Positions 1 to 64,000 of a stretch of 64,000 nucleotides of DNA are shown piece after piece. The DNA lies in NCBI RefSeq assembly GCF_022012395.1, contig NZ_JAKLTQ010000001.1:744001-808000 (forward strand), written 5' to 3'. Under the pieces are notes generated by a model. The model saw only the letters and a list, made by a program, of their open reading frames with translations. It did no database searches and was not told the origin of the DNA. This DNA comes from Arthrobacter hankyongi (GTDB taxonomy: Bacteria; Actinomycetota; Actinomycetes; Actinomycetales; Micrococcaceae). Numbering within the stretch: position 1 is the stretch's first letter; every line of letters starts with the position of its first letter. Made by a program: the position numbers and the translations under genes.

Positions 1-561
1 CGCCTGCTCTCGCTCGATGCCGGCCTGGTGGACGACGAATACGACGGCGTGGCTTCGGCAAAGCTGGACGTGCTGTTCGACCAACTCCAGGATGTGCTCG
101 CCGAGGGCCACCGCGCCCTGGTCTTCAGCCAGTTCACCAGCTTCCTCAAGCGCGCCGCCGCCCGACTGGACGCCGCCGGGATCCCCTACGCGTACCTGGA
201 CGGAGCCACCCGCAACCGGGCCGACGTCATCGCCTCCTTCAAGGAGGGCGCCGCGCCGGTGTTCTTGATCAGCCTCAAGGCCGGCGGGTTCGGCCTGAAC
301 CTGACCGAGGCGGACTACTGCTTCCTGCTGGATCCGTGGTGGAACCCGGCCACCGAGGCCCAGGCGGTGGACCGCACGCACCGGATCGGCCAGACCCGCA
401 ACGTGATGGTCTACCGGCTGGTGGCCCGGGGCACCATCGAGGAAAAGGTCATGGCGCTGAAGGAGGGCAAAACAAAGCTGTTCTCCTCGGTGCTCGACGA
501 AGGCACCCCCTTCTCGGCGGCGCTGACGGCCGAGGACATCCGCGGCCTGCTGGACGGCTAG
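1..561 (+). CDS. SNF2-family DEAD/DEAH-box helicase, C-terminal part (5' end outside window)
   Basis: The reading frame is open from the first base, so the N-terminal ATPase lobe lies upstream of the window. What is visible is the second RecA-like lobe (helicase C domain) of a SNF2/Rad54-like helicase. It has FSQFTSFL, then ISLKAGGFGLNLTEA (motif V region), DPWWNPATEAQAVDRTHRIGQ (motif VI with its arginine fingers), and the usual YRLVARGTIEEKV tail. In this family ATP hydrolysis drives translocation on double-stranded DNA; bacterial members are linked to transcription recycling or repair, and the specific role here cannot be told. It ends with TAG at 559-561. The family call is firm. Confidence 0.93.
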   Translation, partial: RLLSLDAGLVDDEYDGVASAKLDVLFDQLQDVLAEGHRALVFSQFTSFLKRAAARLDAAGIPYAYLDGATRNRADVIASFKEGAAPVFLISLKAGGFGLNLTEADYCFLLDPWWNPATEAQAVDRTHRIGQTRNVMVYRLVARGTIEEKVMALKEGKTKLFSSVLDEGTPFSAALTAEDIRGLLDG

Positions 562-575
562 CGCAGGAGGACTGG

Positions 576-983
576 CTAGCGGGGCAGCAGGACATCCCGA
601 TAGACCCAGCGGCCGTCCTCGCGCACGAAAGTGCTGGTCTCGCGCTGCTCGTGCTCGGCGCCGTCGTGACGGAAGCAGGCGCGGAACTCCACCGTGCCGA
701 AGGCGTCCTGTTCTCCGCCGCGCACGGTGCGCAGGATCTCGAGGCCGGTCCACTGCTGCCCCGGATCAAGTTCCAGAGCGGCCGGGCGTGTCTGTTCGGA
801 CCAACTGCGCAGCAGGTAATCCGTGTCGCCGAGGCAAAACGCAGCATAGCGCGAGCGCATCAGGGCCTCGGCCGTGGGGGCCTGGGCCTCGCCGCGGTGC
901 AGCGGCGCGCAGCAACTGCCGTAGCTGCCGCCGTGTCCGCAGGGGCAGGGCGACGACAGGCTGGGTCCAGATGCGGTGCTCAC
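576..983 (-). CDS. YchJ-like SEC-C motif protein (UPF0225 family)
   Basis: About 135 residues from a GTG at 983. The frame stays open to 1073, but the extra N-terminus is low-complexity and read from AT-rich DNA, so the shorter start, with AGGA about a dozen bases upstream, is preferred. The N-terminal PCPCGHGGSYGSCCAPLHRG is a SEC-C-type cysteine cluster expected to bind zinc. It is followed by AEALMRSRYAAFCLGDTDYLLRSW, the signature of the UPF0225/YchJ family with its NTF2-like fold. The biochemical role of this family is not established. It is convergent with the helicase gene, with only 14 bases between the stops. Confidence 0.85.
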   Translation of the reverse strand: MSTASGPSLSSPCPCGHGGSYGSCCAPLHRGEAQAPTAEALMRSRYAAFCLGDTDYLLRSWSEQTRPAALELDPGQQWTGLEILRTVRGGEQDAFGTVEFRACFRHDGAEHEQRETSTFVREDGRWVYRDVLLPR

Positions 984-1152
984 CGCCCCATTATTCCTGC
1001 TGGATCCCTGAGCGCGCGACCGCGGCTGCCCGTGGCGGACGATAAATATAAGTAAAACTATTTTATTTACCAAGTTTTATCAGTTTTACACAGGATGCGG
1101 CTGCGCTCGATGATGGACGGGAAGTGACCAGCAACACAAGGAGCCAGACCAG

Positions 1153-2229
1153 ATGACATCCCCCCACGACCTCCAACCACGGGTGGTCACCCTCGGCACC
1201 GCGGGCGGCCCGCGGTGGTGGACCGGCGACGAAGCCGGCCGGCGCGCAGGCATCGCCACCGCCGTCGTCGTTGGCGAGAGCACCTACCTGGTGGACGCCG
1301 GCCACGGCGTCGGCCGCCAACTGATGCTGGCCGGCCTGCCGATCAGCTCGCTGCGCGGCATCTTCATCACCCACCTGCACTCGGACCACACCATCGACCT
1401 GGGCAGCCTGGCCATTTTCGGCATGTTCACCTTCCAGGCGAACCAGCACCGGATCAAGATCATCGGCCCCGGCGACCGCGGCGAGCTGCCCCCGGTCTCC
1501 CCGCGCGCCGTCGTGCCGCCGGCGCCGGTCTTCCCCGACCAGCCGACGCCGGGAACCGCGGGCATGTTCAGGCACCTGATGGCGGCCTATGCCACCGACC
1601 TGAACGACCGGATCCTGGACGCGCTGCGGCCCTCCCCGTTCGACTATTTCGACGCCGAGGACATCGCCATCCCCGCAGCTACCGGCTACCACCCGAACGC
1701 CAATCCCACGCCGGAGGGCATGGAACCGTTCGAGATCTACCGGGACGAACTGGTCACCGTCACCGCCACCCTGGTCAAGCACCCGCCGATGGCCCCGGCC
1801 TTCGCCTTCCGGTTCGACACCGCCGAAGGATCGGTCACCATCTCCGGGGACACCGCCCCGTGCGAAAACCTGGTCCGGCTGGCCCGCGGCACGGACCTGC
1901 TGCTGCACGAGGCCATCGATTTCGACTGGGTGCAGCGCGCCTACGGCGGCCCCGGAGCGGACGAGACCGCCCAGGCTTCCATCGACCACCACCGCAAGTC
2001 GCACACCAGCCCGGCCGAGGCCGTTGAGCTGGCCAACCGGGCCGGCGCCCGGGCCCTGGCCCTGCACCACCTGGTCCCGGGCACCACCCCGCAACATGTC
2101 TGGGAAGCCGCGGCCGATGCCTTCCACGGGGACTTCCACATCCCCGACGACCTGGACGTCATCCCCTTCGGCTCCGCCACCGGCGGCACCCCAGCCCCTA
2201 CTCTGGAAGAATCGGTTTCGGCACGATGA
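1153..2229 (+). CDS. MBL-fold metallo-hydrolase
   Basis: 358 residues with AAGGAG 10 bases before the ATG. The metallo-beta-lactamase zinc motif HLHSDH is at residues 74-79. A later SGDTAPCENL supplies the bridging aspartate, and HHLVPG near the C-terminus the last histidine. The closest families are the RNase Z-like and arylsulfatase-like MBL hydrolases, and the substrate is unknown. Its last four bases overlap the ATG of the next gene (ATGA), so it is translationally coupled to an MHS-type transporter. A convergent LysR gene follows. Inference: a small catabolic unit for an imported organic acid or ester. No signal peptide is evident, so it is probably cytoplasmic. Confidence 0.85.
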   Translation: MTSPHDLQPRVVTLGTAGGPRWWTGDEAGRRAGIATAVVVGESTYLVDAGHGVGRQLMLAGLPISSLRGIFITHLHSDHTIDLGSLAIFGMFTFQANQHRIKIIGPGDRGELPPVSPRAVVPPAPVFPDQPTPGTAGMFRHLMAAYATDLNDRILDALRPSPFDYFDAEDIAIPAATGYHPNANPTPEGMEPFEIYRDELVTVTATLVKHPPMAPAFAFRFDTAEGSVTISGDTAPCENLVRLARGTDLLLHEAIDFDWVQRAYGGPGADETAQASIDHHRKSHTSPAEAVELANRAGARALALHHLVPGTTPQHVWEAAADAFHGDFHIPDDLDVIPFGSATGGTPAPTLEESVSAR

Positions 2230-3566
2230 CAAGCACCATGAATCCACAGCAGACCCAGCACCCGGCCCACGAGGCCGGCAGCCTCAACACGAAGTCGATG
2301 CGCCGCATCCTGGCCTCGAGCTTCATCGGCAGCGCCATCGAGTTCTACGACTTCATCCTGTATGCGACCGCCGCCAGCATCGTCTTCAACCAGGTGTTCT
2401 TCGCCGACGTGCCGCCGGCAGTTGGCCTGTTCGCCTCCTTCGGCACCTTGGCGGTGGGCTACCTGGCCCGGCCGCTGGGCGGGGCCGTCTTCGGCCATTT
2501 CGGCGACCGGATCGGACGCAAGGGCGTGCTGATCGTCTCCATGGTCATGATGGGCGCGGCGACGACGGCGATCGGCCTGCTGCCCACGACGGCGCAGATC
2601 GGCGTGGCCGCACCTGTCCTGCTCGTGCTGCTGCGCATCATTCAGGGCCTGGCGGTCGGCGGCGAATGGGGCGGCGCCATGCTGGTGGCGCTGGAGCATG
2701 CGCCGGCCAAGCGCCGCGGGTTCGCCGCGAGCTTCGCGAACATGGGCGGTCCGGCCGGCGCGGTACTGGCTACCCTGGTCGTCTCCGCATTTTCCACCCT
2801 GCCGGACGAGGCGTTCCTGACCTGGGGGTGGCGGATTCCGTTCCTGTTGAGCCTGGCGCTGATCGCCGTCGGCCTGGTGATCCGCCTGCAGGTGTCCGAA
2901 ACTCCGCTGTTCCTGCAACTGGAAGCCACCGCCGAAAAGAAGAAGATCCCGGTGGTGGAGGTCTTCACCAAGTATCCGAAGAACCTGGTCCTGGGCACCA
3001 TCGCCGGCATGAGTTCCTACACCGTCCAGGGCCTGATGACCGTCTGGGCCGTCTCCTACGCCGTGGGGATCGGCGTGGACCGCACCGGGGTGCTCAACGT
3101 CAAGGCCATCGGCGCCACCTTGACCATCGTGGCCATCTGGTTCGCCGCCCGGTTGAGCGACAAGTACGGCCGCAAGCCGGTGATGCTGGCAGGCATGCTG
3201 GCCGGGGCCGTGCTGGCCTACCCGATCATTTGGCTGCTGCAGACCGGGACGCTATGGGGCTTCGCGATCGGCCTGTTCCTGGCCAACGGCATTATCCAGG
3301 GTGTGATCTTCGGCCCGTTCGGCGCCTTCGTGGCGGAACTGTTCCCCACCCGGATGCGCTACACCGGCGCATCGCTGACGTACCAGAGTTCCTCCACCCT
3401 CGGCGCCGGTTTCACCCCGATGATCGCCAGCGGCCTGGTCCTGGCCGCCGGCGGCGGACTGTGGCTGGTGGCGCTGGTCTGGGCCGCGTCCTTCCTGGTC
3501 TGCGCCGCCTGCGTGCTGGCCACGCGGGAGGGCAAGGACCGGGACCTGAACGGCGAGATGCGCTAG
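2226..3566 (+). CDS. MFS transporter, metabolite:H+ symporter (MHS) type
   Basis: 446 residues with about twelve hydrophobic segments. The N-terminal RRILASSFIGSAIEFYDFIL and the loop FGDRIGRKGVLI (motif A) are typical of the MHS group related to ShiA/ProP, which import organic acids, betaines or shikimate with protons. The second repeat of motif A is seen as ARLSDKYGRKPVM. The start overlaps the upstream MBL hydrolase gene by 4 bp, implying co-translation. The stop overlaps the convergent LysR gene by 4 bp. The substrate cannot be read from the sequence; it is probably the compound, or a precursor of it, that the neighbouring hydrolase acts on. Confidence 0.88.
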   Translation: MTSTMNPQQTQHPAHEAGSLNTKSMRRILASSFIGSAIEFYDFILYATAASIVFNQVFFADVPPAVGLFASFGTLAVGYLARPLGGAVFGHFGDRIGRKGVLIVSMVMMGAATTAIGLLPTTAQIGVAAPVLLVLLRIIQGLAVGGEWGGAMLVALEHAPAKRRGFAASFANMGGPAGAVLATLVVSAFSTLPDEAFLTWGWRIPFLLSLALIAVGLVIRLQVSETPLFLQLEATAEKKKIPVVEVFTKYPKNLVLGTIAGMSSYTVQGLMTVWAVSYAVGIGVDRTGVLNVKAIGATLTIVAIWFAARLSDKYGRKPVMLAGMLAGAVLAYPIIWLLQTGTLWGFAIGLFLANGIIQGVIFGPFGAFVAELFPTRMRYTGASLTYQSSSTLGAGFTPMIASGLVLAAGGGLWLVALVWAASFLVCAACVLATREGKDRDLNGEMR

Positions 3567-4495
3567 GACGTCGACGAGGCCCGGCCCGGCGGACCGCTGC
3601 GCCGGGCCTCTTCGACACAGAAGTCCATCAGGGCCTGCAGCCGCATGGTGAGCCGCTGTCCGCCCGGATAGGCGAAACAGATGTCGCTGTGGCCGATCTC
3701 GCCGTCGATCTCCACGCAGGCCAGCGGCAGTCCCTCATAGCTGAGATCCAGCGGCGGACGCTGGACCAGGACGGTGTAGCCAAGCCCCCGGGCGACCATG
3801 CCGCGGACCGCTTCGAAGCTGGTGGACCGCCAGACAATCTTCGGGTCCAGCCCGGAGGCACGCAGGTTCGGCAGCTGGTTTTCCCGCACGGAGGGGATGT
3901 CCAGCAGCACCATGTCCTCTCCGGCCAGCTCCCGCAGCGGTATCTTGCGCCGGGCGGCCAGGGGGTGGTTGGCACCGAGCAGGATGTAGGGCCGGCCTCC
4001 GGCGATGACCTGCGTCTGCAGGCCCGCGACCACATGCCGGGTGTGGGTCAGCACGGCATCCAGCCGCCCGTCCAGCAACTGTTCCTGCAGCTCGCCCGGA
4101 GCGCCCTCGGTGATGGCCAGGGACAGCCTGGGGTTCGGTGCCGCGAAGCCGGCGGTCATGGCCGGAATCCAAAAGGCCGAGAGCGTAGTGTAGCAGCCAA
4201 TGGCCAGCGGCCCGGCCAGTTCGCCCTGGCGCTCGGTGATCGTACCCTGCAGTTCCCCGGCCTGCCGCAGCAGGGCCCGGGCATCGGTCAGGAAACGGCG
4301 TCCGGCGCTGGTCAGGGTGGCGCCCTTGGCCTTGTGCCGCACCAGCAGCTGGGTGCCCACGGCCTTCTCGAGTTCGGTCACGGCCAGCGACAAACCGGCC
4401 TGCGAGACCCGGCAAACATCGGCAGCCGCACTGAGCGAGCCGTGGTCGGCGACCGCAACAAAGTACTCAACCTGGCGAAGAGTGTACCGGAACAT
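3563..4495 (-). CDS. LysR-family transcriptional regulator
   Basis: 310 residues. The N-terminal winged helix-turn-helix starts TLRQVEYFVAVADHGSLSAA and continues through VSQAGLSLAVTELEKAVG. It is followed by the two-lobed periplasmic-binding-like effector domain from about residue 90. The gene is convergent with the MFS gene and overlaps it by 4 bp at the stops. That is not the usual divergent LysR arrangement, so regulation of the MBL/MFS pair is plausible but not shown. The family match is clear and the ligand is unknown. Confidence 0.9.
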   Translation of the reverse strand: MFRYTLRQVEYFVAVADHGSLSAAADVCRVSQAGLSLAVTELEKAVGTQLLVRHKAKGATLTSAGRRFLTDARALLRQAGELQGTITERQGELAGPLAIGCYTTLSAFWIPAMTAGFAAPNPRLSLAITEGAPGELQEQLLDGRLDAVLTHTRHVVAGLQTQVIAGGRPYILLGANHPLAARRKIPLRELAGEDMVLLDIPSVRENQLPNLRASGLDPKIVWRSTSFEAVRGMVARGLGYTVLVQRPPLDLSYEGLPLACVEIDGEIGHSDICFAYPGGQRLTMRLQALMDFCVEEARRSGPPGRASSTS

Positions 4496-4504
4496 AAGGA
4501 AATC

Positions 4505-4930
4505 CTATGTTCCGGCCCGCTCCTCCGCCGCCCAGGGATCGACCGCCGGCACGGTCAGTTTCCGGTAGCTTTCCACGTTCCGTGACACCACCGTCAGGTT
4601 CTTGTCCAAGGCCGTGGCGGCGATCAGCGACTGGGCCGCGGAGACCTCCGGACCGCCGTCCAGCTGCCCCCAGCACACCGCCACCCGGTGGTCGACCGGC
4701 AGGATGTTGTCTGCGAACCGTTCGTTGAGCTCGGCCAGCCAGCCCTGGACGGACTGCAGCCGCAGGTCCTGCCGGCCCAACCGGTGCAGTTCCCCGATCG
4801 ACAGGGCCGACAGATAGACACGCAGATGCCGGCGCCGGTGGAGGAAGCCGACGACGGCGGGGTCCGGAGCCGGGCTGCGCAGTTCGGCCAGGACACAGGT
4901 ATCAAGCAGCAAGCCTGCCGGTGTGCTCAT
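4505..4930 (-). CDS. PIN-domain protein, VapC-type toxin of a toxin-antitoxin pair
   Basis: 141 residues. The N-terminal LLLDTCVLAEL gives the first PIN acidic residue (D10), and SIGELHRL the second (E47). The conserved LIAATALDKNLTVVSRNVESY block is of the FitB/VapC type, but the acidic residue that normally precedes LIAA is glutamine (Q100), and the last acid is E120 rather than Asp. PIN toxins are Mg2+-dependent RNases acting on tRNA or rRNA, so activity may be reduced here. Its ATG overlaps the stop of the upstream short ORF by 4 bp, the normal antitoxin-toxin layout. Confidence 0.82.
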   Translation of the reverse strand: MSTPAGLLLDTCVLAELRSPAPDPAVVGFLHRRRHLRVYLSALSIGELHRLGRQDLRLQSVQGWLAELNERFADNILPVDHRVAVCWGQLDGGPEVSAAQSLIAATALDKNLTVVSRNVESYRKLTVPAVDPWAAEERAGT

Positions 4931-5103
4931 CCGGCGGCCCCCGACCGGCCGACGGACGCGCCGCGGTACTCCACCGCCGGCGCCAGCAGGAAATCCACGA
5001 AGGCTTCCCGGCTGGAGGCGAGTTCCTCGTAGTCCTGGATGCTGACCGCCAGGAAATGCCCGTGCTGGCCGGAGGAGGGAACGCTGGGCTGGTATGCAGT
5101 CAT
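4927..5103 (-). CDS. Putative short antitoxin partner of the PIN toxin
   Basis: A 58-codon ORF read from the ATG at 5103, ending in a TGA that overlaps the toxin start (ATGA). The translation contains LAVSIQDYEELASSREAFVDFLLAP, which resembles the C-terminal half of Phd/YefM-type antitoxins. The usual N-terminal DNA-binding part is missing, and the frame upstream (to about 5180) has no convincing start and no good ribosome site. It could be a degenerate antitoxin, one starting at an unrecognised codon, or a short neutralising peptide. Position and overlap are the main support. Confidence 0.5.
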   Translation of the reverse strand: MTAYQPSVPSSGQHGHFLAVSIQDYEELASSREAFVDFLLAPAVEYRGASVGRSGAAG

Positions 5104-5435
5104 GACCGGACGGCGGATGCCGCGTCCTTTCGCGAGCTCTTGCCCGTACCGATTACCCCCGAGGGGTGAATACAGGCCGCTTCTTCATCCGAACCACCCT
5201 ACGAGCGTGGGGTTGGCATGTGGCCAAGTCGGAGCTTAGCGGCCACAGTTCTTGAAGCTGGAACAAGCATAACGAGGCGGCCTTCGCCATGTGCGTGCAC
5301 GGCGTCAAAAAGTTCCTAATATGTCCATTCCGCGTAACCGGGCGCAAAAAGGCGTAACCTGCATGCTTGCCAAAGTGTCGGTGGCGGCTGGTATGACTGG
5401 ATCCGACGGCAGCAGGGCGTACCTCAGGAGGCACT
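5104..5435. other. Intergenic region between the toxin-antitoxin pair and the RecB-like nuclease
   Basis: No supported gene. On the + strand TTGCCA (5367-5372) lies 19 bases before TATGAC (5392-5397), a weak promoter candidate giving a leader of about 30 bases for the nuclease gene, whose AGGAG is at 5426-5430. The left half should hold the promoter of the minus-strand antitoxin gene, but no clear -35/-10 pair was seen. The 5210-5400 stretch is less GC-rich than its surroundings. Confidence 0.4.
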
Positions 5436-7052
5436 GTGTTCCTCGTGGATTCCGACATCCCGGGCGCGGACCCGGACCTGGTCTATACGGCCAGCGACCT
5501 GGTGGCGGCCGCGGGCTGCGAGTACCAGGTGCTGCGCAGGCTGGACGAAAAGCTGGGCCGCAGCCCGGTGGCACAGTTCCCGGTGGACGCCCTGCTTGCC
5601 CGGGCCGCCGAGCTCGGCGATGTGCACGAACAGCAGGTCCTGCAGCAGTTCCGGGACCGCTTCGGCGCCGGCGTCGTCGAAATCCGGCCGACTCCCGACT
5701 ACACGCGGCAGGCCCTGGCGGCCCGGCATGACGAATCCCTGGCCGCGCTCCGGGCCGGTGCCGATGTTGTCTTCCAGGCCAGCTTCTTCGACGGGACCTT
5801 CCACGGCCGCTCGGACTTCCTGGTCCGGGAGGCCGAGGGCGGGCGCTACACCGTCTACGACACGAAACTGGCCCGCCACGTCAAACCTACCGCGCTGTTG
5901 CAGCTGGCCGCCTACGGGCAGCAGCTGATCCAGTCGGGGGTACCTACGTCGCCGACCGTCTGCCTGGTCCTGGGCGATGGGACGCACAGCGAGCACAACC
6001 TGGCGGAACTGCTGCCGGATTTCACGGCACGCCGGGACCGGTTCCTGGAGCTCACCACCGAACACCGGAACCAGGAGCAGCCGGTGCGCTGGGGGGATGC
6101 CCGGTACACCGCCTGCGGCCGCTGCGACTATTGTGCCGAGCAGGTCCGCGAGCACCGGGACCTGCTGCTGGTAGCCAGGATGAGCCTGGCCCGGCGGCGG
6201 AAGCTGAACGAGGCCGGAATCGGCACCATCGACGATCTGGCCGGGATGGAGCTTCCCGCCGGCATGGCAGCGGACCGTGTGCTGGCCGGGCTGCGGGACC
6301 AGGCCCGGATGCAGACCGGCCTGCAGCGCCCGGACGGGGCGGCCACGTTCACCGACCGGCACGGGCAGCCGCATACCGTGGGCTACCGGGTCCTGCCGGG
6401 CAACACCTTGGCCGCACTGGCGCCGCCCGATCCGGGGGATATCTTCTTCGACATCGAATCGGATCCGCTGTGGCAGGACGAGTCCGGGACCTGGGGCCTG
6501 GAGTATCTGTTCGGCGTCGTCGAGAATCCGGCCACCCCCGGCGGCACCGCACCATACACACCGTTCTGGGCGCACAGCCGCGCCGAGGAGGGCCGCGCAC
6601 TGGCCGGATTCCTGGCCTATGTGGCCCGCCGCCGCCGGAAATTCCCCCGGCTGCGCATCTACCATTACGCGAACTACGAACAGGCGGCCCTGCGCCGGCT
6701 GTCCCGGCAGCACGGCATCGGACAGGACGCTGTGGAGGAACTGCTGGGCGAGGGGGTGCTGGTGGACCTGTTCGATACGGTGCGCACCAGCCTGCTGGTC
6801 TCGGAGAACTCCTACAGCATCAAGAAGCTTGAGCCGCTGTACATGGGCTCCCGCCTGCGCACCGGGGACGTGACCGACGCCGGTGCCTCCATGGTGGCCT
6901 ATGCCGGGTATTGCCGGGCCCGGGAGACCGGCAATACCGGGGACGCGGACCGGATCCTGGCCGGGATCCGCAGCTACAACGAGTACGACTGCCACTCCAC
7001 GCGCCAGCTGCGCAACTGGCTGCTGAAGCTGGCTGCCCGGCCGGAAGGATAA
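5436..7052 (+). CDS. TM0106-type RecB-like nuclease with RNase H-like domain, without the helicase half
   Basis: 538 residues from GTG with AGGAG five bases upstream. Residues 1-240 form a PD-(D/E)XK nuclease domain: GRSDF (D127), DTK (D142, K144) and a QLAAY helix (Q156). Cys28 and the CGRCDYC cluster (C227, C230, C233) would supply four cysteines for an Fe-S cluster, as in AddB and Cas4. From about residue 340, DIFFDIESDP and the final YNEYDCHSTRQLRNWL match the YprB/RNase H-like exonuclease domain. Many actinobacterial relatives continue into a superfamily 1 helicase; this one stops cleanly with no helicase downstream. Likely role: DNA processing or repair, not otherwise defined. Confidence 0.82.
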   Translation: MFLVDSDIPGADPDLVYTASDLVAAAGCEYQVLRRLDEKLGRSPVAQFPVDALLARAAELGDVHEQQVLQQFRDRFGAGVVEIRPTPDYTRQALAARHDESLAALRAGADVVFQASFFDGTFHGRSDFLVREAEGGRYTVYDTKLARHVKPTALLQLAAYGQQLIQSGVPTSPTVCLVLGDGTHSEHNLAELLPDFTARRDRFLELTTEHRNQEQPVRWGDARYTACGRCDYCAEQVREHRDLLLVARMSLARRRKLNEAGIGTIDDLAGMELPAGMAADRVLAGLRDQARMQTGLQRPDGAATFTDRHGQPHTVGYRVLPGNTLAALAPPDPGDIFFDIESDPLWQDESGTWGLEYLFGVVENPATPGGTAPYTPFWAHSRAEEGRALAGFLAYVARRRRKFPRLRIYHYANYEQAALRRLSRQHGIGQDAVEELLGEGVLVDLFDTVRTSLLVSENSYSIKKLEPLYMGSRLRTGDVTDAGASMVAYAGYCRARETGNTGDADRILAGIRSYNEYDCHSTRQLRNWLLKLAARPEG

Positions 7053-7119
7053 TTCCGGGCGGATCTTTGGCACCGGGGCCTTCCCATTGTCCAGTTGGCA
7101 CTAGAACATGGGAGCCATG

Positions 7120-7542
7120 ATGTTCACCCATGATGACCCGATCCTTGAACTCACCGACAGCCAGTCCTGGCAGCTGCTGGAAAAGACCCAGCATGGCCGC
7201 ATCGTCCTGACCGCCGCCGGCGAAACGGACATCTTCCCGATCAACTACCTGGCCAGCAACGGGATGCTGCTGATGCGCAGCGCGCCCGGAACCAAGCTGG
7301 CGGAGCTGACGATCAACGAGAAGGTCGTGTTCGAAACCGACGGCATCAGCAGCGACGAGGCCTGGAGCGTGGTCGTCAAAGGCACCGCCCGCATCCTGCA
7401 ATCCGGCGAGGAGATCGCCAAGGCGGAAGCGCTGGGCCTCAAGACCTGGGTACCGACGCTGAAGGACTTCTACATCGAGGTGAAGCCGGAGCGGATCAGC
7501 GGCCGGCATTTCAACCTTGGCGAACAGCCCGAGCGGTTCTAG
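7120..7542 (+). CDS. Pyridoxamine 5'-phosphate oxidase-like flavin-binding protein
   Basis: About 140 residues. Three in-frame ATGs lie at 7108, 7117 and 7120. GGAG at 7111-7114 is best spaced for 7120, giving MFTHDDPILELTDSQSW. The pattern SQSWQLLEKTQHGRIVLTA followed by FPINYLASNGMLLMRSAPGTK is that of the PPOX/split-barrel family common in actinobacteria, which bind FMN, F420 or haem; the cofactor here is unknown. It stands alone and converges on the FMN reductase gene across a good hairpin terminator. The cofactor link to that reductase is suggestive only. Confidence 0.82.
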   Translation: MFTHDDPILELTDSQSWQLLEKTQHGRIVLTAAGETDIFPINYLASNGMLLMRSAPGTKLAELTINEKVVFETDGISSDEAWSVVVKGTARILQSGEEIAKAEALGLKTWVPTLKDFYIEVKPERISGRHFNLGEQPERF

Positions 7543-7567
7543 GCAAGTTCCCGACACGATAAGCGGT

Positions 7568-7592
7568 GCCGGTCCCGGCGGCCGGGACCGGC
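7568..7592. terminator. Hairpin between convergent genes
   Basis: An 11-bp perfect stem, GCCGGTCCCGG (7568-7578) pairing with CCGGGACCGGC (7582-7592) around a 3-base loop. It sits midway between the stops at 7542 (+) and 7601 (-). Without a U-tract in either direction it is a typical GC-rich actinobacterial terminator that can act on both strands. Confidence 0.65.
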
Positions 7593-7600
7593 GGCGCCCT

Positions 7601-8218
7601 TTAGTGCCCGACTTGGGCCAGGATCTCCTCAAAGCTGAGGGACTCAATGCCGCCGCGGCCTTGCTCGGAGACCGGCCCGTCCCCGGCCAGGGCCGCCAGC
7701 TCGCCGGCCGCGCGGTCCGAGCGCCGGGCCAGGACGGCGCTGCCGTCCCCGCCCCAGTCCTCCGGTGCCGCGAAGACGACCGTCTGCACGGTGCGCGCCC
7801 GCAGGTAGCTGAACAGCGGCCGGATGGCGTAGTCCAGGGCCAGCGAATGCCGTGCGGAGCCGCCGGTGGCCCCGAGCAGCACGGGCTTGCCGGCCAGTGC
7901 GTCCTTGTCCAGCACATCGAAGAAGGACTTGAACAGCCCGCTGTAGGAGGCGCTGAAGACCGGGGTGACGGCAATCAGCGCATCGGCGGCACTGACGGCG
8001 TCGAGCAGTTCCTGCAGCCGCGGGGCGGCATAGCCGGTGACCATGTTGTTGGCGATATCCACCGCGTACTCGCGCAGCTCATAGGTCGTTGACTGCACGC
8101 CGATGCCGGCGGCGCCGAACTTTTCCACGGCGGACTTGGCCAGCTGGTCGGCCAGCAGCCGGCTTGACGACGGCGTGCCCAGCCCGGCGGACAGGACGAC
8201 GATCTTGCGGTCAGACAC
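7601..8218 (-). CDS. NADPH-dependent FMN reductase (CE1759-like)
   Basis: 205 residues from GTG at 8218, with GAGGAG about six bases upstream; the longer frame to 8308 has no ribosome site. SDRKIVVLSAGLGTPSSSRLLADQL is the flavodoxin-like phosphate-binding start, and AVTPVFSASYSGLFKSFFDVLD is the NADPH:FMN reductase family signature near residue 90. The product should reduce free FMN with NAD(P)H for monooxygenases or in oxidative stress. No partner monooxygenase is adjacent. A 12-bp palindrome lies about 50 bases upstream and could be an operator. Confidence 0.87.
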   Translation of the reverse strand: MSDRKIVVLSAGLGTPSSSRLLADQLAKSAVEKFGAAGIGVQSTTYELREYAVDIANNMVTGYAAPRLQELLDAVSAADALIAVTPVFSASYSGLFKSFFDVLDKDALAGKPVLLGATGGSARHSLALDYAIRPLFSYLRARTVQTVVFAAPEDWGGDGSAVLARRSDRAAGELAALAGDGPVSEQGRGGIESLSFEEILAQVGH

Positions 8219-8522
8219 TATGGACTCCTCAATCTGTTCCGGAGCCGGCGGTCCTTTCCCGGCGGCTTCCATGCATATGCATCTATACGGCAAACCGGCA
8301 CGGGGCACGAATTATTCCGGCCGGTAGCGCAGCCCAGGACCCGGCGGCTTGGGTGGTTATCCACACCCTCCGGTCCGGCCCCTAGCCAGGGCGCAGTACC
8401 GCGGTCTACGTTGGGTGCTGTCGGCCCGCTTACACCGCCACCCCGGAGCAATCATCGGGACCGGTGGCAAATGCGGACCGGGTGCACGCCCACCCGGGAC
8501 AGCAAGTTCACTTGGGGGAATC
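8219..8522. promoter_or_regulatory. Divergent intergenic region with a 12-bp palindrome
   Basis: No gene in these 304 bases. A perfect palindrome, ATGCATATGCAT, spans 8271-8282. On the minus strand TATAGA (8287-8282) abuts it and could be the -10 of the FMN reductase promoter, placing the palindrome at the start of transcription. A repressor such as a MarR- or HxlR-type protein is a reasonable guess. On the plus side only a GGGGGA ribosome site before 8523 is clear. Confidence 0.4.
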
Positions 8523-9086
8523 ATGACTGAACTACGACGCATCTACTGGCTCCGGCTGGGCCTGCGCTGGCTGGCGGTGCTGGCCGCCGCCTGGCTGGCT
8601 GCGGGCCTGGTGGCGGCACTGGCCACGGGCCAGTCCCCATCGGCATACCGGCCCGCCACCGCTGCCACCCTGGTCCTACCGGCGCTGGTGCTGGCCGGAC
8701 TCGGCGCCACCGCCCTCAGACAGCGTTCACGGGACCGGCTGCGCCGGGACCCGCGGCGGCAGTTCAGCGCCGAACAGCGCCGCGACGGACTGGCGCGGGC
8801 CGGCGGCCGCTGCGAACTCGAAGCCGGCTACCGGAGCCGCTGCGAACGGACGGCAACGAACGGCGCCCATTTCGTTCCTTGGTCCGCGGGCGGATCGACC
8901 ACCATGGCGAACTTCGTGGCCACCTGCAGCCGCTGCCGGCGCTTCCGCGCACCCCAACTCCCCTCCCCCGGCGCCCGGCGGCGGCTCGAGGAACGCCGCG
9001 GCGGCTACTTCCCACCCGGGGCGCCGACAACGGCCGGCGAACGCAATCCGGTCTCCGGCCAGGCGCCGGCCTGGCTCTCCGGATAG
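8523..9086 (+). CDS. Membrane-anchored protein with an HNH-endonuclease-like domain
   Basis: 187 residues; GGGGGA precedes the ATG. Two hydrophobic segments (about residues 14-34 and 46-65) are followed by an arginine-rich linker and a zinc-type HNH-like module: C97, C107, then AHFVPWSAGG with H116, N130 in the MANFV segment, and the CSRC pair C135/C138. The residue after the last cysteine, usually His or Asn in HNH proteins, is arginine here. Cysteine spacing and the PWSAGG turn support the family; catalysis is uncertain. It stands alone, with no methyltransferase or restriction partner next to it. Confidence 0.6.
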   Translation: MTELRRIYWLRLGLRWLAVLAAAWLAAGLVAALATGQSPSAYRPATAATLVLPALVLAGLGATALRQRSRDRLRRDPRRQFSAEQRRDGLARAGGRCELEAGYRSRCERTATNGAHFVPWSAGGSTTMANFVATCSRCRRFRAPQLPSPGARRRLEERRGGYFPPGAPTTAGERNPVSGQAPAWLSG

Positions 9087-9194
9087 CCGCACCGCGGAAC
9101 CTTAGTGACCAAGAACACCCACGCTGAATTTGTAACGATTCGTGTCGCTTCGGTAAATTTGCTTGCGCTAAGACTCTAAACAGAGTATTGGCCT

Positions 9195-9383
9195 GGTCCG
9201 TTCGCCAAGCCCTGTCAGCGTGCCAGCCCGATAACCACCAGACAGGGGCGGAGGAACCGCCACCGGCGCCATAGGCGCCTTGGGGTGAAGCCCGCCAGCC
9301 CGGATCCGGCCCATGCGCCGCCGGCTGGCCTGGCCGAGATGCACTCTCTCTCGAATCCGACAGCTAACTTCGCAGGCGTGCAG
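9195..9383 (+). ncRNA. ydaO/yuaA-type cyclic-di-AMP riboswitch
   Basis: The leader of the M23 peptidase gene carries the class hallmarks in order: GACAGGGGCGGAGGAACCGC (9241-9260), TTGGGGTGAAGCCC (9280-9293), and the 3' signature CCGACAGCTAACTTCGCAGG (9357-9376), ending 20 bases before the start codon. These match the conserved core of the ydaO motif, which binds c-di-AMP and generally turns genes off. In actinobacteria it typically precedes Rpf, NlpC/P60 and M23 cell-wall enzymes, exactly the context here. The 5' border is approximate. Confidence 0.9.
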
Positions 9384-9397
9384 AGAGGAAATCCCCC

Positions 9398-10165
9398 ATG
9401 CCTACGCACCATTCTGTCCGCGGGTCCGTTCGCGGGCGCCGTGCCGCAGATCGTTCACTGTCCCCGTCCAGCGCGTCCCAGGAACGCAGCGGCCGGCAGC
9501 CGAGCGGCCGCCGCCGGGCGGAAAAGCCCGCCTCGCCGCTGGGCCGGCTGGGGAAATTCGCCGGCCTCGCCGCCGCGGCCGCCGGCATGGTCGCCGCGGC
9601 AGCCCTTCCGACCGCACCGGCAGGAACCTCCGCCGCGGCCGGTGGACTGTCCGACTCGGCCGCGCGGGCTGCCGCGGTGTCGCGGGTGGACGTCCATGTT
9701 GCCGCGGAACAGAAGCTGGACTTCAACCGCTCGTCCGTCACCAGCAAGGCACCGGCCGTCAAAATGGCTCCCGGCGCACGGCTGGCCGCCCCGGTACAGA
9801 AAATGCACACCAGCTCGGGATTCGGCCACCGTATCAATCCGGTGACCGGAGCCCCCGGTGAATTCCACAATGGACTGGACTTCGCCCACCCCTGCGGCAC
9901 CCCCGTGACGGCCGCCAAGGCCGGCAAGGTGGTCGAAGCATCCTCCAGCGCCTACGGCTACGGCAACCGCATCGTGGTGGATCATGGCGACGGGGTCGAA
10001 ACCACGTACAACCACCTCCAGTCCAAGGGTGTCCGGACCGGCCAGCAGGTCGCCCAGGGTCAGAAGATCGCGGCACTGGGCACCACCGGCAACTCCACCG
10101 GCTGCCATCTGCATTTCGAGGTCATGGTCAAGGGCAAAGCCGTTGACCCGAAGGGCTGGCTCTGA
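9398..10165 (+). CDS. M23-family cell-wall metallopeptidase
   Basis: 255 residues, ATG with AGAGGAAA upstream. A long basic N-terminus leads to a hydrophobic AAAAAGMVAAAALPTAP segment (about residues 55-75), a signal or anchor for export. The C-terminal LytM domain has HNGLDF (H157, D161), H206 and HLHFEV (H237, H239), the complete zinc and catalytic set. Such enzymes cut peptidoglycan cross-bridges or stems. Expression is probably switched by the c-di-AMP riboswitch in its leader, tying wall hydrolysis to osmotic and wall status. The next gene is vsr, with no evident functional link. Confidence 0.92.
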   Translation: MPTHHSVRGSVRGRRAADRSLSPSSASQERSGRQPSGRRRAEKPASPLGRLGKFAGLAAAAAGMVAAAALPTAPAGTSAAAGGLSDSAARAAAVSRVDVHVAAEQKLDFNRSSVTSKAPAVKMAPGARLAAPVQKMHTSSGFGHRINPVTGAPGEFHNGLDFAHPCGTPVTAAKAGKVVEASSSAYGYGNRIVVDHGDGVETTYNHLQSKGVRTGQQVAQGQKIAALGTTGNSTGCHLHFEVMVKGKAVDPKGWL

Positions 10166-10197
10166 CCTGTCATACCGCCGGCTCCTAGACTGGGAGC

Positions 10198-10665
10198 ATG
10201 GCCGATGTGTTCACCCCCGAGCAGCGCAGCGCGAACATGGCGCGCATCCGGGGGAAGGACACCAAGCCGGAACTGATGGTGCGCAGGCTGCTGCATGCCA
10301 AGGGCTACCGTTACCGCCTGCACGGCAGCGCCGCCGGAGCCAAACTGCCGGGCAAACCGGACCTGGTCTTCGCCGGGCGCCGGAAGGTCATCTTCGTCAA
10401 CGGCTGCTTCTGGCACTCGCATGACTGCCGGGTGGGCCGGCACGGGCCCAAGTCCAACGCCGAGTTCTGGGAGGCCAAGCGCACCCGGACGGTGGAGCGC
10501 GATGCCGCCGCCACTGCGGACCTGGCGCAGGCCGGCTGGGACGTGCTCACCGTGTGGGAATGCGAGCTGAAGAAAACGTCCGAACTGGCCGCACTCGAGG
10601 AACGGCTGCTGGCCTTCCTCGACGGACGGCCCATCCGCCAAACCACGGGGCACCCGGCAGACTAG
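10198..10665 (+). CDS. vsr: Very short patch repair (Vsr) endonuclease
   Basis: 155 residues. MARIRGKDTKPELMVRRLLHAKGYRYRLH is the Vsr N-terminal signature. Catalytic and zinc residues are all present with spacing that matches the E. coli enzyme at a +4 offset: D55, C70, H73, H75, C77 and C122. Vsr nicks 5' of T in T:G mismatches formed by deamination of 5-methylcytosine. No cytosine methyltransferase gene lies in the window, so it is solitary here; the partner may be elsewhere. Some Vsr-fold proteins belong to other systems, but this sequence is a full-length standard Vsr. Confidence 0.93.
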   Translation: MADVFTPEQRSANMARIRGKDTKPELMVRRLLHAKGYRYRLHGSAAGAKLPGKPDLVFAGRRKVIFVNGCFWHSHDCRVGRHGPKSNAEFWEAKRTRTVERDAAATADLAQAGWDVLTVWECELKKTSELAALEERLLAFLDGRPIRQTTGHPAD

Positions 10666-10701
10666 TCACTGGCAGGCCAGGACAGCAGGAGGGAAACAAC
10701 C

Positions 10702-11391
10702 ATGGCACAGCAGGAAAACCGGCGCCGCGGCGTCCTTTTCGACGTCGACGGTACGCTGGTGGATTCGAACTACCTGCACGTCTTGGCCTGGTGGCAGGCC
10801 TTCCGCCGCCTCGGCCACGACGTTCCGATGGCCGCCATCCACCGCGCCGTGGGTATGGGCGGCAAGCGGCTGATCGCCCACCTGCTTGGCCAGGACCGGG
10901 CGGCGGAGCAAGGCCAGGCACTGGACGACACCCATGCGGCGGTCTTTTCCACCTACTGGCCGGCCCTGCGCCCGCTCGACGGCGCGGCGGATCTGCTCCA
11001 GCACTGTGCCGAGGCGGGACTGGCCGCGGTGCTGGCCAGCTCGGCCCGGCAGGATGAGCTGGACGTCCTGCGCGCCGTGGTTGGGGCCGATAACTGGATC
11101 ACCGCAGCAACCAGTTCCGCGGACGCCGAACAGAGCAAGCCTGCCCCTGACATTTTGGCGGCAGCCTTGGAAGCGGGCGGCATCCAGGCCGACGGTGCGG
11201 TCTTTGTCGGTGACGCCGTCTGGGACATCTTCGCCGCCGCCGATCTCGACATTCCGGTCATCGGGCTGACCAGCGGCGGCACCAGCGAAGCGGAACTGCG
11301 GGCCGCCGGCGCGGCCGAAATCTATACCGGACCCCGGGACCTGCTGGCCTCCTTCGATACGAGCCTGCTCGGCGGACTCATCCGTGACTGA
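10702..11391 (+). CDS. HAD-superfamily phosphatase
   Basis: 229 residues; CAGGAGGGAAACAACC precedes the ATG. Motif I is RGVLFDVDGTLVD (D14 and D16). Motif II is the VLASSA segment near residue 115, the motif III lysine is in EQSKPAPD, and motif IV is FVGDAVWD. An alpha-helical cap lies between motifs I and II, as in phosphoglycolate phosphatase and beta-phosphoglucomutase-like enzymes. The substrate is not identifiable. It follows vsr by 36 bases on the same strand, so they might be co-transcribed. Confidence 0.9.
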   Translation: MAQQENRRRGVLFDVDGTLVDSNYLHVLAWWQAFRRLGHDVPMAAIHRAVGMGGKRLIAHLLGQDRAAEQGQALDDTHAAVFSTYWPALRPLDGAADLLQHCAEAGLAAVLASSARQDELDVLRAVVGADNWITAATSSADAEQSKPAPDILAAALEAGGIQADGAVFVGDAVWDIFAAADLDIPVIGLTSGGTSEAELRAAGAAEIYTGPRDLLASFDTSLLGGLIRD

Positions 11392-11417
11392 GGCCGGCGC
11401 GGTCGGGAGCGCCGCGC

Positions 11418-11900
11418 CTATGCCGTTGCCGCTGCCAGCTGCTGGCCAGGCTTCATCTCCTGCAGGGCGGACTCGAGTGAGGCGGTGAGCCGCTGGAGGA
11501 CCTCCCCCGCAAATCGTGCTTCCGCGTCGGTCCAGTCCGCGAGCACCTGCTGCAGGCTGGCGGAGCGGCGTGCCACCTCGGCGCGCATATGCTCGATGCC
11601 CTGTTCGGACAGGGAAATGAGGAAGGCGCGCCCGTCCTCCGGATGCGGCCGGCGCACCACGTAGCCGGCGGTCTCCAGTTCCGCGATGTGGCGGCTCAGC
11701 CCGGCCGGACCGATCCCCAGCCGGGCCGCCAGCTCGGTGGCACGCAGCTCCCCGGCTTCGCCGATGATCCGCATCACGCCCTGGAGCGCGAATCCCGGGC
11801 CCGCCGGGTCCGCCAGCAGCTGGGTGGCGGAGCGCAGCTGCCGCTGCAGGGCGAAGATGCTGTTGGTCAGTTCGGCGGCGGTCTCATTGTCCACGCCCAC
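11418..11900 (-). CDS. MarR-family transcriptional regulator
   Basis: 160 residues from GTG at 11900, chosen because TTGGAGG lies six to seven bases upstream; the longer frame to 12116 runs through the promoter. The winged helix is LRATELAARLGIGPAGLSRHIAELETAGYVVRRPHPEDGRAFLISLSEQG, with the DGRA wing typical of MarR. These dimers repress transporter or detoxification genes and are released by phenolic or oxidant ligands. An inverted repeat in its own leader suggests autorepression. The target is not obvious: neighbours are a HAD gene and a small membrane protein. Confidence 0.88.
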   Translation of the reverse strand: MGVDNETAAELTNSIFALQRQLRSATQLLADPAGPGFALQGVMRIIGEAGELRATELAARLGIGPAGLSRHIAELETAGYVVRRPHPEDGRAFLISLSEQGIEHMRAEVARRSASLQQVLADWTDAEARFAGEVLQRLTASLESALQEMKPGQQLAAATA

Positions 11901-11919
11901 GGATGCCTCCAAGAGTTTG

Positions 11920-11937
11920 TTGCCTACTGCAAATATA
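11920..11937 (-). promoter_or_regulatory. Candidate MarR promoter -10 and autoregulatory operator
   Basis: On the minus strand TATATT (11937-11932) is a good -10. It is followed at once by TTGCAGTAGGCAA (11932-11920), an inverted repeat TTGC-N5-GCAA lying between the -10 and the ribosome site. TTGC...GCAA spacing is common in MarR-family operators. No clear -35 was found. Confidence 0.4.
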
Positions 11938-12000
11938 GCCCGGCACCGGCAGGCCGCCGCATTGGGGCGCGGGTTATCGCGCGGACTGCCCGGGGCACGA

Positions 12001-12729
12001 TCAGGACCGGTCCTGGTCCTGCTGGTCGCCCAGATCGGCCGAGAGGCATTCGACCCGTCCGTTGCCGGAGTTCTGGGAGATGGGGCGGCCGTCCAGGACG
12101 ACCTCGCAGCTGGCATGACCGCCTGGAACGTTCACCGTGACCGCACCGATCGGCAGGCCGGTAAAGGTGAAGTCGTCCGCCCAACTGCCGCTGACCTGCC
12201 GGTCCACGGTCTCGTGGCCGTTGTAGTACGTGACAGTGGCGGGCTGGCTGGTGGTGACCCGGTAGCTGACCGTGTGGTTGCCCACCGTGCGGGAGACGAA
12301 GAAGGCGATGAACGCCGTCACCGCGCCGGCAATGAGGATGCCGAGCAGGCCCAGCACCATGCCGGTCACCGCCATTGGCTTCCGCTGCCGCTGCACCAGC
12401 GCGACAATGCCGAAGACCAAGGCAAGCAGCCCGATGATGAAGCTGAGCAGGCCGACCACCGGGATCATCGCGAACACGACCGCAACGATGCCCAGGATCA
12501 GCGCGGTCAGGGCCAGGCCCGACTTGGGCCCGGGCGGGTAGCCGTAGCCTTGCTGCGGATAGCCGGACGGCCCGTAGCCAGCCGGCACTGCATAGGCACC
12601 CTGCCGGCCGTAGGGCGGCGGGTAGGCGTCCTGCCTGGCCGGCTCCGGCATTCCCGCGGGGCGGTTCCCGTCCCGGGCAGCGTCGTCGGGTTCGCCGGCT
12701 CCACCGGGCCGGGGAGAAGGATCGGACAT
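12001..12729 (-). CDS. DUF4190-type small membrane protein with proline/tyrosine-rich N-terminus
   Basis: 242 residues from ATG at 12729 (AGGGG upstream); an in-frame ATG at 12759 would add ten residues. Residues 1-65 are rich in Pro, Gly, Tyr and Gln (GYPQQGYGYPPGP). Two to three membrane segments follow: ALTALILGIVAVVFAMIPVV, SFIIGLLALVFGIVALV, and VTGMVLGLLGILIAGAVTAF. The C-terminal part after FFVSRTVG is predicted extracytoplasmic and resembles an MmpS-like beta domain, with two cysteines. This architecture is common and uncharacterised in actinobacteria, so no function is assigned. Confidence 0.75.
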   Translation of the reverse strand: MSDPSPRPGGAGEPDDAARDGNRPAGMPEPARQDAYPPPYGRQGAYAVPAGYGPSGYPQQGYGYPPGPKSGLALTALILGIVAVVFAMIPVVGLLSFIIGLLALVFGIVALVQRQRKPMAVTGMVLGLLGILIAGAVTAFIAFFVSRTVGNHTVSYRVTTSQPATVTYYNGHETVDRQVSGSWADDFTFTGLPIGAVTVNVPGGHASCEVVLDGRPISQNSGNGRVECLSADLGDQQDQDRS

Positions 12730-12792
12730 GGGTACCCCTGTCGGGCTGGATGACCGCATTCAGGCAGCGGGAACGCGCCGCCTGAATGCAGT

Positions 12793-12875
12793 CTAGCGGC
12801 CGAGGGCCCCGCCGCAAGCGGAGCTTGTGGCGGGAGGACGCTTGACGCTAGCGGCCGAGGGGCCTCCCGCAAGCG
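12793..12875. repeat. Two diverged tandem copies of a GC-rich intergenic element
   Basis: CTAGCGGCCGAGGGCCCCGC begins at 12793 and a close copy, CTAGCGGCCGAGGGGCCTCC, begins at 12848, a 55-base period. Both continue into GCAAGCG. The first unit can fold through CGCCGCAAGC and GCTTGTGGCG. It sits between the ends of the TPP enzyme gene and the small membrane protein gene and may serve as terminator or be a short interspersed element. Confidence 0.5.
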
Positions 12876-12898
12876 CAGCAGGTGGCCGGAACCGGTCC

Positions 12899-14581
12899 CT
12901 ACGGCTGGCTATGCGTGGGGGCGAACATCTTCAGCTGCGCCTCGACGACGACGACGTTCGGCCCGTCCGCGGCGAGGGCTTCGGCCAGTGCCGGGCCCAC
13001 CGCGTCCGGCGCCACCCGCCGGGCGGGGACGCCGAAGGACTCGGCGAGCCGGACGAAGTCAGGCCGTGCCAGTTCCGTCGCGGTGGCTTTGCCGAACGCC
13101 TCCACCATGTACTCGCGGAGGATGCCGTAGCCGCCGTCGTCGACAATCAGCCAGGTAACCGGCAGGTTGTGCTGGCGGACGGTGGCCAGCTCGCTGATCG
13201 AATACATGGCCGAGCCGTCGCCGGACACCGCCAGCACCCGCGCCGGCCGGCCCTGCACGGACAGGCCGACGGCGCCGCCGATGGCGCCGGGAAAGCCGAA
13301 GCCGAGGCCGCCGGCGCCCTGGGCGGAATGGAACCGGCCGCTGCGGGCGTCCCAGCAGCTCCAGGCCCAGTACGCCGAGATGGTCATGTCCCAGAAGGTC
13401 TGCATGTCGTCCGGCACCGCCGCACGGAGGTCGGCCATGAACCGGCGTTCGACACCCAGGTCCTGGGCGTCCAGACGCGCCTGGATCCTGGCCAAGGTCT
13501 GCTTGACCAGCACTTCCGGGGGCATCCCGTGCCAGTCGGGCGCGGCCGCGGATACGGCCAGGGCTGCATCCAGCGCAGTGTCCAGCGCCTGCAGCGCCTG
13601 GCCGGCGTCAGCCCTGATCCCCAGCGCCGGCCGGTTGGATTCAAGCACCCGCGGCTCGGCGTCGATCTGGATGATGCGTCCGCGCGGCTCCATCGTGAAG
13701 TAGTTGCTGGTGACCTCCCCGAGCGAGGAACCGACCACCAGCAGCACGTCGGCGTCTTCCAGCACCTCGGTGGTGTAGCGGTCCTCGATCCACGACTGCA
13801 GCGACAGCTCATGGTGCCAAGGGAAGGCGCCATTGCCGCCCGGGGTGCAGACCACCGGGGCACGCAGCTTCTCCGCCAGCGAGAGCAGCGCCGGCTCGGC
13901 TGCGCCCCGCCGCGTCCCGCCGCCGGCAATGATGGCCGGACGCTCGGCCGCGGCGAGCCACTTCACCGCTTCCTTGACCAGCTCGGTGCGCGGCGGATTG
14001 TCGGCGGCCTCGGCGAGGGCATCCTCGACCGGCGGCACAATCACCGGATCCAGCAGCACATTCTGCGGGATCTCGAGCCATACCGGGCCGGCCGGGGAGG
14101 AGATGGCCTCGGTCCAGGCGTCCTGGATGGCCGAGGGGATGCCGGAAGCGTGCTGGATCAGCCGCTGGCTCTTGGTGACGTTGGCCGCGGAGGCCTTTTG
14201 GTCATCGAGCTGGTGCAGCATCCCCTTGCGCCGGGCCCCCAGGCCCTCCAGCGGAACCTGGCTGGCTACCACCACCATCGGCACGCCGGTGGCATAGGCC
14301 TCCTGCAGCCCGGCCAGCGCGGTCAGTGCCCCGGGCCCGGTGGACAGGAACAACACGCCGACCTCGCCGGTGGCCCGGGAGAAGCCGTCCGCGGCAAAGG
14401 CCGAGTTGTTCTCGACGCGGGACGAGACGAAATGCAGGTCGGAGCGGGACAGCGCATCAAAGAGCCCCAGCGCGTGCTGGCCGGGGATGCCGAACACCGT
14501 CGTCGCGCCCAGGGCGCTCAGGGTTTCGACGACAAGGTCCCCACCGTTGCGCCGGGGCAGGGCGGCGTCCACGGCGGTCAC
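12899..14581 (-). CDS. Thiamine-pyrophosphate-dependent enzyme, acetolactate synthase/2-oxoacid decarboxylase type
   Basis: 560 residues from GTG, which overlaps the stop of the upstream ureohydrolase gene by 4 bp. N-terminal PYR domain: [14 protein letters not shown] and [19 protein letters not shown], with the cofactor-activating glutamate E57. The C-terminal PP domain has [24 protein letters not shown], where GDG binds the TPP-Mg2+. Length and layout match benzoylformate decarboxylase, acetolactate synthase and AruI. Coupling to a ureohydrolase and a symporter suggests the AruI-like step, 2-ketoarginine to 4-guanidinobutyraldehyde (inference). A generic 2-oxoacid decarboxylase or carboligase remains possible. 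Confidence 0.85.
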
Positions 14582-15654
14582 TCGAAGCTCTCCTGGGTTT
14601 CCTGGGATCCGGCCACCGGCGCGGTGGTGCGGATGCGGTCGAGCGACTGGCGGGCGTAGCCGGTATCCTGGCCGTGGCGGTCGCCGGGGGCGGCGTTGTC
14701 GGCCAGCAGGGTGACCAGCTCGAAGGCGGTGTGGCTGGCGGCCACCCCGGTGATCTCGGCGTGGTCGTATGCCGGGGCGACCTCGACTACGTCCGCGCCG
14801 GCGAGGTTCAACCCGCGCAGGCCGCGGATGATCTCGAGCAGTTCCCGGCTGGTGATCCCGCCGGCCTCGGGGGTGCCGGTGCCCGGGGCATGGGCCGGAT
14901 CCAGCACGTCGATGTCCACGGATACGTACAGGGGCCGGTCCCCGATCCGCTCCCGCAGGGCCGCGACCGTCTCGGCCACGCCCTTGTAGTAGACGTCGGC
15001 GCTGGTGACGATGCCGAAGCCGAAGCGGTGGTCGTCGTCCAGGTCGCGCCTGCCGTACAGCGGCCCGCGGGTGCCCACGTGGCAGATCGCCTCGGTGTCC
15101 AGGATGCCCTCCTCCACTGCCCGGCGGAACGGGGTGCCGTGGGTGTACTCGGCGCCGAAGTAGGTGTCCCAGGTGTCCAGGTGCGCGTCGAAGTGCAGCA
15201 TCGCCACCGGCTCGCCGGCCCGGGCCGCGGCCGCGCGCAGCAGCGGCAGCGCGATCGTGTGGTCTCCGCCCAGGGTCACCAGCTTCGTCCCGGCGGAGGT
15301 CAGCTCCAGCGCGTTGGCCTGGATGGTCTCGATGGCCTCGCCGATATTGAACGGGTTCACCGCCATGTCCCCGGCATCCGCGACCTGGACCTCCTCGAAC
15401 GGGGAGACGTCCCAGGCCGGGTTGTAGGGACGCAGCAGCCGGGACGCCTCCCGGACGTGGTTGCCGCCGAAACGTGCCCCGGGCCGGTAGGAGACCCCGG
15501 CGTCGAAGGGCACCCCGACCACGGCCACATCCGCATGCCCAACCTGGTCCAGCCGCGGCAGCCGGGCGAACGTCGCCGCCCCCGCATACCGGGGCACCCG
15601 CGAGGAATCAATGGGCCCGAGGTTTCCGTTGGCCTCGATCCGAAGCTCTTCCAT
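14578..15654 (-). CDS. Ureohydrolase (agmatinase/guanidinobutyrase family)
   Basis: 358 residues from ATG at 15654, with AGGAAGG about six bases upstream; a TTG at 15672 is a worse start. All Mn2+ ligands are present: H132 (GGDHTIALP), D156, H158 and D160 (HFDAHLD), D247 and D249 (SVDIDVLDP). The enzyme hydrolyses a guanidino compound to an amine plus urea. The substrate-determining loop cannot be assigned by eye, so agmatine, 4-guanidinobutyrate and 3-guanidinopropionate are all possible. The genes downstream (TPP enzyme) and nearby (SSS symporter) favour a guanidino acid. Its promoter carries the same box as the symporter promoter. Confidence 0.92.
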
Positions 15655-15686
15655 GAACGGCCTTCCTGTCAAAAGTTGTCAAATAT

Positions 15687-15734
15687 GCATCAACTGTTGC
15701 ACTTCAGGCTAAATGCGCCCCGTTCGGCCGTCAA
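15687..15734 (-). promoter_or_regulatory. Promoter-operator of the ureohydrolase/TPP operon
   Basis: Read on the minus strand: TTGACG (15734-15729), 17 bases, TAGCCT as a weak -10 within CATTTAGCCT (15715-15706), six bases, then the palindrome CAACAGTTG (15699-15691) and ATGC. The order CATTTAGCCT, N6, CAACAGTTG, WTGC is repeated at the symporter promoter (16441-16469). The cupin-XRE regulator encoded between them is the natural candidate binder. Confidence 0.65.
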
Positions 15735-15778
15735 GGCTGCACCCCCACCGGGGTCGGCGGCGCAGCCGGACCGGCGCC

Positions 15779-16354
15779 TCAGCGGGAAGCGGCAGGGACC
15801 AGGGTCCACACCACCACGGCCTTCTGGTCCGTTTCGTTGGCCCAGGTATGCGGCTCGCGGCCGGGAAAGGTCAGGGTGTCCCCGGCGTCGAGCTCGTAGC
15901 GCTCGGAGGAAAACACCACGGTGATCCGGCCGGAGACCACGTGCAAGACATCCACGTCGCAGTCCACCGCATACAGTTCGGATTCGCCGTGGCCGCGTGG
16001 CTCGATCACGGCGCGAATAATCTGCAGCCGGCGTTCGTGGCGCGGGGTCAGCAGTTTCTCGTGGATGCCCTCGCCGCCCAGGCTGACCCGCGGGCCCTCG
16101 CCGCGGCGGGTGAGGTAGGTTTCGGGGTCCACGAACAGGTTCCCGATGGGAACCGCCAGCACCTGGCACAACGTGACCAGCGAGGCCACCGAGGGCGAGG
16201 TCAGGTCCCGCTCCACCCGGCTGAGGAAACCCTTGGTCAGCCCGGTCGACTCGGCGACCTGCTCGATCGTCAGCCGCTGGCCCTGGCGGGCGGCCCGAAT
16301 CCGCGAGCCAATGGCCAGCGGCGCATTGCTCGGCTCGATCGGCAGTGCCTTCAC
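15779..16354 (-). CDS. XRE-family regulator with C-terminal cupin domain
   Basis: 191 residues from GTG at 16354 (GGGGA six bases upstream). The frame stays open far upstream, but only because it is antisense to the symporter gene. The helix-turn-helix is IGSRIRAARQGQRLTIEQVAESTGLTKGFLSRVERDLTSPS (about residues 13-55). A cupin follows from about residue 110: DVLHVVSGRITVVF and DAGDTLTFPGREPHTWAN. Cupin-XRE proteins such as PuuR and SutR sense small amines or acids. It lies between the ureohydrolase operon and the divergent symporter and probably controls both. Confidence 0.9.
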   Translation of the reverse strand: MKALPIEPSNAPLAIGSRIRAARQGQRLTIEQVAESTGLTKGFLSRVERDLTSPSVASLVTLCQVLAVPIGNLFVDPETYLTRRGEGPRVSLGGEGIHEKLLTPRHERRLQIIRAVIEPRGHGESELYAVDCDVDVLHVVSGRITVVFSSERYELDAGDTLTFPGREPHTWANETDQKAVVVWTLVPAASR

Positions 16355-16420
16355 AATAAATCCCCATTCCTCGCTGCTTGACCGCGGCCCCCGGCACGCG
16401 CCTTTCGAGCTTATGGGAAG

Positions 16421-16469
16421 TTGACGTGTGCCGCGCGACACATTTAGCCTATCACTCAACAGTTGTTGC
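16421..16469 (+). promoter_or_regulatory. Promoter-operator of the SSS symporter gene
   Basis: TTGACG (16421-16426), 18 bases, TAGCCT (16445-16450) within CATTTAGCCT (16441-16450), six bases, then CAACAGTTG (16457-16465) and TTGC. It matches the ureohydrolase promoter module element for element. The palindrome CAACAGTTG would sit about at the transcription start, fitting a repressor. Confidence 0.65.
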
Positions 16470-16513
16470 CTGTCAGGCAAATTTCCTTCCTGAAGCGCGA
16501 AAGCAGGAACCCC

Positions 16514-18037
16514 ATGGATGGACAAATTCTCAATGCCGGGATCGTGGTGGCGTACCTGGTCTCGATGCTGCTGTTCGGCTGGTGGGGCAAGTCCCGCACC
16601 AAGAACAACAGCGACTATCTGGTAGCCGGCCGGCGGCTGGGCGGCGTGCTGTACACCGGCACGATGGCCGCCGTCGTCCTGGGCGGGGCCTCCACCGTCG
16701 GCGGCGTCGGGCTGGGCTATAAGTTCGGCTTCTCCGGCATGTGGCTGGTGGTGGCGATCGGCACCGGCGTGCTGGTGCTGAGCCTGTTCTTCGCCCCCAC
16801 GCTGCAGCGGCTGAAGATCTACACGGTGGCGCAAATGCTGACCCTTCGCTATGGCGTCAGCGCTACCAAGGTCTCCGGCATCGTCATGCTGGCCTACACG
16901 CTGATGCTCTGCGCCACCTCCACCGGCGCCTACGCCACGATCCTGGTGGTGCTCTTCGGCTGGGAGCGCTGGGTGGCCATCGCCATCGGCGGCGCGATCG
17001 TGCTGGCCTACTCCACCATCGGCGGCATGTGGTCCATCACGCTGGCGGACATGGCCCAGTTCGTGATCAAGACCATCGGCGTGTTCCTGCTGATGCTGCC
17101 GTTCACCTGGAACCAGGCCGGCGGGCTCGAGGGGATCCGCGAGCGCGTTGATGCCTCCTTCTTCGACATCGGCGGCATCGGTGCGCAGACCATCATCACC
17201 TACTTCGTGGTCTATACCCTCGGCCTGCTGATCGGGCAGGACATCTGGCAGCGGGTCTTCACCGCCCGCACCCCGAAGGTGGCGCGCTGGGGCGGTACCA
17301 CCGCAGGTGTGTACTGCATTCTCTACGGTGTGGCCGGCGCGCTGATCGGGATGGCGGCCTCGGTGGCGCTGCCCAACATCGAGGTCAAGGACGATGTGTA
17401 CGCGGACGTGGCGATGAATATCCTGCCGATCGGCATCGGCGGCATCGTGCTGGCCGCCGCCGTGGCGGCCATGATGTCCACCGCCTCGGGCACCTTGATT
17501 GCCGCCGCGACCGTGGCCAAGGCCGACGTCGTGCCGTTCGTGCGCTCCTGGTTCGGCAAGCCGGCACACCACGGACATGCCGGGAACCCGGAGCACGATG
17601 TCCAGGGCAGCCGCTGGTATGTGCTGGGCCTGGGCGTGGTCGCGATCGTGCTGGCCATCGTGGTCCACGATGTGGTCGCCGCCCTGACCATTGCCTACGA
17701 CATCCTGGTCGGCGGGCTGCTGATCCCGATCATCGGCGGCCTGCTGTGGAAGCGCGGGACCGGCCTCGGCGCTGCGGCCGCGATGGCGGCCGGCACTGTG
17801 GTCACACTAACCACCATGATCGTGCTGGAAGCCAATGCCAAGAACCAGTACGACGGCATCTACGCCAACGAACCGATCTACTACGGCCTCATCGCCGCGC
17901 TGGTGGCGTACGTCGCCGTCTCGCTGCTCAGCCGGCCGACGGATCCGGCCGTCGTGGCCGCCTGGAACCGCCGGGTGGCCGGCGCCGTCGCCGAGGAGGT
18001 TCCGGTGGAGGGCCCCGAAGGCGCACCCGTACGGTAG
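16514..18037 (+). CDS. Sodium:solute symporter (SSS) family transporter
   Basis: 507 residues from ATG at 16514 with AGGAA upstream; the frame also opens at 16463 but without a ribosome site. About thirteen membrane helices. SDYLVAGRRLGGVLYTGTMAA and the VGGVGLGYKFGFSGMW segment are typical of SSS proteins, as is the helix-8 region AAAVAAMMSTASGTLIAAATVAKAD, where the serines contribute to Na+ binding. Substrates in this family include proline, pantothenate, urea and polyamines. Context with a ureohydrolase and shared promoter boxes suggests uptake of a guanidino or amino compound. Confidence 0.9.
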   Translation: MDGQILNAGIVVAYLVSMLLFGWWGKSRTKNNSDYLVAGRRLGGVLYTGTMAAVVLGGASTVGGVGLGYKFGFSGMWLVVAIGTGVLVLSLFFAPTLQRLKIYTVAQMLTLRYGVSATKVSGIVMLAYTLMLCATSTGAYATILVVLFGWERWVAIAIGGAIVLAYSTIGGMWSITLADMAQFVIKTIGVFLLMLPFTWNQAGGLEGIRERVDASFFDIGGIGAQTIITYFVVYTLGLLIGQDIWQRVFTARTPKVARWGGTTAGVYCILYGVAGALIGMAASVALPNIEVKDDVYADVAMNILPIGIGGIVLAAAVAAMMSTASGTLIAAATVAKADVVPFVRSWFGKPAHHGHAGNPEHDVQGSRWYVLGLGVVAIVLAIVVHDVVAALTIAYDILVGGLLIPIIGGLLWKRGTGLGAAAAMAAGTVVTLTTMIVLEANAKNQYDGIYANEPIYYGLIAALVAYVAVSLLSRPTDPAVVAAWNRRVAGAVAEEVPVEGPEGAPVR

Positions 18038-18051
18038 GACGCCCCGCTCCC

Positions 18052-18396
18052 TCAGCCGTCCAGCGGCAGGAACAGCACCGCGTAGATCCCCAGCGCCCCC
18101 AGCAGGACCACGCTGGCCGACGTCCACAGCACGGCCGCGGCGTCGGCGTGCACGGTTTCGGCGGCGATGCCCCGTACCGCGCGGTGGTGGCGCCGCTTCT
18201 GGGTCAGGTTGATGGCCAGCGCCGCGCAGAGGGTGGCCCCCACCAGGATGCCGGTAAACCAGCCGTGGTGCGGCGTCCAGCGCAGGAAGATGGCTGCCGC
18301 CACCACCATCGAGAGCATGGTGCGCCCCCAGGCCAGCGTGGTGCGCTCGGGTTGCAGGCCGGCGTCGTGGTGTTCCGGGACGGTGCCGTTGCCCAT
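18052..18396 (-). CDS. DUF202 membrane protein (second of a pair)
   Basis: 114 residues from ATG at 18396. The DUF202 signature LQPERTTLAWGRTMLSMVVAAAIFLRW starts near residue 14, and three membrane helices follow. It begins four bases after the stop of the upstream DUF202 gene, so the two are clearly co-translated and probably form a small membrane complex. The family has no firmly established function; some members are called YidH or Vtc1-like. It converges on the symporter gene with a 14-base gap. Confidence 0.82.
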   Translation of the reverse strand: MGNGTVPEHHDAGLQPERTTLAWGRTMLSMVVAAAIFLRWTPHHGWFTGILVGATLCAALAINLTQKRRHHRAVRGIAAETVHADAAAVLWTSASVVLLGALGIYAVLFLPLDG

Positions 18397-18400
18397 CGGC

Positions 18401-18802
18401 TCAGGCGGGCCGGGAGAGGACGAAAATGACCAGGATGCCCGCCACGATCCCCCCGCCGATGGCCAGGATCGGGGCAATCAGCGGCAGCGGCAGCGGCGCC
18501 TTCTGCCGCATGGCGCGTTCCACGCCGAGCCAGCGGAAGAACGCACCGCCGCCGATGATCATGGCCAGCAGCAGCAGCAGCACCGCCACGGTCTTGCGGA
18601 CCTCCGGAATGATCAGGTCGGTGGTGAAGGCCTCGACCGCGATCCCGCCGGCCAGGAACGCCAGGGAGGTGCGGATCCAGGCCAGGAAGGTGCGTTCGTT
18701 GGCGAGGGTGAACCGTGGGTCCGGCTCGATGCCGCCGCGCAGCAGACGGGACGCGAACTTGCCGCGGGCAGGGTCGGAGGGAGGAGTTGCTTCAGAGGCC
18801 AC
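18401..18802 (-). CDS. YidH-like DUF202 membrane protein
   Basis: 133 residues with the signature DPRFTLANERTFLAWIRTSLAFLAGGIAVEAF (residues 28-59) followed by two further hydrophobic segments, AVLLLLLAMIIGGGAFFRW and APILAIGGGIVAGILVIFVL. This is the YidH type of DUF202 and the first gene of a tandem pair. In other actinobacteria such pairs are common and mostly uncharacterised. The divergent neighbour is the riboswitch-controlled VIT transporter; a functional link is not shown. Confidence 0.85.
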   Translation of the reverse strand: MASEATPPSDPARGKFASRLLRGGIEPDPRFTLANERTFLAWIRTSLAFLAGGIAVEAFTTDLIIPEVRKTVAVLLLLLAMIIGGGAFFRWLGVERAMRQKAPLPLPLIAPILAIGGGIVAGILVIFVLSRPA

Positions 18803-18877
18803 CAGACCATCCTAGTGGCAGTGACACCAGCCTCGTCCGGCCGTCGTGCGGAGCACCGTCAGGTACAATTGATGCAG

Positions 18878-19052
18878 CGAAGGGGAGTAGCTCCACCGCC
18901 ATCAGACCGCAGAACCGGCGGCAGGCGTGGAGGCCTGTCGACATACTGGCCGGATAGTTCCGGCCCGGCAGTCCACCCGGCACCGTCCGGGCGAGCGAGA
19001 CCTTCGGTCAGTTGAGATACGCTGACCGGAGCCGGCACCTACGCGCCTCCGG
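18878..19052 (+). ncRNA. yybP-ykoY manganese riboswitch with downstream hairpins
   Basis: The two conserved metal-binding loops are clear: GGGGAGTAGCTCC (18882-18894) near the 5' end and GCGAGACC (18995-19002) near the 3' end. The outer stem CGAAGG (18878-18883) pairs with CCTTCG (19001-19006). Between them lies a GTCGACATACTGG segment often seen in this class. Two hairpins follow as expression platform: GGTCAG/CTGACC (19006-19027) and CCGGAG/CTCCGG (19026-19052), the latter ending nine bases before AGGAG. This class senses Mn2+ and usually turns on export genes, which fits the VIT gene downstream. Confidence 0.85.
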
Positions 19053-19070
19053 TCCCCAACCAGGAGCACC

Positions 19071-20195
19071 GTGGACCGCACACCCCATTCCCCCGGCCCT
19101 TCCGGCCCGCTGACGGATGAGCCGTCGGCCGCCGACATCAGGAAATGGCGCCGCTACCTCGCGGATGAACGCGCGGAGGCCGCCATCTACCGCGATCTGG
19201 CCCGCCGCCGCACGGGCGAGGAACGGGAAATCCTGCTCGAGCTGGCCGAGGCCGAAGGCCGCCACGAACAACACTGGGTGGACCTGCTGGGCGGGCACGC
19301 GGCCAAGTCCGTCCGCCCCTCCCCCCGGCGCATCCTGCTGCGTTTCCTGGCCCGCAGCTTCGGCTCCGTGTTTGTCATGGCGCTGGCCCAGCGGGCCGAG
19401 GGCCGCTCCCCCTACAGCTCGGAGCCGGCCGCCACCAGCGCGATGGCCGCAGACGAACTGATCCACGAGGAAGTCATCCGCGGGCTGGCCACCCGGGGCC
19501 GGGCCCGGCTCTCGGGCAATTTCCGGGCCGCCGTCTTCGGCGCCAATGACGGGCTCGTCTCCAACCTGGCCCTGATCATGGGCATCGGCGCCACCGGCGC
19601 CTCCGCCAGCTTCGTGCTGTTCAGCGGCATTGCCGGGCTGCTGGCCGGTGCCCTCTCGATGGGGGCCGGCGAATATGTCTCGGTCCGCTCGCAGCGTGAG
19701 CTGCTGAACGCCACCAAGCCCACCCAGATCTCGCTGGCCGCGGCACCGGACCTGGACCTGAACGCCAACGAACTGGTGCTGCTCTACCGTGCACGCGGCA
19801 TGAGCCAGGAGGCCGCCGAACACCGCGCCGCCGAACGCATGGGGCATCTGGACTGCGACTGCGATCCGAGCCTGTCCCTGCAGGCGCCCGAATTCTACGA
19901 AAACGAATACGAGGAGATCGGCACCGGCTGGAACGCGGCCATCTCCAGCTTCTGCTTCTTCGCCACCGGCGCCCTGGTCCCCATCCTGCCTTACCTGTTC
20001 GGCCTGCAGGGGCTGGCCGCCGTCCTGGTGTCGCTGCTGCTGGTGGGCCTGGCCCTGCTGTGCACCGGCGCCGTTGTCGGCCTGCTCTCGGGAGCATCCC
20101 CGGCCAAGCGCGCCTTCCGCCAGCTGGCCATCGGTTTCGGCGCGGCATTGGCCACCTACCTGCTGGGCCTGGCGTTCGGGACCAGCGTGGGCTGA
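19071..20195 (+). CDS. VIT1/CCC1-family Mn/Fe transporter with N-terminal ferritin-like domain
   Basis: 374 residues from GTG with AGGAG five bases upstream. Residues 20-75 form a ferritin/rubrerythrin-like helical pair with acidic ligands (E33/E36 in ADERAEAAIY; E62, H65 and E66 in EAEGRHEQHW). The C-terminal part from about residue 140 is a VIT transporter: FRAAVFGANDGLVSNLALIMGIG, then SGIAGLLAGALSMGAGEYVSVRSQREL, and three further helices. This is the MbfA-like architecture, which exports Fe2+ or Mn2+ from the cytoplasm. Control by the Mn2+ riboswitch points to manganese efflux. Confidence 0.92.
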   Translation: MDRTPHSPGPSGPLTDEPSAADIRKWRRYLADERAEAAIYRDLARRRTGEEREILLELAEAEGRHEQHWVDLLGGHAAKSVRPSPRRILLRFLARSFGSVFVMALAQRAEGRSPYSSEPAATSAMAADELIHEEVIRGLATRGRARLSGNFRAAVFGANDGLVSNLALIMGIGATGASASFVLFSGIAGLLAGALSMGAGEYVSVRSQRELLNATKPTQISLAAAPDLDLNANELVLLYRARGMSQEAAEHRAAERMGHLDCDCDPSLSLQAPEFYENEYEEIGTGWNAAISSFCFFATGALVPILPYLFGLQGLAAVLVSLLLVGLALLCTGAVVGLLSGASPAKRAFRQLAIGFGAALATYLLGLAFGTSVG

Positions 20196-20266
20196 GTGCG
20201 GCAGGCGCTTACCTGAGGCGGCGGGGACCGCTACGCTTGAGCCACCTACTCACCGGGGAGGGGCCC

Positions 20267-21124
20267 ATGCGCAGTCGGCCGCCGGCTCTTGCCGCCCGGC
20301 TCCTCGCCGGCGCGGTGCTGCTGGTGCTGGCGGCCGCGGCGGGGTTCTGGTTCGCCCATCCCGACGGCGCCTCCCGTTCCCCTTCCCAGCACAGCGGCGC
20401 GGCCGGTTCCTTTCCGTTCAGCGACCCGGCCACCGCGGGCCCGGCCGGCCGGAACTATCCGCCGCCGGGCCTGGGCAGTTCCACCTCCAGGCTGGCCTCG
20501 CCGGCGCCGCTGCGCAGCCACAGCCAGAGCTACCGGCTGCTGGACAGCGGCGTGCGGGGCCAGTCCTTCGTGGCCTACGACCCGTGCCGGGCGATCCGCT
20601 ACGTTGTCCGGGACCAGGACGCTCCGCCTGGCGCGGACGCACTCATCCAGCGGGCCGTGCACCGGGTGTCCGGCGCAACCGGGCTGCAATTCGTCTACGA
20701 GGGCCACACCACCGAAGCACCCAGCCCGGACCGGCCGGCCTACCAGCCGGGGCGCTACGGGGACCGTTGGGCCCCGGTTCTGATCGCCTGGGCCACCCCC
20801 GCGGAGAGCCCGGTGCTGCGCGGGGATACGATCGGGATGGGCGGCAGCGCCTGGGCCTCGCACGGCGGCACCGCGGCGTACGTGTCCGGCCAAGTGGAAC
20901 TGGATTCCCCGCAGTTCCGCACGCTGCTGGGCACGGCCGACGGCCAGGCGGCCGCGGCGTCGATCATCATGCACGAACTGGCGCATTTGGTTGGCCTGGA
21001 CCATGTCGAGGACCCGGCACAGCTGATGAACAGCGAGGCCCGCACCGGGGTGACGGATTTCGGCGACGGCGACCTGACCGGGCTCGACTTGCTCGGCCGG
21101 GGGCCCTGCGTCCCCGATCTGTAG
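20267..21124 (+). CDS. Exported matrixin-like zinc metalloprotease
   Basis: 285 residues from ATG at 20267 with GGGGAGG upstream. Residues 8-28 (ALAARLLAGAVLLVLAAAAG) form a signal peptide or membrane anchor, followed by a Ser/Pro-rich linker. The zinc site is HELAHLVGLDHV: H236, E237, H240 and H246, the HExxHxxGxxH metzincin pattern, followed by the QLMN turn. Upstream, PCRAIRYVVRDQDAPPGA resembles the N-terminal matrixin fold. Expected to act outside the cell or at the membrane; no substrate is known. It starts 71 bases after the VIT gene but has its own function. Confidence 0.85.
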   Translation: MRSRPPALAARLLAGAVLLVLAAAAGFWFAHPDGASRSPSQHSGAAGSFPFSDPATAGPAGRNYPPPGLGSSTSRLASPAPLRSHSQSYRLLDSGVRGQSFVAYDPCRAIRYVVRDQDAPPGADALIQRAVHRVSGATGLQFVYEGHTTEAPSPDRPAYQPGRYGDRWAPVLIAWATPAESPVLRGDTIGMGGSAWASHGGTAAYVSGQVELDSPQFRTLLGTADGQAAAASIIMHELAHLVGLDHVEDPAQLMNSEARTGVTDFGDGDLTGLDLLGRGPCVPDL

Positions 21125-21157
21125 CCCCGTTTGTCTCCGGCTGCGGTGCTGCCGGGT

Positions 21158-21544
21158 TCAGGAAAGCAGCTTGGCTTTCGCGGCCGCGAACTCTTCCTCC
21201 GACAGGATGCCCTGGGAGTGCAGGGCCGCAAGCTGCTGCAGCTGCGAGGTCAGGTCGCTGCCGCCCTCGGCTGCCGGCTCAGGCGGCGGCGGAGCGTAGG
21301 CAGCCTGCGGCGGCGGTGGAGCGTAGGCGGCCTGCGGTGGCGGGGCGTAGGCCGGCGCCGGCGGCGCGGCGTCGGCGGCTGCCTGCTGGGCCTCGTACTG
21401 CTGGGCCGCGTATTTCTCCTCGGCCTTGGCCTCCTGGTGCCTGGCAACCCGGCCGGAAACTGCCGTGGCCGTCCCGGCCACAACGGCGGTCCGGGCGGCC
21501 ATGCCGATGAGCCCGGGACGCCCTCCTCGACGCATGAGTGGCAT
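21158..21544 (-). CDS. SHOCT-domain protein
   Basis: 128 residues with AAGGAG upstream. An N-terminal GLIGMAARTAVVAGTATAVSGRV segment may be a weak membrane helix. The middle (residues 55-92) is a proline/alanine repeat, AYAPPPPQA, in three near copies. The C-terminus, LTSQLQQLAALHSQGILSEEEFAAAKAKLLS, is a textbook SHOCT (short C-terminal) domain, thought to be an oligomerisation module. It is probably co-transcribed with the DUF6325 gene 12 bases upstream, a common actinobacterial pairing. Function unknown. Confidence 0.85.
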   Translation of the reverse strand: MPLMRRGGRPGLIGMAARTAVVAGTATAVSGRVARHQEAKAEEKYAAQQYEAQQAAADAAPPAPAYAPPPQAAYAPPPPQAAYAPPPPEPAAEGGSDLTSQLQQLAALHSQGILSEEEFAAAKAKLLS

Positions 21545-21556
21545 GACGTACTCCTT

Positions 21557-22021
21557 TTATTCCACAGGTTGTTCAGTGGTGGATTCGGCGGGGGCTTCGG
21601 CGGCGGCTTCGGCCATGACCGCGTTGACGGCGGGGGCCGGGATGCGGTCGCTGAACAGGACGCTTCCGCCAGCCTGGTACAGGGCGTTGGCCAGCCGCTT
21701 CGCCCAGACATGTTCGATCACCAGGAGCGCACCGGAGACGCCGGGCTCGATGGCTTCCGCGATGGCCTCGATGTCCTCGTCACCGGCGATGCCGCTGGCC
21801 GCAAGCTCGATGCTGCCGAAGCCGTACCGGTCACCGACGGCTTCCAGTTCGTCGACCGTCAGGTTGCCGTCCGCGGCGCGGGAGACGAAGAGGAGGTCGA
21901 GCAGCCGCACCGTTCCGGCGTTCACCAGCTCGAGAATGGCCTCCACGATCTGCGGATCCGGGCCGTCACCGGTGTAGCCGGCGACGAACATTTCGACGGG
22001 ACCGTACTCCAACTCATCCAC
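21557..22021 (-). CDS. DUF6325/DUF1269-like protein
   Basis: 154 residues from GTG at 22021 (GAGGAGC upstream); the frame to 22051 is a less likely start. MDELEYGPVEMFVAGYTGDGPDPQIVEAILELVNAGTVRLLDLLFV followed by DGNLTVDELEAV and a glycine-rich GIAGDEDIEAIAEAIEPGVSGALLVIEHVWAK are characteristic of a family of unknown function found beside SHOCT proteins in actinobacteria. Acidic, without membrane segments. The two genes form an operon of unknown role, possibly stress-related by analogy only. Confidence 0.75.
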   Translation of the reverse strand: MDELEYGPVEMFVAGYTGDGPDPQIVEAILELVNAGTVRLLDLLFVSRAADGNLTVDELEAVGDRYGFGSIELAASGIAGDEDIEAIAEAIEPGVSGALLVIEHVWAKRLANALYQAGGSVLFSDRIPAPAVNAVMAEAAAEAPAESTTEQPVE

Positions 22022-22150
22022 GTGAAGCTCCTCACGATTGGTGCACACCACGGACCACGCCGTGACCTACGCCACACAGCGTAGCAGCGGGGATGCAGCC
22101 CCGTACAGCAACCGCCGGCCCCGGCAGCGCCTGGCCCGGCACCCTGCGGC

Positions 22151-23803
22151 CTACCGTTCGATGGCGTCCACCGGCAGCCCGGACCCCCTGCGTCCGGCAC
22201 GGTCGCCGGCCAGGGCGGTGGTGGCCGGGCCGTCCCCCGCGGTCCCGGCGGTGATGCGCCCAGTGCCCTCCGAAACGGCACCGGGCACGGCCGCGGGCAG
22301 AACCTCGTGCTCCAGGCTGGTGGCCAGCGGCCGTTCGGTGACGAACAGGCACAGCACGGTGGCCAGCACCGCCAGCGGGATCATCAGCAGGAACAGCGGC
22401 ATCATCGACTCGTTGTAGGACTGGACGATCACGGCCCGGACCGGTTCCGGCAGCGTGTGCAGCAGGTCGGGGGTGAGCGAATTGCCGCCGCCGGTGGAGG
22501 ACGCCGCGGCCCCGGGCAGCCGCTGGCCCAGCAGGTCGGTCAACCGGTGGGCGAACAGGCTGCCCACCAGCGCCGATCCCAGCGTCGCGCCGATCTGCCG
22601 GAAGAAATTGTGCGCGGCGGTAGCGGTCCCCACCTGGCGCAGCGGGAAGGAATTCTGCACGATCAGGACCAAAATCTGGATGTTCAGCCCGAGGCCCAGG
22701 CCCAGCAGCGCCAGGTCCAGGCACAGCCGCCACAGCGGGGTGTCCGGGTGGACCGACCCGAGCATCGCCAGCCCCACGGCCGTGACGGCCGACCCGGCCA
22801 CCGGCATCCACTTGTACCGCCCGGTCCGCGCGACCAGCATGCCGGCAACCAGCGAAGCGAGCAGCATCGCCGACATCATGGGGATCATCAGCAGGCCGGC
22901 GCTGGTGGCGGTGGCCCCGTGTGCCATCTGCAGGTAGGTGGGCATATAGCCCAGGGCGCCGAACATGGCCACGGACACCAGCAGGCCGGCCAGCGTGGCG
23001 AGGATGAAGTTCCGGTCCCGCAGCAGCTGCAGCGGGATGATCGGCTCGGCCGTGCGCCGTTCCACCAGCACAAAGACCGCACCGGCCAGGACCGTAGCGC
23101 CCAGCAGGGCCAGGATCACCGGGTGGCTCCAGGCAAAGCTGCTGCCGCCCCAGCTGGAGGCCAGCACCAGGCAGGTGGTGGCCATGGCCAGCAGCACCAT
23201 GCCCCAGAGATCCAGCCGCGGCCGCACCGTGACGGCACGGGGTTTGAGGAACAGCAGCGCCCCGAGCAGCGCCAGCGCACCCACGGGCAGGTTGAACCAG
23301 AAGGTCCAGCGCCAGCCCGGCCCTTCGGTGAGCCAGCCGCCGATCAGCGGCCCGACCACCGAGGAAAAGGCGAACACCCCGCCCATCGCACCCATGTACT
23401 TGCCCCGCTCGCGGGCCGGAACCACGTCCGCGATGATCGCCTGGGAGAGGATCATCAAGCCGCCGCCGCCGATGCCCTGGAGCGCCCTGGCGGCGATCAG
23501 CCAGCCCATGTCCGGAGCCAGCGCCCCGGCCACCGAACCGGCCAGGAAGACCGCGATGGCGGCCACCAGCAGGTATTTGCGCCCGATCAGGTCCCCGAGC
23601 TTGCCGTAAATGGGCATCATCACGGTGGAGGCCAGGATATAGGCGGTGACTATCCAGAGCATCAGGCTCGCGCCGTTGAGTTCGCCCACGATGGTGGGCA
23701 GCGCGGTGACGAGCATGGTCTGGTTCAGGGAGGCCAGCAGCATGGCCAGGACCAGGGCCACAAACACCAGCGCCAGGTTGGGCCGGCGGTCGGTCTGCGT
23801 CAT
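22151..23803 (-). CDS. DHA2-family drug:H+ antiporter (EmrB/QacA type)
   Basis: 550 residues with about fourteen hydrophobic segments. The N-terminal half shows LNQTMLVTALPTIVGELNG (motif D1 region), YGKLGDLIGRKYLLVAAI (motif A) and GGWLTEGPGWRWTFWFNLPVG (motif C region), as in the 14-TMS DHA2 exporters. The GAASSTGGGNSL segment forms the long loop near residue 440. The start overlaps the TetR gene by 4 bp with an AAGGAG inside the TetR end, so they form one operon. Expected role: proton-driven efflux of toxic compounds, derepressed when TetR binds them. Confidence 0.92.
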   Translation of the reverse strand: MTQTDRRPNLALVFVALVLAMLLASLNQTMLVTALPTIVGELNGASLMLWIVTAYILASTVMMPIYGKLGDLIGRKYLLVAAIAVFLAGSVAGALAPDMGWLIAARALQGIGGGGLMILSQAIIADVVPARERGKYMGAMGGVFAFSSVVGPLIGGWLTEGPGWRWTFWFNLPVGALALLGALLFLKPRAVTVRPRLDLWGMVLLAMATTCLVLASSWGGSSFAWSHPVILALLGATVLAGAVFVLVERRTAEPIIPLQLLRDRNFILATLAGLLVSVAMFGALGYMPTYLQMAHGATATSAGLLMIPMMSAMLLASLVAGMLVARTGRYKWMPVAGSAVTAVGLAMLGSVHPDTPLWRLCLDLALLGLGLGLNIQILVLIVQNSFPLRQVGTATAAHNFFRQIGATLGSALVGSLFAHRLTDLLGQRLPGAAASSTGGGNSLTPDLLHTLPEPVRAVIVQSYNESMMPLFLLMIPLAVLATVLCLFVTERPLATSLEHEVLPAAVPGAVSEGTGRITAGTAGDGPATTALAGDRAGRRGSGLPVDAIER

Positions 23804-24423
23804 TGGAGCTCCTTCAGGACGCCGCGCATCAGCCGCAGCCCGTCATCGAGGGCGGCGAACTGGGCTTCGCGGGTGGGGCGGGTGGCGGTTTTCTGCATGA
23901 CGTAGCGCATGCCGGCGGCAACAACCATCACGAGCATCCGGGCGGTTTCGCCGGCATCGAATTCGTGCTCCCGGCCCTGCCAGCGGGCCGAGGCCTGCAG
24001 CCGCTCGGCCACCAGGCCGGCCAGCAGCTGCTCCACCTTGGTGACGTACTGGAAGCGCCGGTGCAGCAGGTGGGGGTACTTCGCAAACAGCTCGGGCCGG
24101 TGGCTCGATTCCTCGTCGCCGCCCTGGATGGAACGCATGACGCTGAGCATGAGCCGGCCGGTTTCCTCCAGCAGGTCCCCGTCGACGTCGTAGCCGGCCA
24201 GCACCGCTTCGTCCACCGTGGGTTCCCGCAGCCCGAGCACGGCGTCTTCCTTGGTGGCGAAATAATTGAAGAAAGTGCGGCAGGAGACGCCGGCCGCCGC
24301 GGCGACCGCCTCCACCGTCACCTGTTCCAAACCACCGGAGACGGCAGTATCGACCGCGGCCTGGTGCAGGGCGTTCCAGGTTTCCGCGCGCTTGCGGTCC
24401 CGCAGCGAAGTTGGTTGACTCAC
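23800..24423 (-). CDS. TetR-family repressor
   Basis: 207 residues. The N-terminal helix-turn-helix is ETWNALHQAAVDTAVSGGLEQVTVEAVAAAAGVSCRTFFNYFATKEDAVLG, with the YFATKE end typical of the family. The C-terminal ligand domain is not specific. It is first in an operon with a DHA2 exporter (4-bp overlap), the standard arrangement of an autoregulated efflux repressor. An inverted repeat just upstream is a likely operator. Confidence 0.92.
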   Translation of the reverse strand: MSQPTSLRDRKRAETWNALHQAAVDTAVSGGLEQVTVEAVAAAAGVSCRTFFNYFATKEDAVLGLREPTVDEAVLAGYDVDGDLLEETGRLMLSVMRSIQGGDEESSHRPELFAKYPHLLHRRFQYVTKVEQLLAGLVAERLQASARWQGREHEFDAGETARMLVMVVAAGMRYVMQKTATRPTREAQFAALDDGLRLMRGVLKELQ

Positions 24424-24431
24424 CGAACCAT

Positions 24432-24467
24432 AATTGCAGCCATAGGAAAATTACACAACTGCAAATT
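24432..24467 (-). promoter_or_regulatory. Candidate TetR operator
   Basis: AATTGCAG (24432-24439) and CTGCAAATT (24459-24467) form an inverted repeat separated by 19 bases, starting eight bases upstream of the repressor ATG. The AT-rich spacer contains GTGTAATTTTCC on the minus strand and probably the -10. No other dyad of this quality is nearby. Confidence 0.45.
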
Positions 24468-24523
24468 TTCACTTGCGCATTTTTCCCGCCCTTCGTTCCG
24501 GGGCCGGGCGGCTGCGGACAGCA

Positions 24524-24570
24524 CGACGGCGGCCGGCGCCCTTCGTACGGAAGGGCGCCGGCCGCCGTCG
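24524..24570 (-). terminator. Hairpin terminator after purU
   Basis: A 20-bp perfect stem, 24524-24543 pairing with 24551-24570, around a 7-base loop, placed 43 bases beyond the purU stop. It ends the glyA-sox-sdaA-purU operon. Confidence 0.75.
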
Positions 24571-24612
24571 TTCAGTGACAGTCGTGCCGGAGCTGTCAGC
24601 GTGACCGGCGGG

Positions 24613-25479
24613 TCAGCGCAGGACCACGGTCCGGTTCCCGTGCAGCATGACCCGGCCCTCGCAGTGCCACCTGACCGCGTTGGAAAGCGCCTTGCGCTCG
24701 GTGTCCCGGCCGGCTGCGACCAGGTCCTCCGGGCCGTAGGTGTGGTCCACCTCCACGGTCTGCTGGGCGATGATCGGGCCCTCGTCAAGCTCGGCGTTGA
24801 CGTAATGCGCGGTGGCGCCCACCGTCTTCACGCCCTTCTCGTAGGCCTGGTGGTAGGGCTTGGCGCCCTTGAAGGAAGGCAGGAACGAGTGGTGGATGTT
24901 GATCACCCGTCCCTCCATCTTCGTGGCCAGCGAGTCGCTGAGCACCTGCATGTAGCGGGCCAGCACCACCAGCTCCACCTCGAACCGGTCCACCAGCTCC
25001 AGCAGCTTCACCTCGGCCTCCGGCTTGTTCGCCGCGGTGACCGGGATGTGGAAGAACGGGATGCCGTGCCATTCCACCAGGCGCTGGTGGTCCAGGTGGT
25101 TGGACACCACGGCCACGATGTCCACCGGCAGCTCGCCGGTGCGCTCCCGGAAGAGCAGGTCGTTGAGGCAATGCTCGAACTTGGACACCATGACCAGCAC
25201 CCGGCGCTTGGCCCCGTGCACATCCAGCTTCCAGTTCATCGCGAATTCCAGCCCCAGCGGCTCGAAGGCCTCGCGCAGCTTCTCGGTCAGCCCGGGGGCA
25301 TCGGGGGACGCGAAATGCACCCGCATGAAGAAATGCCCCGTGCGCCGGTCGCCGAACTGCTTGATGTCCAGGATGTTGCCGCCGTGGTCGAGCAGGAACC
25401 CCGAGACTGCGTGGACAATTCCAGGCCGTTCCGGGCAGTCCAGGGTCAGCACATGCTCGGCGCCGTTCTCCTCAGGCAT
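24613..25479 (-). CDS. purU: Formyltetrahydrofolate deformylase (PurU), first paralog
   Basis: 288 residues from ATG at 25479 with AAGGGAGAAG upstream; the frame opens at 25500, but that overlaps the sdaA stop. An N-terminal ACT domain, VLTLDCPERPGIVHAVSGFLLD, is followed by a formyltransferase domain with the catalytic INIHHSFLPSF and the GATAHYVNAELDEGPII segment. It hydrolyses 10-formyl-THF to THF and formate. As last gene of the sarcosine oxidase operon, it recycles THF when demethylation produces more one-carbon units than GlyA can use. A second copy lies at 39966-40865. Confidence 0.95.
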   Translation of the reverse strand: MPEENGAEHVLTLDCPERPGIVHAVSGFLLDHGGNILDIKQFGDRRTGHFFMRVHFASPDAPGLTEKLREAFEPLGLEFAMNWKLDVHGAKRRVLVMVSKFEHCLNDLLFRERTGELPVDIVAVVSNHLDHQRLVEWHGIPFFHIPVTAANKPEAEVKLLELVDRFEVELVVLARYMQVLSDSLATKMEGRVINIHHSFLPSFKGAKPYHQAYEKGVKTVGATAHYVNAELDEGPIIAQQTVEVDHTYGPEDLVAAGRDTERKALSNAVRWHCEGRVMLHGNRTVVLR

Positions 25480-25493
25480 ATGGTTCTTCTCCC

Positions 25494-26893
<1,400 letters not shown>

Positions 26894-26894
<1 letters not shown>

Positions 26895-27523
26895 TACGGT
26901 ACCTCGGGAGCCGCGAACTCGGTCATGGCGTCCACCAGCCAGCGCGCGGTGTAGTCCGCGAAGGACGCACGCGGCAGGATCCGGTAGGTCTGGCCTGCGC
27001 CCTGGTCCGCCGTCCGCCACACCAGCACCGGGACCAGCCCCAGCGTGGTGGCCACGGCGGTGCCGGGACCGAAGACGCGCGGGTGCAGGTCCGCCGGGCA
27101 GCCCTTCTGCAGGACCGCGCGGGCCGAGGGCCCGGTCAGTTCCAGCGTGGTGCGGTTGGCGGACAGGTCGACGACGGCACCCGGCTCGGCGTCGAGGGCG
27201 GCGGTCAGCCGCGCTGCCACATCGGAGCCCTCCGGCGCGATGAGCAGGTACTCGTCGGGGCCGATCCAGAGCACCGCGGTGTCGTCGGCTGCCCCGGTGG
27301 TCTCACCCACGCGGGTGGGCAGGGGCACGCCGGCCGCGGCCTCGAGGGCCGCCGCGGCGGCCGAGCCGGGCTCTGCGCGCAGTCCCACCTGGGTCAGGAA
27401 CGGGATTTCACGCACGGCCACACCGCGTTCGCCTGCCACGGCGCTTTCCCGGAGGATGTCCTCCAAGTGGGCCAGCGGGCTGCGGCGCAGGTGGGAAATA
27501 TCAGTCATTACTTGCTCAGCCAT
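26894..27523 (-). CDS. soxG: Sarcosine oxidase gamma subunit
   Basis: 209 residues from ATG at 27523, overlapping the soxA end by 8 bp; GAAGGGAG precedes it. The sequence [42 protein letters not shown] and [15 protein letters not shown] match heterotetrameric SoxG, a small GcvT-like fold that packs against the alpha subunit. Sequence conservation of this subunit is low, and the call rests equally on operon position between soxA and sdaA. Confidence 0.9.
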
Positions 27524-30437
27524 CACGACGGCTCCCTTCAGGGTCGAAAAGTACAGGATCGGCGATGAGAACGTCCACGAGCTGCCCGTCCAGCGGGGCC
27601 TGCAGCGTCTCACCGATGCGGTTGCGGCCGTTCTTGACCAGTGCCAGGCCGAAGGTCCGGCCCAGCGCGGCGCTTTGGTAGCTGGAGGTCACGTAGCCCT
27701 CCATCGGCACCGGTGCCTCGGCCGGGGCAATCCGGGTGCCCTGGTTGACCAGCTGTGCACCCTCCGGCAGCCGGAAGGACTTGTCCACCGGCAGCACCCC
27801 GACCAGCTGCTTGCGGTCCTCGCGGACGTTGTCGATCCGGGAGTAGGAGCGCTTGCCCACGAAGTCCTTGGCCTTGGAGACGATCCACTCCATGTTGGCG
27901 TCCTGCGGGGTCACCGTGCCGTCGGTGTCCTGTCCGACGATGATGAAGCCCTTCTCGGCGCGCAGCACGTGCATGGTCTCGGTGCCGTACGGGGTGATGT
28001 TGAATTCAGCCCCGGCCTCGGCCACGGACTCCCAGACGTGCAGGCCGTACCAGGCGGGGACATTGATCTCGAAGGCCAGTTCGCCGGAGAAGGAAATCCG
28101 GGCGATCCGGGCCGGGACCCCGGAAGCCAGCGTGGCGTCGCGGAACGCCATGAACCCGAAAGCCTCGTTGGAGACATCCAGCTCCGGGGCCAGCTTGGCC
28201 AGCACCGCGCGGGACTTCGGGCCGACGACGGCGATGGTGGACCACTGCTCGGTGACCGAGGTGAAGACCACGTCCAGCTCGGGCCACTCGGTCTGCTGCC
28301 ACTCCTCGAACCAGTCCAGCACCTTGGCGGCGCCGCTGGTGGTGGTGGTCAGCAGGAAGCGGTCCTCGGCCAGGCGCATCACGGTGCCGTCATCGAAGAC
28401 CATGCCGTCCGGGGTGCACATGACACCGTACCGGCACATGCCGACCGCGAGCTTTTTGTAGGCGTTGGTGTAGATGCGGTTGAGGAACTCGGCCGCATCC
28501 TTGCCGCGGACCTCGATCTTGCCCAGCGTGGTGGCGTCCATGAAGCCCACGGACTCGCGCACGGCCGCGCATTCGCGCAGCACGGCGGCGTCCATGTCCT
28601 CGCCCGGCTTCGGGAAGTACCAGGGACGCTTCCACTGTCCGACGTCCTCGAAAAGGGCGCCGTGCGCGACATGCCAGGGGTGGATGGAAGTGAGGCGGGC
28701 CGGGTCGAACAGCACCCCGCGCTGACGCCCCGCCAGCGCCACGAAGGCCACCGGGGTGTAGGGCGCGCGGTACGTCGTGGTGCCGATGCCGGCGATGTCG
28801 CCGCTCTTGAGCGCGTGCCCGATCACGCCGATCACGTTCACGCCCGAGGTCTTGCCCTGCTCGTCGCCGGTGGAAATGGAGGTGTAGCGCTTGACGTGCT
28901 CCACGGAGCGCATGCCGGCACCGGTGGCGCGCAGCACGTCCTTGACGGTCTGGTCCCGGTGCAGGTCCACGAAGTGGGTGCCGAAGTCCTCGGCTGCCGT
29001 GCCGGCGCCGGGCACCAGCCAGACCTCGCGGAACTCTCCGGCTGCGGCGCGGCGCACCTCGGCGGAGGGGGCAACGATTTCCTCGCCGCCCGGGACCGGG
29101 AAGCCGGCGGTCTTGGCCGCGGTACGGCCGGCAGCCGCGCCTTCGAGCACGCTGTGCGCGGTGTCGAAGGTGCCGTTGAGCGCGCCGGCCACGTGCTGGC
29201 CGGCCACCGCGGCCACCGGCACGAAGGCGGCGAGGGACTCGTCCCAGCGGGACTTGCCCTGGCGCTGGCTGTGCAGGTGGATGGTCGGGGTCCAGCCGCC
29301 GGAGACGGCCAGCAGGTCGGCCTCGATCCGGCGGGTTTCGCCCGCCGGGTTGCCGGCGTCGTCGAGCGCGCTGACGGTGACGGCGCTGATCCGGCCGGCC
29401 TGCCCTGCGCCCTCGGTGTCCACCACGGCCGAGCCGGTGATGACCTCCACGCCTGCTGCGCGTACTGCCGCCGCACGGGCGGACAGCTGCTCACGGGCGT
29501 CGACGACGGCGGCGACCTTCACACCGGCGGCGGCCAGCTCCTGGACGGCGTCGTAGACGCTGTCATTGGTGGTGAAGAAGACAGCGTTGCGGCCCGGAGC
29601 CACCGCGTAGCGGTTGACGTAGCTGCGCACGGCGTTGGCGAGCATGACGCCGGGACGGTCGTTGTTGGCGAAGGTGATGGGCCGCTCCAGCGCACCCGGG
29701 GCGAGCACGACCTGCTTGGCGCGGATGTGCCACAGCCGGCTGCGGGAAACGCCTGCCGCAGCCTGGCCTGCGTGGCCGGTGCGGTTCTGGCTGGCCAGCA
29801 GGTAGTTCGAGTCGTAGCTGCCGAACGCCACGGTCTGCTTCAGCAGCGTGGCCTCCTCGGCCGCTTCCAGTTCGGCGAGCACCTCGGCCACCCACTGGCC
29901 GGCAGGCTTGCCCTCGATCTCTTCCCCGGGAGCCGACAGCAGCGAGCCGCCGAACTCGGTGTCCTGCTCGATCAGGATCACGCGTCCGCCGCCGCGCACG
30001 GCTTCGCGGGCCGCGGCCAGGCCGGCCGGGCCGGAACCGACGACGACGACGTCGGCGTGCACGTACTTCTTGTCGTAGCGGGCGGTGTCTTCGCGGGGGT
30101 CCAGGGTGCCCAGGCCGGACAGGAAGCGCGCGGCCAGACCCTCGTGCAGCGCCACAGTGGTGGCGGTGAGCATGGACTCGTCCACCGGGTTGGCTTCGCC
30201 GGTGGCCGAAACGTGGACCAGCGCGTTGGTTTCCTCAACGCCTGCGCTCATGATGCCGCGCGGGCGGTTCAGGTACATGGAGTGGCCGCAGGCGATGACG
30301 CCGTTGGCCAGCAGGGCGCTGGCGAGGGTGTCCCCCTGGTAACCGGTGTAGGACGTGCCGTCCACGGTGAAGGACAGGGCTGCACCGCGGTCGATGCGGC
30401 CGCCTTCAGCCAGGCGGTGGGTCTGGGTGGTGCTCAC
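27516..30437 (-). CDS. soxA: Sarcosine oxidase alpha subunit
   Basis: 973 residues from GTG at 30437, overlapping the soxD stop by 4 bp (GTGA). Domains: an N-terminal 2Fe-2S-like fold without cluster ligands ([35 protein letters not shown]); an NAD-binding Rossmann fold ([20 protein letters not shown], about residue 140); and a C-terminal GcvT-type folate domain (about residues 580-970, including GCVT-like [21 protein letters not shown]). In the alpha-beta-gamma-delta enzyme, electrons from sarcosine reach O2, giving H2O2, while the methyl group goes to THF as 5,10-methylene-THF in this subunit. Confidence 0.96.
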
Positions 30438-30754
30438 TTCGCGGCTCCTTCCTGGATGGCGCTTGCGGAGGTCAGGGAGGCGAAATCGGGGCGGGGTTCG
30501 CCGGCCCGGTAGACGGCCTTGATTTCGTAGGTGACGGTGTCGCGGACGGCGTTGAACCACTTGCGGCAGCCGCCGGAGTGGACCCAGCGCTCGGCGAACA
30601 GGCCCTTGGGGTTGCTCCGGTAGAACAGGTACTCGGCCCACTCACGGTCGGAGAGCTGGTTGGGGTCCTCGGGGTAGGCCACATGGGCCTCGCCGCCGTA
30701 GTGGTATTCGGTTTCGTCGCGCGGCCCGCAGAAGGGGCATTCAATGAGGATCAT
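30434..30754 (-). CDS. soxD: Sarcosine oxidase delta subunit
   Basis: 106 residues. [17 protein letters not shown] and the [11 protein letters not shown] segment supply the known zinc site: C6, C9, H59 and C63. The delta subunit has a small zinc-ribbon-like fold that binds the alpha subunit. The gene lies between soxB (14 bases upstream) and soxA (4-bp overlap), the usual soxBDAG order. Confidence 0.96.
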
Positions 30755-30768
30755 CTAAGGAGTCCTTC

Positions 30769-31986
30769 CTAGTGGGCCACGGCGGCGGCGCCGTGCTCGT
30801 CGATCAGGTGGCCGGTCTCGAAGCGCTCCAGCGCGAATGGTGCATTCAGCGGGTGCGCCTCGCCGGTGGCGATGGTGTGGGCGAAGGTGTAGCCGGCGCC
30901 CGGGGTGCCCTTGAAGCCACCGGTACCCCAGCCACAGTTCACGAAGACGCCGTCCACCGGCGTCGTGCTCACGATCGGCGAGGCATCCAGGGTGGTGTCC
31001 ACGATGCCGCCCCAGGTGCGCAGCAGGTGCGCCCGGGCGAAGATCGGGAAGAGCTCGACGGCGGCAGCCATCTGCTCCTCGATCACGTGGAACGCGCCGC
31101 GCTGCCCGTAGCCGTTGTAGGAGTCGATGCCGGCGCCCATGACCAGTTCGCCCTTGTGCGCCTGGGAGACGTAGACGTGCACATGGTTGGACATGACGAC
31201 CGTCGGGTGGACCGGCTCGAACAGCTCGGAGACCAGGGCCTGCAGCGGGTGGGACTGGATCGGCAGCCGGAACCCGGCCAGTTCGGCCAGCACGGACGAG
31301 TGGCCGGCGGCGGACAGGCCCACCTTGTCGGTGAGGATCCGGCCGCGGGTGGTCTCGACTCCGACCACACGGTTGCCGTCCTTGATGAAGCCGGTCACCT
31401 CGCAGTTCTGGATGATGTCCACGCCCATCTCGTCGCACTTACGGGCGAAGGCCCAGGCCACATGGTCGTGCTTGGCGATGCCGGCGCGCGGCTGGTAGGT
31501 GGCGCCCATGACCGGGTAGCGGATGTCGTCGCCGATGTTGACGATCGGGCAGACTTCCTTGACTTCCTCGGGGGTCAGCCACTCGGCATCCACGCCGTTG
31601 AGCTTGTTGGCGTTGACCCGGCGCACGGACTCGCGCACGTCGCCCAGGGTGTGGGCCAGGTTCAGCACGCCGCGCTGGCTGAACAGGAAGTCGTACTCGA
31701 GTTCCTCAGGCAGCTGCTCCCAGAGCTTCAGCGAGTGCTCGTAGATCGCGGCGGACTCGTCCCAGAGGTAGTTGGAGCGGATGATGGTGGTGTTGCGGGC
31801 CATGTTGCCGCCGGCCAGCCAGCCGCGCTCCAGGATGGCGATGTTGGTCATCCCGTGGTTCTTGGCCAGGTAGTAGGCGGTGGCAATGCCGTGGCCGCCG
31901 CCGCCGACAATCACGGCGTCGTAGGAGGATTTCGGCTCCGGATTCCGCCAAAGGAATTCCGGGTGCTCGGGCAGCAGGTCAGCCAT
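30769..31986 (-). CDS. soxB: Sarcosine oxidase beta subunit
   Basis: 405 residues; its ATG overlaps the glyA stop by one base. The FAD-binding Rossmann start is [21 protein letters not shown] (residues 23-43). H173, in [10 protein letters not shown], is at the position known to hold covalent FMN in heterotetrameric sarcosine oxidase. The beta subunit oxidises sarcosine at non-covalent FAD and passes electrons to FMN. Feeding routes in this window are dimethylglycine oxidase and creatinase. Confidence 0.96.
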
Positions 31987-33281
31987 TACTGGGCTCCATT
32001 CTGGTCTGCGGTGGTCGGGTACAGGGGGAACTTGCCGGCCAGGACTTCCACGCGGGAGCGCAGTTCCCGGGCCAGCTCGTCGGTCAGGTCCCGGATCAGG
32101 GCGGTGGCGATGATGTCGGCGACCTCGGCGAACTCGGCAGGGCCGAAGCCTCGGGTGGCCAGTGCGGGGGTGCCGATGCGCAGGCCGGAGGAGACCATCG
32201 GCGGGCGCGGGTCGAACGGGACCGCGTTGCGGTTGACCGTGATGCCGACCCGGTGCAGCCGGTCCTCGGCCTGCTGTCCGTCCAGCTCCGAGTCGCGCAG
32301 GTCCACCAGGACCAGGTGCACGTCGGTGCCGCCGTTGACCAGGCTGATGCCGGCCGCCTTGACGTCGTCGGCCAGCAGGCGCTCGGCCAGCAGCTTCGCG
32401 CCTTCCAGGGTGCGCCGCTGGCGGTCCTTGAAGTCCTCGGAGGCGGCGACCTTCAGGGCCACGGCCTTGGCCGCGACCACGTGCATCAGCGGGCCGCCCT
32501 GCTGGCCGGGGAAGACGGCCGAGTTGATCTTCTTGGCGATCTCCGGGGTGTTGCTCAGGATGATGCCGCCGCGCGGGCCGCCCAGGGTCTTGTGCGTGGT
32601 GGTGGTGACGACGTCGGCGAACGGCACCGGGTTCGGGTGCAGGCCGGCGGCGACCAGGCCGGCGAAGTGGGCCATGTCCACCATCAGGTAGGCACCGACC
32701 GAGTCGGCGATGCGGCGGAACTCGGCGAAGTCCAGCTGGCGGGAGTAGGCGGACCAGCCGGCCACGATCAGCTTCGGCTTGTGCTCCTCGGCCAGGCGGG
32801 CTACTTCGGCCATGTCGATGCTGTGGGTTTCCTCCGAGACGCCGTAGGAGACCACGTTGTAGAGCTTGCCGGAGAAGTTGATCTTCATCCCGTGGGTCAG
32901 GTGCCCGCCGTGGGCCAGGTTCAGGCCCAGGATGGTATCCCCGGGGGTCAGCAGCGCGAACATGGCGGCCGCGTTGGCCTGGGCACCGGAGTGCGGCTGG
33001 ACGTTGGCGAAGCCGGCACCGAAGAGCTCCTTCGCCCGGTCGATGGCCAGCTGCTCGACCACATCAACGTGCTCGCAGCCGCCGTAGTAGCGGCGTCCCG
33101 GGTAGCCCTCGGCATACTTGTTGGTCAGGACCGAGCCCTGCGCTTCCATCACCGCTGCCGGGGCGAAGTTCTCGGAGGCAATCATCTCCAAGGTGGACTG
33201 CTGGCGGTGCAGTTCACGCTCCACGGCGGCGGAGACATCGGGGTCGAGGGCGGCCAGCGAAGCGGCCATGACGTCAACCAT
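31986..33281 (-). CDS. glyA: Serine hydroxymethyltransferase
   Basis: 431 residues with AAGGAG upstream, first gene of the seven-gene operon glyA-soxB-D-A-G-sdaA-purU. The PLP lysine is K231 in [14 protein letters not shown]202 and H205 (VDMAHFAGL) contact the cofactor, and [15 protein letters not shown] is the substrate loop. In this context it runs glycine plus 5,10-methylene-THF to serine, using both products of sarcosine oxidation. This may be a catabolic copy additional to a housekeeping glyA elsewhere, which cannot be told from the window. Confidence 0.97.
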
Positions 33282-33302
33282 GCGGATTCTCCTTGGGTAT
33301 TG

Positions 33303-33420
33303 GAAATCGGTATCGGGGGGCCGATATCGAAAACTTCGGTATCAGAGTCGGAAAACTAAAATTTCTTTTCTCCGATTCTGATATATCAGTACGAGAACGA
33401 TGATATGATGGTCATCACAC
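33303..33420. promoter_or_regulatory. Divergent control region between the sox operon and the GntR gene
   Basis: An AT-rich patch in a GC-rich genome. CGGTATC (33308-33314), CGATATC (33322-33328) and CGGTATC (33337-33343) recur every 14-15 bases. Neighbouring copies form dyads, the best being GATATCGAA-N3-TTCGGTATC (33323-33343). A separate perfect palindrome, TGATATATCA, is at 33379-33388, and TATGAT (33404-33409) is a likely -10 toward the GntR gene. The neighbouring GntR protein is the obvious candidate binder. Confidence 0.55.
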
Positions 33421-33486
33421 AGGAGTCAATAGCCCTGGTGAAATTGACCACACATCCCTGATCCACCGGCAGCAGCGGAGGAACCC

Positions 33487-34164
33487 ATGAGCTTGGAACT
33501 CATCCCCCTCGATACCGCCCGCGAACCCCTCTCGTTGGCCGAACAGGCCTACCGCGAGCTGCGGGACCGGCTCATCATGCTCGAGATCCGCCCCGGCGAC
33601 CCGATCAATGACGGCCAGCTGGCCGCGGAGCTGGGCATCGGGCGCACCCCCGTGCGCGAAGCGCTGAAGCGGCTGGAGACCGACCACCTGGTCATCTCGT
33701 ATCCGCGCCGCGGCACCTTCGCCACCATCGTGGACATCACCGAACTGGCCGACGTCTCCGAGCTGCGCCAGCTGCTCGAACCGCTGGCCGCGCGCAAGGC
33801 CGCGCGCAACACCAGCCCGGTGGTCAAGGCGGAACTGGACTCGGTGGCCCGCACCATCGAGGAGCTGGCCGCATCCGGCGACAAGCCGGACAAGAAGGCC
33901 CTGATGCGCTACGACCTGACCGTGCACCGGCTGATCTACAAGGCCTCCGGCAACCGGCACCTGGAGGATTCGCTGATCCGCTACGACAACCTGGCCACGC
34001 GCATCTGGTGCCTGGTGCTGGACAAGGTCCCCTCCGTGACCGGGCACATCACCGAGCACGTGCAGCTGCTCGACGCCATCGCAGCCGGCGAGGAGGAGCT
34101 TGCCGCCCGGCTGGCGCTGGCGCACGTGACCAGCTTCGAGAAGACCATCCGGACCGTATTGTGA
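33487..34164 (+). CDS. GntR-family regulator, FCD (FadR-like) type
   Basis: 225 residues, GGAGGAACCC before the ATG. The winged helix is LAEQAYRELRDRLIMLEIRPGDPINDGQLAAELGIGRTPVREALKRLETDHLV (residues 17-70). The C-terminal FCD domain has the metal/ligand histidines in DLTVHRLIYKASGNRHLED and GHITEHVQLLDAI. It is divergent from the glyA-sox operon with a dyad-rich spacer, so it likely controls that operon and itself. The ligand is perhaps an intermediate such as sarcosine, glycine or serine; this is inference. Confidence 0.92.
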   Translation: MSLELIPLDTAREPLSLAEQAYRELRDRLIMLEIRPGDPINDGQLAAELGIGRTPVREALKRLETDHLVISYPRRGTFATIVDITELADVSELRQLLEPLAARKAARNTSPVVKAELDSVARTIEELAASGDKPDKKALMRYDLTVHRLIYKASGNRHLEDSLIRYDNLATRIWCLVLDKVPSVTGHITEHVQLLDAIAAGEEELAARLALAHVTSFEKTIRTVL

Positions 34165-34217
34165 CGGACTGTATTGCACCGGCGGCGGGCCGCAGCTGCC
34201 ATCTGGGACGATGAAGC

Positions 34218-35027
34218 ATGACCTCGCACAGTTCCCCGGCCGCTGATACCGACGTCGAAGGCGTCCAGCACGGCGGCGTCCAGTCCGTGGACCGCGCCAT
34301 CGCGGTCCTGGAAATCCTCGCCCGCGAAGGCGACGCCGGTGTCAGCGAAATTGCCGACAAAGTGGGGATCCACAAGTCCACGGCCTCGCGCCTGCTGGGC
34401 GCACTGATGGCCCGGGACCTGGTCCACCAGAACAGCGAGCGCGGCAAGTACCAGCTGGGCTTCGGCATCCTGCGGCTGGCCGCCTCCATTCCCGGCCGGC
34501 TCAGCCTGGTGCACGAGGCCCGGCCGGTACTGGAGGCCCTGGCCGCCGAGTTCAAGGAGACCGTCAACCTGGCGGTACTGCGCTCGAACTACGCGGTCAA
34601 CGTGGACCAGGCCATGGGCCCCTCCACGCTGGCCAGCCACGACTGGATCGGCAGCCTCACCCCGCTGCACGCCACCTCCAGCGGCAAGGTGCTGCTCGCG
34701 GGCCTGGGCACCGAGGAGCGGGAGCGGATCCTGAAGGAGACCGGGCTGCCGGAGAAGACCTCGCGGACCATCACCTCGCGCCGGAAGCTGGAGGAGCAGT
34801 TGCTCCAAGTCGCGCGGGACGGCGTGGCGATCACGGAAGAGGAGCTGGAAATCGGCCTTAACGCCGTCGCGGTTCCGGTATTCAACCACAGCGGCACCGT
34901 CGTCGGAGCCGTGAGCATTTCCGGACCGGCCTTCCGGTTCAACGCCGAAACGCAGCCCGGCCTGCTTGAGTCGCTCAAGCAGGCCGGGCTGGAAATCAGC
35001 AGGAAGATGGGTTATTCGGGGGCCTGA
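34218..35027 (+). CDS. IclR-family regulator next to the Rieske oxygenase
   Basis: 269 residues. Winged helix VQSVDRAIAVLEILAREGDAGVSEIADKVGIHKSTASRLLGALMARDLV (residues 18-66), then a GAF-like effector domain with the SSGKVLLAG signature. It starts 53 bases after the GntR gene on the same strand, and its last 16 bases overlap the convergent oxygenase gene. Likely role: control of the betaine demethylation genes through the paired GTGAC-N4-GTCAC sites at 37515-37593. This assignment rests on position only. Confidence 0.9.
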   Translation: MTSHSSPAADTDVEGVQHGGVQSVDRAIAVLEILAREGDAGVSEIADKVGIHKSTASRLLGALMARDLVHQNSERGKYQLGFGILRLAASIPGRLSLVHEARPVLEALAAEFKETVNLAVLRSNYAVNVDQAMGPSTLASHDWIGSLTPLHATSSGKVLLAGLGTEERERILKETGLPEKTSRTITSRRKLEEQLLQVARDGVAITEEELEIGLNAVAVPVFNHSGTVVGAVSISGPAFRFNAETQPGLLESLKQAGLEISRKMGYSGA

Positions 35028-36229
35028 GCCCGCTCGACCGTCCGGGCCCGGTCTTCCAGCGGAGGCGTCGAGGCGGTGAGGCCCAGCAGGTCCTCGCCGG
35101 AGGGCTGTACGTCCCCTACCTTGGCATTCACCCAGTCGTGGAAGGCGCCGATGTGGTGCTCGCTGGGCACCAGCACGCCGCCGTTGGCGTAGACCTTCGA
35201 GGCCATGGCCGGCTGGCAGCGCTCACAGGCGTCGAAGTCCTGCATGTTCACCCGGTGGAACAGCTCCACCGAGGCGGTGACGTCCTTGCCGGACTCGACC
35301 ACGCTGGGCAGGTAGAGCCAGTCGCATTCGACGATGGTGTGGTCGGCCGCCAGCGGGAACATGCGGTGGATGATCACGTGGTCCGGCACCAGGTTCACGA
35401 AGACCGTGGGCTTGATGGTGATGGCGTAGTAGCGCCGGTCCTGGTCCTCGCCGACGCCGGGAATGACGTCCAGCCCCTCGGAGCCGTCGATGGTGAAACC
35501 CTTGATCTCGCTGCCGAACTCCGCGCCGTGGCCGACGAAGTACTGTGCGGCCAGTCCGTCGGCAAACTCGGGCAGCACCTCGGTCAGCTCCGGGTGGATG
35601 GTGGCGCAGTGGTAGCACTCCATGAAGTTCTCGATGATGAGCTTCCAGTTGGCCTTCACGTCGTACCGGATCCGCCGGCCGACCTTCAGGTTCGCCACGT
35701 CGTAGCCGGAGATGGCGTCGAGGTTGCCCAGGCGCTCCTCGATGGCGCCCATGACATCCTGCTCGAACGACGGCGGCTCCTCGGCCAGGCAGACCCAGAC
35801 ATAGCCCAGGTACTCGCGGATGTGCACCTTGGCCAGACCGTACTCATTGCGGTCGATGTCCGGCATCTTGGTCAGGTTCGGCGCGGCGATGAGCTTGCCC
35901 TCGAAGTCGTAGGTCCAGGCGTGGTAGGGGCACTGGAACGAGCGGGCAGCCTCGCCGGACTCCTCCATGCACAGCTTCACGCCGCGGTGCCGGCAGATGT
36001 TGTAGAAGCCCCGGATCTCGCCCTTGCGGGTACGGCTGATCAGCACCGATTCGCGGCCGATCTGGACGGTCTTCCACGCGCCGGCCTTGTCCAGGTCGGA
36101 TGAGCGGATGGCACAGAACCACATCTGCTCGAAGATCCGCTCCTGCTCGGCGCGGAAGATGCCGGCGTCCGTGTAGGTGTGGCCGGGCAGGGTGGCAATC
36201 AGGCTGGGGGAAGTGGTTTCGGCGGTCAT
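35012..36229 (-). CDS. Rieske non-haem iron oxygenase, glycine betaine monooxygenase (GbcA)-like
   Basis: 405 residues. Rieske 2Fe-2S ligands C79, H81, C100 and H103 (CRHRGVKLC ... CPYHAW). The mononuclear iron site is ENFMECYHCATIHPEL with the bridging E204 and ligands H207 and H212. It resembles GbcA and stachydrine or carnitine oxygenases, which demethylate or cleave quaternary amines. With BCCT, DMG oxidase and sarcosine oxidase genes alongside, glycine betaine to dimethylglycine plus formaldehyde is the best reading. Its reductase gene lies 50 bases upstream on the same strand; the ferredoxin is divergent. Confidence 0.88.
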   Translation of the reverse strand: MTAETTSPSLIATLPGHTYTDAGIFRAEQERIFEQMWFCAIRSSDLDKAGAWKTVQIGRESVLISRTRKGEIRGFYNICRHRGVKLCMEESGEAARSFQCPYHAWTYDFEGKLIAAPNLTKMPDIDRNEYGLAKVHIREYLGYVWVCLAEEPPSFEQDVMGAIEERLGNLDAISGYDVANLKVGRRIRYDVKANWKLIIENFMECYHCATIHPELTEVLPEFADGLAAQYFVGHGAEFGSEIKGFTIDGSEGLDVIPGVGEDQDRRYYAITIKPTVFVNLVPDHVIIHRMFPLAADHTIVECDWLYLPSVVESGKDVTASVELFHRVNMQDFDACERCQPAMASKVYANGGVLVPSEHHIGAFHDWVNAKVGDVQPSGEDLLGLTASTPPLEDRARTVERAQAPE

Positions 36230-36279
36230 TGGGTGCTCCTCGGCTGGGGATGGATGGTGGTCTGGTCAGGATGCGGCGG

Positions 36280-37458
36280 TCAGGCGGGGACGGCTGCGGC
36301 AGCCGGCAGCGCGTTGAGGGTGCGCCGCCACTTGGTGAACAGCCGCGGCTGGTTCAGGCCCAGCACCGCCACCGGATCCTCGCCGCGGTAGTAGAGGGCC
36401 AGGACGTTGTGTTCCTGCAGGTCGCCGGCCTCAATGGCCACGCGGTCGGCCTGCGCGGCGTTGCCGGCAAACTGCAGTTTCACGCCGTACTGGTCGGACC
36501 AGAAGTAGGGCACCTTCACGGACTGGGGCGCCGGCTGGTCCAGAAGGGCGGCCACGGCAGCCTCCGGGTGCTCCAGGGCGGTGGTCCAGTGTTCCACCCG
36601 GCGGTGTGCGTTCAACCGGGGGTCGAACCAGGCTGCGCAGTCGCCGACCGCCACGATGCCGGGCAGGTTGGTCCGGCCGGACGCATCGCAGACGACGCCG
36701 TTACCGGCCGCCACGCCGGAGCCGGCCAGCCAGCCGGTGTTCGGGACGGCGCCGATGCCCACCAGCACCAGGTCTGCCGGCAGGTAGCGGCCGTCGGCCA
36801 GCCGCAGGCCCGTGACGACGCCTTCGCCGCTGTAGAAGAGGTCGATGCCGGTGCCGCAGATCAGTTCGACCCCATTGAGGCCGTGCAGCCGTCCGACGAC
36901 GGCACCCATCTGCGCACCCAAGGGTCCGCTGAGCGGAACCGGCCGGGCCTCGAGGACCGTGACCTCCAGCCCCAGGGCCTTGGCCGTGGACGCCACCTCG
37001 GCACCGATGAAGCCGGCACCCACCACGACCAGCCGGCGGCCCGGCTGCAGCTCGGTGGACAGCGCCCGGGCGTCCGCCAGGGTACGCAGGCTGAAGACAT
37101 TGTCCAGCCCGGCCAGTTCCGGCAGCGTCCGGGCAGAGGCGCCGGTAGCCAGCACGATGCCGTCGGCTGCCACGGTCCGGCCGTCCGCCAGGGTGAGGGT
37201 CCGGGCCGGGCCGTCCAACCGTGTGGCCCGGCTGCCCAGCAGCCATTCGGCCTGCAGGTCCTCCTCGGCGGCCTCCAGCGCCAGATCCGCGGCCGTGATC
37301 CGGCCCTGCAGAAATTCCTTCGACAGCGGGGGCCGGTCATAGGGCCGCTCGTCCTCGTCCCCGATGATCACCAGGTTCCCGTCGAAGCCCTGGGCCCGGG
37401 CCGCCCGCGCAGCCGAAAGGCCGGCGAGCGACGCTCCCACGATTGCCAGTGTCCGCAT
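36280..37458 (-). CDS. FAD-dependent ferredoxin reductase (oxygenase reductase component)
   Basis: 392 residues from ATG at 37458 with a perfect AAGGAGG; upstream in-frame codons are leader. FAD-binding TLAIVGASLAGLSAARAARAQGF, then the NAD(P)-binding RRLVVVGAGFIGAEVASTAKALGLEVTVLE (about residues 145-175), and GIVAVGDCAAW. This is the BphA4/putidaredoxin-reductase type, with no 2Fe-2S or FMN domain of its own. It needs a ferredoxin partner, supplied by the divergent Rieske ferredoxin gene. It likely passes NAD(P)H electrons to the neighbouring oxygenase. Confidence 0.92.
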   Translation of the reverse strand: MRTLAIVGASLAGLSAARAARAQGFDGNLVIIGDEDERPYDRPPLSKEFLQGRITAADLALEAAEEDLQAEWLLGSRATRLDGPARTLTLADGRTVAADGIVLATGASARTLPELAGLDNVFSLRTLADARALSTELQPGRRLVVVGAGFIGAEVASTAKALGLEVTVLEARPVPLSGPLGAQMGAVVGRLHGLNGVELICGTGIDLFYSGEGVVTGLRLADGRYLPADLVLVGIGAVPNTGWLAGSGVAAGNGVVCDASGRTNLPGIVAVGDCAAWFDPRLNAHRRVEHWTTALEHPEAAVAALLDQPAPQSVKVPYFWSDQYGVKLQFAGNAAQADRVAIEAGDLQEHNVLALYYRGEDPVAVLGLNQPRLFTKWRRTLNALPAAAAVPA

Positions 37459-37502
37459 GAGCACCTCCTTCTCGAATTGCGTGGTGCGCAACTAAACGCG
37501 CA

Positions 37503-37605
37503 ATACGAAACAGAGTGACGCCAGTCACGGTGGCTGTCAAGCGTTTCGGCATTTTCGGGCCAACCCTTGACAACCCTTTGTGACAGCCGTCACTGTGTTT
37601 CGTAT
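37503..37605. promoter_or_regulatory. Divergent promoters with twin GTGAC-N4-GTCAC operators
   Basis: Two promoters face outward with the same design. Plus strand: TTGACA (37567-37572), 16 bases, GTCACTGTGTTTCGTAT (37589-37605). Minus strand: TTGACA (37540-37535), 15 bases, GTCACTCTGTTTCGTAT (37519-37503). Each contains a palindrome, GTGACAGCCGTCAC at 37580-37593 and GTGACGCCAGTCAC at 37515-37528, between and over the promoter elements. They would co-regulate the oxygenase/reductase operon and the ferredoxin-BCCT-purU-dmgO operon. Confidence 0.75.
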
Positions 37606-37679
37606 CGCGGTCAATGTTGATCCATACGGAACAAATTGCCTCCCGCCCCACCGGGAGGCGCCGGAAAGGGGTCCATCCC

Positions 37680-38030
37680 ATGCACAAGGCCTGTCCACTG
37701 AAGCAACTGGCGCCCGGTGACGCTCTGAGGCTCGATACGAAGCCACCGATCGCCGTGTTCCATACCGAGGACGGGGAGCTGTTCGCCATCGACGACACCT
37801 GCACCCACCAGGACGCCTCGCTGGCCGACGGCTGGGTCGAAGGCTGCGAAGTCGAATGTCCGCTGCACGCCTCCAAGTTCAACCTGCGCACGGGCGCCGT
37901 CGATGCCCCGCCGGCCAAACTGCCGGTCCGCGTGCACGAGGTGAAGGTCGTTGACGGCGACATCATGGTCATCGAGTCGGACGAGGCGCCGAACCTGCCG
38001 CCCGGCCTGACCGTCGACGGCCACGTCTAA
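37680..38030 (+). CDS. Rieske-type [2Fe-2S] ferredoxin
   Basis: 116 residues from ATG at 37680; AAAGGGG precedes it. Cluster ligands are C41, H43, C60 and H63 (TCTHQDASL ... CPLHASKFN). It resembles BphF/CarAc-type soluble ferredoxins that carry single electrons from a FAD reductase to a Rieske oxygenase. It is first in an operon with a BCCT carrier, PurU and dimethylglycine oxidase, and divergent from the oxygenase-reductase pair. Most likely it is the middle component of that oxygenase. Confidence 0.92.
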   Translation: MHKACPLKQLAPGDALRLDTKPPIAVFHTEDGELFAIDDTCTHQDASLADGWVEGCEVECPLHASKFNLRTGAVDAPPAKLPVRVHEVKVVDGDIMVIESDEAPNLPPGLTVDGHV

Positions 38031-38061
38031 GCCCTCGTCCGCCGACGCAAAGGAACCGATC

Positions 38062-39969
38062 ATGGCAATCAACAGCGACGTCAGGGTTGACGAAAGCAAC
38101 GAACTTCCCCTGACCCCGGACGCGGAACCGGAACAGGTTCCGACCGAAGAGGACCGGGAGATTCTCCAGGCCCTGCGCGAGACTGAATCCGAGCATGCCG
38201 CCGCCCGCCGCCGGCTGTTTGGCAGGGACGGGCTGGACAAGGTGGTCTTCGGGATCACCGGGCTGCTGACCGTGGCCTTTGTCATCTGGGGCTTCGCCGG
38301 CCGCGCGAACCTCGCGGCCGTTTCGCAGGCGGCTCTGGACTGGGTCATGAAGAACACCGGCTGGCTGTTCATCGGCCTGGCCTCGCTCTTTGTGATCTAC
38401 GTGCTCTGGCTGGCCCTGAGCCGCTTCGGCAACATTCCGCTGGGCAAGGACGGCGAAAAGCCCGAGTACTCCATGGTCTCCTGGATCTCGATGATGTTTG
38501 CCGCGGGCATGGGCATCGGTCTGATGTTCTACGGCGTGGCCGAGCCGCTCTACCACTACATCTCCCCGCCACCGGGCACCGTCAACGGCCAGACGCCCGA
38601 AGCCGTCCAAACGGCCATGGCCACCTCCATCTTCCACTGGACCCTGCATCCCTGGGCCATGTACGCCGTCGTGGGCGTTGCCATGGCCTACGGGACCTAC
38701 AGGCTGGGCCGCAAGCAGCTCATTGCCACGGCCTTCACATCCATCTTTGGGATCCGGAGGGTGGAGGGCCCGGTCGGCAAGCTGATCAACATGCTGGCGA
38801 TTTTCGCCACGCTGTTCGGCACGGCAGCATCCCTCGGCCTGGGCGCCCTGCAGATCGGCAGCGGCATGGCCTCCAACGGGTGGATCAGCGGCCAGCTGGC
38901 CACACCGGTGCTGGTGGTGATCGTTGCGGTGCTCACCGCCTGCTTCATCGCCTCCGCGGTTTCGGGCATCAGCCGCGGCATCCAGTGGCTCTCCAACATC
39001 AACATGGTTCTGGCCGTGGTGCTGGCGCTGATCGTCTTTGTGGCCGGCCCGACGCTGTTCATCCTGAACCTGGTCCCGTCCGCCGTCGGGGACTACGTCC
39101 GCGACCTGGCCACAATGTCCTCACGGACCGAGGCCGTCGGCGACGATGCGCTGCGCCAGTGGATGTCCAGCTGGACTATCTTCTACTGGGCCTGGTGGGT
39201 GTCCTGGACACCCTTCGTGGGCCTGTTCATCGCCCGGATCAGCCGCGGCCGCACCATCCGCCAGTTCGTCACCGGCGTGCTGCTAGTGCCCAGCATCGTC
39301 AGCGTCATCTGGTTCGCCATCTTTGGCGGCGCGGCCATCCATATCCAGTCCGCCGCCAACCAGACAGCGGACACCGCCGACGGGCTGGCCACGGTGGTCG
39401 ACGGCACGCCCACCATCTCCTTCGACGGAGCGCTCTTCGACCTGCTGCACCACCTGCCGCTGCCCAACGCCATCGCCGGCGCCGTTTCCATCCTGGCCAT
39501 GGTCCTGGTCGCCATCTTCTTCATCACGGGTGCCGACGCCGCTTCCATCGTGATGGGCTCGCTCAGCTCGCACGGCGCGGAGGAACCGCGCCGCGGCGTG
39601 GTCATTTTCTGGGGTGCCCTCACCGGCGCCGTGGCCGCGGTCATGCTGCTGGCAGGCGGCAACCAGCCTGCCGAAGCGCTCTCGGGCCTGCAGCGGATCA
39701 CCATCGTTGCCGCCCTGCCGTTCGTGGTGGTGATGTTCCTAATGTGCATCGCCCTGGCCAAGGACCTGCGCCGGGACCCGATCGCGCTGCGCAAACGCCT
39801 GGCGAATTCGGTGGTGGAGCGAGCCATCCGCGCCGGCGTGGACCAGCATGGCGGCGTGCGCTTCGACCTGGTCACCAAGCATGAGTGCGACGGCGGATGC
39901 CCGGACGGCGGGCCCTGCCCGTCCACCGGAGCAATCGACGTACAGCAGCCAACCCGGAAGGAACCATGA
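38062..39969 (+). CDS. BCCT-family betaine transporter
   Basis: 635 residues, AAAGGAA upstream. About twelve membrane helices. The glycine-rich substrate helix reads SMMFAAGMGIGLMFYGVAEPLYHY, and the signature tryptophan stretch is FYWAWWVSWTPFVGLFIARISRGRTIRQF. GMGIG-type helix 3 is typical of Na+-coupled betaine carriers such as BetP. The acidic N-terminus (about 55 residues) precedes the first helix. Unusually, the C-terminal tail has H607, C609, C613 and C619 in a glycine-rich context. It is coupled to purU by a 4-bp overlap. Expected substrate: glycine betaine. Confidence 0.94.
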   Translation: MAINSDVRVDESNELPLTPDAEPEQVPTEEDREILQALRETESEHAAARRRLFGRDGLDKVVFGITGLLTVAFVIWGFAGRANLAAVSQAALDWVMKNTGWLFIGLASLFVIYVLWLALSRFGNIPLGKDGEKPEYSMVSWISMMFAAGMGIGLMFYGVAEPLYHYISPPPGTVNGQTPEAVQTAMATSIFHWTLHPWAMYAVVGVAMAYGTYRLGRKQLIATAFTSIFGIRRVEGPVGKLINMLAIFATLFGTAASLGLGALQIGSGMASNGWISGQLATPVLVVIVAVLTACFIASAVSGISRGIQWLSNINMVLAVVLALIVFVAGPTLFILNLVPSAVGDYVRDLATMSSRTEAVGDDALRQWMSSWTIFYWAWWVSWTPFVGLFIARISRGRTIRQFVTGVLLVPSIVSVIWFAIFGGAAIHIQSAANQTADTADGLATVVDGTPTISFDGALFDLLHHLPLPNAIAGAVSILAMVLVAIFFITGADAASIVMGSLSSHGAEEPRRGVVIFWGALTGAVAAVMLLAGGNQPAEALSGLQRITIVAALPFVVVMFLMCIALAKDLRRDPIALRKRLANSVVERAIRAGVDQHGGVRFDLVTKHECDGGCPDGGPCPSTGAIDVQQPTRKEP

Positions 39970-40865
39970 GCACCGTAGTTGACCTTGCCCCGGCCAGACC
40001 GGGCACCGGGGACCAGGCCACCGGCTTCGTCCTGACCCTGTCCTGCCCGGAACGTCCCGGCATCGTCCGGGCCGTGGCCTCCTTCCTGGCGGACCGGGGT
40101 TTCGACATCACCGAGCACCAGCAGTTCGACGACCACACGGACGGCCAATTGTTCCTGCGCACGGCCTTCCGCGGCTCCCCCGCCGGCGCCACCACTGCGT
40201 GGCTGACGGCCGATTTCGAGCCCCTGGCCGAAGAATTCGGGATGTCCTTCACGTTCCACGACGGCCGTCCGCAGCAGCTGCTGGTCATGGTATCCAAGTT
40301 CGGCCACTGCCTGAACGACCTGATCTACCGGTGGCGGGCCGGCAGCCTGGGCGCCGAGATCGCCGTCGTCGTCTCCAACCACGAGGACCTGCGGCCGATG
40401 GCCGAGGCCGCGGGCCTGCCCTTCGTCCACGTGCCGGTCACGGCCGGCACCAAGGCGTCCGCCGAGCGCCGGCTGCTGGAACTGGCCGCCGAATACCACG
40501 CGGACCTGGTGGTGCTGGCCCGCTACATGCAGGTGCTCTCGGACGGATTGTCCAGGACCCTGGCGGGCAGGGCCATCAATATCCACCATTCCTTCCTGCC
40601 CGGCTTCAAGGGTGCCAAACCCTACCACCAGGCCCATGAACGCGGCGTGAAGCTGATCGGTGCCACCGCCCACTACGTCACCGCCGAACTGGACGAGGGG
40701 CCGATCATCGAACAGGAGGTCCTGCGGGTGGACCATGCCCTGGACCCGGAGGCCCTGGCCACCGTGGGCCGGGACGCCGAAGCCCAGGCGCTGGCCCGGG
40801 CCGTGAAATGGCACTGCCAGCACCGCGTGATGCTCAACCGAACCCGTACCGTCGTCTTCCGCTAA
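39966..40865 (+). CDS. purU: Formyltetrahydrofolate deformylase (PurU), second paralog
   Basis: 299 residues; the ATG overlaps the BCCT stop (ATGA) and has GGAAGGAACC. ACT domain: FVLTLSCPERPGIVRAVASFLADRGFDITEHQQF. Catalytic domain: INIHHSFLPGFKGAKPYHQA and GATAHYVTAELDEGPII. It shares long identical stretches with the copy at 24613-25479. Placed immediately before dimethylglycine oxidase, it should turn surplus 10-formyl-THF into formate and free THF for further demethylation. Having one copy per demethylase operon suggests each oxidase carries its own folate relief valve. Confidence 0.95.
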   Translation: MSTVVDLAPARPGTGDQATGFVLTLSCPERPGIVRAVASFLADRGFDITEHQQFDDHTDGQLFLRTAFRGSPAGATTAWLTADFEPLAEEFGMSFTFHDGRPQQLLVMVSKFGHCLNDLIYRWRAGSLGAEIAVVVSNHEDLRPMAEAAGLPFVHVPVTAGTKASAERRLLELAAEYHADLVVLARYMQVLSDGLSRTLAGRAINIHHSFLPGFKGAKPYHQAHERGVKLIGATAHYVTAELDEGPIIEQEVLRVDHALDPEALATVGRDAEAQALARAVKWHCQHRVMLNRTRTVVFR

Positions 40866-40875
40866 CGCTTCCTAG

Positions 40876-43371
<2,496 letters not shown>

Positions 43372-43396
43372 GGCCAGCAGCCTCCCGGCATCGACT

Positions 43397-43442
43397 GGCC
43401 GGATAACGCCCTTCTCGGCTTTGAAAAGGGCGTTATCCGGCC
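43397..43442. terminator. Strong hairpin between dmgO and the convergent IclR gene
   Basis: A perfect 17-bp stem, 43397-43413 (GGCCGGATAACGCCCTT) with 43426-43442, loop 12 bases, 25 bases after the dmgO stop. Being symmetrical it can end transcripts from both sides. Confidence 0.8.
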
Positions 43443-43497
43443 ACTCGTTTGTCGGGGCTGCGCTGCGGACCGGACTCTTGCGGTGCCGGGTCCGGCC

Positions 43498-44292
43498 CTA
43501 TGCCTGCGGCTGGCCTAGTCGGGCGGACACTTCGGCCGCGGCTTTGCGCACGGCGGCCACCAGCTGGTCCGCGCTCTGGAGCTTCTGCACCCGCGAGCGC
43601 GGCGCCGACGCGGTGATGCAGCCGACCACCACGCCCCGGTAGTCGCGCACCGGCGCGGAGACCCCGAACTCCTCGTCGGTGGTGTAGCCGTCGTTGACCG
43701 CGTACTCCTGGTCCCGCAGTTCGGCCAGATGGGCCGCATAGTCCTGCGGCAACCCGTCGGCGGAACTGCGCACGACGAGTCCGGACTCGATCAGTTCGGC
43801 CACCCGCGCCGGCGGCAGTCCGGCCAGGAACACGCGCACCGACGAGCTTTCGAACCTGTTGTACCGGGTACCGATGGCGGCGGTGTGCTTGACCTGGTGC
43901 GGGCTGCGCACCTGTTCGACGACGATAGCCTCCTGCCCGTTCCAGACCGCGATGGCGCTGGTCTCGCTGGTCTGCGTGGTCAGTGCCTCCAGGAACGGCA
44001 GCGCCGCCCGACGCACGTCGAGGTCCGCCAGCAGCGGACCGGACAGCCCGATCACACCCAGACCCAGTCGGTAGCGGCCGGTCTCCTCGTCCCGCTGGAC
44101 ATAGCCGGCTTCGGTCAGCCCGGCCAGGATCCGCGACACCGTGCTCTTGTGCAGGTTCACCCGGCCGGCGACCTCGGTCACGCCCAGCACCGGCTGGGCG
44201 ATGGAGAACGCTTCGAGCACCGCCAGCCCGTTAAGCAGCGACGCCGCCGCGCCCTGGGTCTGTTCGCTGCCTTGCCGCGGCCTGCCCACCAT
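43498..44292 (-). CDS. IclR-family regulator divergent from an MHS transporter
   Basis: 264 residues. Winged helix SLLNGLAVLEAFSIAQPVLGVTEVAGRVNLHKSTVSRILAGLTEAGYVQRDEETGRYRLG, then the effector domain with TRYNRFESSSVRVFLAGL. It is very similar in its first 80 residues to the IclR protein at 51979-52797 (LGVTEIASRVGLHKSTVSRIL), so the two probably read similar DNA. It is divergent from the MFS gene at 44635, whose promoter carries a GTTGC-N7-GCAAC dyad. Confidence 0.92.
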   Translation of the reverse strand: MVGRPRQGSEQTQGAAASLLNGLAVLEAFSIAQPVLGVTEVAGRVNLHKSTVSRILAGLTEAGYVQRDEETGRYRLGLGVIGLSGPLLADLDVRRAALPFLEALTTQTSETSAIAVWNGQEAIVVEQVRSPHQVKHTAAIGTRYNRFESSSVRVFLAGLPPARVAELIESGLVVRSSADGLPQDYAAHLAELRDQEYAVNDGYTTDEEFGVSAPVRDYRGVVVGCITASAPRSRVQKLQSADQLVAAVRKAAAEVSARLGQPQA

Positions 44293-44410
44293 GTGCCACC
44301 CCTAATCCCTTAACTTCCTAATGTCCGTTGTTTCCGCTGTGCGCTTTCCTGCGCCCTGTCCGTCGGAACCGGCGGCTGCCTGCCGCCATCACTAATTTTC
44401 CACCAAAACC

Positions 44411-44439
44411 TTGCGCGTTGCTAGGTGAGCAACTAAATT
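44411..44439 (+). promoter_or_regulatory. Promoter with embedded GTTGC/GCAAC operator for the 44635 MFS gene
   Basis: TTGCGC (44411-44416), exactly 17 bases, TAAATT (44434-44439): a good promoter. The spacer is filled end to end by GTTGC (44417-44421), seven bases, GCAAC (44429-44433), so a bound dimer would block RNA polymerase. The half-site is the same as in the creatininase-region promoters. Confidence 0.7.
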
Positions 44440-44634
44440 GTTGTCTGTCGAACCGCTGAAGAACATGGTCAACTACCTGGACAACCTGCCGAAGTTCAGC
44501 GAACCACCACCCCGTAACGGCTGCCAGCCAGCCACGCACACCGCACGACGGCGGCCCCGGAACCTCCGGCGGCCGCCGCCCCATGGCAGTATCCGAACAA
44601 GGCGCACCGCGCCGCTTTCCTCCAAGGGAGCAGG
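44440..44634 (+). other. Long leader of the MFS gene with a short coding-like stretch and a hairpin
   Basis: Intergenic space 44293-44634 (342 bases) holds no recognised gene. After the promoter, an ATG at 44465 opens MVNYLDNLPKFSEPPP with codons like those of well-expressed genes here. No ribosome site is evident, and the frame runs on past the MFS start to 44950. A GGCGGCC...GGCCGCC hairpin (about 44551-44580) follows. AAGGGAG at 44624 serves the MFS gene. This could be an attenuating leader or a gene remnant. Confidence 0.35.
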
Positions 44635-46017
44635 ATGCAACTGGATAATTCCCGTACCTCGCAAGCTGGCCCCGAAGACGCACCGGCCGTACCCCAGGTT
44701 TCCCGCGCAACCCTGCGCAAGGTCACAATTGCCGCCGGCGCCGGCACCGTCGTCGAATGGTTCGACTTCGCCGTCTACGGCTTCCTGGCCCCGGTGCTGG
44801 CCCGGACCTTCTTCCCCGAGGGCGATCCCGTCGTGGCCCTGCTGCAGACCTTCGCAGTCTTCGCCGTCGCGTTCGCCCTGCGCCCGGTCGGCGGCGCCTT
44901 CTTCGGCACGCTCGGGGACCGCATCGGCCGCAAGCGGGTGCTGGCCCTGACCGTGCTGCTGATGTCCGGCGCCACCATGGCCATCGGCCTGCTGCCCAGC
45001 TACCAGGCGATCGGGATCTGGGCGGCGGTCCTGCTGACGCTGGCCCGCAGCGTGCAGGGCCTCTCGGCCGGCGGCGAGTATGCCGGCGCGGTCGCCTACG
45101 TGATCGAACACTCCCCGGACGGCGAGCGCTCGCGGCATTCGAGCTGGATGCCCGCGGCGACCTTCGGCTCCTTTGCCGCCGCCGCCCTGCTGTGCTGGGC
45201 GCTGACCGCCGGCCTGAGCACCGAGGCAATGGACGCCTGGGGCTGGCGGATCCCGTTCCTGGTCGCCGCCCCGCTGGGCCTGGTGGCCTTCTACATCCGC
45301 CGGAAGCTGGATGAAAGCCCCATCTTCCGCGAGGTGATGGAGTCCAACGCCAAAACCGAGCACTCGCCGCTGCGCCGGACCCTGGCCACCCAGTGGCGGC
45401 CCATGCTGACCCTGGGCGGCTACATCTCGCTGACCGCGCTGTCCTTCTACACCTTCTCCACCTACATGACCACGTTCCTGCGCGAGGTGGTCCATCTGCC
45501 CTCGGACGCGGTGCTGTTCAGCAATGTGGTTGCGCTGACCTTTGCCGCGGTCCTGGCGCCGGTGATCGGGCGGATCTGCGACCGGGTCGGCCGCAAACCG
45601 ACCATGCTCGCCTCCGCCATACTGCTGGGCGGCCTGGCGGTGCCGGCCTACCTGCTGGCCTCCGGCGGCAGCATCTACAACGCCCTGGCCGGCCAGCTGC
45701 TGCTCGCCGTCGGCGCGGTGACCGCCAACGTGGTCACCGCGGTGCTGCTGTCCGAGGTGTTCCCGACGGCGGTGCGCTACACCGCCTCGGCGGTCACCTA
45801 CAACGTCAGCTACGCGGTCTTCGGCGGCACCGCTCCCTTCGTGGCGACCTGGCTGATCTCGCTGACCGGCAACACGATGGCACCGGCCATCTACCTGACC
45901 GCCATCGCCGCCGGGGCGCTGGTCGCCGTCGTCCTGATGCCTGAAACCTCCGGCCGGTCCTTCCGCGAGCCGGACCGTCCGGCCCGTGCCGAGGCAGCCC
46001 CAAGGCGGCACCGGTAA
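44635..46017 (+). CDS. MFS transporter, MHS type
   Basis: 460 residues with AAGGGAGCAGG before the ATG. About twelve helices; IAAGAGTVVEWFDFAVYGFLAPVLA and FGTLGDRIGRKRVLALTVLLMSG (motif A) are diagnostic of the metabolite:H+ symporter group. It is divergent from an IclR gene and upstream of an NCS1 permease, ahead of creatininase and creatinase. The substrate may be creatinine, creatine or a related acid; this is inferred from place only. A long leader and a 20-bp terminator bound it as its own transcript. Confidence 0.9.
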   Translation: MQLDNSRTSQAGPEDAPAVPQVSRATLRKVTIAAGAGTVVEWFDFAVYGFLAPVLARTFFPEGDPVVALLQTFAVFAVAFALRPVGGAFFGTLGDRIGRKRVLALTVLLMSGATMAIGLLPSYQAIGIWAAVLLTLARSVQGLSAGGEYAGAVAYVIEHSPDGERSRHSSWMPAATFGSFAAAALLCWALTAGLSTEAMDAWGWRIPFLVAAPLGLVAFYIRRKLDESPIFREVMESNAKTEHSPLRRTLATQWRPMLTLGGYISLTALSFYTFSTYMTTFLREVVHLPSDAVLFSNVVALTFAAVLAPVIGRICDRVGRKPTMLASAILLGGLAVPAYLLASGGSIYNALAGQLLLAVGAVTANVVTAVLLSEVFPTAVRYTASAVTYNVSYAVFGGTAPFVATWLISLTGNTMAPAIYLTAIAAGALVAVVLMPETSGRSFREPDRPARAEAAPRRHR

Positions 46018-46047
46018 CCTCCCGGCGGCCACGGCCGCCGACGTTGC

Positions 46048-46091
46048 GTGGCATCGGCCCGCGCCCTGTCGAGGGTGCGGGCCGATGCCAC
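46048..46091 (+). terminator. Hairpin terminator after the MFS gene
   Basis: Arms 46048-46067 and 46072-46091 pair over 20 bases with one mismatch around the loop GTCG, 31 bases beyond the stop codon. Confidence 0.78.
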
Positions 46092-46217
46092 GATTAAGCG
46101 CCGCGGTCCGTGCTAAGCGTCCAACCGCCCGGCGCTGCGATTTGACATTTTGCCTATAGCACACATGACATCGAACACATAATCTTGCCTCAGTCATCAA
46201 CGCCCTTGGAGGATTCA

Positions 46218-47726
46218 ATGACTCAGCAGGAACATGACCACCTGGCCGGCAGTGCGGACGCAACCCATGCCGATGTCGAGCAACAGCTTCAACCCATCCC
46301 GGAAAGCGCGCGCACGCGGAAAGTCTCAGGTCAGTTCTGGATCTGGGCGGGCGCGAACCTCGCACCGATCAACTGGGTCCTCGGCGCCCTGGGCATCAAC
46401 ATCGGGCTGGGGTTTGCCGATACGGTCACGGTGCTCGTCGCCGGCAACCTGATCGGCATGGTCCTGTTCGGTTTCTTCGTCCTGCTGGGCCAGCGAACCG
46501 GGGCGACCGGCATGGTCCTGGGCCGGGCCGCCTTCGGACGCCGGGGCAATTATGTGCCGGCCGCCATCCAGGCCGTGCTGGGCATCGGATGGTGCGCGGT
46601 CAACACCTGGATCATCCTCGACCTGGTCATGGCCCTCTTCGGCCGCCTCGGCTGGGTGGATCCCACGCAGGAGAACTACGGCTGGAAGATCGGGGTCGCC
46701 GCCTTCCTCATGGCCCTGCAGGTGCTCATCTCATTCTTCGGCTACAAGGCCATCGCCGCGTTCGAGAAGTGGACGGTGCCGCCGACCATCCTGGTCCTGA
46801 CCGCCATGTCCGCCGTGGCGTGGTTCGGCCTGGACATCGACTGGAGCTACGCCGGACCTCCCGGCGCCATCCTCACCGGCGCCGAGCGCCTCGCCGCCAT
46901 GAGCGCCGTCATGACGGCGATCGGCATCGGCTGGGGAATCACCTGGTTCACCTACGCCGCAGACTATTCACGCTTTGTCAGCAAGGCCATCCCCCGCCCG
47001 CGCCTGTACCTGGCCTCGGTCCTGGGGCAGTTCCTTCCCGTGGTCTGGCTCGGCGTCCTCGGAGCCAGCCTGGCCACCAAGAGCGGGGAGATCGACCCGG
47101 GCCAGCTGATCGTGCAAAACTACGGCGCGCTCGCCATACCCGTTCTGCTCATGGTGCTGCACGGTCCCATCGCGACCAATATCCTCAACATCTACACCTT
47201 CTCGGTAGCCACCCAGGCACTGGATGTGCGGGTCAAGCGCCAGGTCCTGAACGTGCTGGTCGGGTTCTTTGCCCTGGCTGCCGTCGTTTTCTTCGTCTAC
47301 CAGCAGGACTTCGCCTCGGTCCTCGACGCCTGGCTGATCGGACTGGTGGCCTGGGTCGCCTCCTGGGGCGGCATCATGCTCGTGCACTACTACCTGTTCG
47401 AGCGGCGCCTTCCCACCGGGCCGGAGCGGCTCTTCGACCCCATCGGCACGCAGCGGCTGCCGGTCCTGAACTGGGCCGGCCTCGGCGCCCTGGCCTGCGG
47501 CATCTTCGCCACCTGGCTGTTCATGTACGGCCTCCTGCCGGCGACCCAGGGGCCCATCGCCCTGGCCATGAACGGACTCGACCTTTCCTGGCTGGCCGGA
47601 GGCATCACCAGCGCCGCCGTCTACGCCGTCTTCGGACGCCGCATCCACCAACGTTACGCCACCCGCCTGGAGCCCGCGGCCCGTACGGCGCCTGCCGAAC
47701 CCGAAGCCGGCACCCGAAACGGCTAG
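46218..47726 (+). CDS. NCS1-family purine/cytosine-type permease, first paralog
   Basis: 502 residues from ATG at 46218 (TTGGAGG upstream); the frame opens earlier at 46185. About twelve helices. ESARTRKVSGQFWIWAGANLAPINWVLGALGINIGLGF is the NCS1 helix 1 region. It is strikingly similar to the permease at 54974 next to the cytosine deaminase gene. NCS1 substrates include cytosine, purines, allantoin, hydantoins and, in some soil bacteria, creatinine. Standing upstream of creatininase, this copy may import creatinine; the sequence alone cannot decide. Confidence 0.9.
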   Translation: MTQQEHDHLAGSADATHADVEQQLQPIPESARTRKVSGQFWIWAGANLAPINWVLGALGINIGLGFADTVTVLVAGNLIGMVLFGFFVLLGQRTGATGMVLGRAAFGRRGNYVPAAIQAVLGIGWCAVNTWIILDLVMALFGRLGWVDPTQENYGWKIGVAAFLMALQVLISFFGYKAIAAFEKWTVPPTILVLTAMSAVAWFGLDIDWSYAGPPGAILTGAERLAAMSAVMTAIGIGWGITWFTYAADYSRFVSKAIPRPRLYLASVLGQFLPVVWLGVLGASLATKSGEIDPGQLIVQNYGALAIPVLLMVLHGPIATNILNIYTFSVATQALDVRVKRQVLNVLVGFFALAAVVFFVYQQDFASVLDAWLIGLVAWVASWGGIMLVHYYLFERRLPTGPERLFDPIGTQRLPVLNWAGLGALACGIFATWLFMYGLLPATQGPIALAMNGLDLSWLAGGITSAAVYAVFGRRIHQRYATRLEPAARTAPAEPEAGTRNG

Positions 47727-47774
47727 CGGGCAACCGACGCCGGCTGCCCGCCCGGCCCGCTCCACCAAACCCAT

Positions 47775-47808
47775 GATGGCGGCCCCGCCTCCGGGCGGGG
47801 CCGCCATC
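47775..47808 (+). terminator. Hairpin terminator after the first NCS1 gene
   Basis: A perfect 15-bp stem, GATGGCGGCCCCGCC (47775-47789) with 47794-47808, loop TCCG, 48 bases after the stop. Confidence 0.78.
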
Positions 47809-47931
47809 ACGTCCACGGCCGTCCCCTCGGGAAACTACGTTGCTGAATCCGCAACAGCCGGGGCGGTTCTCCATCGCGCCGCTCCGCGATGCCACCTTCG
47901 TCCGTAGCAGCTGAAATCATTGGCAAAACCC

Positions 47932-47989
47932 TTGACCGGTGATCTGCGCCACTTCTACCATGGTGCAACCAGGTTGCATTCAACGCAAC
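47932..47989 (+). promoter_or_regulatory. Promoter and GCAAC/GTTGC operator of the creatininase-side transporter
   Basis: TTGACC (47932-47937), 18 bases, TACCAT (47956-47961), then the operator TGGTGCAACCAGGTTGC (47961-47977) and a third half-site AACGCAAC (47982-47989). The core is GCAAC-N3-GTTGC. The 29-base block matches the creatinase promoter block at 50501-50529 at 24 positions, in the same place relative to the -10. Confidence 0.8.
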
Positions 47990-48013
47990 AACCAACAACG
48001 TGGTGGTTTCCCA

Positions 48014-49408
48014 GTGACTCAGAACTTCCTCCCCCCGGACCACGGGTCAGACACTTCATCCAAGGCCGGTAGCATGGTCCACAGTTCCCCCGATTCCTCC
48101 CCCGCCGGCCAGCCGCTCTCCCCCGGAGCCGGCGTCGACAAACAGGCCCGCCGCCGCGTGATCGCGGCCAGCTTTATCGGCAACTTCGTCGAGTGGTTCG
48201 ACTACGCCGTATACGGCTACCTCGCCGCAACGATCGCCGTGGTCTTCTTCCCTGAGGCGGATCCGCAGACCGCCCTGCTGTCCACCTTCGCACTGTTCGC
48301 GATCTCTTTCCTGGTCCGCCCGATGGGCGGGTTCATCTGGGGCCATATCGGCGACCGCGTCGGCCGGCGGACGGCCCTTTCGCTCTCGATCCTGATCATG
48401 TCCCTGTCCACCTTCTGCATTGCGCTCATCCCCGGCTACGCCGCCATCGGCCTCTGGGCCCCGCTGCTGCTGCTGATCGTGCGCGTCGTGCAGGGCTTCT
48501 CCGCGTCCGGCGAATACGCCGGAGCCTCGGCCTTCCTGGTCGAATACGCCCCGCCGAACCGCCGCGGCCTGTATGCGGCGGTGGTCCCGGCCAGCACGGC
48601 CACCGGCCTGCTGTTCGGCTCCCTGCTGGCGGCCGGGCTGACCGGCCTGCTCACCGCGGACCAGCTGCACTCCTGGGGCTGGCGGCTGCCGTTCCTGCTC
48701 GCCGCCCCGATGGGCCTGATCGGACGGTACATCCGGACCAAGCTCGAAGACACCCCGGTGTTCCGCGAGCTGGCCGCCGAGGAACATGCCGAGAAGGCGC
48801 CGGTAAAGAGCCTGTTCGCCAACCACTGGCGGCAGCTGCTGCAGGCGGTCGGCGCGGTGCTGCTGAACGCCGTCGGCTTCTACGTGATCCTCAGCTACAT
48901 GCCCACCTACCTCTCCACGGAGCTGGGCCTGGGCGCCACCGAGTCCTACCTCGCCACCACGATCGCGCTGCTGACCTACATCGGCTTCATCTTCGGCACC
49001 GGCATGCTCTCGGACCGCTTCGGGCGCAAGAAGGTGCTGATCAGCGCCTCGGTGCTCTTCCTGCTGCTGACCGTCCCGGCGTTCATGCTGCTGGACACCG
49101 GCAACTTCGTGGTGATCGTGCTGGTGCAGATCCTGCTCGGCGGCATGCTGACGCTCAACGACGGCACACTGCCCAGCTTCCTGGCCGAAATGTTCCCGAC
49201 GAAGGTGCGCTACAGCGGCTTCGCCGTCAGCTTCAACCTCTCCAACGCCCTGTTCGGCGGCACCGCCCCGTTCGTCGCCACCCTGCTCATCGCGGCCACC
49301 GGCAGCACCCTGGCCCCGGCCTGGTACCTGGCGGCCGCCGCTGCCGTCTCGCTGGTCGCGGTGGCCCTGTCCCGGGAAACCAGCAAGATGCCGCTGCGCC
49401 ACGAATAG
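48014..49408 (+). CDS. MFS transporter, MHS type, in the creatinine cluster
   Basis: 464 residues if started at GTG 48014. An ATG at 48074 with AAGG eight bases upstream would give 444 and is equally possible. The family signature is RRRVIAASFIGNFVEWFDYAVYGYLAATIAVVF, with motif A as GHIGDRVGRRTALSLSILIMS. It begins the unit that includes creatininase (141 bases downstream), and its promoter carries the IclR-type operator shared with creatinase. Likely substrate: creatinine or creatine (inference). It is related to but distinct from the MHS carrier at 44635. Confidence 0.9.
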   Translation: MTQNFLPPDHGSDTSSKAGSMVHSSPDSSPAGQPLSPGAGVDKQARRRVIAASFIGNFVEWFDYAVYGYLAATIAVVFFPEADPQTALLSTFALFAISFLVRPMGGFIWGHIGDRVGRRTALSLSILIMSLSTFCIALIPGYAAIGLWAPLLLLIVRVVQGFSASGEYAGASAFLVEYAPPNRRGLYAAVVPASTATGLLFGSLLAAGLTGLLTADQLHSWGWRLPFLLAAPMGLIGRYIRTKLEDTPVFRELAAEEHAEKAPVKSLFANHWRQLLQAVGAVLLNAVGFYVILSYMPTYLSTELGLGATESYLATTIALLTYIGFIFGTGMLSDRFGRKKVLISASVLFLLLTVPAFMLLDTGNFVVIVLVQILLGGMLTLNDGTLPSFLAEMFPTKVRYSGFAVSFNLSNALFGGTAPFVATLLIAATGSTLAPAWYLAAAAAVSLVAVALSRETSKMPLRHE

Positions 49409-49549
49409 CCGGGCGCCGACCGGCCGGCCGCATCCGCAACAATCGATCCAGGACCTGCCGGCCGACCGCCCTCCGGTCTTCCACCTCTACACAACCACAA
49501 CAGCGCGCATGCCGGCCCACGGACAATGCGCCGAAGAATGGAGCACATC

Positions 49550-50335
49550 ATGCGTCAGTCCGTGTACATCGAGGATCTCGATGCCTTCAGCTACCGGGAA
49601 GCCGTCGCCCAGGATTCGGCCCTGGTCCTGATCCCGGTGGGGTCCATTGAACAGCACGGCCCCCACATGCCGCTGAACGTCGACGTCCTGCTGTCGCGGG
49701 CGATGGCAGGACAGGTCGCCGAGGAGCTGAAGGCCCTGGTGGCGGCCCCGGTGGTCTACGGCTACAAGTCCCAGCAGCGTTCGGGCGGCGGCAACCACCT
49801 GCCCGGGACCACCAGCCTGGACGCGTCGACGGTGATTTCCATCGCCAAGACGCTGACCCTCGAGTTCGCCCGCCACGGCGTACGCAAACTCGCCTTCCTC
49901 AACGGCCACTTCGAGAACTACCAGTTCCTCTACGAGGGCGTGGACCTGGCCCTGCGCGAGCTGCGGCTGGCGGGCATCGAGGACCTGAAGGTGGTCCTGC
50001 TTTCCTACTGGGACTTCATCGACGATGCCACCATTGCCGAGCTGTACCCGGACGGTTTCACCGGCTGGGACCTTGAGCACGGCGGTGTCCTGGAGACCTC
50101 GCTGATGCTGCACCTGTACCCGGAGAAGGTGGACATGGCCGAGGTCGTGGATGCTCCCCCGGCCGTGATGCCCACCTACGACGTGCTGCCGGTCCGCCCC
50201 GAGCTCACCCCTGCTTCCGGCTGCCTGTCCTCGGCCGCGGCAGCCACGGCGGAGAAGGGCGTCACCCTGCTCAAGCGCGCCCGGGCCGGCATGTCCGCCG
50301 CACTGACGTCCGAGTTCGGACTGGCGGAACGGTAA
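49550..50335 (+). CDS. Creatininase (creatinine amidohydrolase)
   Basis: 261 residues from ATG at 49550, GGAG seven bases upstream. Metal ligands and catalytic residues fall at the same numbers as in the Pseudomonas enzyme: E34, H36, D45, H120 and E122, with W154 also kept. YGYKSQQRSGGGNHLPGTTSLD is the creatininase-specific segment that separates it from mycofactocin-type relatives. It interconverts creatinine and creatine. The next gene is creatinase, completing creatinine to sarcosine plus urea, and sarcosine feeds the SoxBDAG complex encoded 18 kb away. Confidence 0.95.
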   Translation: MRQSVYIEDLDAFSYREAVAQDSALVLIPVGSIEQHGPHMPLNVDVLLSRAMAGQVAEELKALVAAPVVYGYKSQQRSGGGNHLPGTTSLDASTVISIAKTLTLEFARHGVRKLAFLNGHFENYQFLYEGVDLALRELRLAGIEDLKVVLLSYWDFIDDATIAELYPDGFTGWDLEHGGVLETSLMLHLYPEKVDMAEVVDAPPAVMPTYDVLPVRPELTPASGCLSSAAAATAEKGVTLLKRARAGMSAALTSEFGLAER

Positions 50336-50358
50336 CCGGCAGACAGGCCTGCCTGGTG

Positions 50359-50388
50359 CCGGACGGTCCGCTGCCGCGGGCCGTCCGG
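50359..50388 (+). terminator. Hairpin terminator after creatininase
   Basis: CCGGACGGTCCGC (50359-50371) pairs with GCGGGCCGTCCGG (50376-50388), 13 bases with one G-U, loop TGCC, 23 bases after the stop. It separates creatininase from the creatinase promoter. Confidence 0.72.
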
Positions 50389-50472
50389 CCTGGCTTAAAC
50401 CACCGAAAGAACCTATATGGGCAACACAGTTGCAGCATTCGTCAGCTATGAGACGGAAGCCACAAAAAACTC

Positions 50473-50529
50473 TTGACAGTGAACGGCACCACACATAATC
50501 TGGTGCAACAACGTTGCGGTGAACGCAAC
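50473..50529 (+). promoter_or_regulatory. Promoter and operator of creatinase
   Basis: TTGACA (50473-50478), 18 bases, TAATCT (50497-50502); CATAAT at 50494 is an alternative -10. The operator TGGTGCAACAACGTTGC (50501-50517) is followed by a third half-site AACGCAAC (50522-50529). It matches the transporter promoter at 47932-47989 in every element and is probably bound by the IclR protein encoded at 51979. Confidence 0.8.
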
Positions 50530-50583
50530 GAAAGGCTTCCAGCCCCCATTCGAAAACGCATCCCCCACAGAAAAGGAATGACG

Positions 50584-51837
50584 ATGACCATCGCCAACGC
50601 ATCGGCCAGCAGCATTTCCGAGCTCGAGCGCCTGAAGGTGCTGCACAACGGCGAGAAGGTGCAGCTGACCTTCTCCGATGCCGAGTTCGAGCGCCGGCTG
50701 TCCGGCCTGCGGCAGATCATGGCCGAGAAGGACCTGGACGCCGTCGTCCTGACCTCCTACCACAACATCAAGTACTACTCGGACTTCCTGTTCACCTACT
50801 TCGGCCGCTCCTACGCCCTGGTGGTCACCCCCACCGACTCGGTGTCCGTGACCGCGAACATCGACGCCGGCATGCCCTGGCGGCGCAGCTACGGCGAGAA
50901 CATCGTCTACACCGACTGGCGCCGGGACAACTACTACTACGGCCTGCAGGAAGCCCTGCGCCAGCGCGGCATCACCGCCAAGCGCCTGGGCGTCGAGGAC
51001 GACAGCCTGCCGCTAATGCTGCGCGAGCGCATCCAGGCCGCCTTCGGCGGTGCCGAGCTGGTGGACGTGTCCCAGGCCGCCATGCGCCAGCGCATGATCA
51101 AGTCCGCCGAGGAAATCGAGGTCATCAAGCACGGTGCCCGGATCGGCGACCTCGGCGGCGAGGCCATCAAGGCCGCCATCCGCGAGGGCATCACCGAGTA
51201 CGAGGTTGCCCTGATCGGCACCGAGGCCATGACCCACGAGATCGCCCGGACCTTCCCGAACAGCGAAATCCGCGACACCTGGGTTTGGTTCCAGTCCGGC
51301 ATCAACACCGACGGCGCCCACAACTGGGCCACCACCCGCAAGCTGCAGCGCGGGGACATCCTGTCCCTGAACTGCTTCCCGATGACCTCCGGCTACTACA
51401 CCGCCCTGGAGCGCACCATGTTCCTCGGCCAGCCGGACGAGCGCAGCCTGGAACTGTGGAACATCAACGTCGAGGTGCACCGCCGCGGCCTGGAGCTGAT
51501 CAAGCCCGGCGCCGTCTGCAAGGACATCGCCGCGGAGCTGAACGAAATCTACGTCGGCTACGGCCTGCTGCCCAACCGCACCTTCGGCTACGGCCACTCC
51601 TTCGGCGTGCTGAGCCACTACTACGGCCGCGAGGCCGGCCTGGAGCTGCGCGAGGACATCGATACCGTGCTCGAGCCGGGCATGGTGGTCTCGATGGAGC
51701 CGATGATCACGGTCCTGGACGGCCAGCCGGGCGCCGGCGGCTACCGCGAGCACGACATCCTGGTGGTCGGCGAGGACGGGGCCGAGAACATCACCAAGTT
51801 CGGATTCGGTCCGGAAAACAACATCATCGACGCCTAA
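50584..51837 (+). CDS. Creatinase (creatine amidinohydrolase)
   Basis: 417 residues; AAAAGGA precedes ATGs at 50578 and 50584. This is a pita-bread (M24) fold enzyme without the aminopeptidase metal set. SGINTDGAHNWATTRKLQRGDILSLNCFP contains H246, equivalent to the catalytic histidine of Pseudomonas creatinase. FGYGHSFGVLSHYYGREAGLELREDIDT and the C-terminal GGYREHDILVVGEDGAENIT are creatinase-specific. It hydrolyses creatine to sarcosine and urea. It has its own promoter with the shared operator; no urease gene is visible in the window. Confidence 0.96.
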   Translation: MTIANASASSISELERLKVLHNGEKVQLTFSDAEFERRLSGLRQIMAEKDLDAVVLTSYHNIKYYSDFLFTYFGRSYALVVTPTDSVSVTANIDAGMPWRRSYGENIVYTDWRRDNYYYGLQEALRQRGITAKRLGVEDDSLPLMLRERIQAAFGGAELVDVSQAAMRQRMIKSAEEIEVIKHGARIGDLGGEAIKAAIREGITEYEVALIGTEAMTHEIARTFPNSEIRDTWVWFQSGINTDGAHNWATTRKLQRGDILSLNCFPMTSGYYTALERTMFLGQPDERSLELWNINVEVHRRGLELIKPGAVCKDIAAELNEIYVGYGLLPNRTFGYGHSFGVLSHYYGREAGLELREDIDTVLEPGMVVSMEPMITVLDGQPGAGGYREHDILVVGEDGAENITKFGFGPENNIIDA

Positions 51838-51908
51838 AGATTGGGGCAGGCCCTATCGTGTCGCTGACGCGCCACGCCGGGACCCTGCTGCCCCACTCCA
51901 GGGCAAGC

Positions 51909-51953
51909 CCTGCGGGTTGCGGCACAGCCACAGGCTGTGCCGCAACCCGCAGG
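51909..51953. terminator. Perfect 21-bp hairpin between creatinase and its IclR gene
   Basis: Arms 51909-51929 and 51933-51953 are fully complementary around the loop ACA, 72 bases after the creatinase stop and 26 bases before the IclR start. It most simply terminates the creatinase transcript. It also contains GGTTGC and GCAACC in its arms, so the IclR protein might contact it. Confidence 0.7.
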
Positions 51954-51978
51954 CATATCCGGGAAGATAGTAGACATT

Positions 51979-52797
51979 ATGAATCCTCTTCCAGCTTCCG
52001 CAGCCGACAACGGCACCGACTCGGCCAACGGCGATTCGCGCGGAGCCTCCGTGCTGGTCAACGCCGTCGCGGTGCTGCGTTGCTTCAGCGTGGACGAGCC
52101 GCTGCTGGGCGTCACCGAGATCGCCTCACGCGTCGGCCTGCACAAGAGCACCGTCTCGCGCATCCTGGCCACCTTGGAGCAGGAGGACCTGGTGGAGCGG
52201 GACGAGACGTCCCGGCGGTTCCGGCTGGGGCTGGGCCTGATCGCCGTCGCCGGACCGCTGCTGGCGGAACTGGACGAGCGCCGCGTGGCCTACCCGGTGC
52301 TGCGTGAGCTGACCGAGCGTACCCAGGAAACCAGCGCGCTGCTGACCTGGACCGGGTCCAGCGCGGTCTGCGTCGAGCAGATTCCCAGCCCGCAGCAGGT
52401 CAAGCACACCTCCCCGCTGGGCACCCGGTACAGCACCGCGCTCAGTGCCAGCGTGCAGGTGTTCCTCGCCGCGGCAGGCCCGGAGCGCGCCCGCGCCCTG
52501 CTGGCCAGCGGCGTCATCGAGTACCCCTCCGCCACGCCGGTGCGGATCGACGAGTTCGTCGAACGGCTCAAGACGGTGGCTTCGGAGGGTTACGCCATGA
52601 ACTACGGCGAGACCAGCGTGGACGAGGTGGGGGTGGCCGCGCCGGTGCACGACCACCGCGGCAGCGTCGTCGCCACCGTCATGCTCGCCGCCCCCCGCTA
52701 CCGGATCTCCGCCGAGCACCTGCAGCTGCTGGCCGAAGCCTGCACGGCCGCGGCCGCACAGGTAACCAGCCGGCTGGGCGGCCTGCCACCGCAGTAA
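51979..52797 (+). CDS. IclR-family regulator of the creatinine genes
   Basis: 272 residues from ATG at 51979; the ribosome site is weak (GGAAGAT). Winged helix VLVNAVAVLRCFSVDEPLLGVTEIASRVGLHKSTVSRILATLEQEDLVERDETSRRFRLG, then an effector domain with TSPLGTRYSTALSASVQVFLAAAG. It lies directly after creatinase. Two promoters in the cluster share a GCAAC-N3-GTTGC operator, the size expected for an IclR dimer, so repression relieved by creatinine, creatine or sarcosine is the working model. Confidence 0.92.
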   Translation: MNPLPASAADNGTDSANGDSRGASVLVNAVAVLRCFSVDEPLLGVTEIASRVGLHKSTVSRILATLEQEDLVERDETSRRFRLGLGLIAVAGPLLAELDERRVAYPVLRELTERTQETSALLTWTGSSAVCVEQIPSPQQVKHTSPLGTRYSTALSASVQVFLAAAGPERARALLASGVIEYPSATPVRIDEFVERLKTVASEGYAMNYGETSVDEVGVAAPVHDHRGSVVATVMLAAPRYRISAEHLQLLAEACTAAAAQVTSRLGGLPPQ

Positions 52798-52814
52798 CCG
52801 TCCGGCCCGCAGCG

Positions 52815-53249
52815 CTATTCGGCGATATCCTCGGCCCAGAGCTGCGGGTGCTCCTGCTGGAAGGAGCGCATCATTTCGATGCAGCGTGCATCGTGCAGGA
52901 CGGTGACTTCCACCCCGCGGGAGCGCAGCAGGTCGAATTCGCCGGGAAAGGTCTCGGCCTCCCCCACCACCACGCGCGGGATCTTGAACTGGATGATCGT
53001 TCCGGTGCACATCGCGCACGGCGCCAGGGTGGAGTAGAGGGTGGTGTCCCGGTAGGTCCGCTGCCGGCCCGCGGCGCGCAGGGCGGCCATTTCCCCGTGC
53101 GCGATGGGGTCCCCACGCTGCACCCGTTCATTGTGGCCGGTGGCAACGATGCTGCCGTCCCGGACCAGGGCGGCGCCAATGGGAATGCCGCCTTCGCGCA
53201 GGCTCTTCTGCGCGGCCTGGAACGCTGCTTCAAATCCCGGATCAGTCAT
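52815..53249 (-). CDS. Cytosine deaminase-like nucleobase deaminase (yeast Fcy1 type)
   Basis: 144 residues from ATG at 53249 (AGAAGGG six bases upstream). Zinc and catalytic residues lie in HGEMAALRAAG and APCAMCTGTIIQFKIPRVVVGE, the CDA-fold pattern HxE...PCxxC. The IIQFKIPRVVVGEAETF stretch resembles fungal cytosine deaminase more than guanine deaminase. It converts cytosine to uracil and ammonia; other small rings are possible. The PucR regulator upstream and the divergent NCS1 permease support a nucleobase-salvage unit. Confidence 0.85.
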   Translation of the reverse strand: MTDPGFEAAFQAAQKSLREGGIPIGAALVRDGSIVATGHNERVQRGDPIAHGEMAALRAAGRQRTYRDTTLYSTLAPCAMCTGTIIQFKIPRVVVGEAETFPGEFDLLRSRGVEVTVLHDARCIEMMRSFQQEHPQLWAEDIAE

Positions 53250-53295
53250 CGAATACCCTTCTTTCCGCCCGGTCCGCTGGCTGCCGTGTCGATCA

Positions 53296-54801
53296 TTACA
53301 TGAGTTCAGGCCGGAGCGAAGTCCGGGCCAGCCGGACGGCCAGGTGCAGCCCGGCCATCTTGCCGGTACCCCGCGGATCGCCGCCGAGCAGGTCGAAAAC
53401 CCTGACCAGCCGGTTGTGCATGGTCTGGCGCTCCAGGAACAGAGCCCGGGCCGCCTCGGTGGAATTGCAGCCAAAGGTCAGCCACTGGTCCAGGGTCTCC
53501 AGCAGGCTGGTACCGCGCCGGCGGTCGTAAGCCAGCAGCTCGCCCACCACCTCCTGGGTCAGGCGTTCAACCGCCGGTGCCGAAAGTTCCCGCGCCCCGA
53601 GACGTTCCACGACGAGGTTTTCACTGTCCTGGATGCTGCCGCTGAATTCGGTGGCCGGCCCCAGCGTCAGCGCCAGTTTCGCCTCCGCCAGGGACCAGTG
53701 CGCCTCCACCGGCGAGGATACCGTCGGCCCCATCACCCCGGCCACCGGAACCTCGATCAGGGCCGCGCGCAGGTCGGCCAGGATGGTGGAGCGCTTGGTC
53801 ATGGTCCCGTTCGGCCGCAGCGGCACCATGGCGCACAGGTTTTCGCCGTCCAAGTGGGTGCGAACCCCGGGACAGCAGCGGCGCAGGGCCTGCTCGGTGA
53901 CGCCCTGCACGTGGGCCAGCCCGAAGCTGCGGAAGACCAGCATAAACACCGGATGGCCCACCGGCAGCCCCACGGCCTGGCACAGCTCCTGGATCTGGGC
54001 CGGACCGGCGCCGGAGACGACGGCACGCATCAGGGCCGTGTCCGCAATCTGCGCCAGCGTAGGCCGGTGCCGCTGGGACAGGGCCAGGCCCAGAATGTTC
54101 GTCAACCGCTCCCCGACGGTCTTCAGGTACTCGGTGTCCACTGCCTCACGGCCCTGCATCCTCAGTTTGGCCGCGACCATGCCTCCGACGGCGACGTCGA
54201 TGTCCACGAACTCGGCGGTGGAATCGTCGGGAAAACTGCCGGCCGTTTCCAGCACCTCCCCGTTCGCGTCGGCCAGCTCCACCTGGACGTGGAGAGCATC
54301 CACGATCAGCTCCAGCAGGGGCAGCAGGACGGGCCCGGAGGAGGCCAGCCGTTCGGCAATGCGCTGCGAAATCGAATCAGCCACCTGCAAGGCCATGATC
54401 TGCTGCGAAACGATACGGCGGTTGATGTCTTCGGCCACGTCCACGAACGGCACGACCCGCTGCAGTTCGATCAGCGGCAGGCCCGCCTCCTCGGCGGCCT
54501 GGACCAGGTCCGCCGACAGCGGCCGGCCCAGCCCCGCCGTTTCGATGGCCAGCGCGCTCACCCGGCGCTCGGCCAGGCTGCGGATGTAGTCGTGCTGGGC
54601 TGCAGGTTTCAGCGCGAGCAGGGCGCTGCCGCCGGAAAGCAGCAGTTCCTCGCCACGCAGCAGCGGCGCGATCTGGAGCACCTCGCTGGAGTGCACCCAG
54701 CGCACCTGCGCCGAGGCAATCAGGCCCGCCCCGGCCCGGATGCGCGGGCTGCCCTGCTGCAGAAGTTCGCTCTCAAGCACCTCGGCCAGGCTGATCACCA
54801 T
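53296..54801 (-). CDS. PucR-family transcriptional regulator
   Basis: 501 residues from ATG at 54801 (GGAGGAAACG upstream). The N-terminal PucR domain is VISLAEVLESELLQQGSPRIRAGAGLIASAQVRWVHSSEVLQIAPLLRGEELLLSGG. The C-terminal helix-turn-helix (PucR C-terminal/CdaR type) is LLETLDQWLTFGCNSTEAARALFLERQTMHNRLVRVFDLLG near residue 440. PucR activators respond to purine-degradation compounds. It lies between the deaminase (46-base gap, same strand) and the divergent NCS1 permease and probably controls both. Confidence 0.92.
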   Translation of the reverse strand: MVISLAEVLESELLQQGSPRIRAGAGLIASAQVRWVHSSEVLQIAPLLRGEELLLSGGSALLALKPAAQHDYIRSLAERRVSALAIETAGLGRPLSADLVQAAEEAGLPLIELQRVVPFVDVAEDINRRIVSQQIMALQVADSISQRIAERLASSGPVLLPLLELIVDALHVQVELADANGEVLETAGSFPDDSTAEFVDIDVAVGGMVAAKLRMQGREAVDTEYLKTVGERLTNILGLALSQRHRPTLAQIADTALMRAVVSGAGPAQIQELCQAVGLPVGHPVFMLVFRSFGLAHVQGVTEQALRRCCPGVRTHLDGENLCAMVPLRPNGTMTKRSTILADLRAALIEVPVAGVMGPTVSSPVEAHWSLAEAKLALTLGPATEFSGSIQDSENLVVERLGARELSAPAVERLTQEVVGELLAYDRRRGTSLLETLDQWLTFGCNSTEAARALFLERQTMHNRLVRVFDLLGGDPRGTGKMAGLHLAVRLARTSLRPELM

Positions 54802-54973
54802 GGCGTTTCCTCCGTGGTTCGACGATAATTCGCCCCCGGATCGAGGGTCTTTTGACACTTCGTACAATCAGAATCGCGAATTATGCTCACTCTGTCTATG
54901 CTATATGGCCCACGTCACATCTACACTTGATCCAAGCGTTCAGCTCCCCTGACCTCCCATAGAGAGAGAAGCA

Positions 54974-56557
54974 ATGAGCACTAGATCTTCGAGCAACTCC
55001 GAAGCGGCCACGCACGACGTCGAAGACGTCCTGCAGCCGGTTCCGGAGTCCGCCCGCACCACCAAGCTGTCCGGCCAGTTCTGGATCTGGGCGGGTGCCA
55101 ACGTCGCCCCGATCAACTGGATCCTGGGCGCACTGGGCATCAACCTGGGCCTGGGCCTGGTCGACACGATGATCGTGCTGGTCCTCGGCAACGTGATCGG
55201 CATGCTCGGCTTCGGCTTCTTCGTCCTGCTCGGCCAGAAGACCGGCGCGACCGGCATGCTGCTGGCCCGCGGCGCGTTCGGCCGCCGCGGCGCGTACCTC
55301 CCAGCGGCCATCCAGGCGATAGTCGCCGTCGGCTGGTCCGCGGTCAACACCTGGGTCATCCTCGACCTCGTCATGGCCCTGTTCGGCATGATCGGCTGGG
55401 TCGATCCGGCCCAGCCGAACCTCGTCTGGAAGATCGCGGTGGCGGCCATCATCATGGGCGTCCAGGTCGGCATCTGCTACCGCGGCTACAGCGCGATCGC
55501 CAAGTTCGAGCGCGTCACCATGCCGCCCACGATCCTGGTCCTGGTCGCGATGTCCATCATCGCCTGGACGCAACTGCCGATCGACTGGAGCTATGTCGGC
55601 CCGGAAGGCGCAGTCCTCGCCGGCGGCGAGCGCTTCGCCGTCATGTCCGGCATCATGACTGCCATCGGCATCGGCTGGGGCATCGGCTGGTTCACCTACG
55701 CCCCCGACTACTCGCGCTTCGTCTCGAAGAAGATCGCCCCGCGCAAGCTGTACCTCACCTCCGTGCTCGGCCAGTTCCTCCCGGTCGTGTGGCTGGGCCT
55801 GCTCGGCGCGAGCCTCGCAACGATGAACGGCAGCGCTGACCCGGGTGAACTCGTGGTCAAGAGCTTCGGCGCCCTGGCCATTCCGGTCATCCTGCTGGTC
55901 ATCCACGGCCCGATCGCCACGAACATCATCAACCTCTACACCTTCGGCGTCGCGACCCAGGCCCTCGACGTGCGGATCTCCCGGAAGAAGATCTCGCTCA
56001 TCGTCGGATGCTTCTCGATGGCCGCAGTGATCCTGTTCCTCTTCGCGGAGGACTTCGCGACTCTCCTGGACAGCTGGGTTATCGCGATCGCGGCCTGGGT
56101 CTCGACTTGGGGCGGCATCATGGCGGTGCACTACTTCGTCTTCGAACGCAAGCACAAGAACTTCAGCTACCTGTTCGTGTCGCCGCGGGACACGAAGTTG
56201 AAGGCGGTCAACCCGTCGGCAATCATTGCCTTCTTCGCCGGCATCATCATGACGTGGATGTTCATGTACGGAGCTCTGCCGGTCTTCCAAGGACCCATCG
56301 CGACGGCAATGGGCGGGGTCGACCTCTCCTGGCTGGCCGGCTCAATCACCGCGGGCGGACTGTACTTCGCCCTGGGCTACCCGCGCTTCCGCTCCCGGAT
56401 CGCCGCCGGCGTGCCGCTGGGCATCAACTCCGATTGCTCGGACGAACAGTTCCTGGCCGAGCATGGCGACTGCGAGATCGCCCGGAGCGAGGAGTACAGC
56501 GAAGCCGGCTCCGGCGAGACGGGCCGGGAGGCCAGCAAGGTGACTGCCGGGTCCTGA
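54974..56557 (+). CDS. NCS1-family cytosine permease, second paralog
   Basis: 527 residues; AGAGAGAGAAGC before the ATG. ESARTTKLSGQFWIWAGANVAPINWILGALGINLGLGL begins the NCS1 core of about twelve helices. It aligns almost without gaps to the permease at 46218. A hydrophilic 45-residue tail, rich in Glu and Ser, follows the last helix. Divergent from the PucR regulator and near the cytosine deaminase gene, it is the better candidate for cytosine uptake. Confidence 0.92.
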   Translation: MSTRSSSNSEAATHDVEDVLQPVPESARTTKLSGQFWIWAGANVAPINWILGALGINLGLGLVDTMIVLVLGNVIGMLGFGFFVLLGQKTGATGMLLARGAFGRRGAYLPAAIQAIVAVGWSAVNTWVILDLVMALFGMIGWVDPAQPNLVWKIAVAAIIMGVQVGICYRGYSAIAKFERVTMPPTILVLVAMSIIAWTQLPIDWSYVGPEGAVLAGGERFAVMSGIMTAIGIGWGIGWFTYAPDYSRFVSKKIAPRKLYLTSVLGQFLPVVWLGLLGASLATMNGSADPGELVVKSFGALAIPVILLVIHGPIATNIINLYTFGVATQALDVRISRKKISLIVGCFSMAAVILFLFAEDFATLLDSWVIAIAAWVSTWGGIMAVHYFVFERKHKNFSYLFVSPRDTKLKAVNPSAIIAFFAGIIMTWMFMYGALPVFQGPIATAMGGVDLSWLAGSITAGGLYFALGYPRFRSRIAAGVPLGINSDCSDEQFLAEHGDCEIARSEEYSEAGSGETGREASKVTAGS

Positions 56558-56590
56558 CCGGCCGCATCACCGCTGATTCCCGAACAACAA

Positions 56591-56633
56591 CGACGGCGGC
56601 CGGGTACCTTCCCAAGGTACCCGGCCGCCGTCG
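56591..56633. terminator. Perfect hairpin between convergent permease and fdhA
   Basis: A 20-bp stem, 56591-56610 with 56614-56633, loop CCC. It lies 33 bases past the permease stop and 14 bases past the fdhA stop on the other strand, so it serves both. Confidence 0.82.
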
Positions 56634-56647
56634 TCGAGCTGGGATGG

Positions 56648-57862
56648 CTACTTCGCAACCATCCCGTGCGGATCGATCACGTACTTCCTGGCCGCGCCCT
56701 GGTCGAACTCTCGGTAGCCCTGCGGCGCCTCATCCAGGCTGATGGTGGTGGCATTGACGGCCTTGGCGATGTTGGCCTTGCCGGCCAGGATCAGGTTCAT
56801 CAGCTTCCGGTTGTAGCGCTTCACCGGGCACTGCCCCGTGGTGAACGAGAGGGATTTCGCCCAGCCCGTGCCCAGCTGCACGCCGATCTGGCCCACCTTG
56901 GCGTTTTCGTCGACGGCGCCCGGGTCCCCGGTCACATAGAGGCCCGGGATGCCCAAGGCACCGCCCACCTGGGTCACCGACATGATGTCGTTGAGCACCG
57001 TGGCCGGCGCCTCGGCGGCGTTGGCCCCGTGCCCGCGGGCCTCGAAACCGACGGCGTCCACCGCGGCATCGACCAGGGGGACGCCGAGGATCTGCTCGAT
57101 CTTGTCCGGCAGCGAGCCTTCCTGGCTCAGGTCGATCGTCTCGCAGCCGAAGCTGGCGGCCTGCTTCAGCCGGTCGGCCTGCATGTCGCCGACGATGACG
57201 GCGGAGGCTCCGAGCACCTGCGCGGAGAAGGCCGCGGCCAGTCCCACCGGCCCCGCCCCGGCGACATATACCGTCGATCCGGTGGTGACGCCGGCGGTGT
57301 ACGCACCGTGGTAGCCGGTGGGGAAGATGTCGGAGAGCATGGTCAGGTCCAGGATCTTCTCCAGGGCCTGGTCCCGGTCCGGGAACTTGAGCAGGTTGAA
57401 GTCCGCGTAGGGCACCATCACGTACTCGGCCTGGCCGCCGATCCAGCCGCCCATGTCCACATAGCCGTAGGCTGCGCCGGGCCGGGCCGGGTTCACGTTG
57501 AGGCAGACGCCGGTTTTGCCCTCGTTGCACATCCGGCAGCGGCCGCAGGCGATGTTGAAGGGAACCGAGCAAATGTCCCCTTCCTTCACGAACAGCACGT
57601 CGTCGCCGATCTCGACCACCTCGCCCGTGATCTCGTGGCCGAGCGACTGCCCCACCGGTGCGGTGGTCCGGCCGCGCACCATGTGCTGGTCGCTGCCGCA
57701 GATGTTGGTCGTGACGAGCTTGAGGATCGCCGCGTGCGGCGCATTCTGCTTGATACCCATTTTGCTGGAAACTTCGGAAGGAATTTCCAGTTTCGGATAA
57801 TCAATGGTTTCGACGGCAACTTCTCCCGGGCCTTTATAGACGACGACACGGTTTCCCGACAT
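56648..57862 (-). CDS. fdhA: Glutathione-independent formaldehyde dehydrogenase
   Basis: 404 residues with AAGGAGAGG upstream. Zinc-dependent MDR family. Catalytic ligands are C55 (TTNICGSDQHMVRGRTTAP), H76 and E77 (GHEITG). Structural zinc cysteines are C106, C109, C112 and C120. NPARPGAAYGYVDMGGWIGGQAEYVMVPYADFNLLKFPD and PTGYHGAYTAGV are the signatures of Pseudomonas-type formaldehyde dismutase/dehydrogenase with tightly bound NAD. It oxidises formaldehyde to formate, needed because the Rieske demethylase and any folate-free turnover of the oxidases release formaldehyde. Confidence 0.95.
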   Translation of the reverse strand: MSGNRVVVYKGPGEVAVETIDYPKLEIPSEVSSKMGIKQNAPHAAILKLVTTNICGSDQHMVRGRTTAPVGQSLGHEITGEVVEIGDDVLFVKEGDICSVPFNIACGRCRMCNEGKTGVCLNVNPARPGAAYGYVDMGGWIGGQAEYVMVPYADFNLLKFPDRDQALEKILDLTMLSDIFPTGYHGAYTAGVTTGSTVYVAGAGPVGLAAAFSAQVLGASAVIVGDMQADRLKQAASFGCETIDLSQEGSLPDKIEQILGVPLVDAAVDAVGFEARGHGANAAEAPATVLNDIMSVTQVGGALGIPGLYVTGDPGAVDENAKVGQIGVQLGTGWAKSLSFTTGQCPVKRYNRKLMNLILAGKANIAKAVNATTISLDEAPQGYREFDQGAARKYVIDPHGMVAK

Positions 57863-57951
57863 GCTGTTCCTCTCCTTTTTACCTTCACTAAGAAAAACCT
57901 TGGTACTGGGTCCGGCCGTGGTTTATGCCGGCCCTGTTCTTCTGCTATTCG

Positions 57952-58734
57952 TCATTCCCTGCCCGCGGGATTCCCGCCCGCCCGGCGCCCCGACGACGGT
58001 TCATCCGCACGGCCGTGGGCCTCGACCGCCTCGCGGGGGCTGACCACCAGGTCGTAGGTAAAGGCCGCGGCAATGCTGCCGATGAACGGGCCGATGATGT
58101 AGAGCGGGAACTGGGACCACTGGACGGCGCCGCCGAAAATGGCCTGCACGAGATCCGGGCCGAAGGTCCGGGCCGGGTTCAGCGAACCGCCGGTCAGCGG
58201 CCCAATGACCAGGATGGCGCAGGCGACGGCCAGGCCGATGACCAGCCCTGCCCACCCCTTGGGCGCCCGCTTGTCCACCGCGACCGCCATGACCGCGAGC
58301 ATCAGCAGGAACGTCCCGACGGCCTCTGCGACAATTCCCTGGCCGTAGGAAACCTCCGGGCCCAGGACGGTGGCCCCGCCGCCAAAATCCACGGCCCGGG
58401 AACCGAAGACCGCCACCAGCAGCAGGCTGCCGACGACAGCGCCCATCAACTGGGCGGCCAAATACGGGAGCAGCCCGCCCCAGGGGAAACGCCGGGTCGC
58501 GGCCAGGGCAATGGTCACCGCCGGATTGATGTGCGCCCCGGAGACCGCAAGGAACGCATAGATGGCCACGGCGATAGCAATGGCGAAGGACAGGGCAATG
58601 AACCCCACCCCGGGGTAGGTCAGTTCACCGCGGCCGGCGGTCAGGGCGGCCAGCACCGAGCCGGCCCCGAAAAGCACCAGGACTGCGGTGCCTATGAATT
58701 CTGCTGCCAGCCGACGCGTCAAATCCGGAGACAT
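57952..58734 (-). CDS. Aquaporin (MIP family)
   Basis: 260 residues with six helices and two NPA loops: GAHINPAVTIAL (70-72) and GGSLNPARTFGPD (186-188). The selectivity-filter arginine follows the second NPA. The threonine after NPAR, instead of the aspartate of GlpF, favours a water channel over glycerol, but this is not decisive. The C-terminus is short and basic. It follows fdhA upstream on the same strand after 89 bases. Water or small-solute balance fits a betaine-handling region, as inference. Confidence 0.93.
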   Translation of the reverse strand: MSPDLTRRLAAEFIGTAVLVLFGAGSVLAALTAGRGELTYPGVGFIALSFAIAIAVAIYAFLAVSGAHINPAVTIALAATRRFPWGGLLPYLAAQLMGAVVGSLLLVAVFGSRAVDFGGGATVLGPEVSYGQGIVAEAVGTFLLMLAVMAVAVDKRAPKGWAGLVIGLAVACAILVIGPLTGGSLNPARTFGPDLVQAIFGGAVQWSQFPLYIIGPFIGSIAAAFTYDLVVSPREAVEAHGRADEPSSGRRAGGNPAGRE

Positions 58735-58943
58735 ATCTCACCGATCCATGTGGCAATAAACCCATGTGGCAATAAGCCATTGTTTCCAAGAACATGGCAG
58801 ATGCCGACGAGTCTAGGCAGGCCCACGAAGATAGTCAACGGCGATAAATGGCGGCCCGGGATTGAATCGACAATTCGGCGACAACCGTCGGCTCCCCGGA
58901 AATATGGCCCGGCACGCCCGGGCAACAGTACTGAACGGCACAA

Positions 58944-58986
58944 GTCCGGGGTGTCCCGCAGCCATCGGCTGCGGGGCACCCCGGAC
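58944..58986 (-). terminator. Hairpin terminator after the 2-hydroxycarboxylate carrier
   Basis: A 20-bp stem, 58944-58963 with 58967-58986, one G-U pair, loop ATC, 17 bases beyond the carrier stop. Confidence 0.78.
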
Positions 58987-59002
58987 CGGAAAGCAGCCCG
59001 GC

Positions 59003-60412
59003 TCAGCCGGCGGCAGCGCCCAGCAGCGGCACGAGCAGGGACGTCAGGAAGAGCACCAGGGCCCCGCCGACCCGGTTGGTCAGCGCAGCGAAGGGCATCA
59101 GGTGCATGCGGTTGGCGGCGCTGAGCACCGAGACGTCGCCGCTGCCGCCGGTATCGGCCATAACCAGGCCGGGGGTGATCGCGGCCTCCACGAAGTGGAA
59201 CTTGACCAGCCAGCCCAGCAGGCCCGAGCTCACCGTGGCGATGATCACCGTGCACACGGTCAGCAGGATGAACATCGGGTTGCCCAGCGAGGCCAGGACG
59301 TCGTCGATCTTGATGAAGGTGATGCTGACCCCCACCAGCAGCGCCGGGACCATGATGTTGCTGATCATGTCGCCCCACTCCGAGCTGGCCTCTTCGAGTT
59401 CCTTCGGGAACAGGCCGAAAATCTTGATCAGGGCAGCGGCGATGATTGTCCAGGCATAGGGGTGCAGCGCCGGCAGGAAGGCTCCGGCCAGATTGCCCAG
59501 GACAAAGAGGCAGCCGGCGATGGCCAGGCCCTTGCCCAGCGCGATGAACGAAGAGATTTCCTTCTTCGGCGGCATGGTGAGTTCGCTGGACTTGCCCTGG
59601 ACGCGCAGCAGTTCGCCGTGGCCGTTGAAGCCGACGAACAGCTGGGTGCCGCGCTTGCTGAGCCCGTTGTACAGCCCGGCGATCAGGATGCACACGATGT
59701 TCGCCACGACGACGGCGGACAGCAGGTCGCCCATGAAGGCTTCGGAGGTGCCGCCGGTCCGCGCCGCGTACATTTCGGACATCGGCACCGCCCCGATCCC
59801 CAGTCCGCCGGCCATGATCGGCGCGGCGATCATCAGGATGCCTTCGATGAAGCCGAATCCCGTCACCGCCCCGAGCAGGCCGACCAGCAGGAAGGTGGCA
59901 ACCAGGCAGCCGACCACCGGCACGGCGAAACGGGGGCCCGCCTTGAGCAGCAGTGCCCGGGGCATGCCCAGGATGGACCCGGCAATGATGGTGACCACAA
60001 AGAAGTCCAGGAAGCCGTAGCCGGAGACAAAGTTCTGCACCACGGTCACGAGGTTTTCGGGCAGCAGGCCCAGGAACAGCAGGGTGGCGGGCACGAAGGT
60101 GCACAGGATCGTGGGCAGCCCATAGTCCCGGACGACCGGGAAGAGGTTGCCGATCCAGATCAGCAGCCCGCCGAGCAGGATGGTCACGGCGAAGCCGGCG
60201 ATCATCGAGTCGGGCAGGTTCCCGGTCAGCGCGGCCAGCAGCAGCAGCGCCGCGAGGACAAAGTAGACCGCCCCGGGCATGCTCGCGATCCGGAATCCGC
60301 GCGGGTAGGAGTGGTGGACGGCCCGGGAGCCGGCGACGGGCGTGGCCGGACCGCTCCCGGCCGGTTGCCCGGCCACGGTGGCCGGATCGGTGGTGCGGGG
60401 GGTAAGTGACAT
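59003..60412 (-). CDS. 2-hydroxycarboxylate transporter (2HCT, CitS/CimH) family
   Basis: 469 residues from ATG at 60412 with GGGAG upstream; the frame runs further upstream only by chance. About eleven helices and a hydrophilic 45-residue N-terminus. Reentrant-loop motif GG-x-G appears as MAGGLGIGAVPMSEMYAARTGG near residue 215, and ADTGGSGDVSVLSAANRMHLMPFA occurs in the second half. Family members exchange or symport citrate, malate, lactate or citramalate with Na+ or H+. It is third after CoA-transferase and HMG-CoA-lyase-like genes, with a hairpin in the 100-base gap before it. Confidence 0.9.
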   Translation of the reverse strand: MSLTPRTTDPATVAGQPAGSGPATPVAGSRAVHHSYPRGFRIASMPGAVYFVLAALLLLAALTGNLPDSMIAGFAVTILLGGLLIWIGNLFPVVRDYGLPTILCTFVPATLLFLGLLPENLVTVVQNFVSGYGFLDFFVVTIIAGSILGMPRALLLKAGPRFAVPVVGCLVATFLLVGLLGAVTGFGFIEGILMIAAPIMAGGLGIGAVPMSEMYAARTGGTSEAFMGDLLSAVVVANIVCILIAGLYNGLSKRGTQLFVGFNGHGELLRVQGKSSELTMPPKKEISSFIALGKGLAIAGCLFVLGNLAGAFLPALHPYAWTIIAAALIKIFGLFPKELEEASSEWGDMISNIMVPALLVGVSITFIKIDDVLASLGNPMFILLTVCTVIIATVSSGLLGWLVKFHFVEAAITPGLVMADTGGSGDVSVLSAANRMHLMPFAALTNRVGGALVLFLTSLLVPLLGAAAG

Positions 60413-60512
60413 CGTTGTCTCCCAACGGTTTGGGCGCGGCCGTCCCGGAACTGTGTCCTGGACACTGTGGACGGCCGCTGGAGGATAGGGTAGGCAGTTT
60501 TCCCGGCGCTGC

Positions 60513-61388
60513 TTAGCCGGACACGGCCTCGCGGGCCAGTGCCGGGGACTGTGCGACGACGCGGCGGGCCAGGCGGACCGCTTCGGCCAGGCGGTCCTCG
60601 TCGACCCCGGTGTCATGGCCGGTGGCGTGCAGGTGGCGGACGATGTCCTCGGTAGCGATGTTGCCGTGCGCGCCCGGCGCGAAGGGACAGCCGCCATAGC
60701 CGGCCAGGGCGGCATCGAAGCGGGTGATCCCGGCGTCGACGGCGGCACTGACCGTCTGAAGTGCCTGGCCCCGGGCGTTGTGCAGGTGCAGCGAGTATTC
60801 CAAGTCCGGTTCGGCTTCCAGCACGTAGCGGACGCTGGCCATGACCTCCGCCGGGTCCGTGGTGCCCAAGGTGTCGGCCAGGCCGATGCTCCGCACGCCC
60901 ATGTCCTTGAAGGCACGGACGATGCGCAGCAGCCGCTCCGGTTCGATCCGGCCTGCGAACGGGCAGGTGAAGGCCGTGGAGATACCGGCGGCGAAGCCCG
61001 CCTCCGGGTGCCGGGCGACCTCGGCGGCCAGCTCCGCCAGGGCATCCTCAATGCTGCGGCCGGCGTTGGCGGAACTATGTGCCTGGCTGGCGGAGGTGAC
61101 GATGCCGATCTGCCGTGCGCCGGCCGCAATGGCACGGTCGATGCCGCGGCCGTTGAGCGTCAGCACCGTCAGCTCCGCCGTCGTCGCGGTGCGCAGTCCG
61201 GCCAGGACCTCCTCGGCGCCGGCCATCTGGGGCACACGCTTCGGATTGACGAAGGAGGCGACCTCCAGCCGGGGCACGCCGGCGGCGGCAATGGCCCGGC
61301 CGACGGCGATCCTGTCCCCGACGGAGACGATGACAGCCTCGTCCTGCAGTCCGTCGCGCAGGAAGACATCGGTGATCTGCACCGTCAT
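60513..61388 (-). CDS. Hydroxymethylglutaryl-CoA lyase-like enzyme
   Basis: 291 residues; an AGGAGG inside the end of the upstream gene serves its ATG. TIM-barrel DRE-type lyase: FLRDGLQDE (R11, D12), GLADTLGTTDP, HLHNARGQA (H201, H203, N205), and the active-site cysteine loop GYGGCPFAPGAHGN (C234). It cleaves a 3-hydroxy-3-methyl acyl-CoA. HMG-CoA (leucine or mevalonate) is the default. The tightly linked family III CoA-transferase and 2-hydroxycarboxylate carrier instead suggest (R)-citramalyl-CoA to acetyl-CoA and pyruvate. Confidence 0.9.
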   Translation of the reverse strand: MTVQITDVFLRDGLQDEAVIVSVGDRIAVGRAIAAAGVPRLEVASFVNPKRVPQMAGAEEVLAGLRTATTAELTVLTLNGRGIDRAIAAGARQIGIVTSASQAHSSANAGRSIEDALAELAAEVARHPEAGFAAGISTAFTCPFAGRIEPERLLRIVRAFKDMGVRSIGLADTLGTTDPAEVMASVRYVLEAEPDLEYSLHLHNARGQALQTVSAAVDAGITRFDAALAGYGGCPFAPGAHGNIATEDIVRHLHATGHDTGVDEDRLAEAVRLARRVVAQSPALAREAVSG

Positions 61389-62624
61389 CTAGCGCACCTC
61401 CTGCAGAGCGAAGCCGGCGATCTGCTCCGGGGTCAGGCCGGCCAGGTCGCGCAGGACCTGCTCGGTGTGCTCGCCCAATTCCGGACCAACCCACTGGACC
61501 CGGCCCTCGTGCCCCGGGATCTTCGGCACCACGCCGGGGAAGCGGATGAGCTCTGGCTTGTCCTCGATGACCACTTCGTGCGTCTGGATCATGCCGCGGG
61601 CCAGGTAGTGCCGGTCCTCGGCGATGCTCGGCGCGTCGTAGACCGGTCCGGCGGGCACGCCCGCGGCGTCGAGCAGCTCCAGCACCTCGGCCAGCGTGTG
61701 GCTTCCGGTCCAGGCCGAGATGGCCCCGTTGAGTTCCTCCTCCCGGGCACCACGCGCCTCGGTGGTCAGCAGCGAGGCGTCAGCGGCCAAATCCTCGCGG
61801 CCGATGGCCCGCATCAGGCGGATGAAGACCGAGTTGGAGTTGCCGCCGATCACCACCTCCAGGCCGTCGCCGCACAGGTAGGAGCCGGTGGGCACCACAC
61901 CCGGCAGCGCCCCGCCGGTGCGCTTGCGGACCATGCCGTAGGCGTCATAGTCAGGGACCAGGGACTCCAGCAGGCTGAACACGCCCTCGTAGAGCGCGAC
62001 GTCGACCGTCTGCGGACCGGTGTGGCGCACGCCCCGGGCTTTCTGCAGCATCAGCATCAGGGCGCCGATGACCCCGTAGAGCCCGGCCACGGTATCGCCC
62101 ATGCTCGCCGCGGCGCGGCCCGCGGGGCGGTCCGGCTCGCCGGTGATGTAGCGCAGGCCGGCGAAGGACTCAGCCGAACTGCCGAAGCCGGCACGGTCCT
62201 TATACGGGCCGGTCTGGCCGTAACCGGAGATGCGCACCATGACGATCTCCGGGTTGATTTCGGTCAGGACGTCCGGTCCCAGTCCCCATTTCTCCAAGGT
62301 GCCGGGACGGAAGTTCTCGATCACCACGTCGCACTGCGCGGCGATCTTCTTCACCGCCTCCCGGCCCACGTCCGAGCGCAGGTCCAGCGCCACGGACTTC
62401 TTGTTCCGGCCCAGGGTGCGGAACAGCATCGAGGTCGCGCCACGCGTCTTGCGCCAGTCGCGCAGTTCGTCGCCGCCATTGGGGCGCTCGATCTTGATCA
62501 CTTCGGCCCCAAAGTCGCCGAACAGCCGCGCGGCGAACGGCGCGGCGATGAAGCTGCCCAGTTCCAGCACCCGGATGCCGTCAAGCGGGAGGGAGTCGCC
62601 CTCGATCCGCAGATTCTCTGTCAC
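61389..62624 (-). CDS. Family III CoA-transferase (CaiB/BaiF type)
   Basis: 411 residues from GTG at 62624 (AGGAATTT upstream). LPLDGIRVLELGSFIAAPFAARLFGDFGAEVIKIERP is the family N-terminus; the catalytic aspartate is D177 in SMGDTVAGLYG. It moves CoA from a donor such as succinyl-CoA to a carboxylic acid. The stop abuts the start of the lyase gene, so the two are coupled. Family III includes succinyl-CoA:citramalate CoA-transferase, which would suit the neighbouring lyase and carrier; other acids are possible. Confidence 0.92.
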   Translation of the reverse strand: MTENLRIEGDSLPLDGIRVLELGSFIAAPFAARLFGDFGAEVIKIERPNGGDELRDWRKTRGATSMLFRTLGRNKKSVALDLRSDVGREAVKKIAAQCDVVIENFRPGTLEKWGLGPDVLTEINPEIVMVRISGYGQTGPYKDRAGFGSSAESFAGLRYITGEPDRPAGRAAASMGDTVAGLYGVIGALMLMLQKARGVRHTGPQTVDVALYEGVFSLLESLVPDYDAYGMVRKRTGGALPGVVPTGSYLCGDGLEVVIGGNSNSVFIRLMRAIGREDLAADASLLTTEARGAREEELNGAISAWTGSHTLAEVLELLDAAGVPAGPVYDAPSIAEDRHYLARGMIQTHEVVIEDKPELIRFPGVVPKIPGHEGRVQWVGPELGEHTEQVLRDLAGLTPEQIAGFALQEVR

Positions 62625-62658
62625 AAATTCCTGCTTTCATCGTCCACAGCTGGCAGAT

Positions 62659-62673
62659 TCCCATCTAATGGGA
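62659..62673. promoter_or_regulatory. Candidate IclR operator in the divergent region
   Basis: TCCCAT-CTA-ATGGGA is a perfect 6-bp dyad with a 3-base spacer, 35 bases upstream of the CoA-transferase start. Its size resembles the GCAAC-N3-GTTGC sites elsewhere in the window. The rest of 62625-62881 shows no gene and no clear -35/-10 pair. Confidence 0.5.
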
Positions 62674-62881
62674 TCTCACTGCCGTTTGGCGGGAAGACAT
62701 TAGCAGTGACCCATGACACACACAACCCCCTGGGCCAAAACCGCGATACCCGTCGACGCCGGCGTCCCACCGACGCGGGAACGCTTGCCCGGCGCGGCCG
62801 CCGCCGATACACTCGGCTGGAAATAGGAAATGCATCCCGCACCGTGGGAAGCGCGCCACCACTGCAGATATAGGTTCCCTG

Positions 62882-63529
62882 ATGACCGCAGCCGATTCTT
62901 CCGGCAACCGGATGCTCTCCCGGGTTGCCGCCCTGCTCGATGCCGTGGACGGTTCGCCCGCTTCCGCCGTCGAGCTGGCACGCCGGTCCGGCCTCTCGGT
63001 CTCGACCGCCCACCGGCTCGCACTGTCCATGACCGACTACGGGTTCCTGGCCAGGAACGAGCGGGGAGAATTCCATCCGGGGGCCCGCTTTACCCGGTCG
63101 GCCCTGGAAAGTGCGGCCCTGCCGGTCCTGACCCAGCTGCGCGACAGCACCGGGGAAACCGCCCAGCTGTGGCTGCGGCGCGGCTACGCCAGGGTCTGCA
63201 CCGTGTCGGTGGACAGCCTGGCCGAACTGCGGGTCACACTGCCCGAAGGCGCCCGGCTGCAGCTGCCGGCCGGCTCCAGCGGACGGCTGCTGGCCGGGGA
63301 ACCGGACGCGCTGAAAGACATTGAACTGCAGGGCTGGACCCAGTCCATCGCCAGCCGCACCCCCGGGCTGGGGTCGGTCAGTGCCCCGGTGCAGCAGCAC
63401 GGCCGGGTGGTGGCAGCCATTTGCCTGGCCATGCCGCTGGCGCGCGTCAGCAAAACCCCCGGCGACGATTTCGGCGCCGCCGTCGCGGCCGCGGCCCAGC
63501 GGATTTCCGCCGACCTCGAAACTACCTGA
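62882..63529 (+). CDS. IclR-family regulator (short form)
   Basis: 215 residues, shorter than the usual 250-270 because the effector domain is trimmed. Helix-turn-helix: MLSRVAALLDAVDGSPASAVELARRSGLSVSTAHRLALSMTDYGFLARNERGEFHPG. The family loop AGSSGRLLAGEPDA is kept near residue 140. It is divergent from the CoA-transferase/lyase/carrier operon, with a dyad between, and upstream of a TPP enzyme, so it likely regulates one or both. Confidence 0.88.
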   Translation: MTAADSSGNRMLSRVAALLDAVDGSPASAVELARRSGLSVSTAHRLALSMTDYGFLARNERGEFHPGARFTRSALESAALPVLTQLRDSTGETAQLWLRRGYARVCTVSVDSLAELRVTLPEGARLQLPAGSSGRLLAGEPDALKDIELQGWTQSIASRTPGLGSVSAPVQQHGRVVAAICLAMPLARVSKTPGDDFGAAVAAAAQRISADLETT

Positions 63530-63569
63530 TCATCTCCCCCCCCCGCCGCAGACAGAACGCGAACCCTGC

Positions 63570-64000
63570 ATGAGCACCGTTTCCGAACGCCTGGCCGCGG
63601 CCGTTGCCGCCCACGTCACGGAGGTCTTCGCCCTGATGGGCAACGGCAACGCGTATTTCCTCGACGCCCTGGCCGGCACGCCGGTGCGCATCACCGCGGT
63701 GCGGCACGAGGCCGCGACCGTGGCCGCGGCCGATGCCTGCCACCGGGTCTCGGGCCGGCTGGCGGTGGCCACCACCACCTACGGGCCCGGGTTCACCAAC
63801 GCCCTCACCCCGCTCGCGGAGGCGGCCCAGGCCCGCACTCCGCTGCTGCTCGTCACCGGCGACGCCCCGGCCACGGGGCCCCGGCCGTGGGATGTGGACC
63901 AGGCCGGCATCGCCGCCGCCCTCGGCGTGCCCACCTTCGTCGTGGACGCCGCGGCCCCGGCCCGCACCGCCGTCGAGGCGATCCACCACGCGCTCGCCCA
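63570..64000 (+). CDS. Thiamine-pyrophosphate-dependent enzyme, N-terminal part (runs off the window)
   Basis: An open frame from ATG at 63570 to the last base, 143 codons visible. Translation starts MSTVSERLAAAVAAHVTEVFALMGNGNAYFLDAL and continues with AVRHEAATVAAADACHRVSGRLAVATTTYGPGFTNALTPLAEAA, the PYR-domain pattern with the activating glutamate in RHEAA. This is the acetolactate synthase/2-oxoacid decarboxylase fold and the second such enzyme in the window, clearly diverged from the one at 12899-14581. A run of nine C at 63536-63544 precedes it. Function undetermined without the rest. Confidence 0.85.
   Translation, partial: MSTVSERLAAAVAAHVTEVFALMGNGNAYFLDALAGTPVRITAVRHEAATVAAADACHRVSGRLAVATTTYGPGFTNALTPLAEAAQARTPLLLVTGDAPATGPRPWDVDQAGIAAALGVPTFVVDAAAPARTAVEAIHHALA

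Follow-up and report, generated by a model that had tools for sequence, protein, structure and literature searches.

Transcriptional regulators of the IclR family include repressors, activators and dual regulators (PMC8222616). In the passages of that study considered here, three-box IclR sites are predicted for 32 orthologous groups (PcaU, PobR and HmgR being regulators of this type) and tandem sites, with 18-22 nt between centres, for 94 orthologous groups. Its reference list has PcaU as an activator and places the action of PcaR at the -35 and -10 elements; by the titles given there, the three-box regulators PcaU and PobR are activators. The terms 'creatin', 'sarcosine' and 'hydantoin' do not occur in its main text, the predicted regulons, which may include a creatine group, being listed in its supplementary tables. 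In Corynebacterium glutamicum, the genes corresponding to those discussed below are repressed by AmtR according to the passages available from PMC8864220 (cf. the same source for hydantoinase and carbamoylsarcosine amidase as enzymes of a creatinine route). An Arthrobacter described in the available part of PMC3534580 grows on creatine and not on creatinine. The only regulators of creatine or creatinine genes named in the literature passages considered are AmtR (nitrogen) and GbdR/SouR (sarcosine), and the literature search found no paper joining an IclR protein with creatinase, creatininase or carbamoylsarcosine genes in the sense proposed here.

The window analysed here, a stretch of 64,000 nucleotides from Arthrobacter hankyongi, carries a gene cluster for creatinine and creatine breakdown in which two promoters are overlapped by nearly identical blocks. 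From their sequence and distribution, these blocks are very probably docking sites of a neighbouring IclR-family protein, IclR-B.

Genes, proposed operators and promoters of the creatine cluster

The cluster contains two predicted IclR-family regulators, IclR-A (43498-44292, reverse strand) and IclR-B (51979-52797, forward strand). The following genes between them are on the forward strand. MFS1 (44635-46017; Pfam PF07690/PF00083) is a metabolite/H+ symporter-like transporter and is followed by an NCS1-family permease (46218-47726; PF02133). MFS2 (48074-49408) is a metabolite/H+ symporter-like transporter that is present in 37 of the 46 creatinase loci examined and is likely to serve in creatine or creatinine uptake. 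The next gene encodes a predicted creatininase (creatinine amidohydrolase; 49550-50335), which scores above the TIGR04448 cut-off and is similar to PDB 1j2t (E-value: 3.3e-91). The last encodes a predicted creatinase (creatine amidinohydrolase; 50584-51837) with similarity to PDB 1chm (E-value: 3.2e-168).

IclR-A and IclR-B are 48% identical. Both have the conserved domains PF09339 and PF01614 above cut-off and so can be classified as IclR-family members; the sensor domain of IclR-B is similar to PDB 3obf (E-value: 3.1e-61). A place for IclR-B in the PcaR/PcaU/PobR subfamily was rejected because its TIGR02431 score (90.5 bits; IclR-A, 122.6 bits) is below the cut-off of 284.75 bits. The genome encodes four full-length members of this close IclR group, and the next best match of its own is 32% identical. 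The remaining two members of the group, at a distance of 250 kb, neighbour genes for a hydantoinase and for an N-carbamoylsarcosine amidohydrolase (PDB 1nba, E-value: 1.7e-100). These two enzymes belong to the second creatinine route.

The blocks TGGTGCAACCAGGTTGCATTCAACGCAAC (47961-47989) and TGGTGCAACAACGTTGCGGTGAACGCAAC (50501-50529) are identical at 24 of 29 positions; this recount agrees with the initial annotation, as does the presence in both blocks of a GCAAC-N3-GTTGC core with a third GCAAC. Each block holds three boxes in alternating direction, GCAAC-N3-GTTGC-N7-GCAAC, which we designate operators O1 (47965-47989, forward strand) and O2 (50505-50529, forward strand). Both are exact matches (15 of 15 box bases) and combine the alternating boxes with the group 1 and group 2 spacings of three-box IclR operators. 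GTTGC and GCAAC also occur in a hairpin between the creatinase and IclR-B genes; by sequence they lack the lattice spacing there, and the hairpin was rejected as a part of the lattice. O1-type sites are conserved before MFS2/creatinase operons in relatives, and an O2-type site is found at the equivalent place before creatinase in two of them (L089 and L093).

The MFS2-creatininase promoter is TTGACC-N18-TACCAT (47932-47961, forward strand; -35 at 47932-47937, -10 at 47956-47961), and the creatinase promoter is TTGACA-N17-TAATCT (50473-50501, forward strand; -35 at 50473-50478, -10 at 50496-50501). The N18 spacer formerly given for both is therefore correct for the first and one base too long for the second. 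The blocks had also been described as sitting identically over the -10. Both do start on its last base, but the boxes themselves run over the likely start site, box 1 beginning four bases past the -10 hexamer in O1 and O2 alike. A simple promoter scan returned the first promoter only, with no more matches than shuffles, and the creatinase promoter was not among them. In relatives, TTGAC is found 30-36 bases ahead of box 1 at 90 of 94 creatine-type sites, and TANNNT starts 9-11 bases ahead of box 1 in 75 of 90 creatine promoters, the remaining 15 having none at the expected place. With start sites taken from the -10, the boxes would span about -3 to +22 of the creatine promoters. This position, which is the only ground for the proposed sign of regulation, favours repression that creatine, or a product derived from it, would lift.

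Both promoters have a GTG-N8-CAC element between -35 and -10 (47939-47952 for MFS2-creatininase and 50479-50492 for creatinase, forward strand). This GlxR/CRP-like element had been overlooked in the initial annotation. Of 90 creatine promoters, 85 have it in the stretch from -35 to -10; once the set is thinned at 75% identity, it is found in 59 of 64. The rate in shuffled spacers is 0.25%. It is absent from nine carbamoylsarcosine-type and three Brevibacterium promoters. The published GlxR consensus is TGTGA-N6-TCACA (PMC7999487, from the passages available). Its inner GTG/CAC is what is conserved in the 85 promoters, and its outer bases are not; counted by eye, the window elements match seven and eight of the ten consensus bases. 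The genome encodes a GlxR relative (PDB 4byy, E-value: 6.1e-75) and contains the full TGTGA-N6-TCACA eight times (reversed control: 0), one copy being located in the hydantoinase/carbamoylsarcosine-amidase intergene beside a four-box site. A GlxR/CRP-type protein may act through GTG-N8-CAC.

Auxiliary sites are present upstream of both operators, and these too are new with respect to the initial annotation. A three-box site with 14 of 15 box bases (47831-47855, forward strand) is found 134 bp upstream of O1, and an exact two-box GCAAC-N3-GTTGC (50421-50433, forward strand; 10 of 10 bases) is found 84 bp upstream of O2. The latter also occurs at -84 in L089 and L093. Within 400 bp upstream, an auxiliary site is present in 29 of 69 related promoters compared with 9 of 1802 control stretches; some of the 29, that of L104 included, represent the main operator of a gene transcribed divergently. 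Because no auxiliary site was found in 40 of the 69 promoters and the distances spread from -84 to -156, such a site is not essential and is not clearly on one helical phase; no helical phasing was found.

Distribution of the site and co-occurrence with IclR-B

The pattern GCAACNNNGTTGCNNNNNNNGCAAC has three exact occurrences in the 5.19 Mb genome (reversed pattern: 0). These are O1, O2 and a site at C1:539682, before a second carbamoylsarcosine amidase. When up to three mismatches are allowed, the forward counts (67 and 69) are not above those of the reversed control (72 and 88), so that only exact or near-exact sites are informative. An exact site is present in 154 of 395 same-family genomes, representing 19 of 32 genera, and the reversed control is present in five genomes.

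A total of 107 distinct exact sites were examined: two in the window, one in L031, 32 in the stretches L054-L083 (all of one genus, g9) and 72 in L084-L143. The last are 60 stretches holding exact sites, chosen to cover genera among the matches listed, which did not extend to the sites of some genera (for example g21, g22 and most of g7 and g24). For 103 of the 107 sites, a homolog follows within 450 bp: MFS2 (67), creatinase (19), carbamoylsarcosine amidase (9), BCCT transporter (7) or creatininase (1). The remaining four comprise an overlapping reverse reading (L082), two sites near contig ends (L110 and L114) and one site beside which no query-gene homolog was found (L095). Exact sites before MFS2-creatinase-IclR-B are also present in three loci of Brevibacterium, a member of another family. 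Across relatives, the 15 box bases are constant whereas the N3 and N7 bases vary.

As these neighbour counts describe site-bearing stretches, the unbiased test is a sample of 80 same-family genomes taken by handle number. The exact site is present in 32 of these and creatinase in 37 (29 with both, 3 with the site only, 8 with creatinase only and 40 with neither; Fisher p = 2.2e-11). Six of the eight creatinase-only genomes have a 14/15 site in the cluster. The other two (G017 and G030) have neither a site nor IclR-B, and no site above 12/15 is present in the approximately 16 kb fetched around their creatinase genes. IclR-B, defined by an E-value of 1e-45 or better (matches of at least 53% identity), is encoded by 36 of the 80 genomes, and all 36 have the site (30 exact, six with 14 of 15 box bases). 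They consist of 35 creatinase genomes with a site and G038, which has a site and no creatinase match. Near sites were sought in the creatinase genomes only, and sites that were not fetched count as present in the genome, not as placed within it. In G015 and G021, the IclR-B match is on a contig other than that of creatinase. Two genomes (G018 and G078) have an exact site with neither creatinase nor IclR-B, and their sites look like chance occurrences. The initial annotation had proposed the IclR protein at 51979, which is IclR-B, as the regulator of the two blocks; genome co-occurrence supports this assignment well, and binding is predicted from it.

With IclR-A as the query, 22 of the 36 site-bearing genomes have only one match, whose identity does not exceed 51% and which is IclR-B. 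Because IclR-B is the sole close match in these genomes, retention of the site does not depend on a protein of the 43498 type. Among the 46 creatinase loci, which were chosen for holding a site, all have IclR-B (within 300 bp of creatinase in 34), and half lack creatininase in the stretch read. This distribution suggests that the inducer is more probably creatine, or a product of it, than creatinine.

A second dialect of the site

The promoter site at 44417-44433 had been read as the same half-site with a wider spacer. That reading is rejected, as its GTTGC-N7-GCAAC is spaced like boxes 2 and 3 of the two blocks. The site can be extended into a longer lattice, GTTGC-N7-GCAAC-N3-ATTGT-N7-CGAAC (44417-44453, forward strand), located between the genes for IclR-A and MFS1, which diverge. 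The last two boxes of this lattice are weak (three of five bases each). Four-box counterparts are found between MFS1 and an IclR gene in L088 and L094.

The bases flanking the boxes separate two sets of sites. In creatine-type promoters (n = 90), box 1 is preceded by T in 73, C in 10, A in 4 and G in 3; box 2 is followed by A in 43, G in 39, C in 6 and T in 2; and box 3 is preceded by T in 72, C in 14 and A in 4. All nine carbamoylsarcosine-type sites have A before box 1, T after box 2 and A before box 3. At the 44417 site, GTTGC is followed by T and GCAAC is preceded by A, which agrees with the carbamoylsarcosine-type set. The A/T flanks of the exact site at C1:539682 match those of the other eight carbamoylsarcosine-type sites, and a single regulon shared by this site with O1 and O2 was rejected as the first choice. 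In relatives, hydantoinase and MFS1/IclR promoters carry the second dialect as a 37-bp four-box lattice, whose two palindromes have a centre-to-centre distance of 20 bp and in which one or two boxes are often imperfect.

The regulators fall into two corresponding clades. The branch separating IclR-B (58 rows) from IclR-A/C/D (13 rows) has a support of 100/100; the tree is unrooted, which makes this split a bipartition, and one degenerate IclR copy was left out. In the DNA-binding half there are fixed differences between IclR-B and IclR-A/C/D (e.g. R34 versus E) and others that hold for most rows (T65 versus G). Both clades have the recognition-helix stretch HKSTVSR in nearly all rows listed, with HKSSVSR in some IclR-B proteins. 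Because this stretch is shared, binding across clades and dialects may occur, and specificity between the dialects is putative. IclR-A, the sister switch protein, appears to read a slight variant of the site proposed for IclR-B. The cross-talk suggested by way of 44417 is not supported in that form, because the argument from spacing is mistaken and the site fits the second dialect of the 43498-type clade. The initial annotation is thus confirmed in part as an observation and supported in part as an interpretation.

Proposed regulation and comparison with known systems

The proposed model combines IclR-B as a repressor on O1 and O2, helper auxiliary sites, a GlxR/CRP layer and a second dialect for the sister clade, and we consider it probable as a whole. 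Its sites, positions, conservation, co-occurrence, dialects and clades are read from the sequence; binding, repression, ligand, looping and GlxR action are the steps that we infer, as follows. A pair of IclR-B dimers would occupy the three boxes, covering roughly -3 to +22 in each promoter. Bound IclR-B would block RNA polymerase at the MFS2-creatininase and creatinase(-IclR-B) units. Binding of creatine, or of a product of it, to the sensor domain would relieve this repression. The auxiliary sites, located 134 bp upstream of O1 and 84 bp upstream of O2, may strengthen binding, perhaps by looping. Control linked to carbon or cAMP is probably superimposed by a GlxR/CRP-type protein at the GTG-N8-CAC in the spacer. 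The second dialect, with AGCAAC flanks and as many as four boxes, would be read by IclR-A and its paralogs at the promoters of carbamoylsarcosine amidase, hydantoinase and MFS1, 44417 included.

IclR-B might instead activate from the same blocks, or combine activation with repression, like PcaU, PobR or PcaR. The family includes regulators of all these kinds, PcaU being listed as an activator and PcaR as acting at -35/-10 (PMC8222616, reference list), and PcaU and PobR have the same three-box layout. The boxes of the creatine promoters, however, are downstream of the -10, and a good TTGAC -35 with a spacing of 16-18 bases should work without an activator; activation is accordingly an unlikely reading. 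A slightly smaller chance is given to IclR-A (43498), or another close paralog, as the main binder of O1 and O2, or to sites common to both clades (cross-talk). The two proteins share the five-base box, the 20-bp lattice, the HKSTVSR stretch and 48% identity, but IclR-B is the sole close match in 22 of 36 site-bearing genomes, and both the flanking bases and the number of boxes differ between the two sets of sites. The blocks are only 2.5 kb apart in one cluster, and their 24 of 29 like positions could come from duplication of a promoter segment with no regulatory role. This explanation is highly improbable, given that the 15 box bases are kept while N3 and N7 vary and that the site tracks IclR-B; a functionless promoter duplication was rejected in view of the family-wide exact sites before pathway homologs.

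Repression by IclR-B is the preferred reading, and the predicted regulon would include many genera of one family and extend to Brevibacterium. A wider proposal, which we advance tentatively, is that the sister IclR clades split the two creatinine routes between them. Mutually exclusive dialects of one 20-bp box lattice, determined by the GCAAC flank and by a few fixed residues (R34/E and T65/G, for instance), together with a fixed GlxR-type element in the spacer of the creatine promoters, would then allow each promoter to compute both substrate and carbon state. Close paralogs with an unchanged recognition-helix stretch and separable dialects offer a natural test of how IclR proteins stay apart, and IclR-B may be of use as a creatine sensor.

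Several known systems resemble parts of this arrangement. The GlxR system of C. glutamicum is similar in that a GlxR relative is encoded here and GTG-N8-CAC fits the GlxR site; it differs in that only seven or eight of the ten consensus bases are found in the window. The AmtR regulon, as described in the passages available from PMC8864220, likewise includes an MFS transporter with creatininase, carbamoylsarcosine amidase and hydantoinase. AmtR, however, is a TetR-family nitrogen regulator, and no IclR protein is named in those passages. The tandem IclR sites in the available part of PMC8222616 are like the four-box sites of the second dialect, with their GTTGC-N7-GCAAC palindromes and centres 20 bp apart; unlike them, the sites described here would serve two paralogous clades in one genome on one lattice and differ in flank and box number. 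There is also a likeness to the three-box IclR operators of the same passages, which have the same alternating boxes, with a group 1 pair GTT-11-AAC (here GTTGC-N7-GCAAC) and a group 2 pair (here GCAAC-N3-GTTGC). The known box is GTTYC/GRAAC, compared with GTTGC/GCAAC here (G in place of Y). Three-box IclR sites are thus already published, and the creatine regulon is, as a well-supported prediction, a new regulon of that kind.

Hairpin between creatinase and IclR-B

The intergene between creatinase and IclR-B, the proposed IclR-family regulator, contains a perfect inverted repeat of 21 bp with a loop of 3 bases (window 51909-51953). The 81 nt around this repeat gave an MFE of -54.8 kcal/mol in a folding computation (z -8.47), and no T-run is present at the repeat. 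Its arms include GTTGC and GCAAC at a spacing that differs from the operator lattice (GCAAC-N3-GTTGC-N7-GCAAC). This hairpin may lower read-through into IclR-B.

Related gene regions

The genes ahead of the creatinine cluster (window 38062-43371) encode a BCCT transporter, a formyltetrahydrofolate deformylase (PurU) and a dimethylglycine/sarcosine-oxidase-like protein, a set whose predicted functions would fit sarcosine methyl-group disposal. Approximately 250 kb away, in stretch L031 of the same genome, the divergent hydantoinase/carbamoylsarcosine-amidase intergene carries an exact TGTGA-N6-TCACA and two four-box (second-dialect) sites, both with imperfect inner boxes (L031:3387-3443 and 3673-3709). 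Downstream of the second carbamoylsarcosine amidase lies an IclR-like gene that appears to have lost an internal segment (L031:12611-13330; G000 C1:540611-541330).

Distribution and structure of IclR-B

Two same-family genomes with creatinase clusters, G017 (stretch L196) and G030 (L197), have no IclR-B match; the operator is also absent, with no site above 12/15 box bases in ~16 kb around creatinase. The IclR-B sensor domain is close to the solved structure PDB 3obf (E-value: 3.1e-61), which could be used as a basis for ligand docking.
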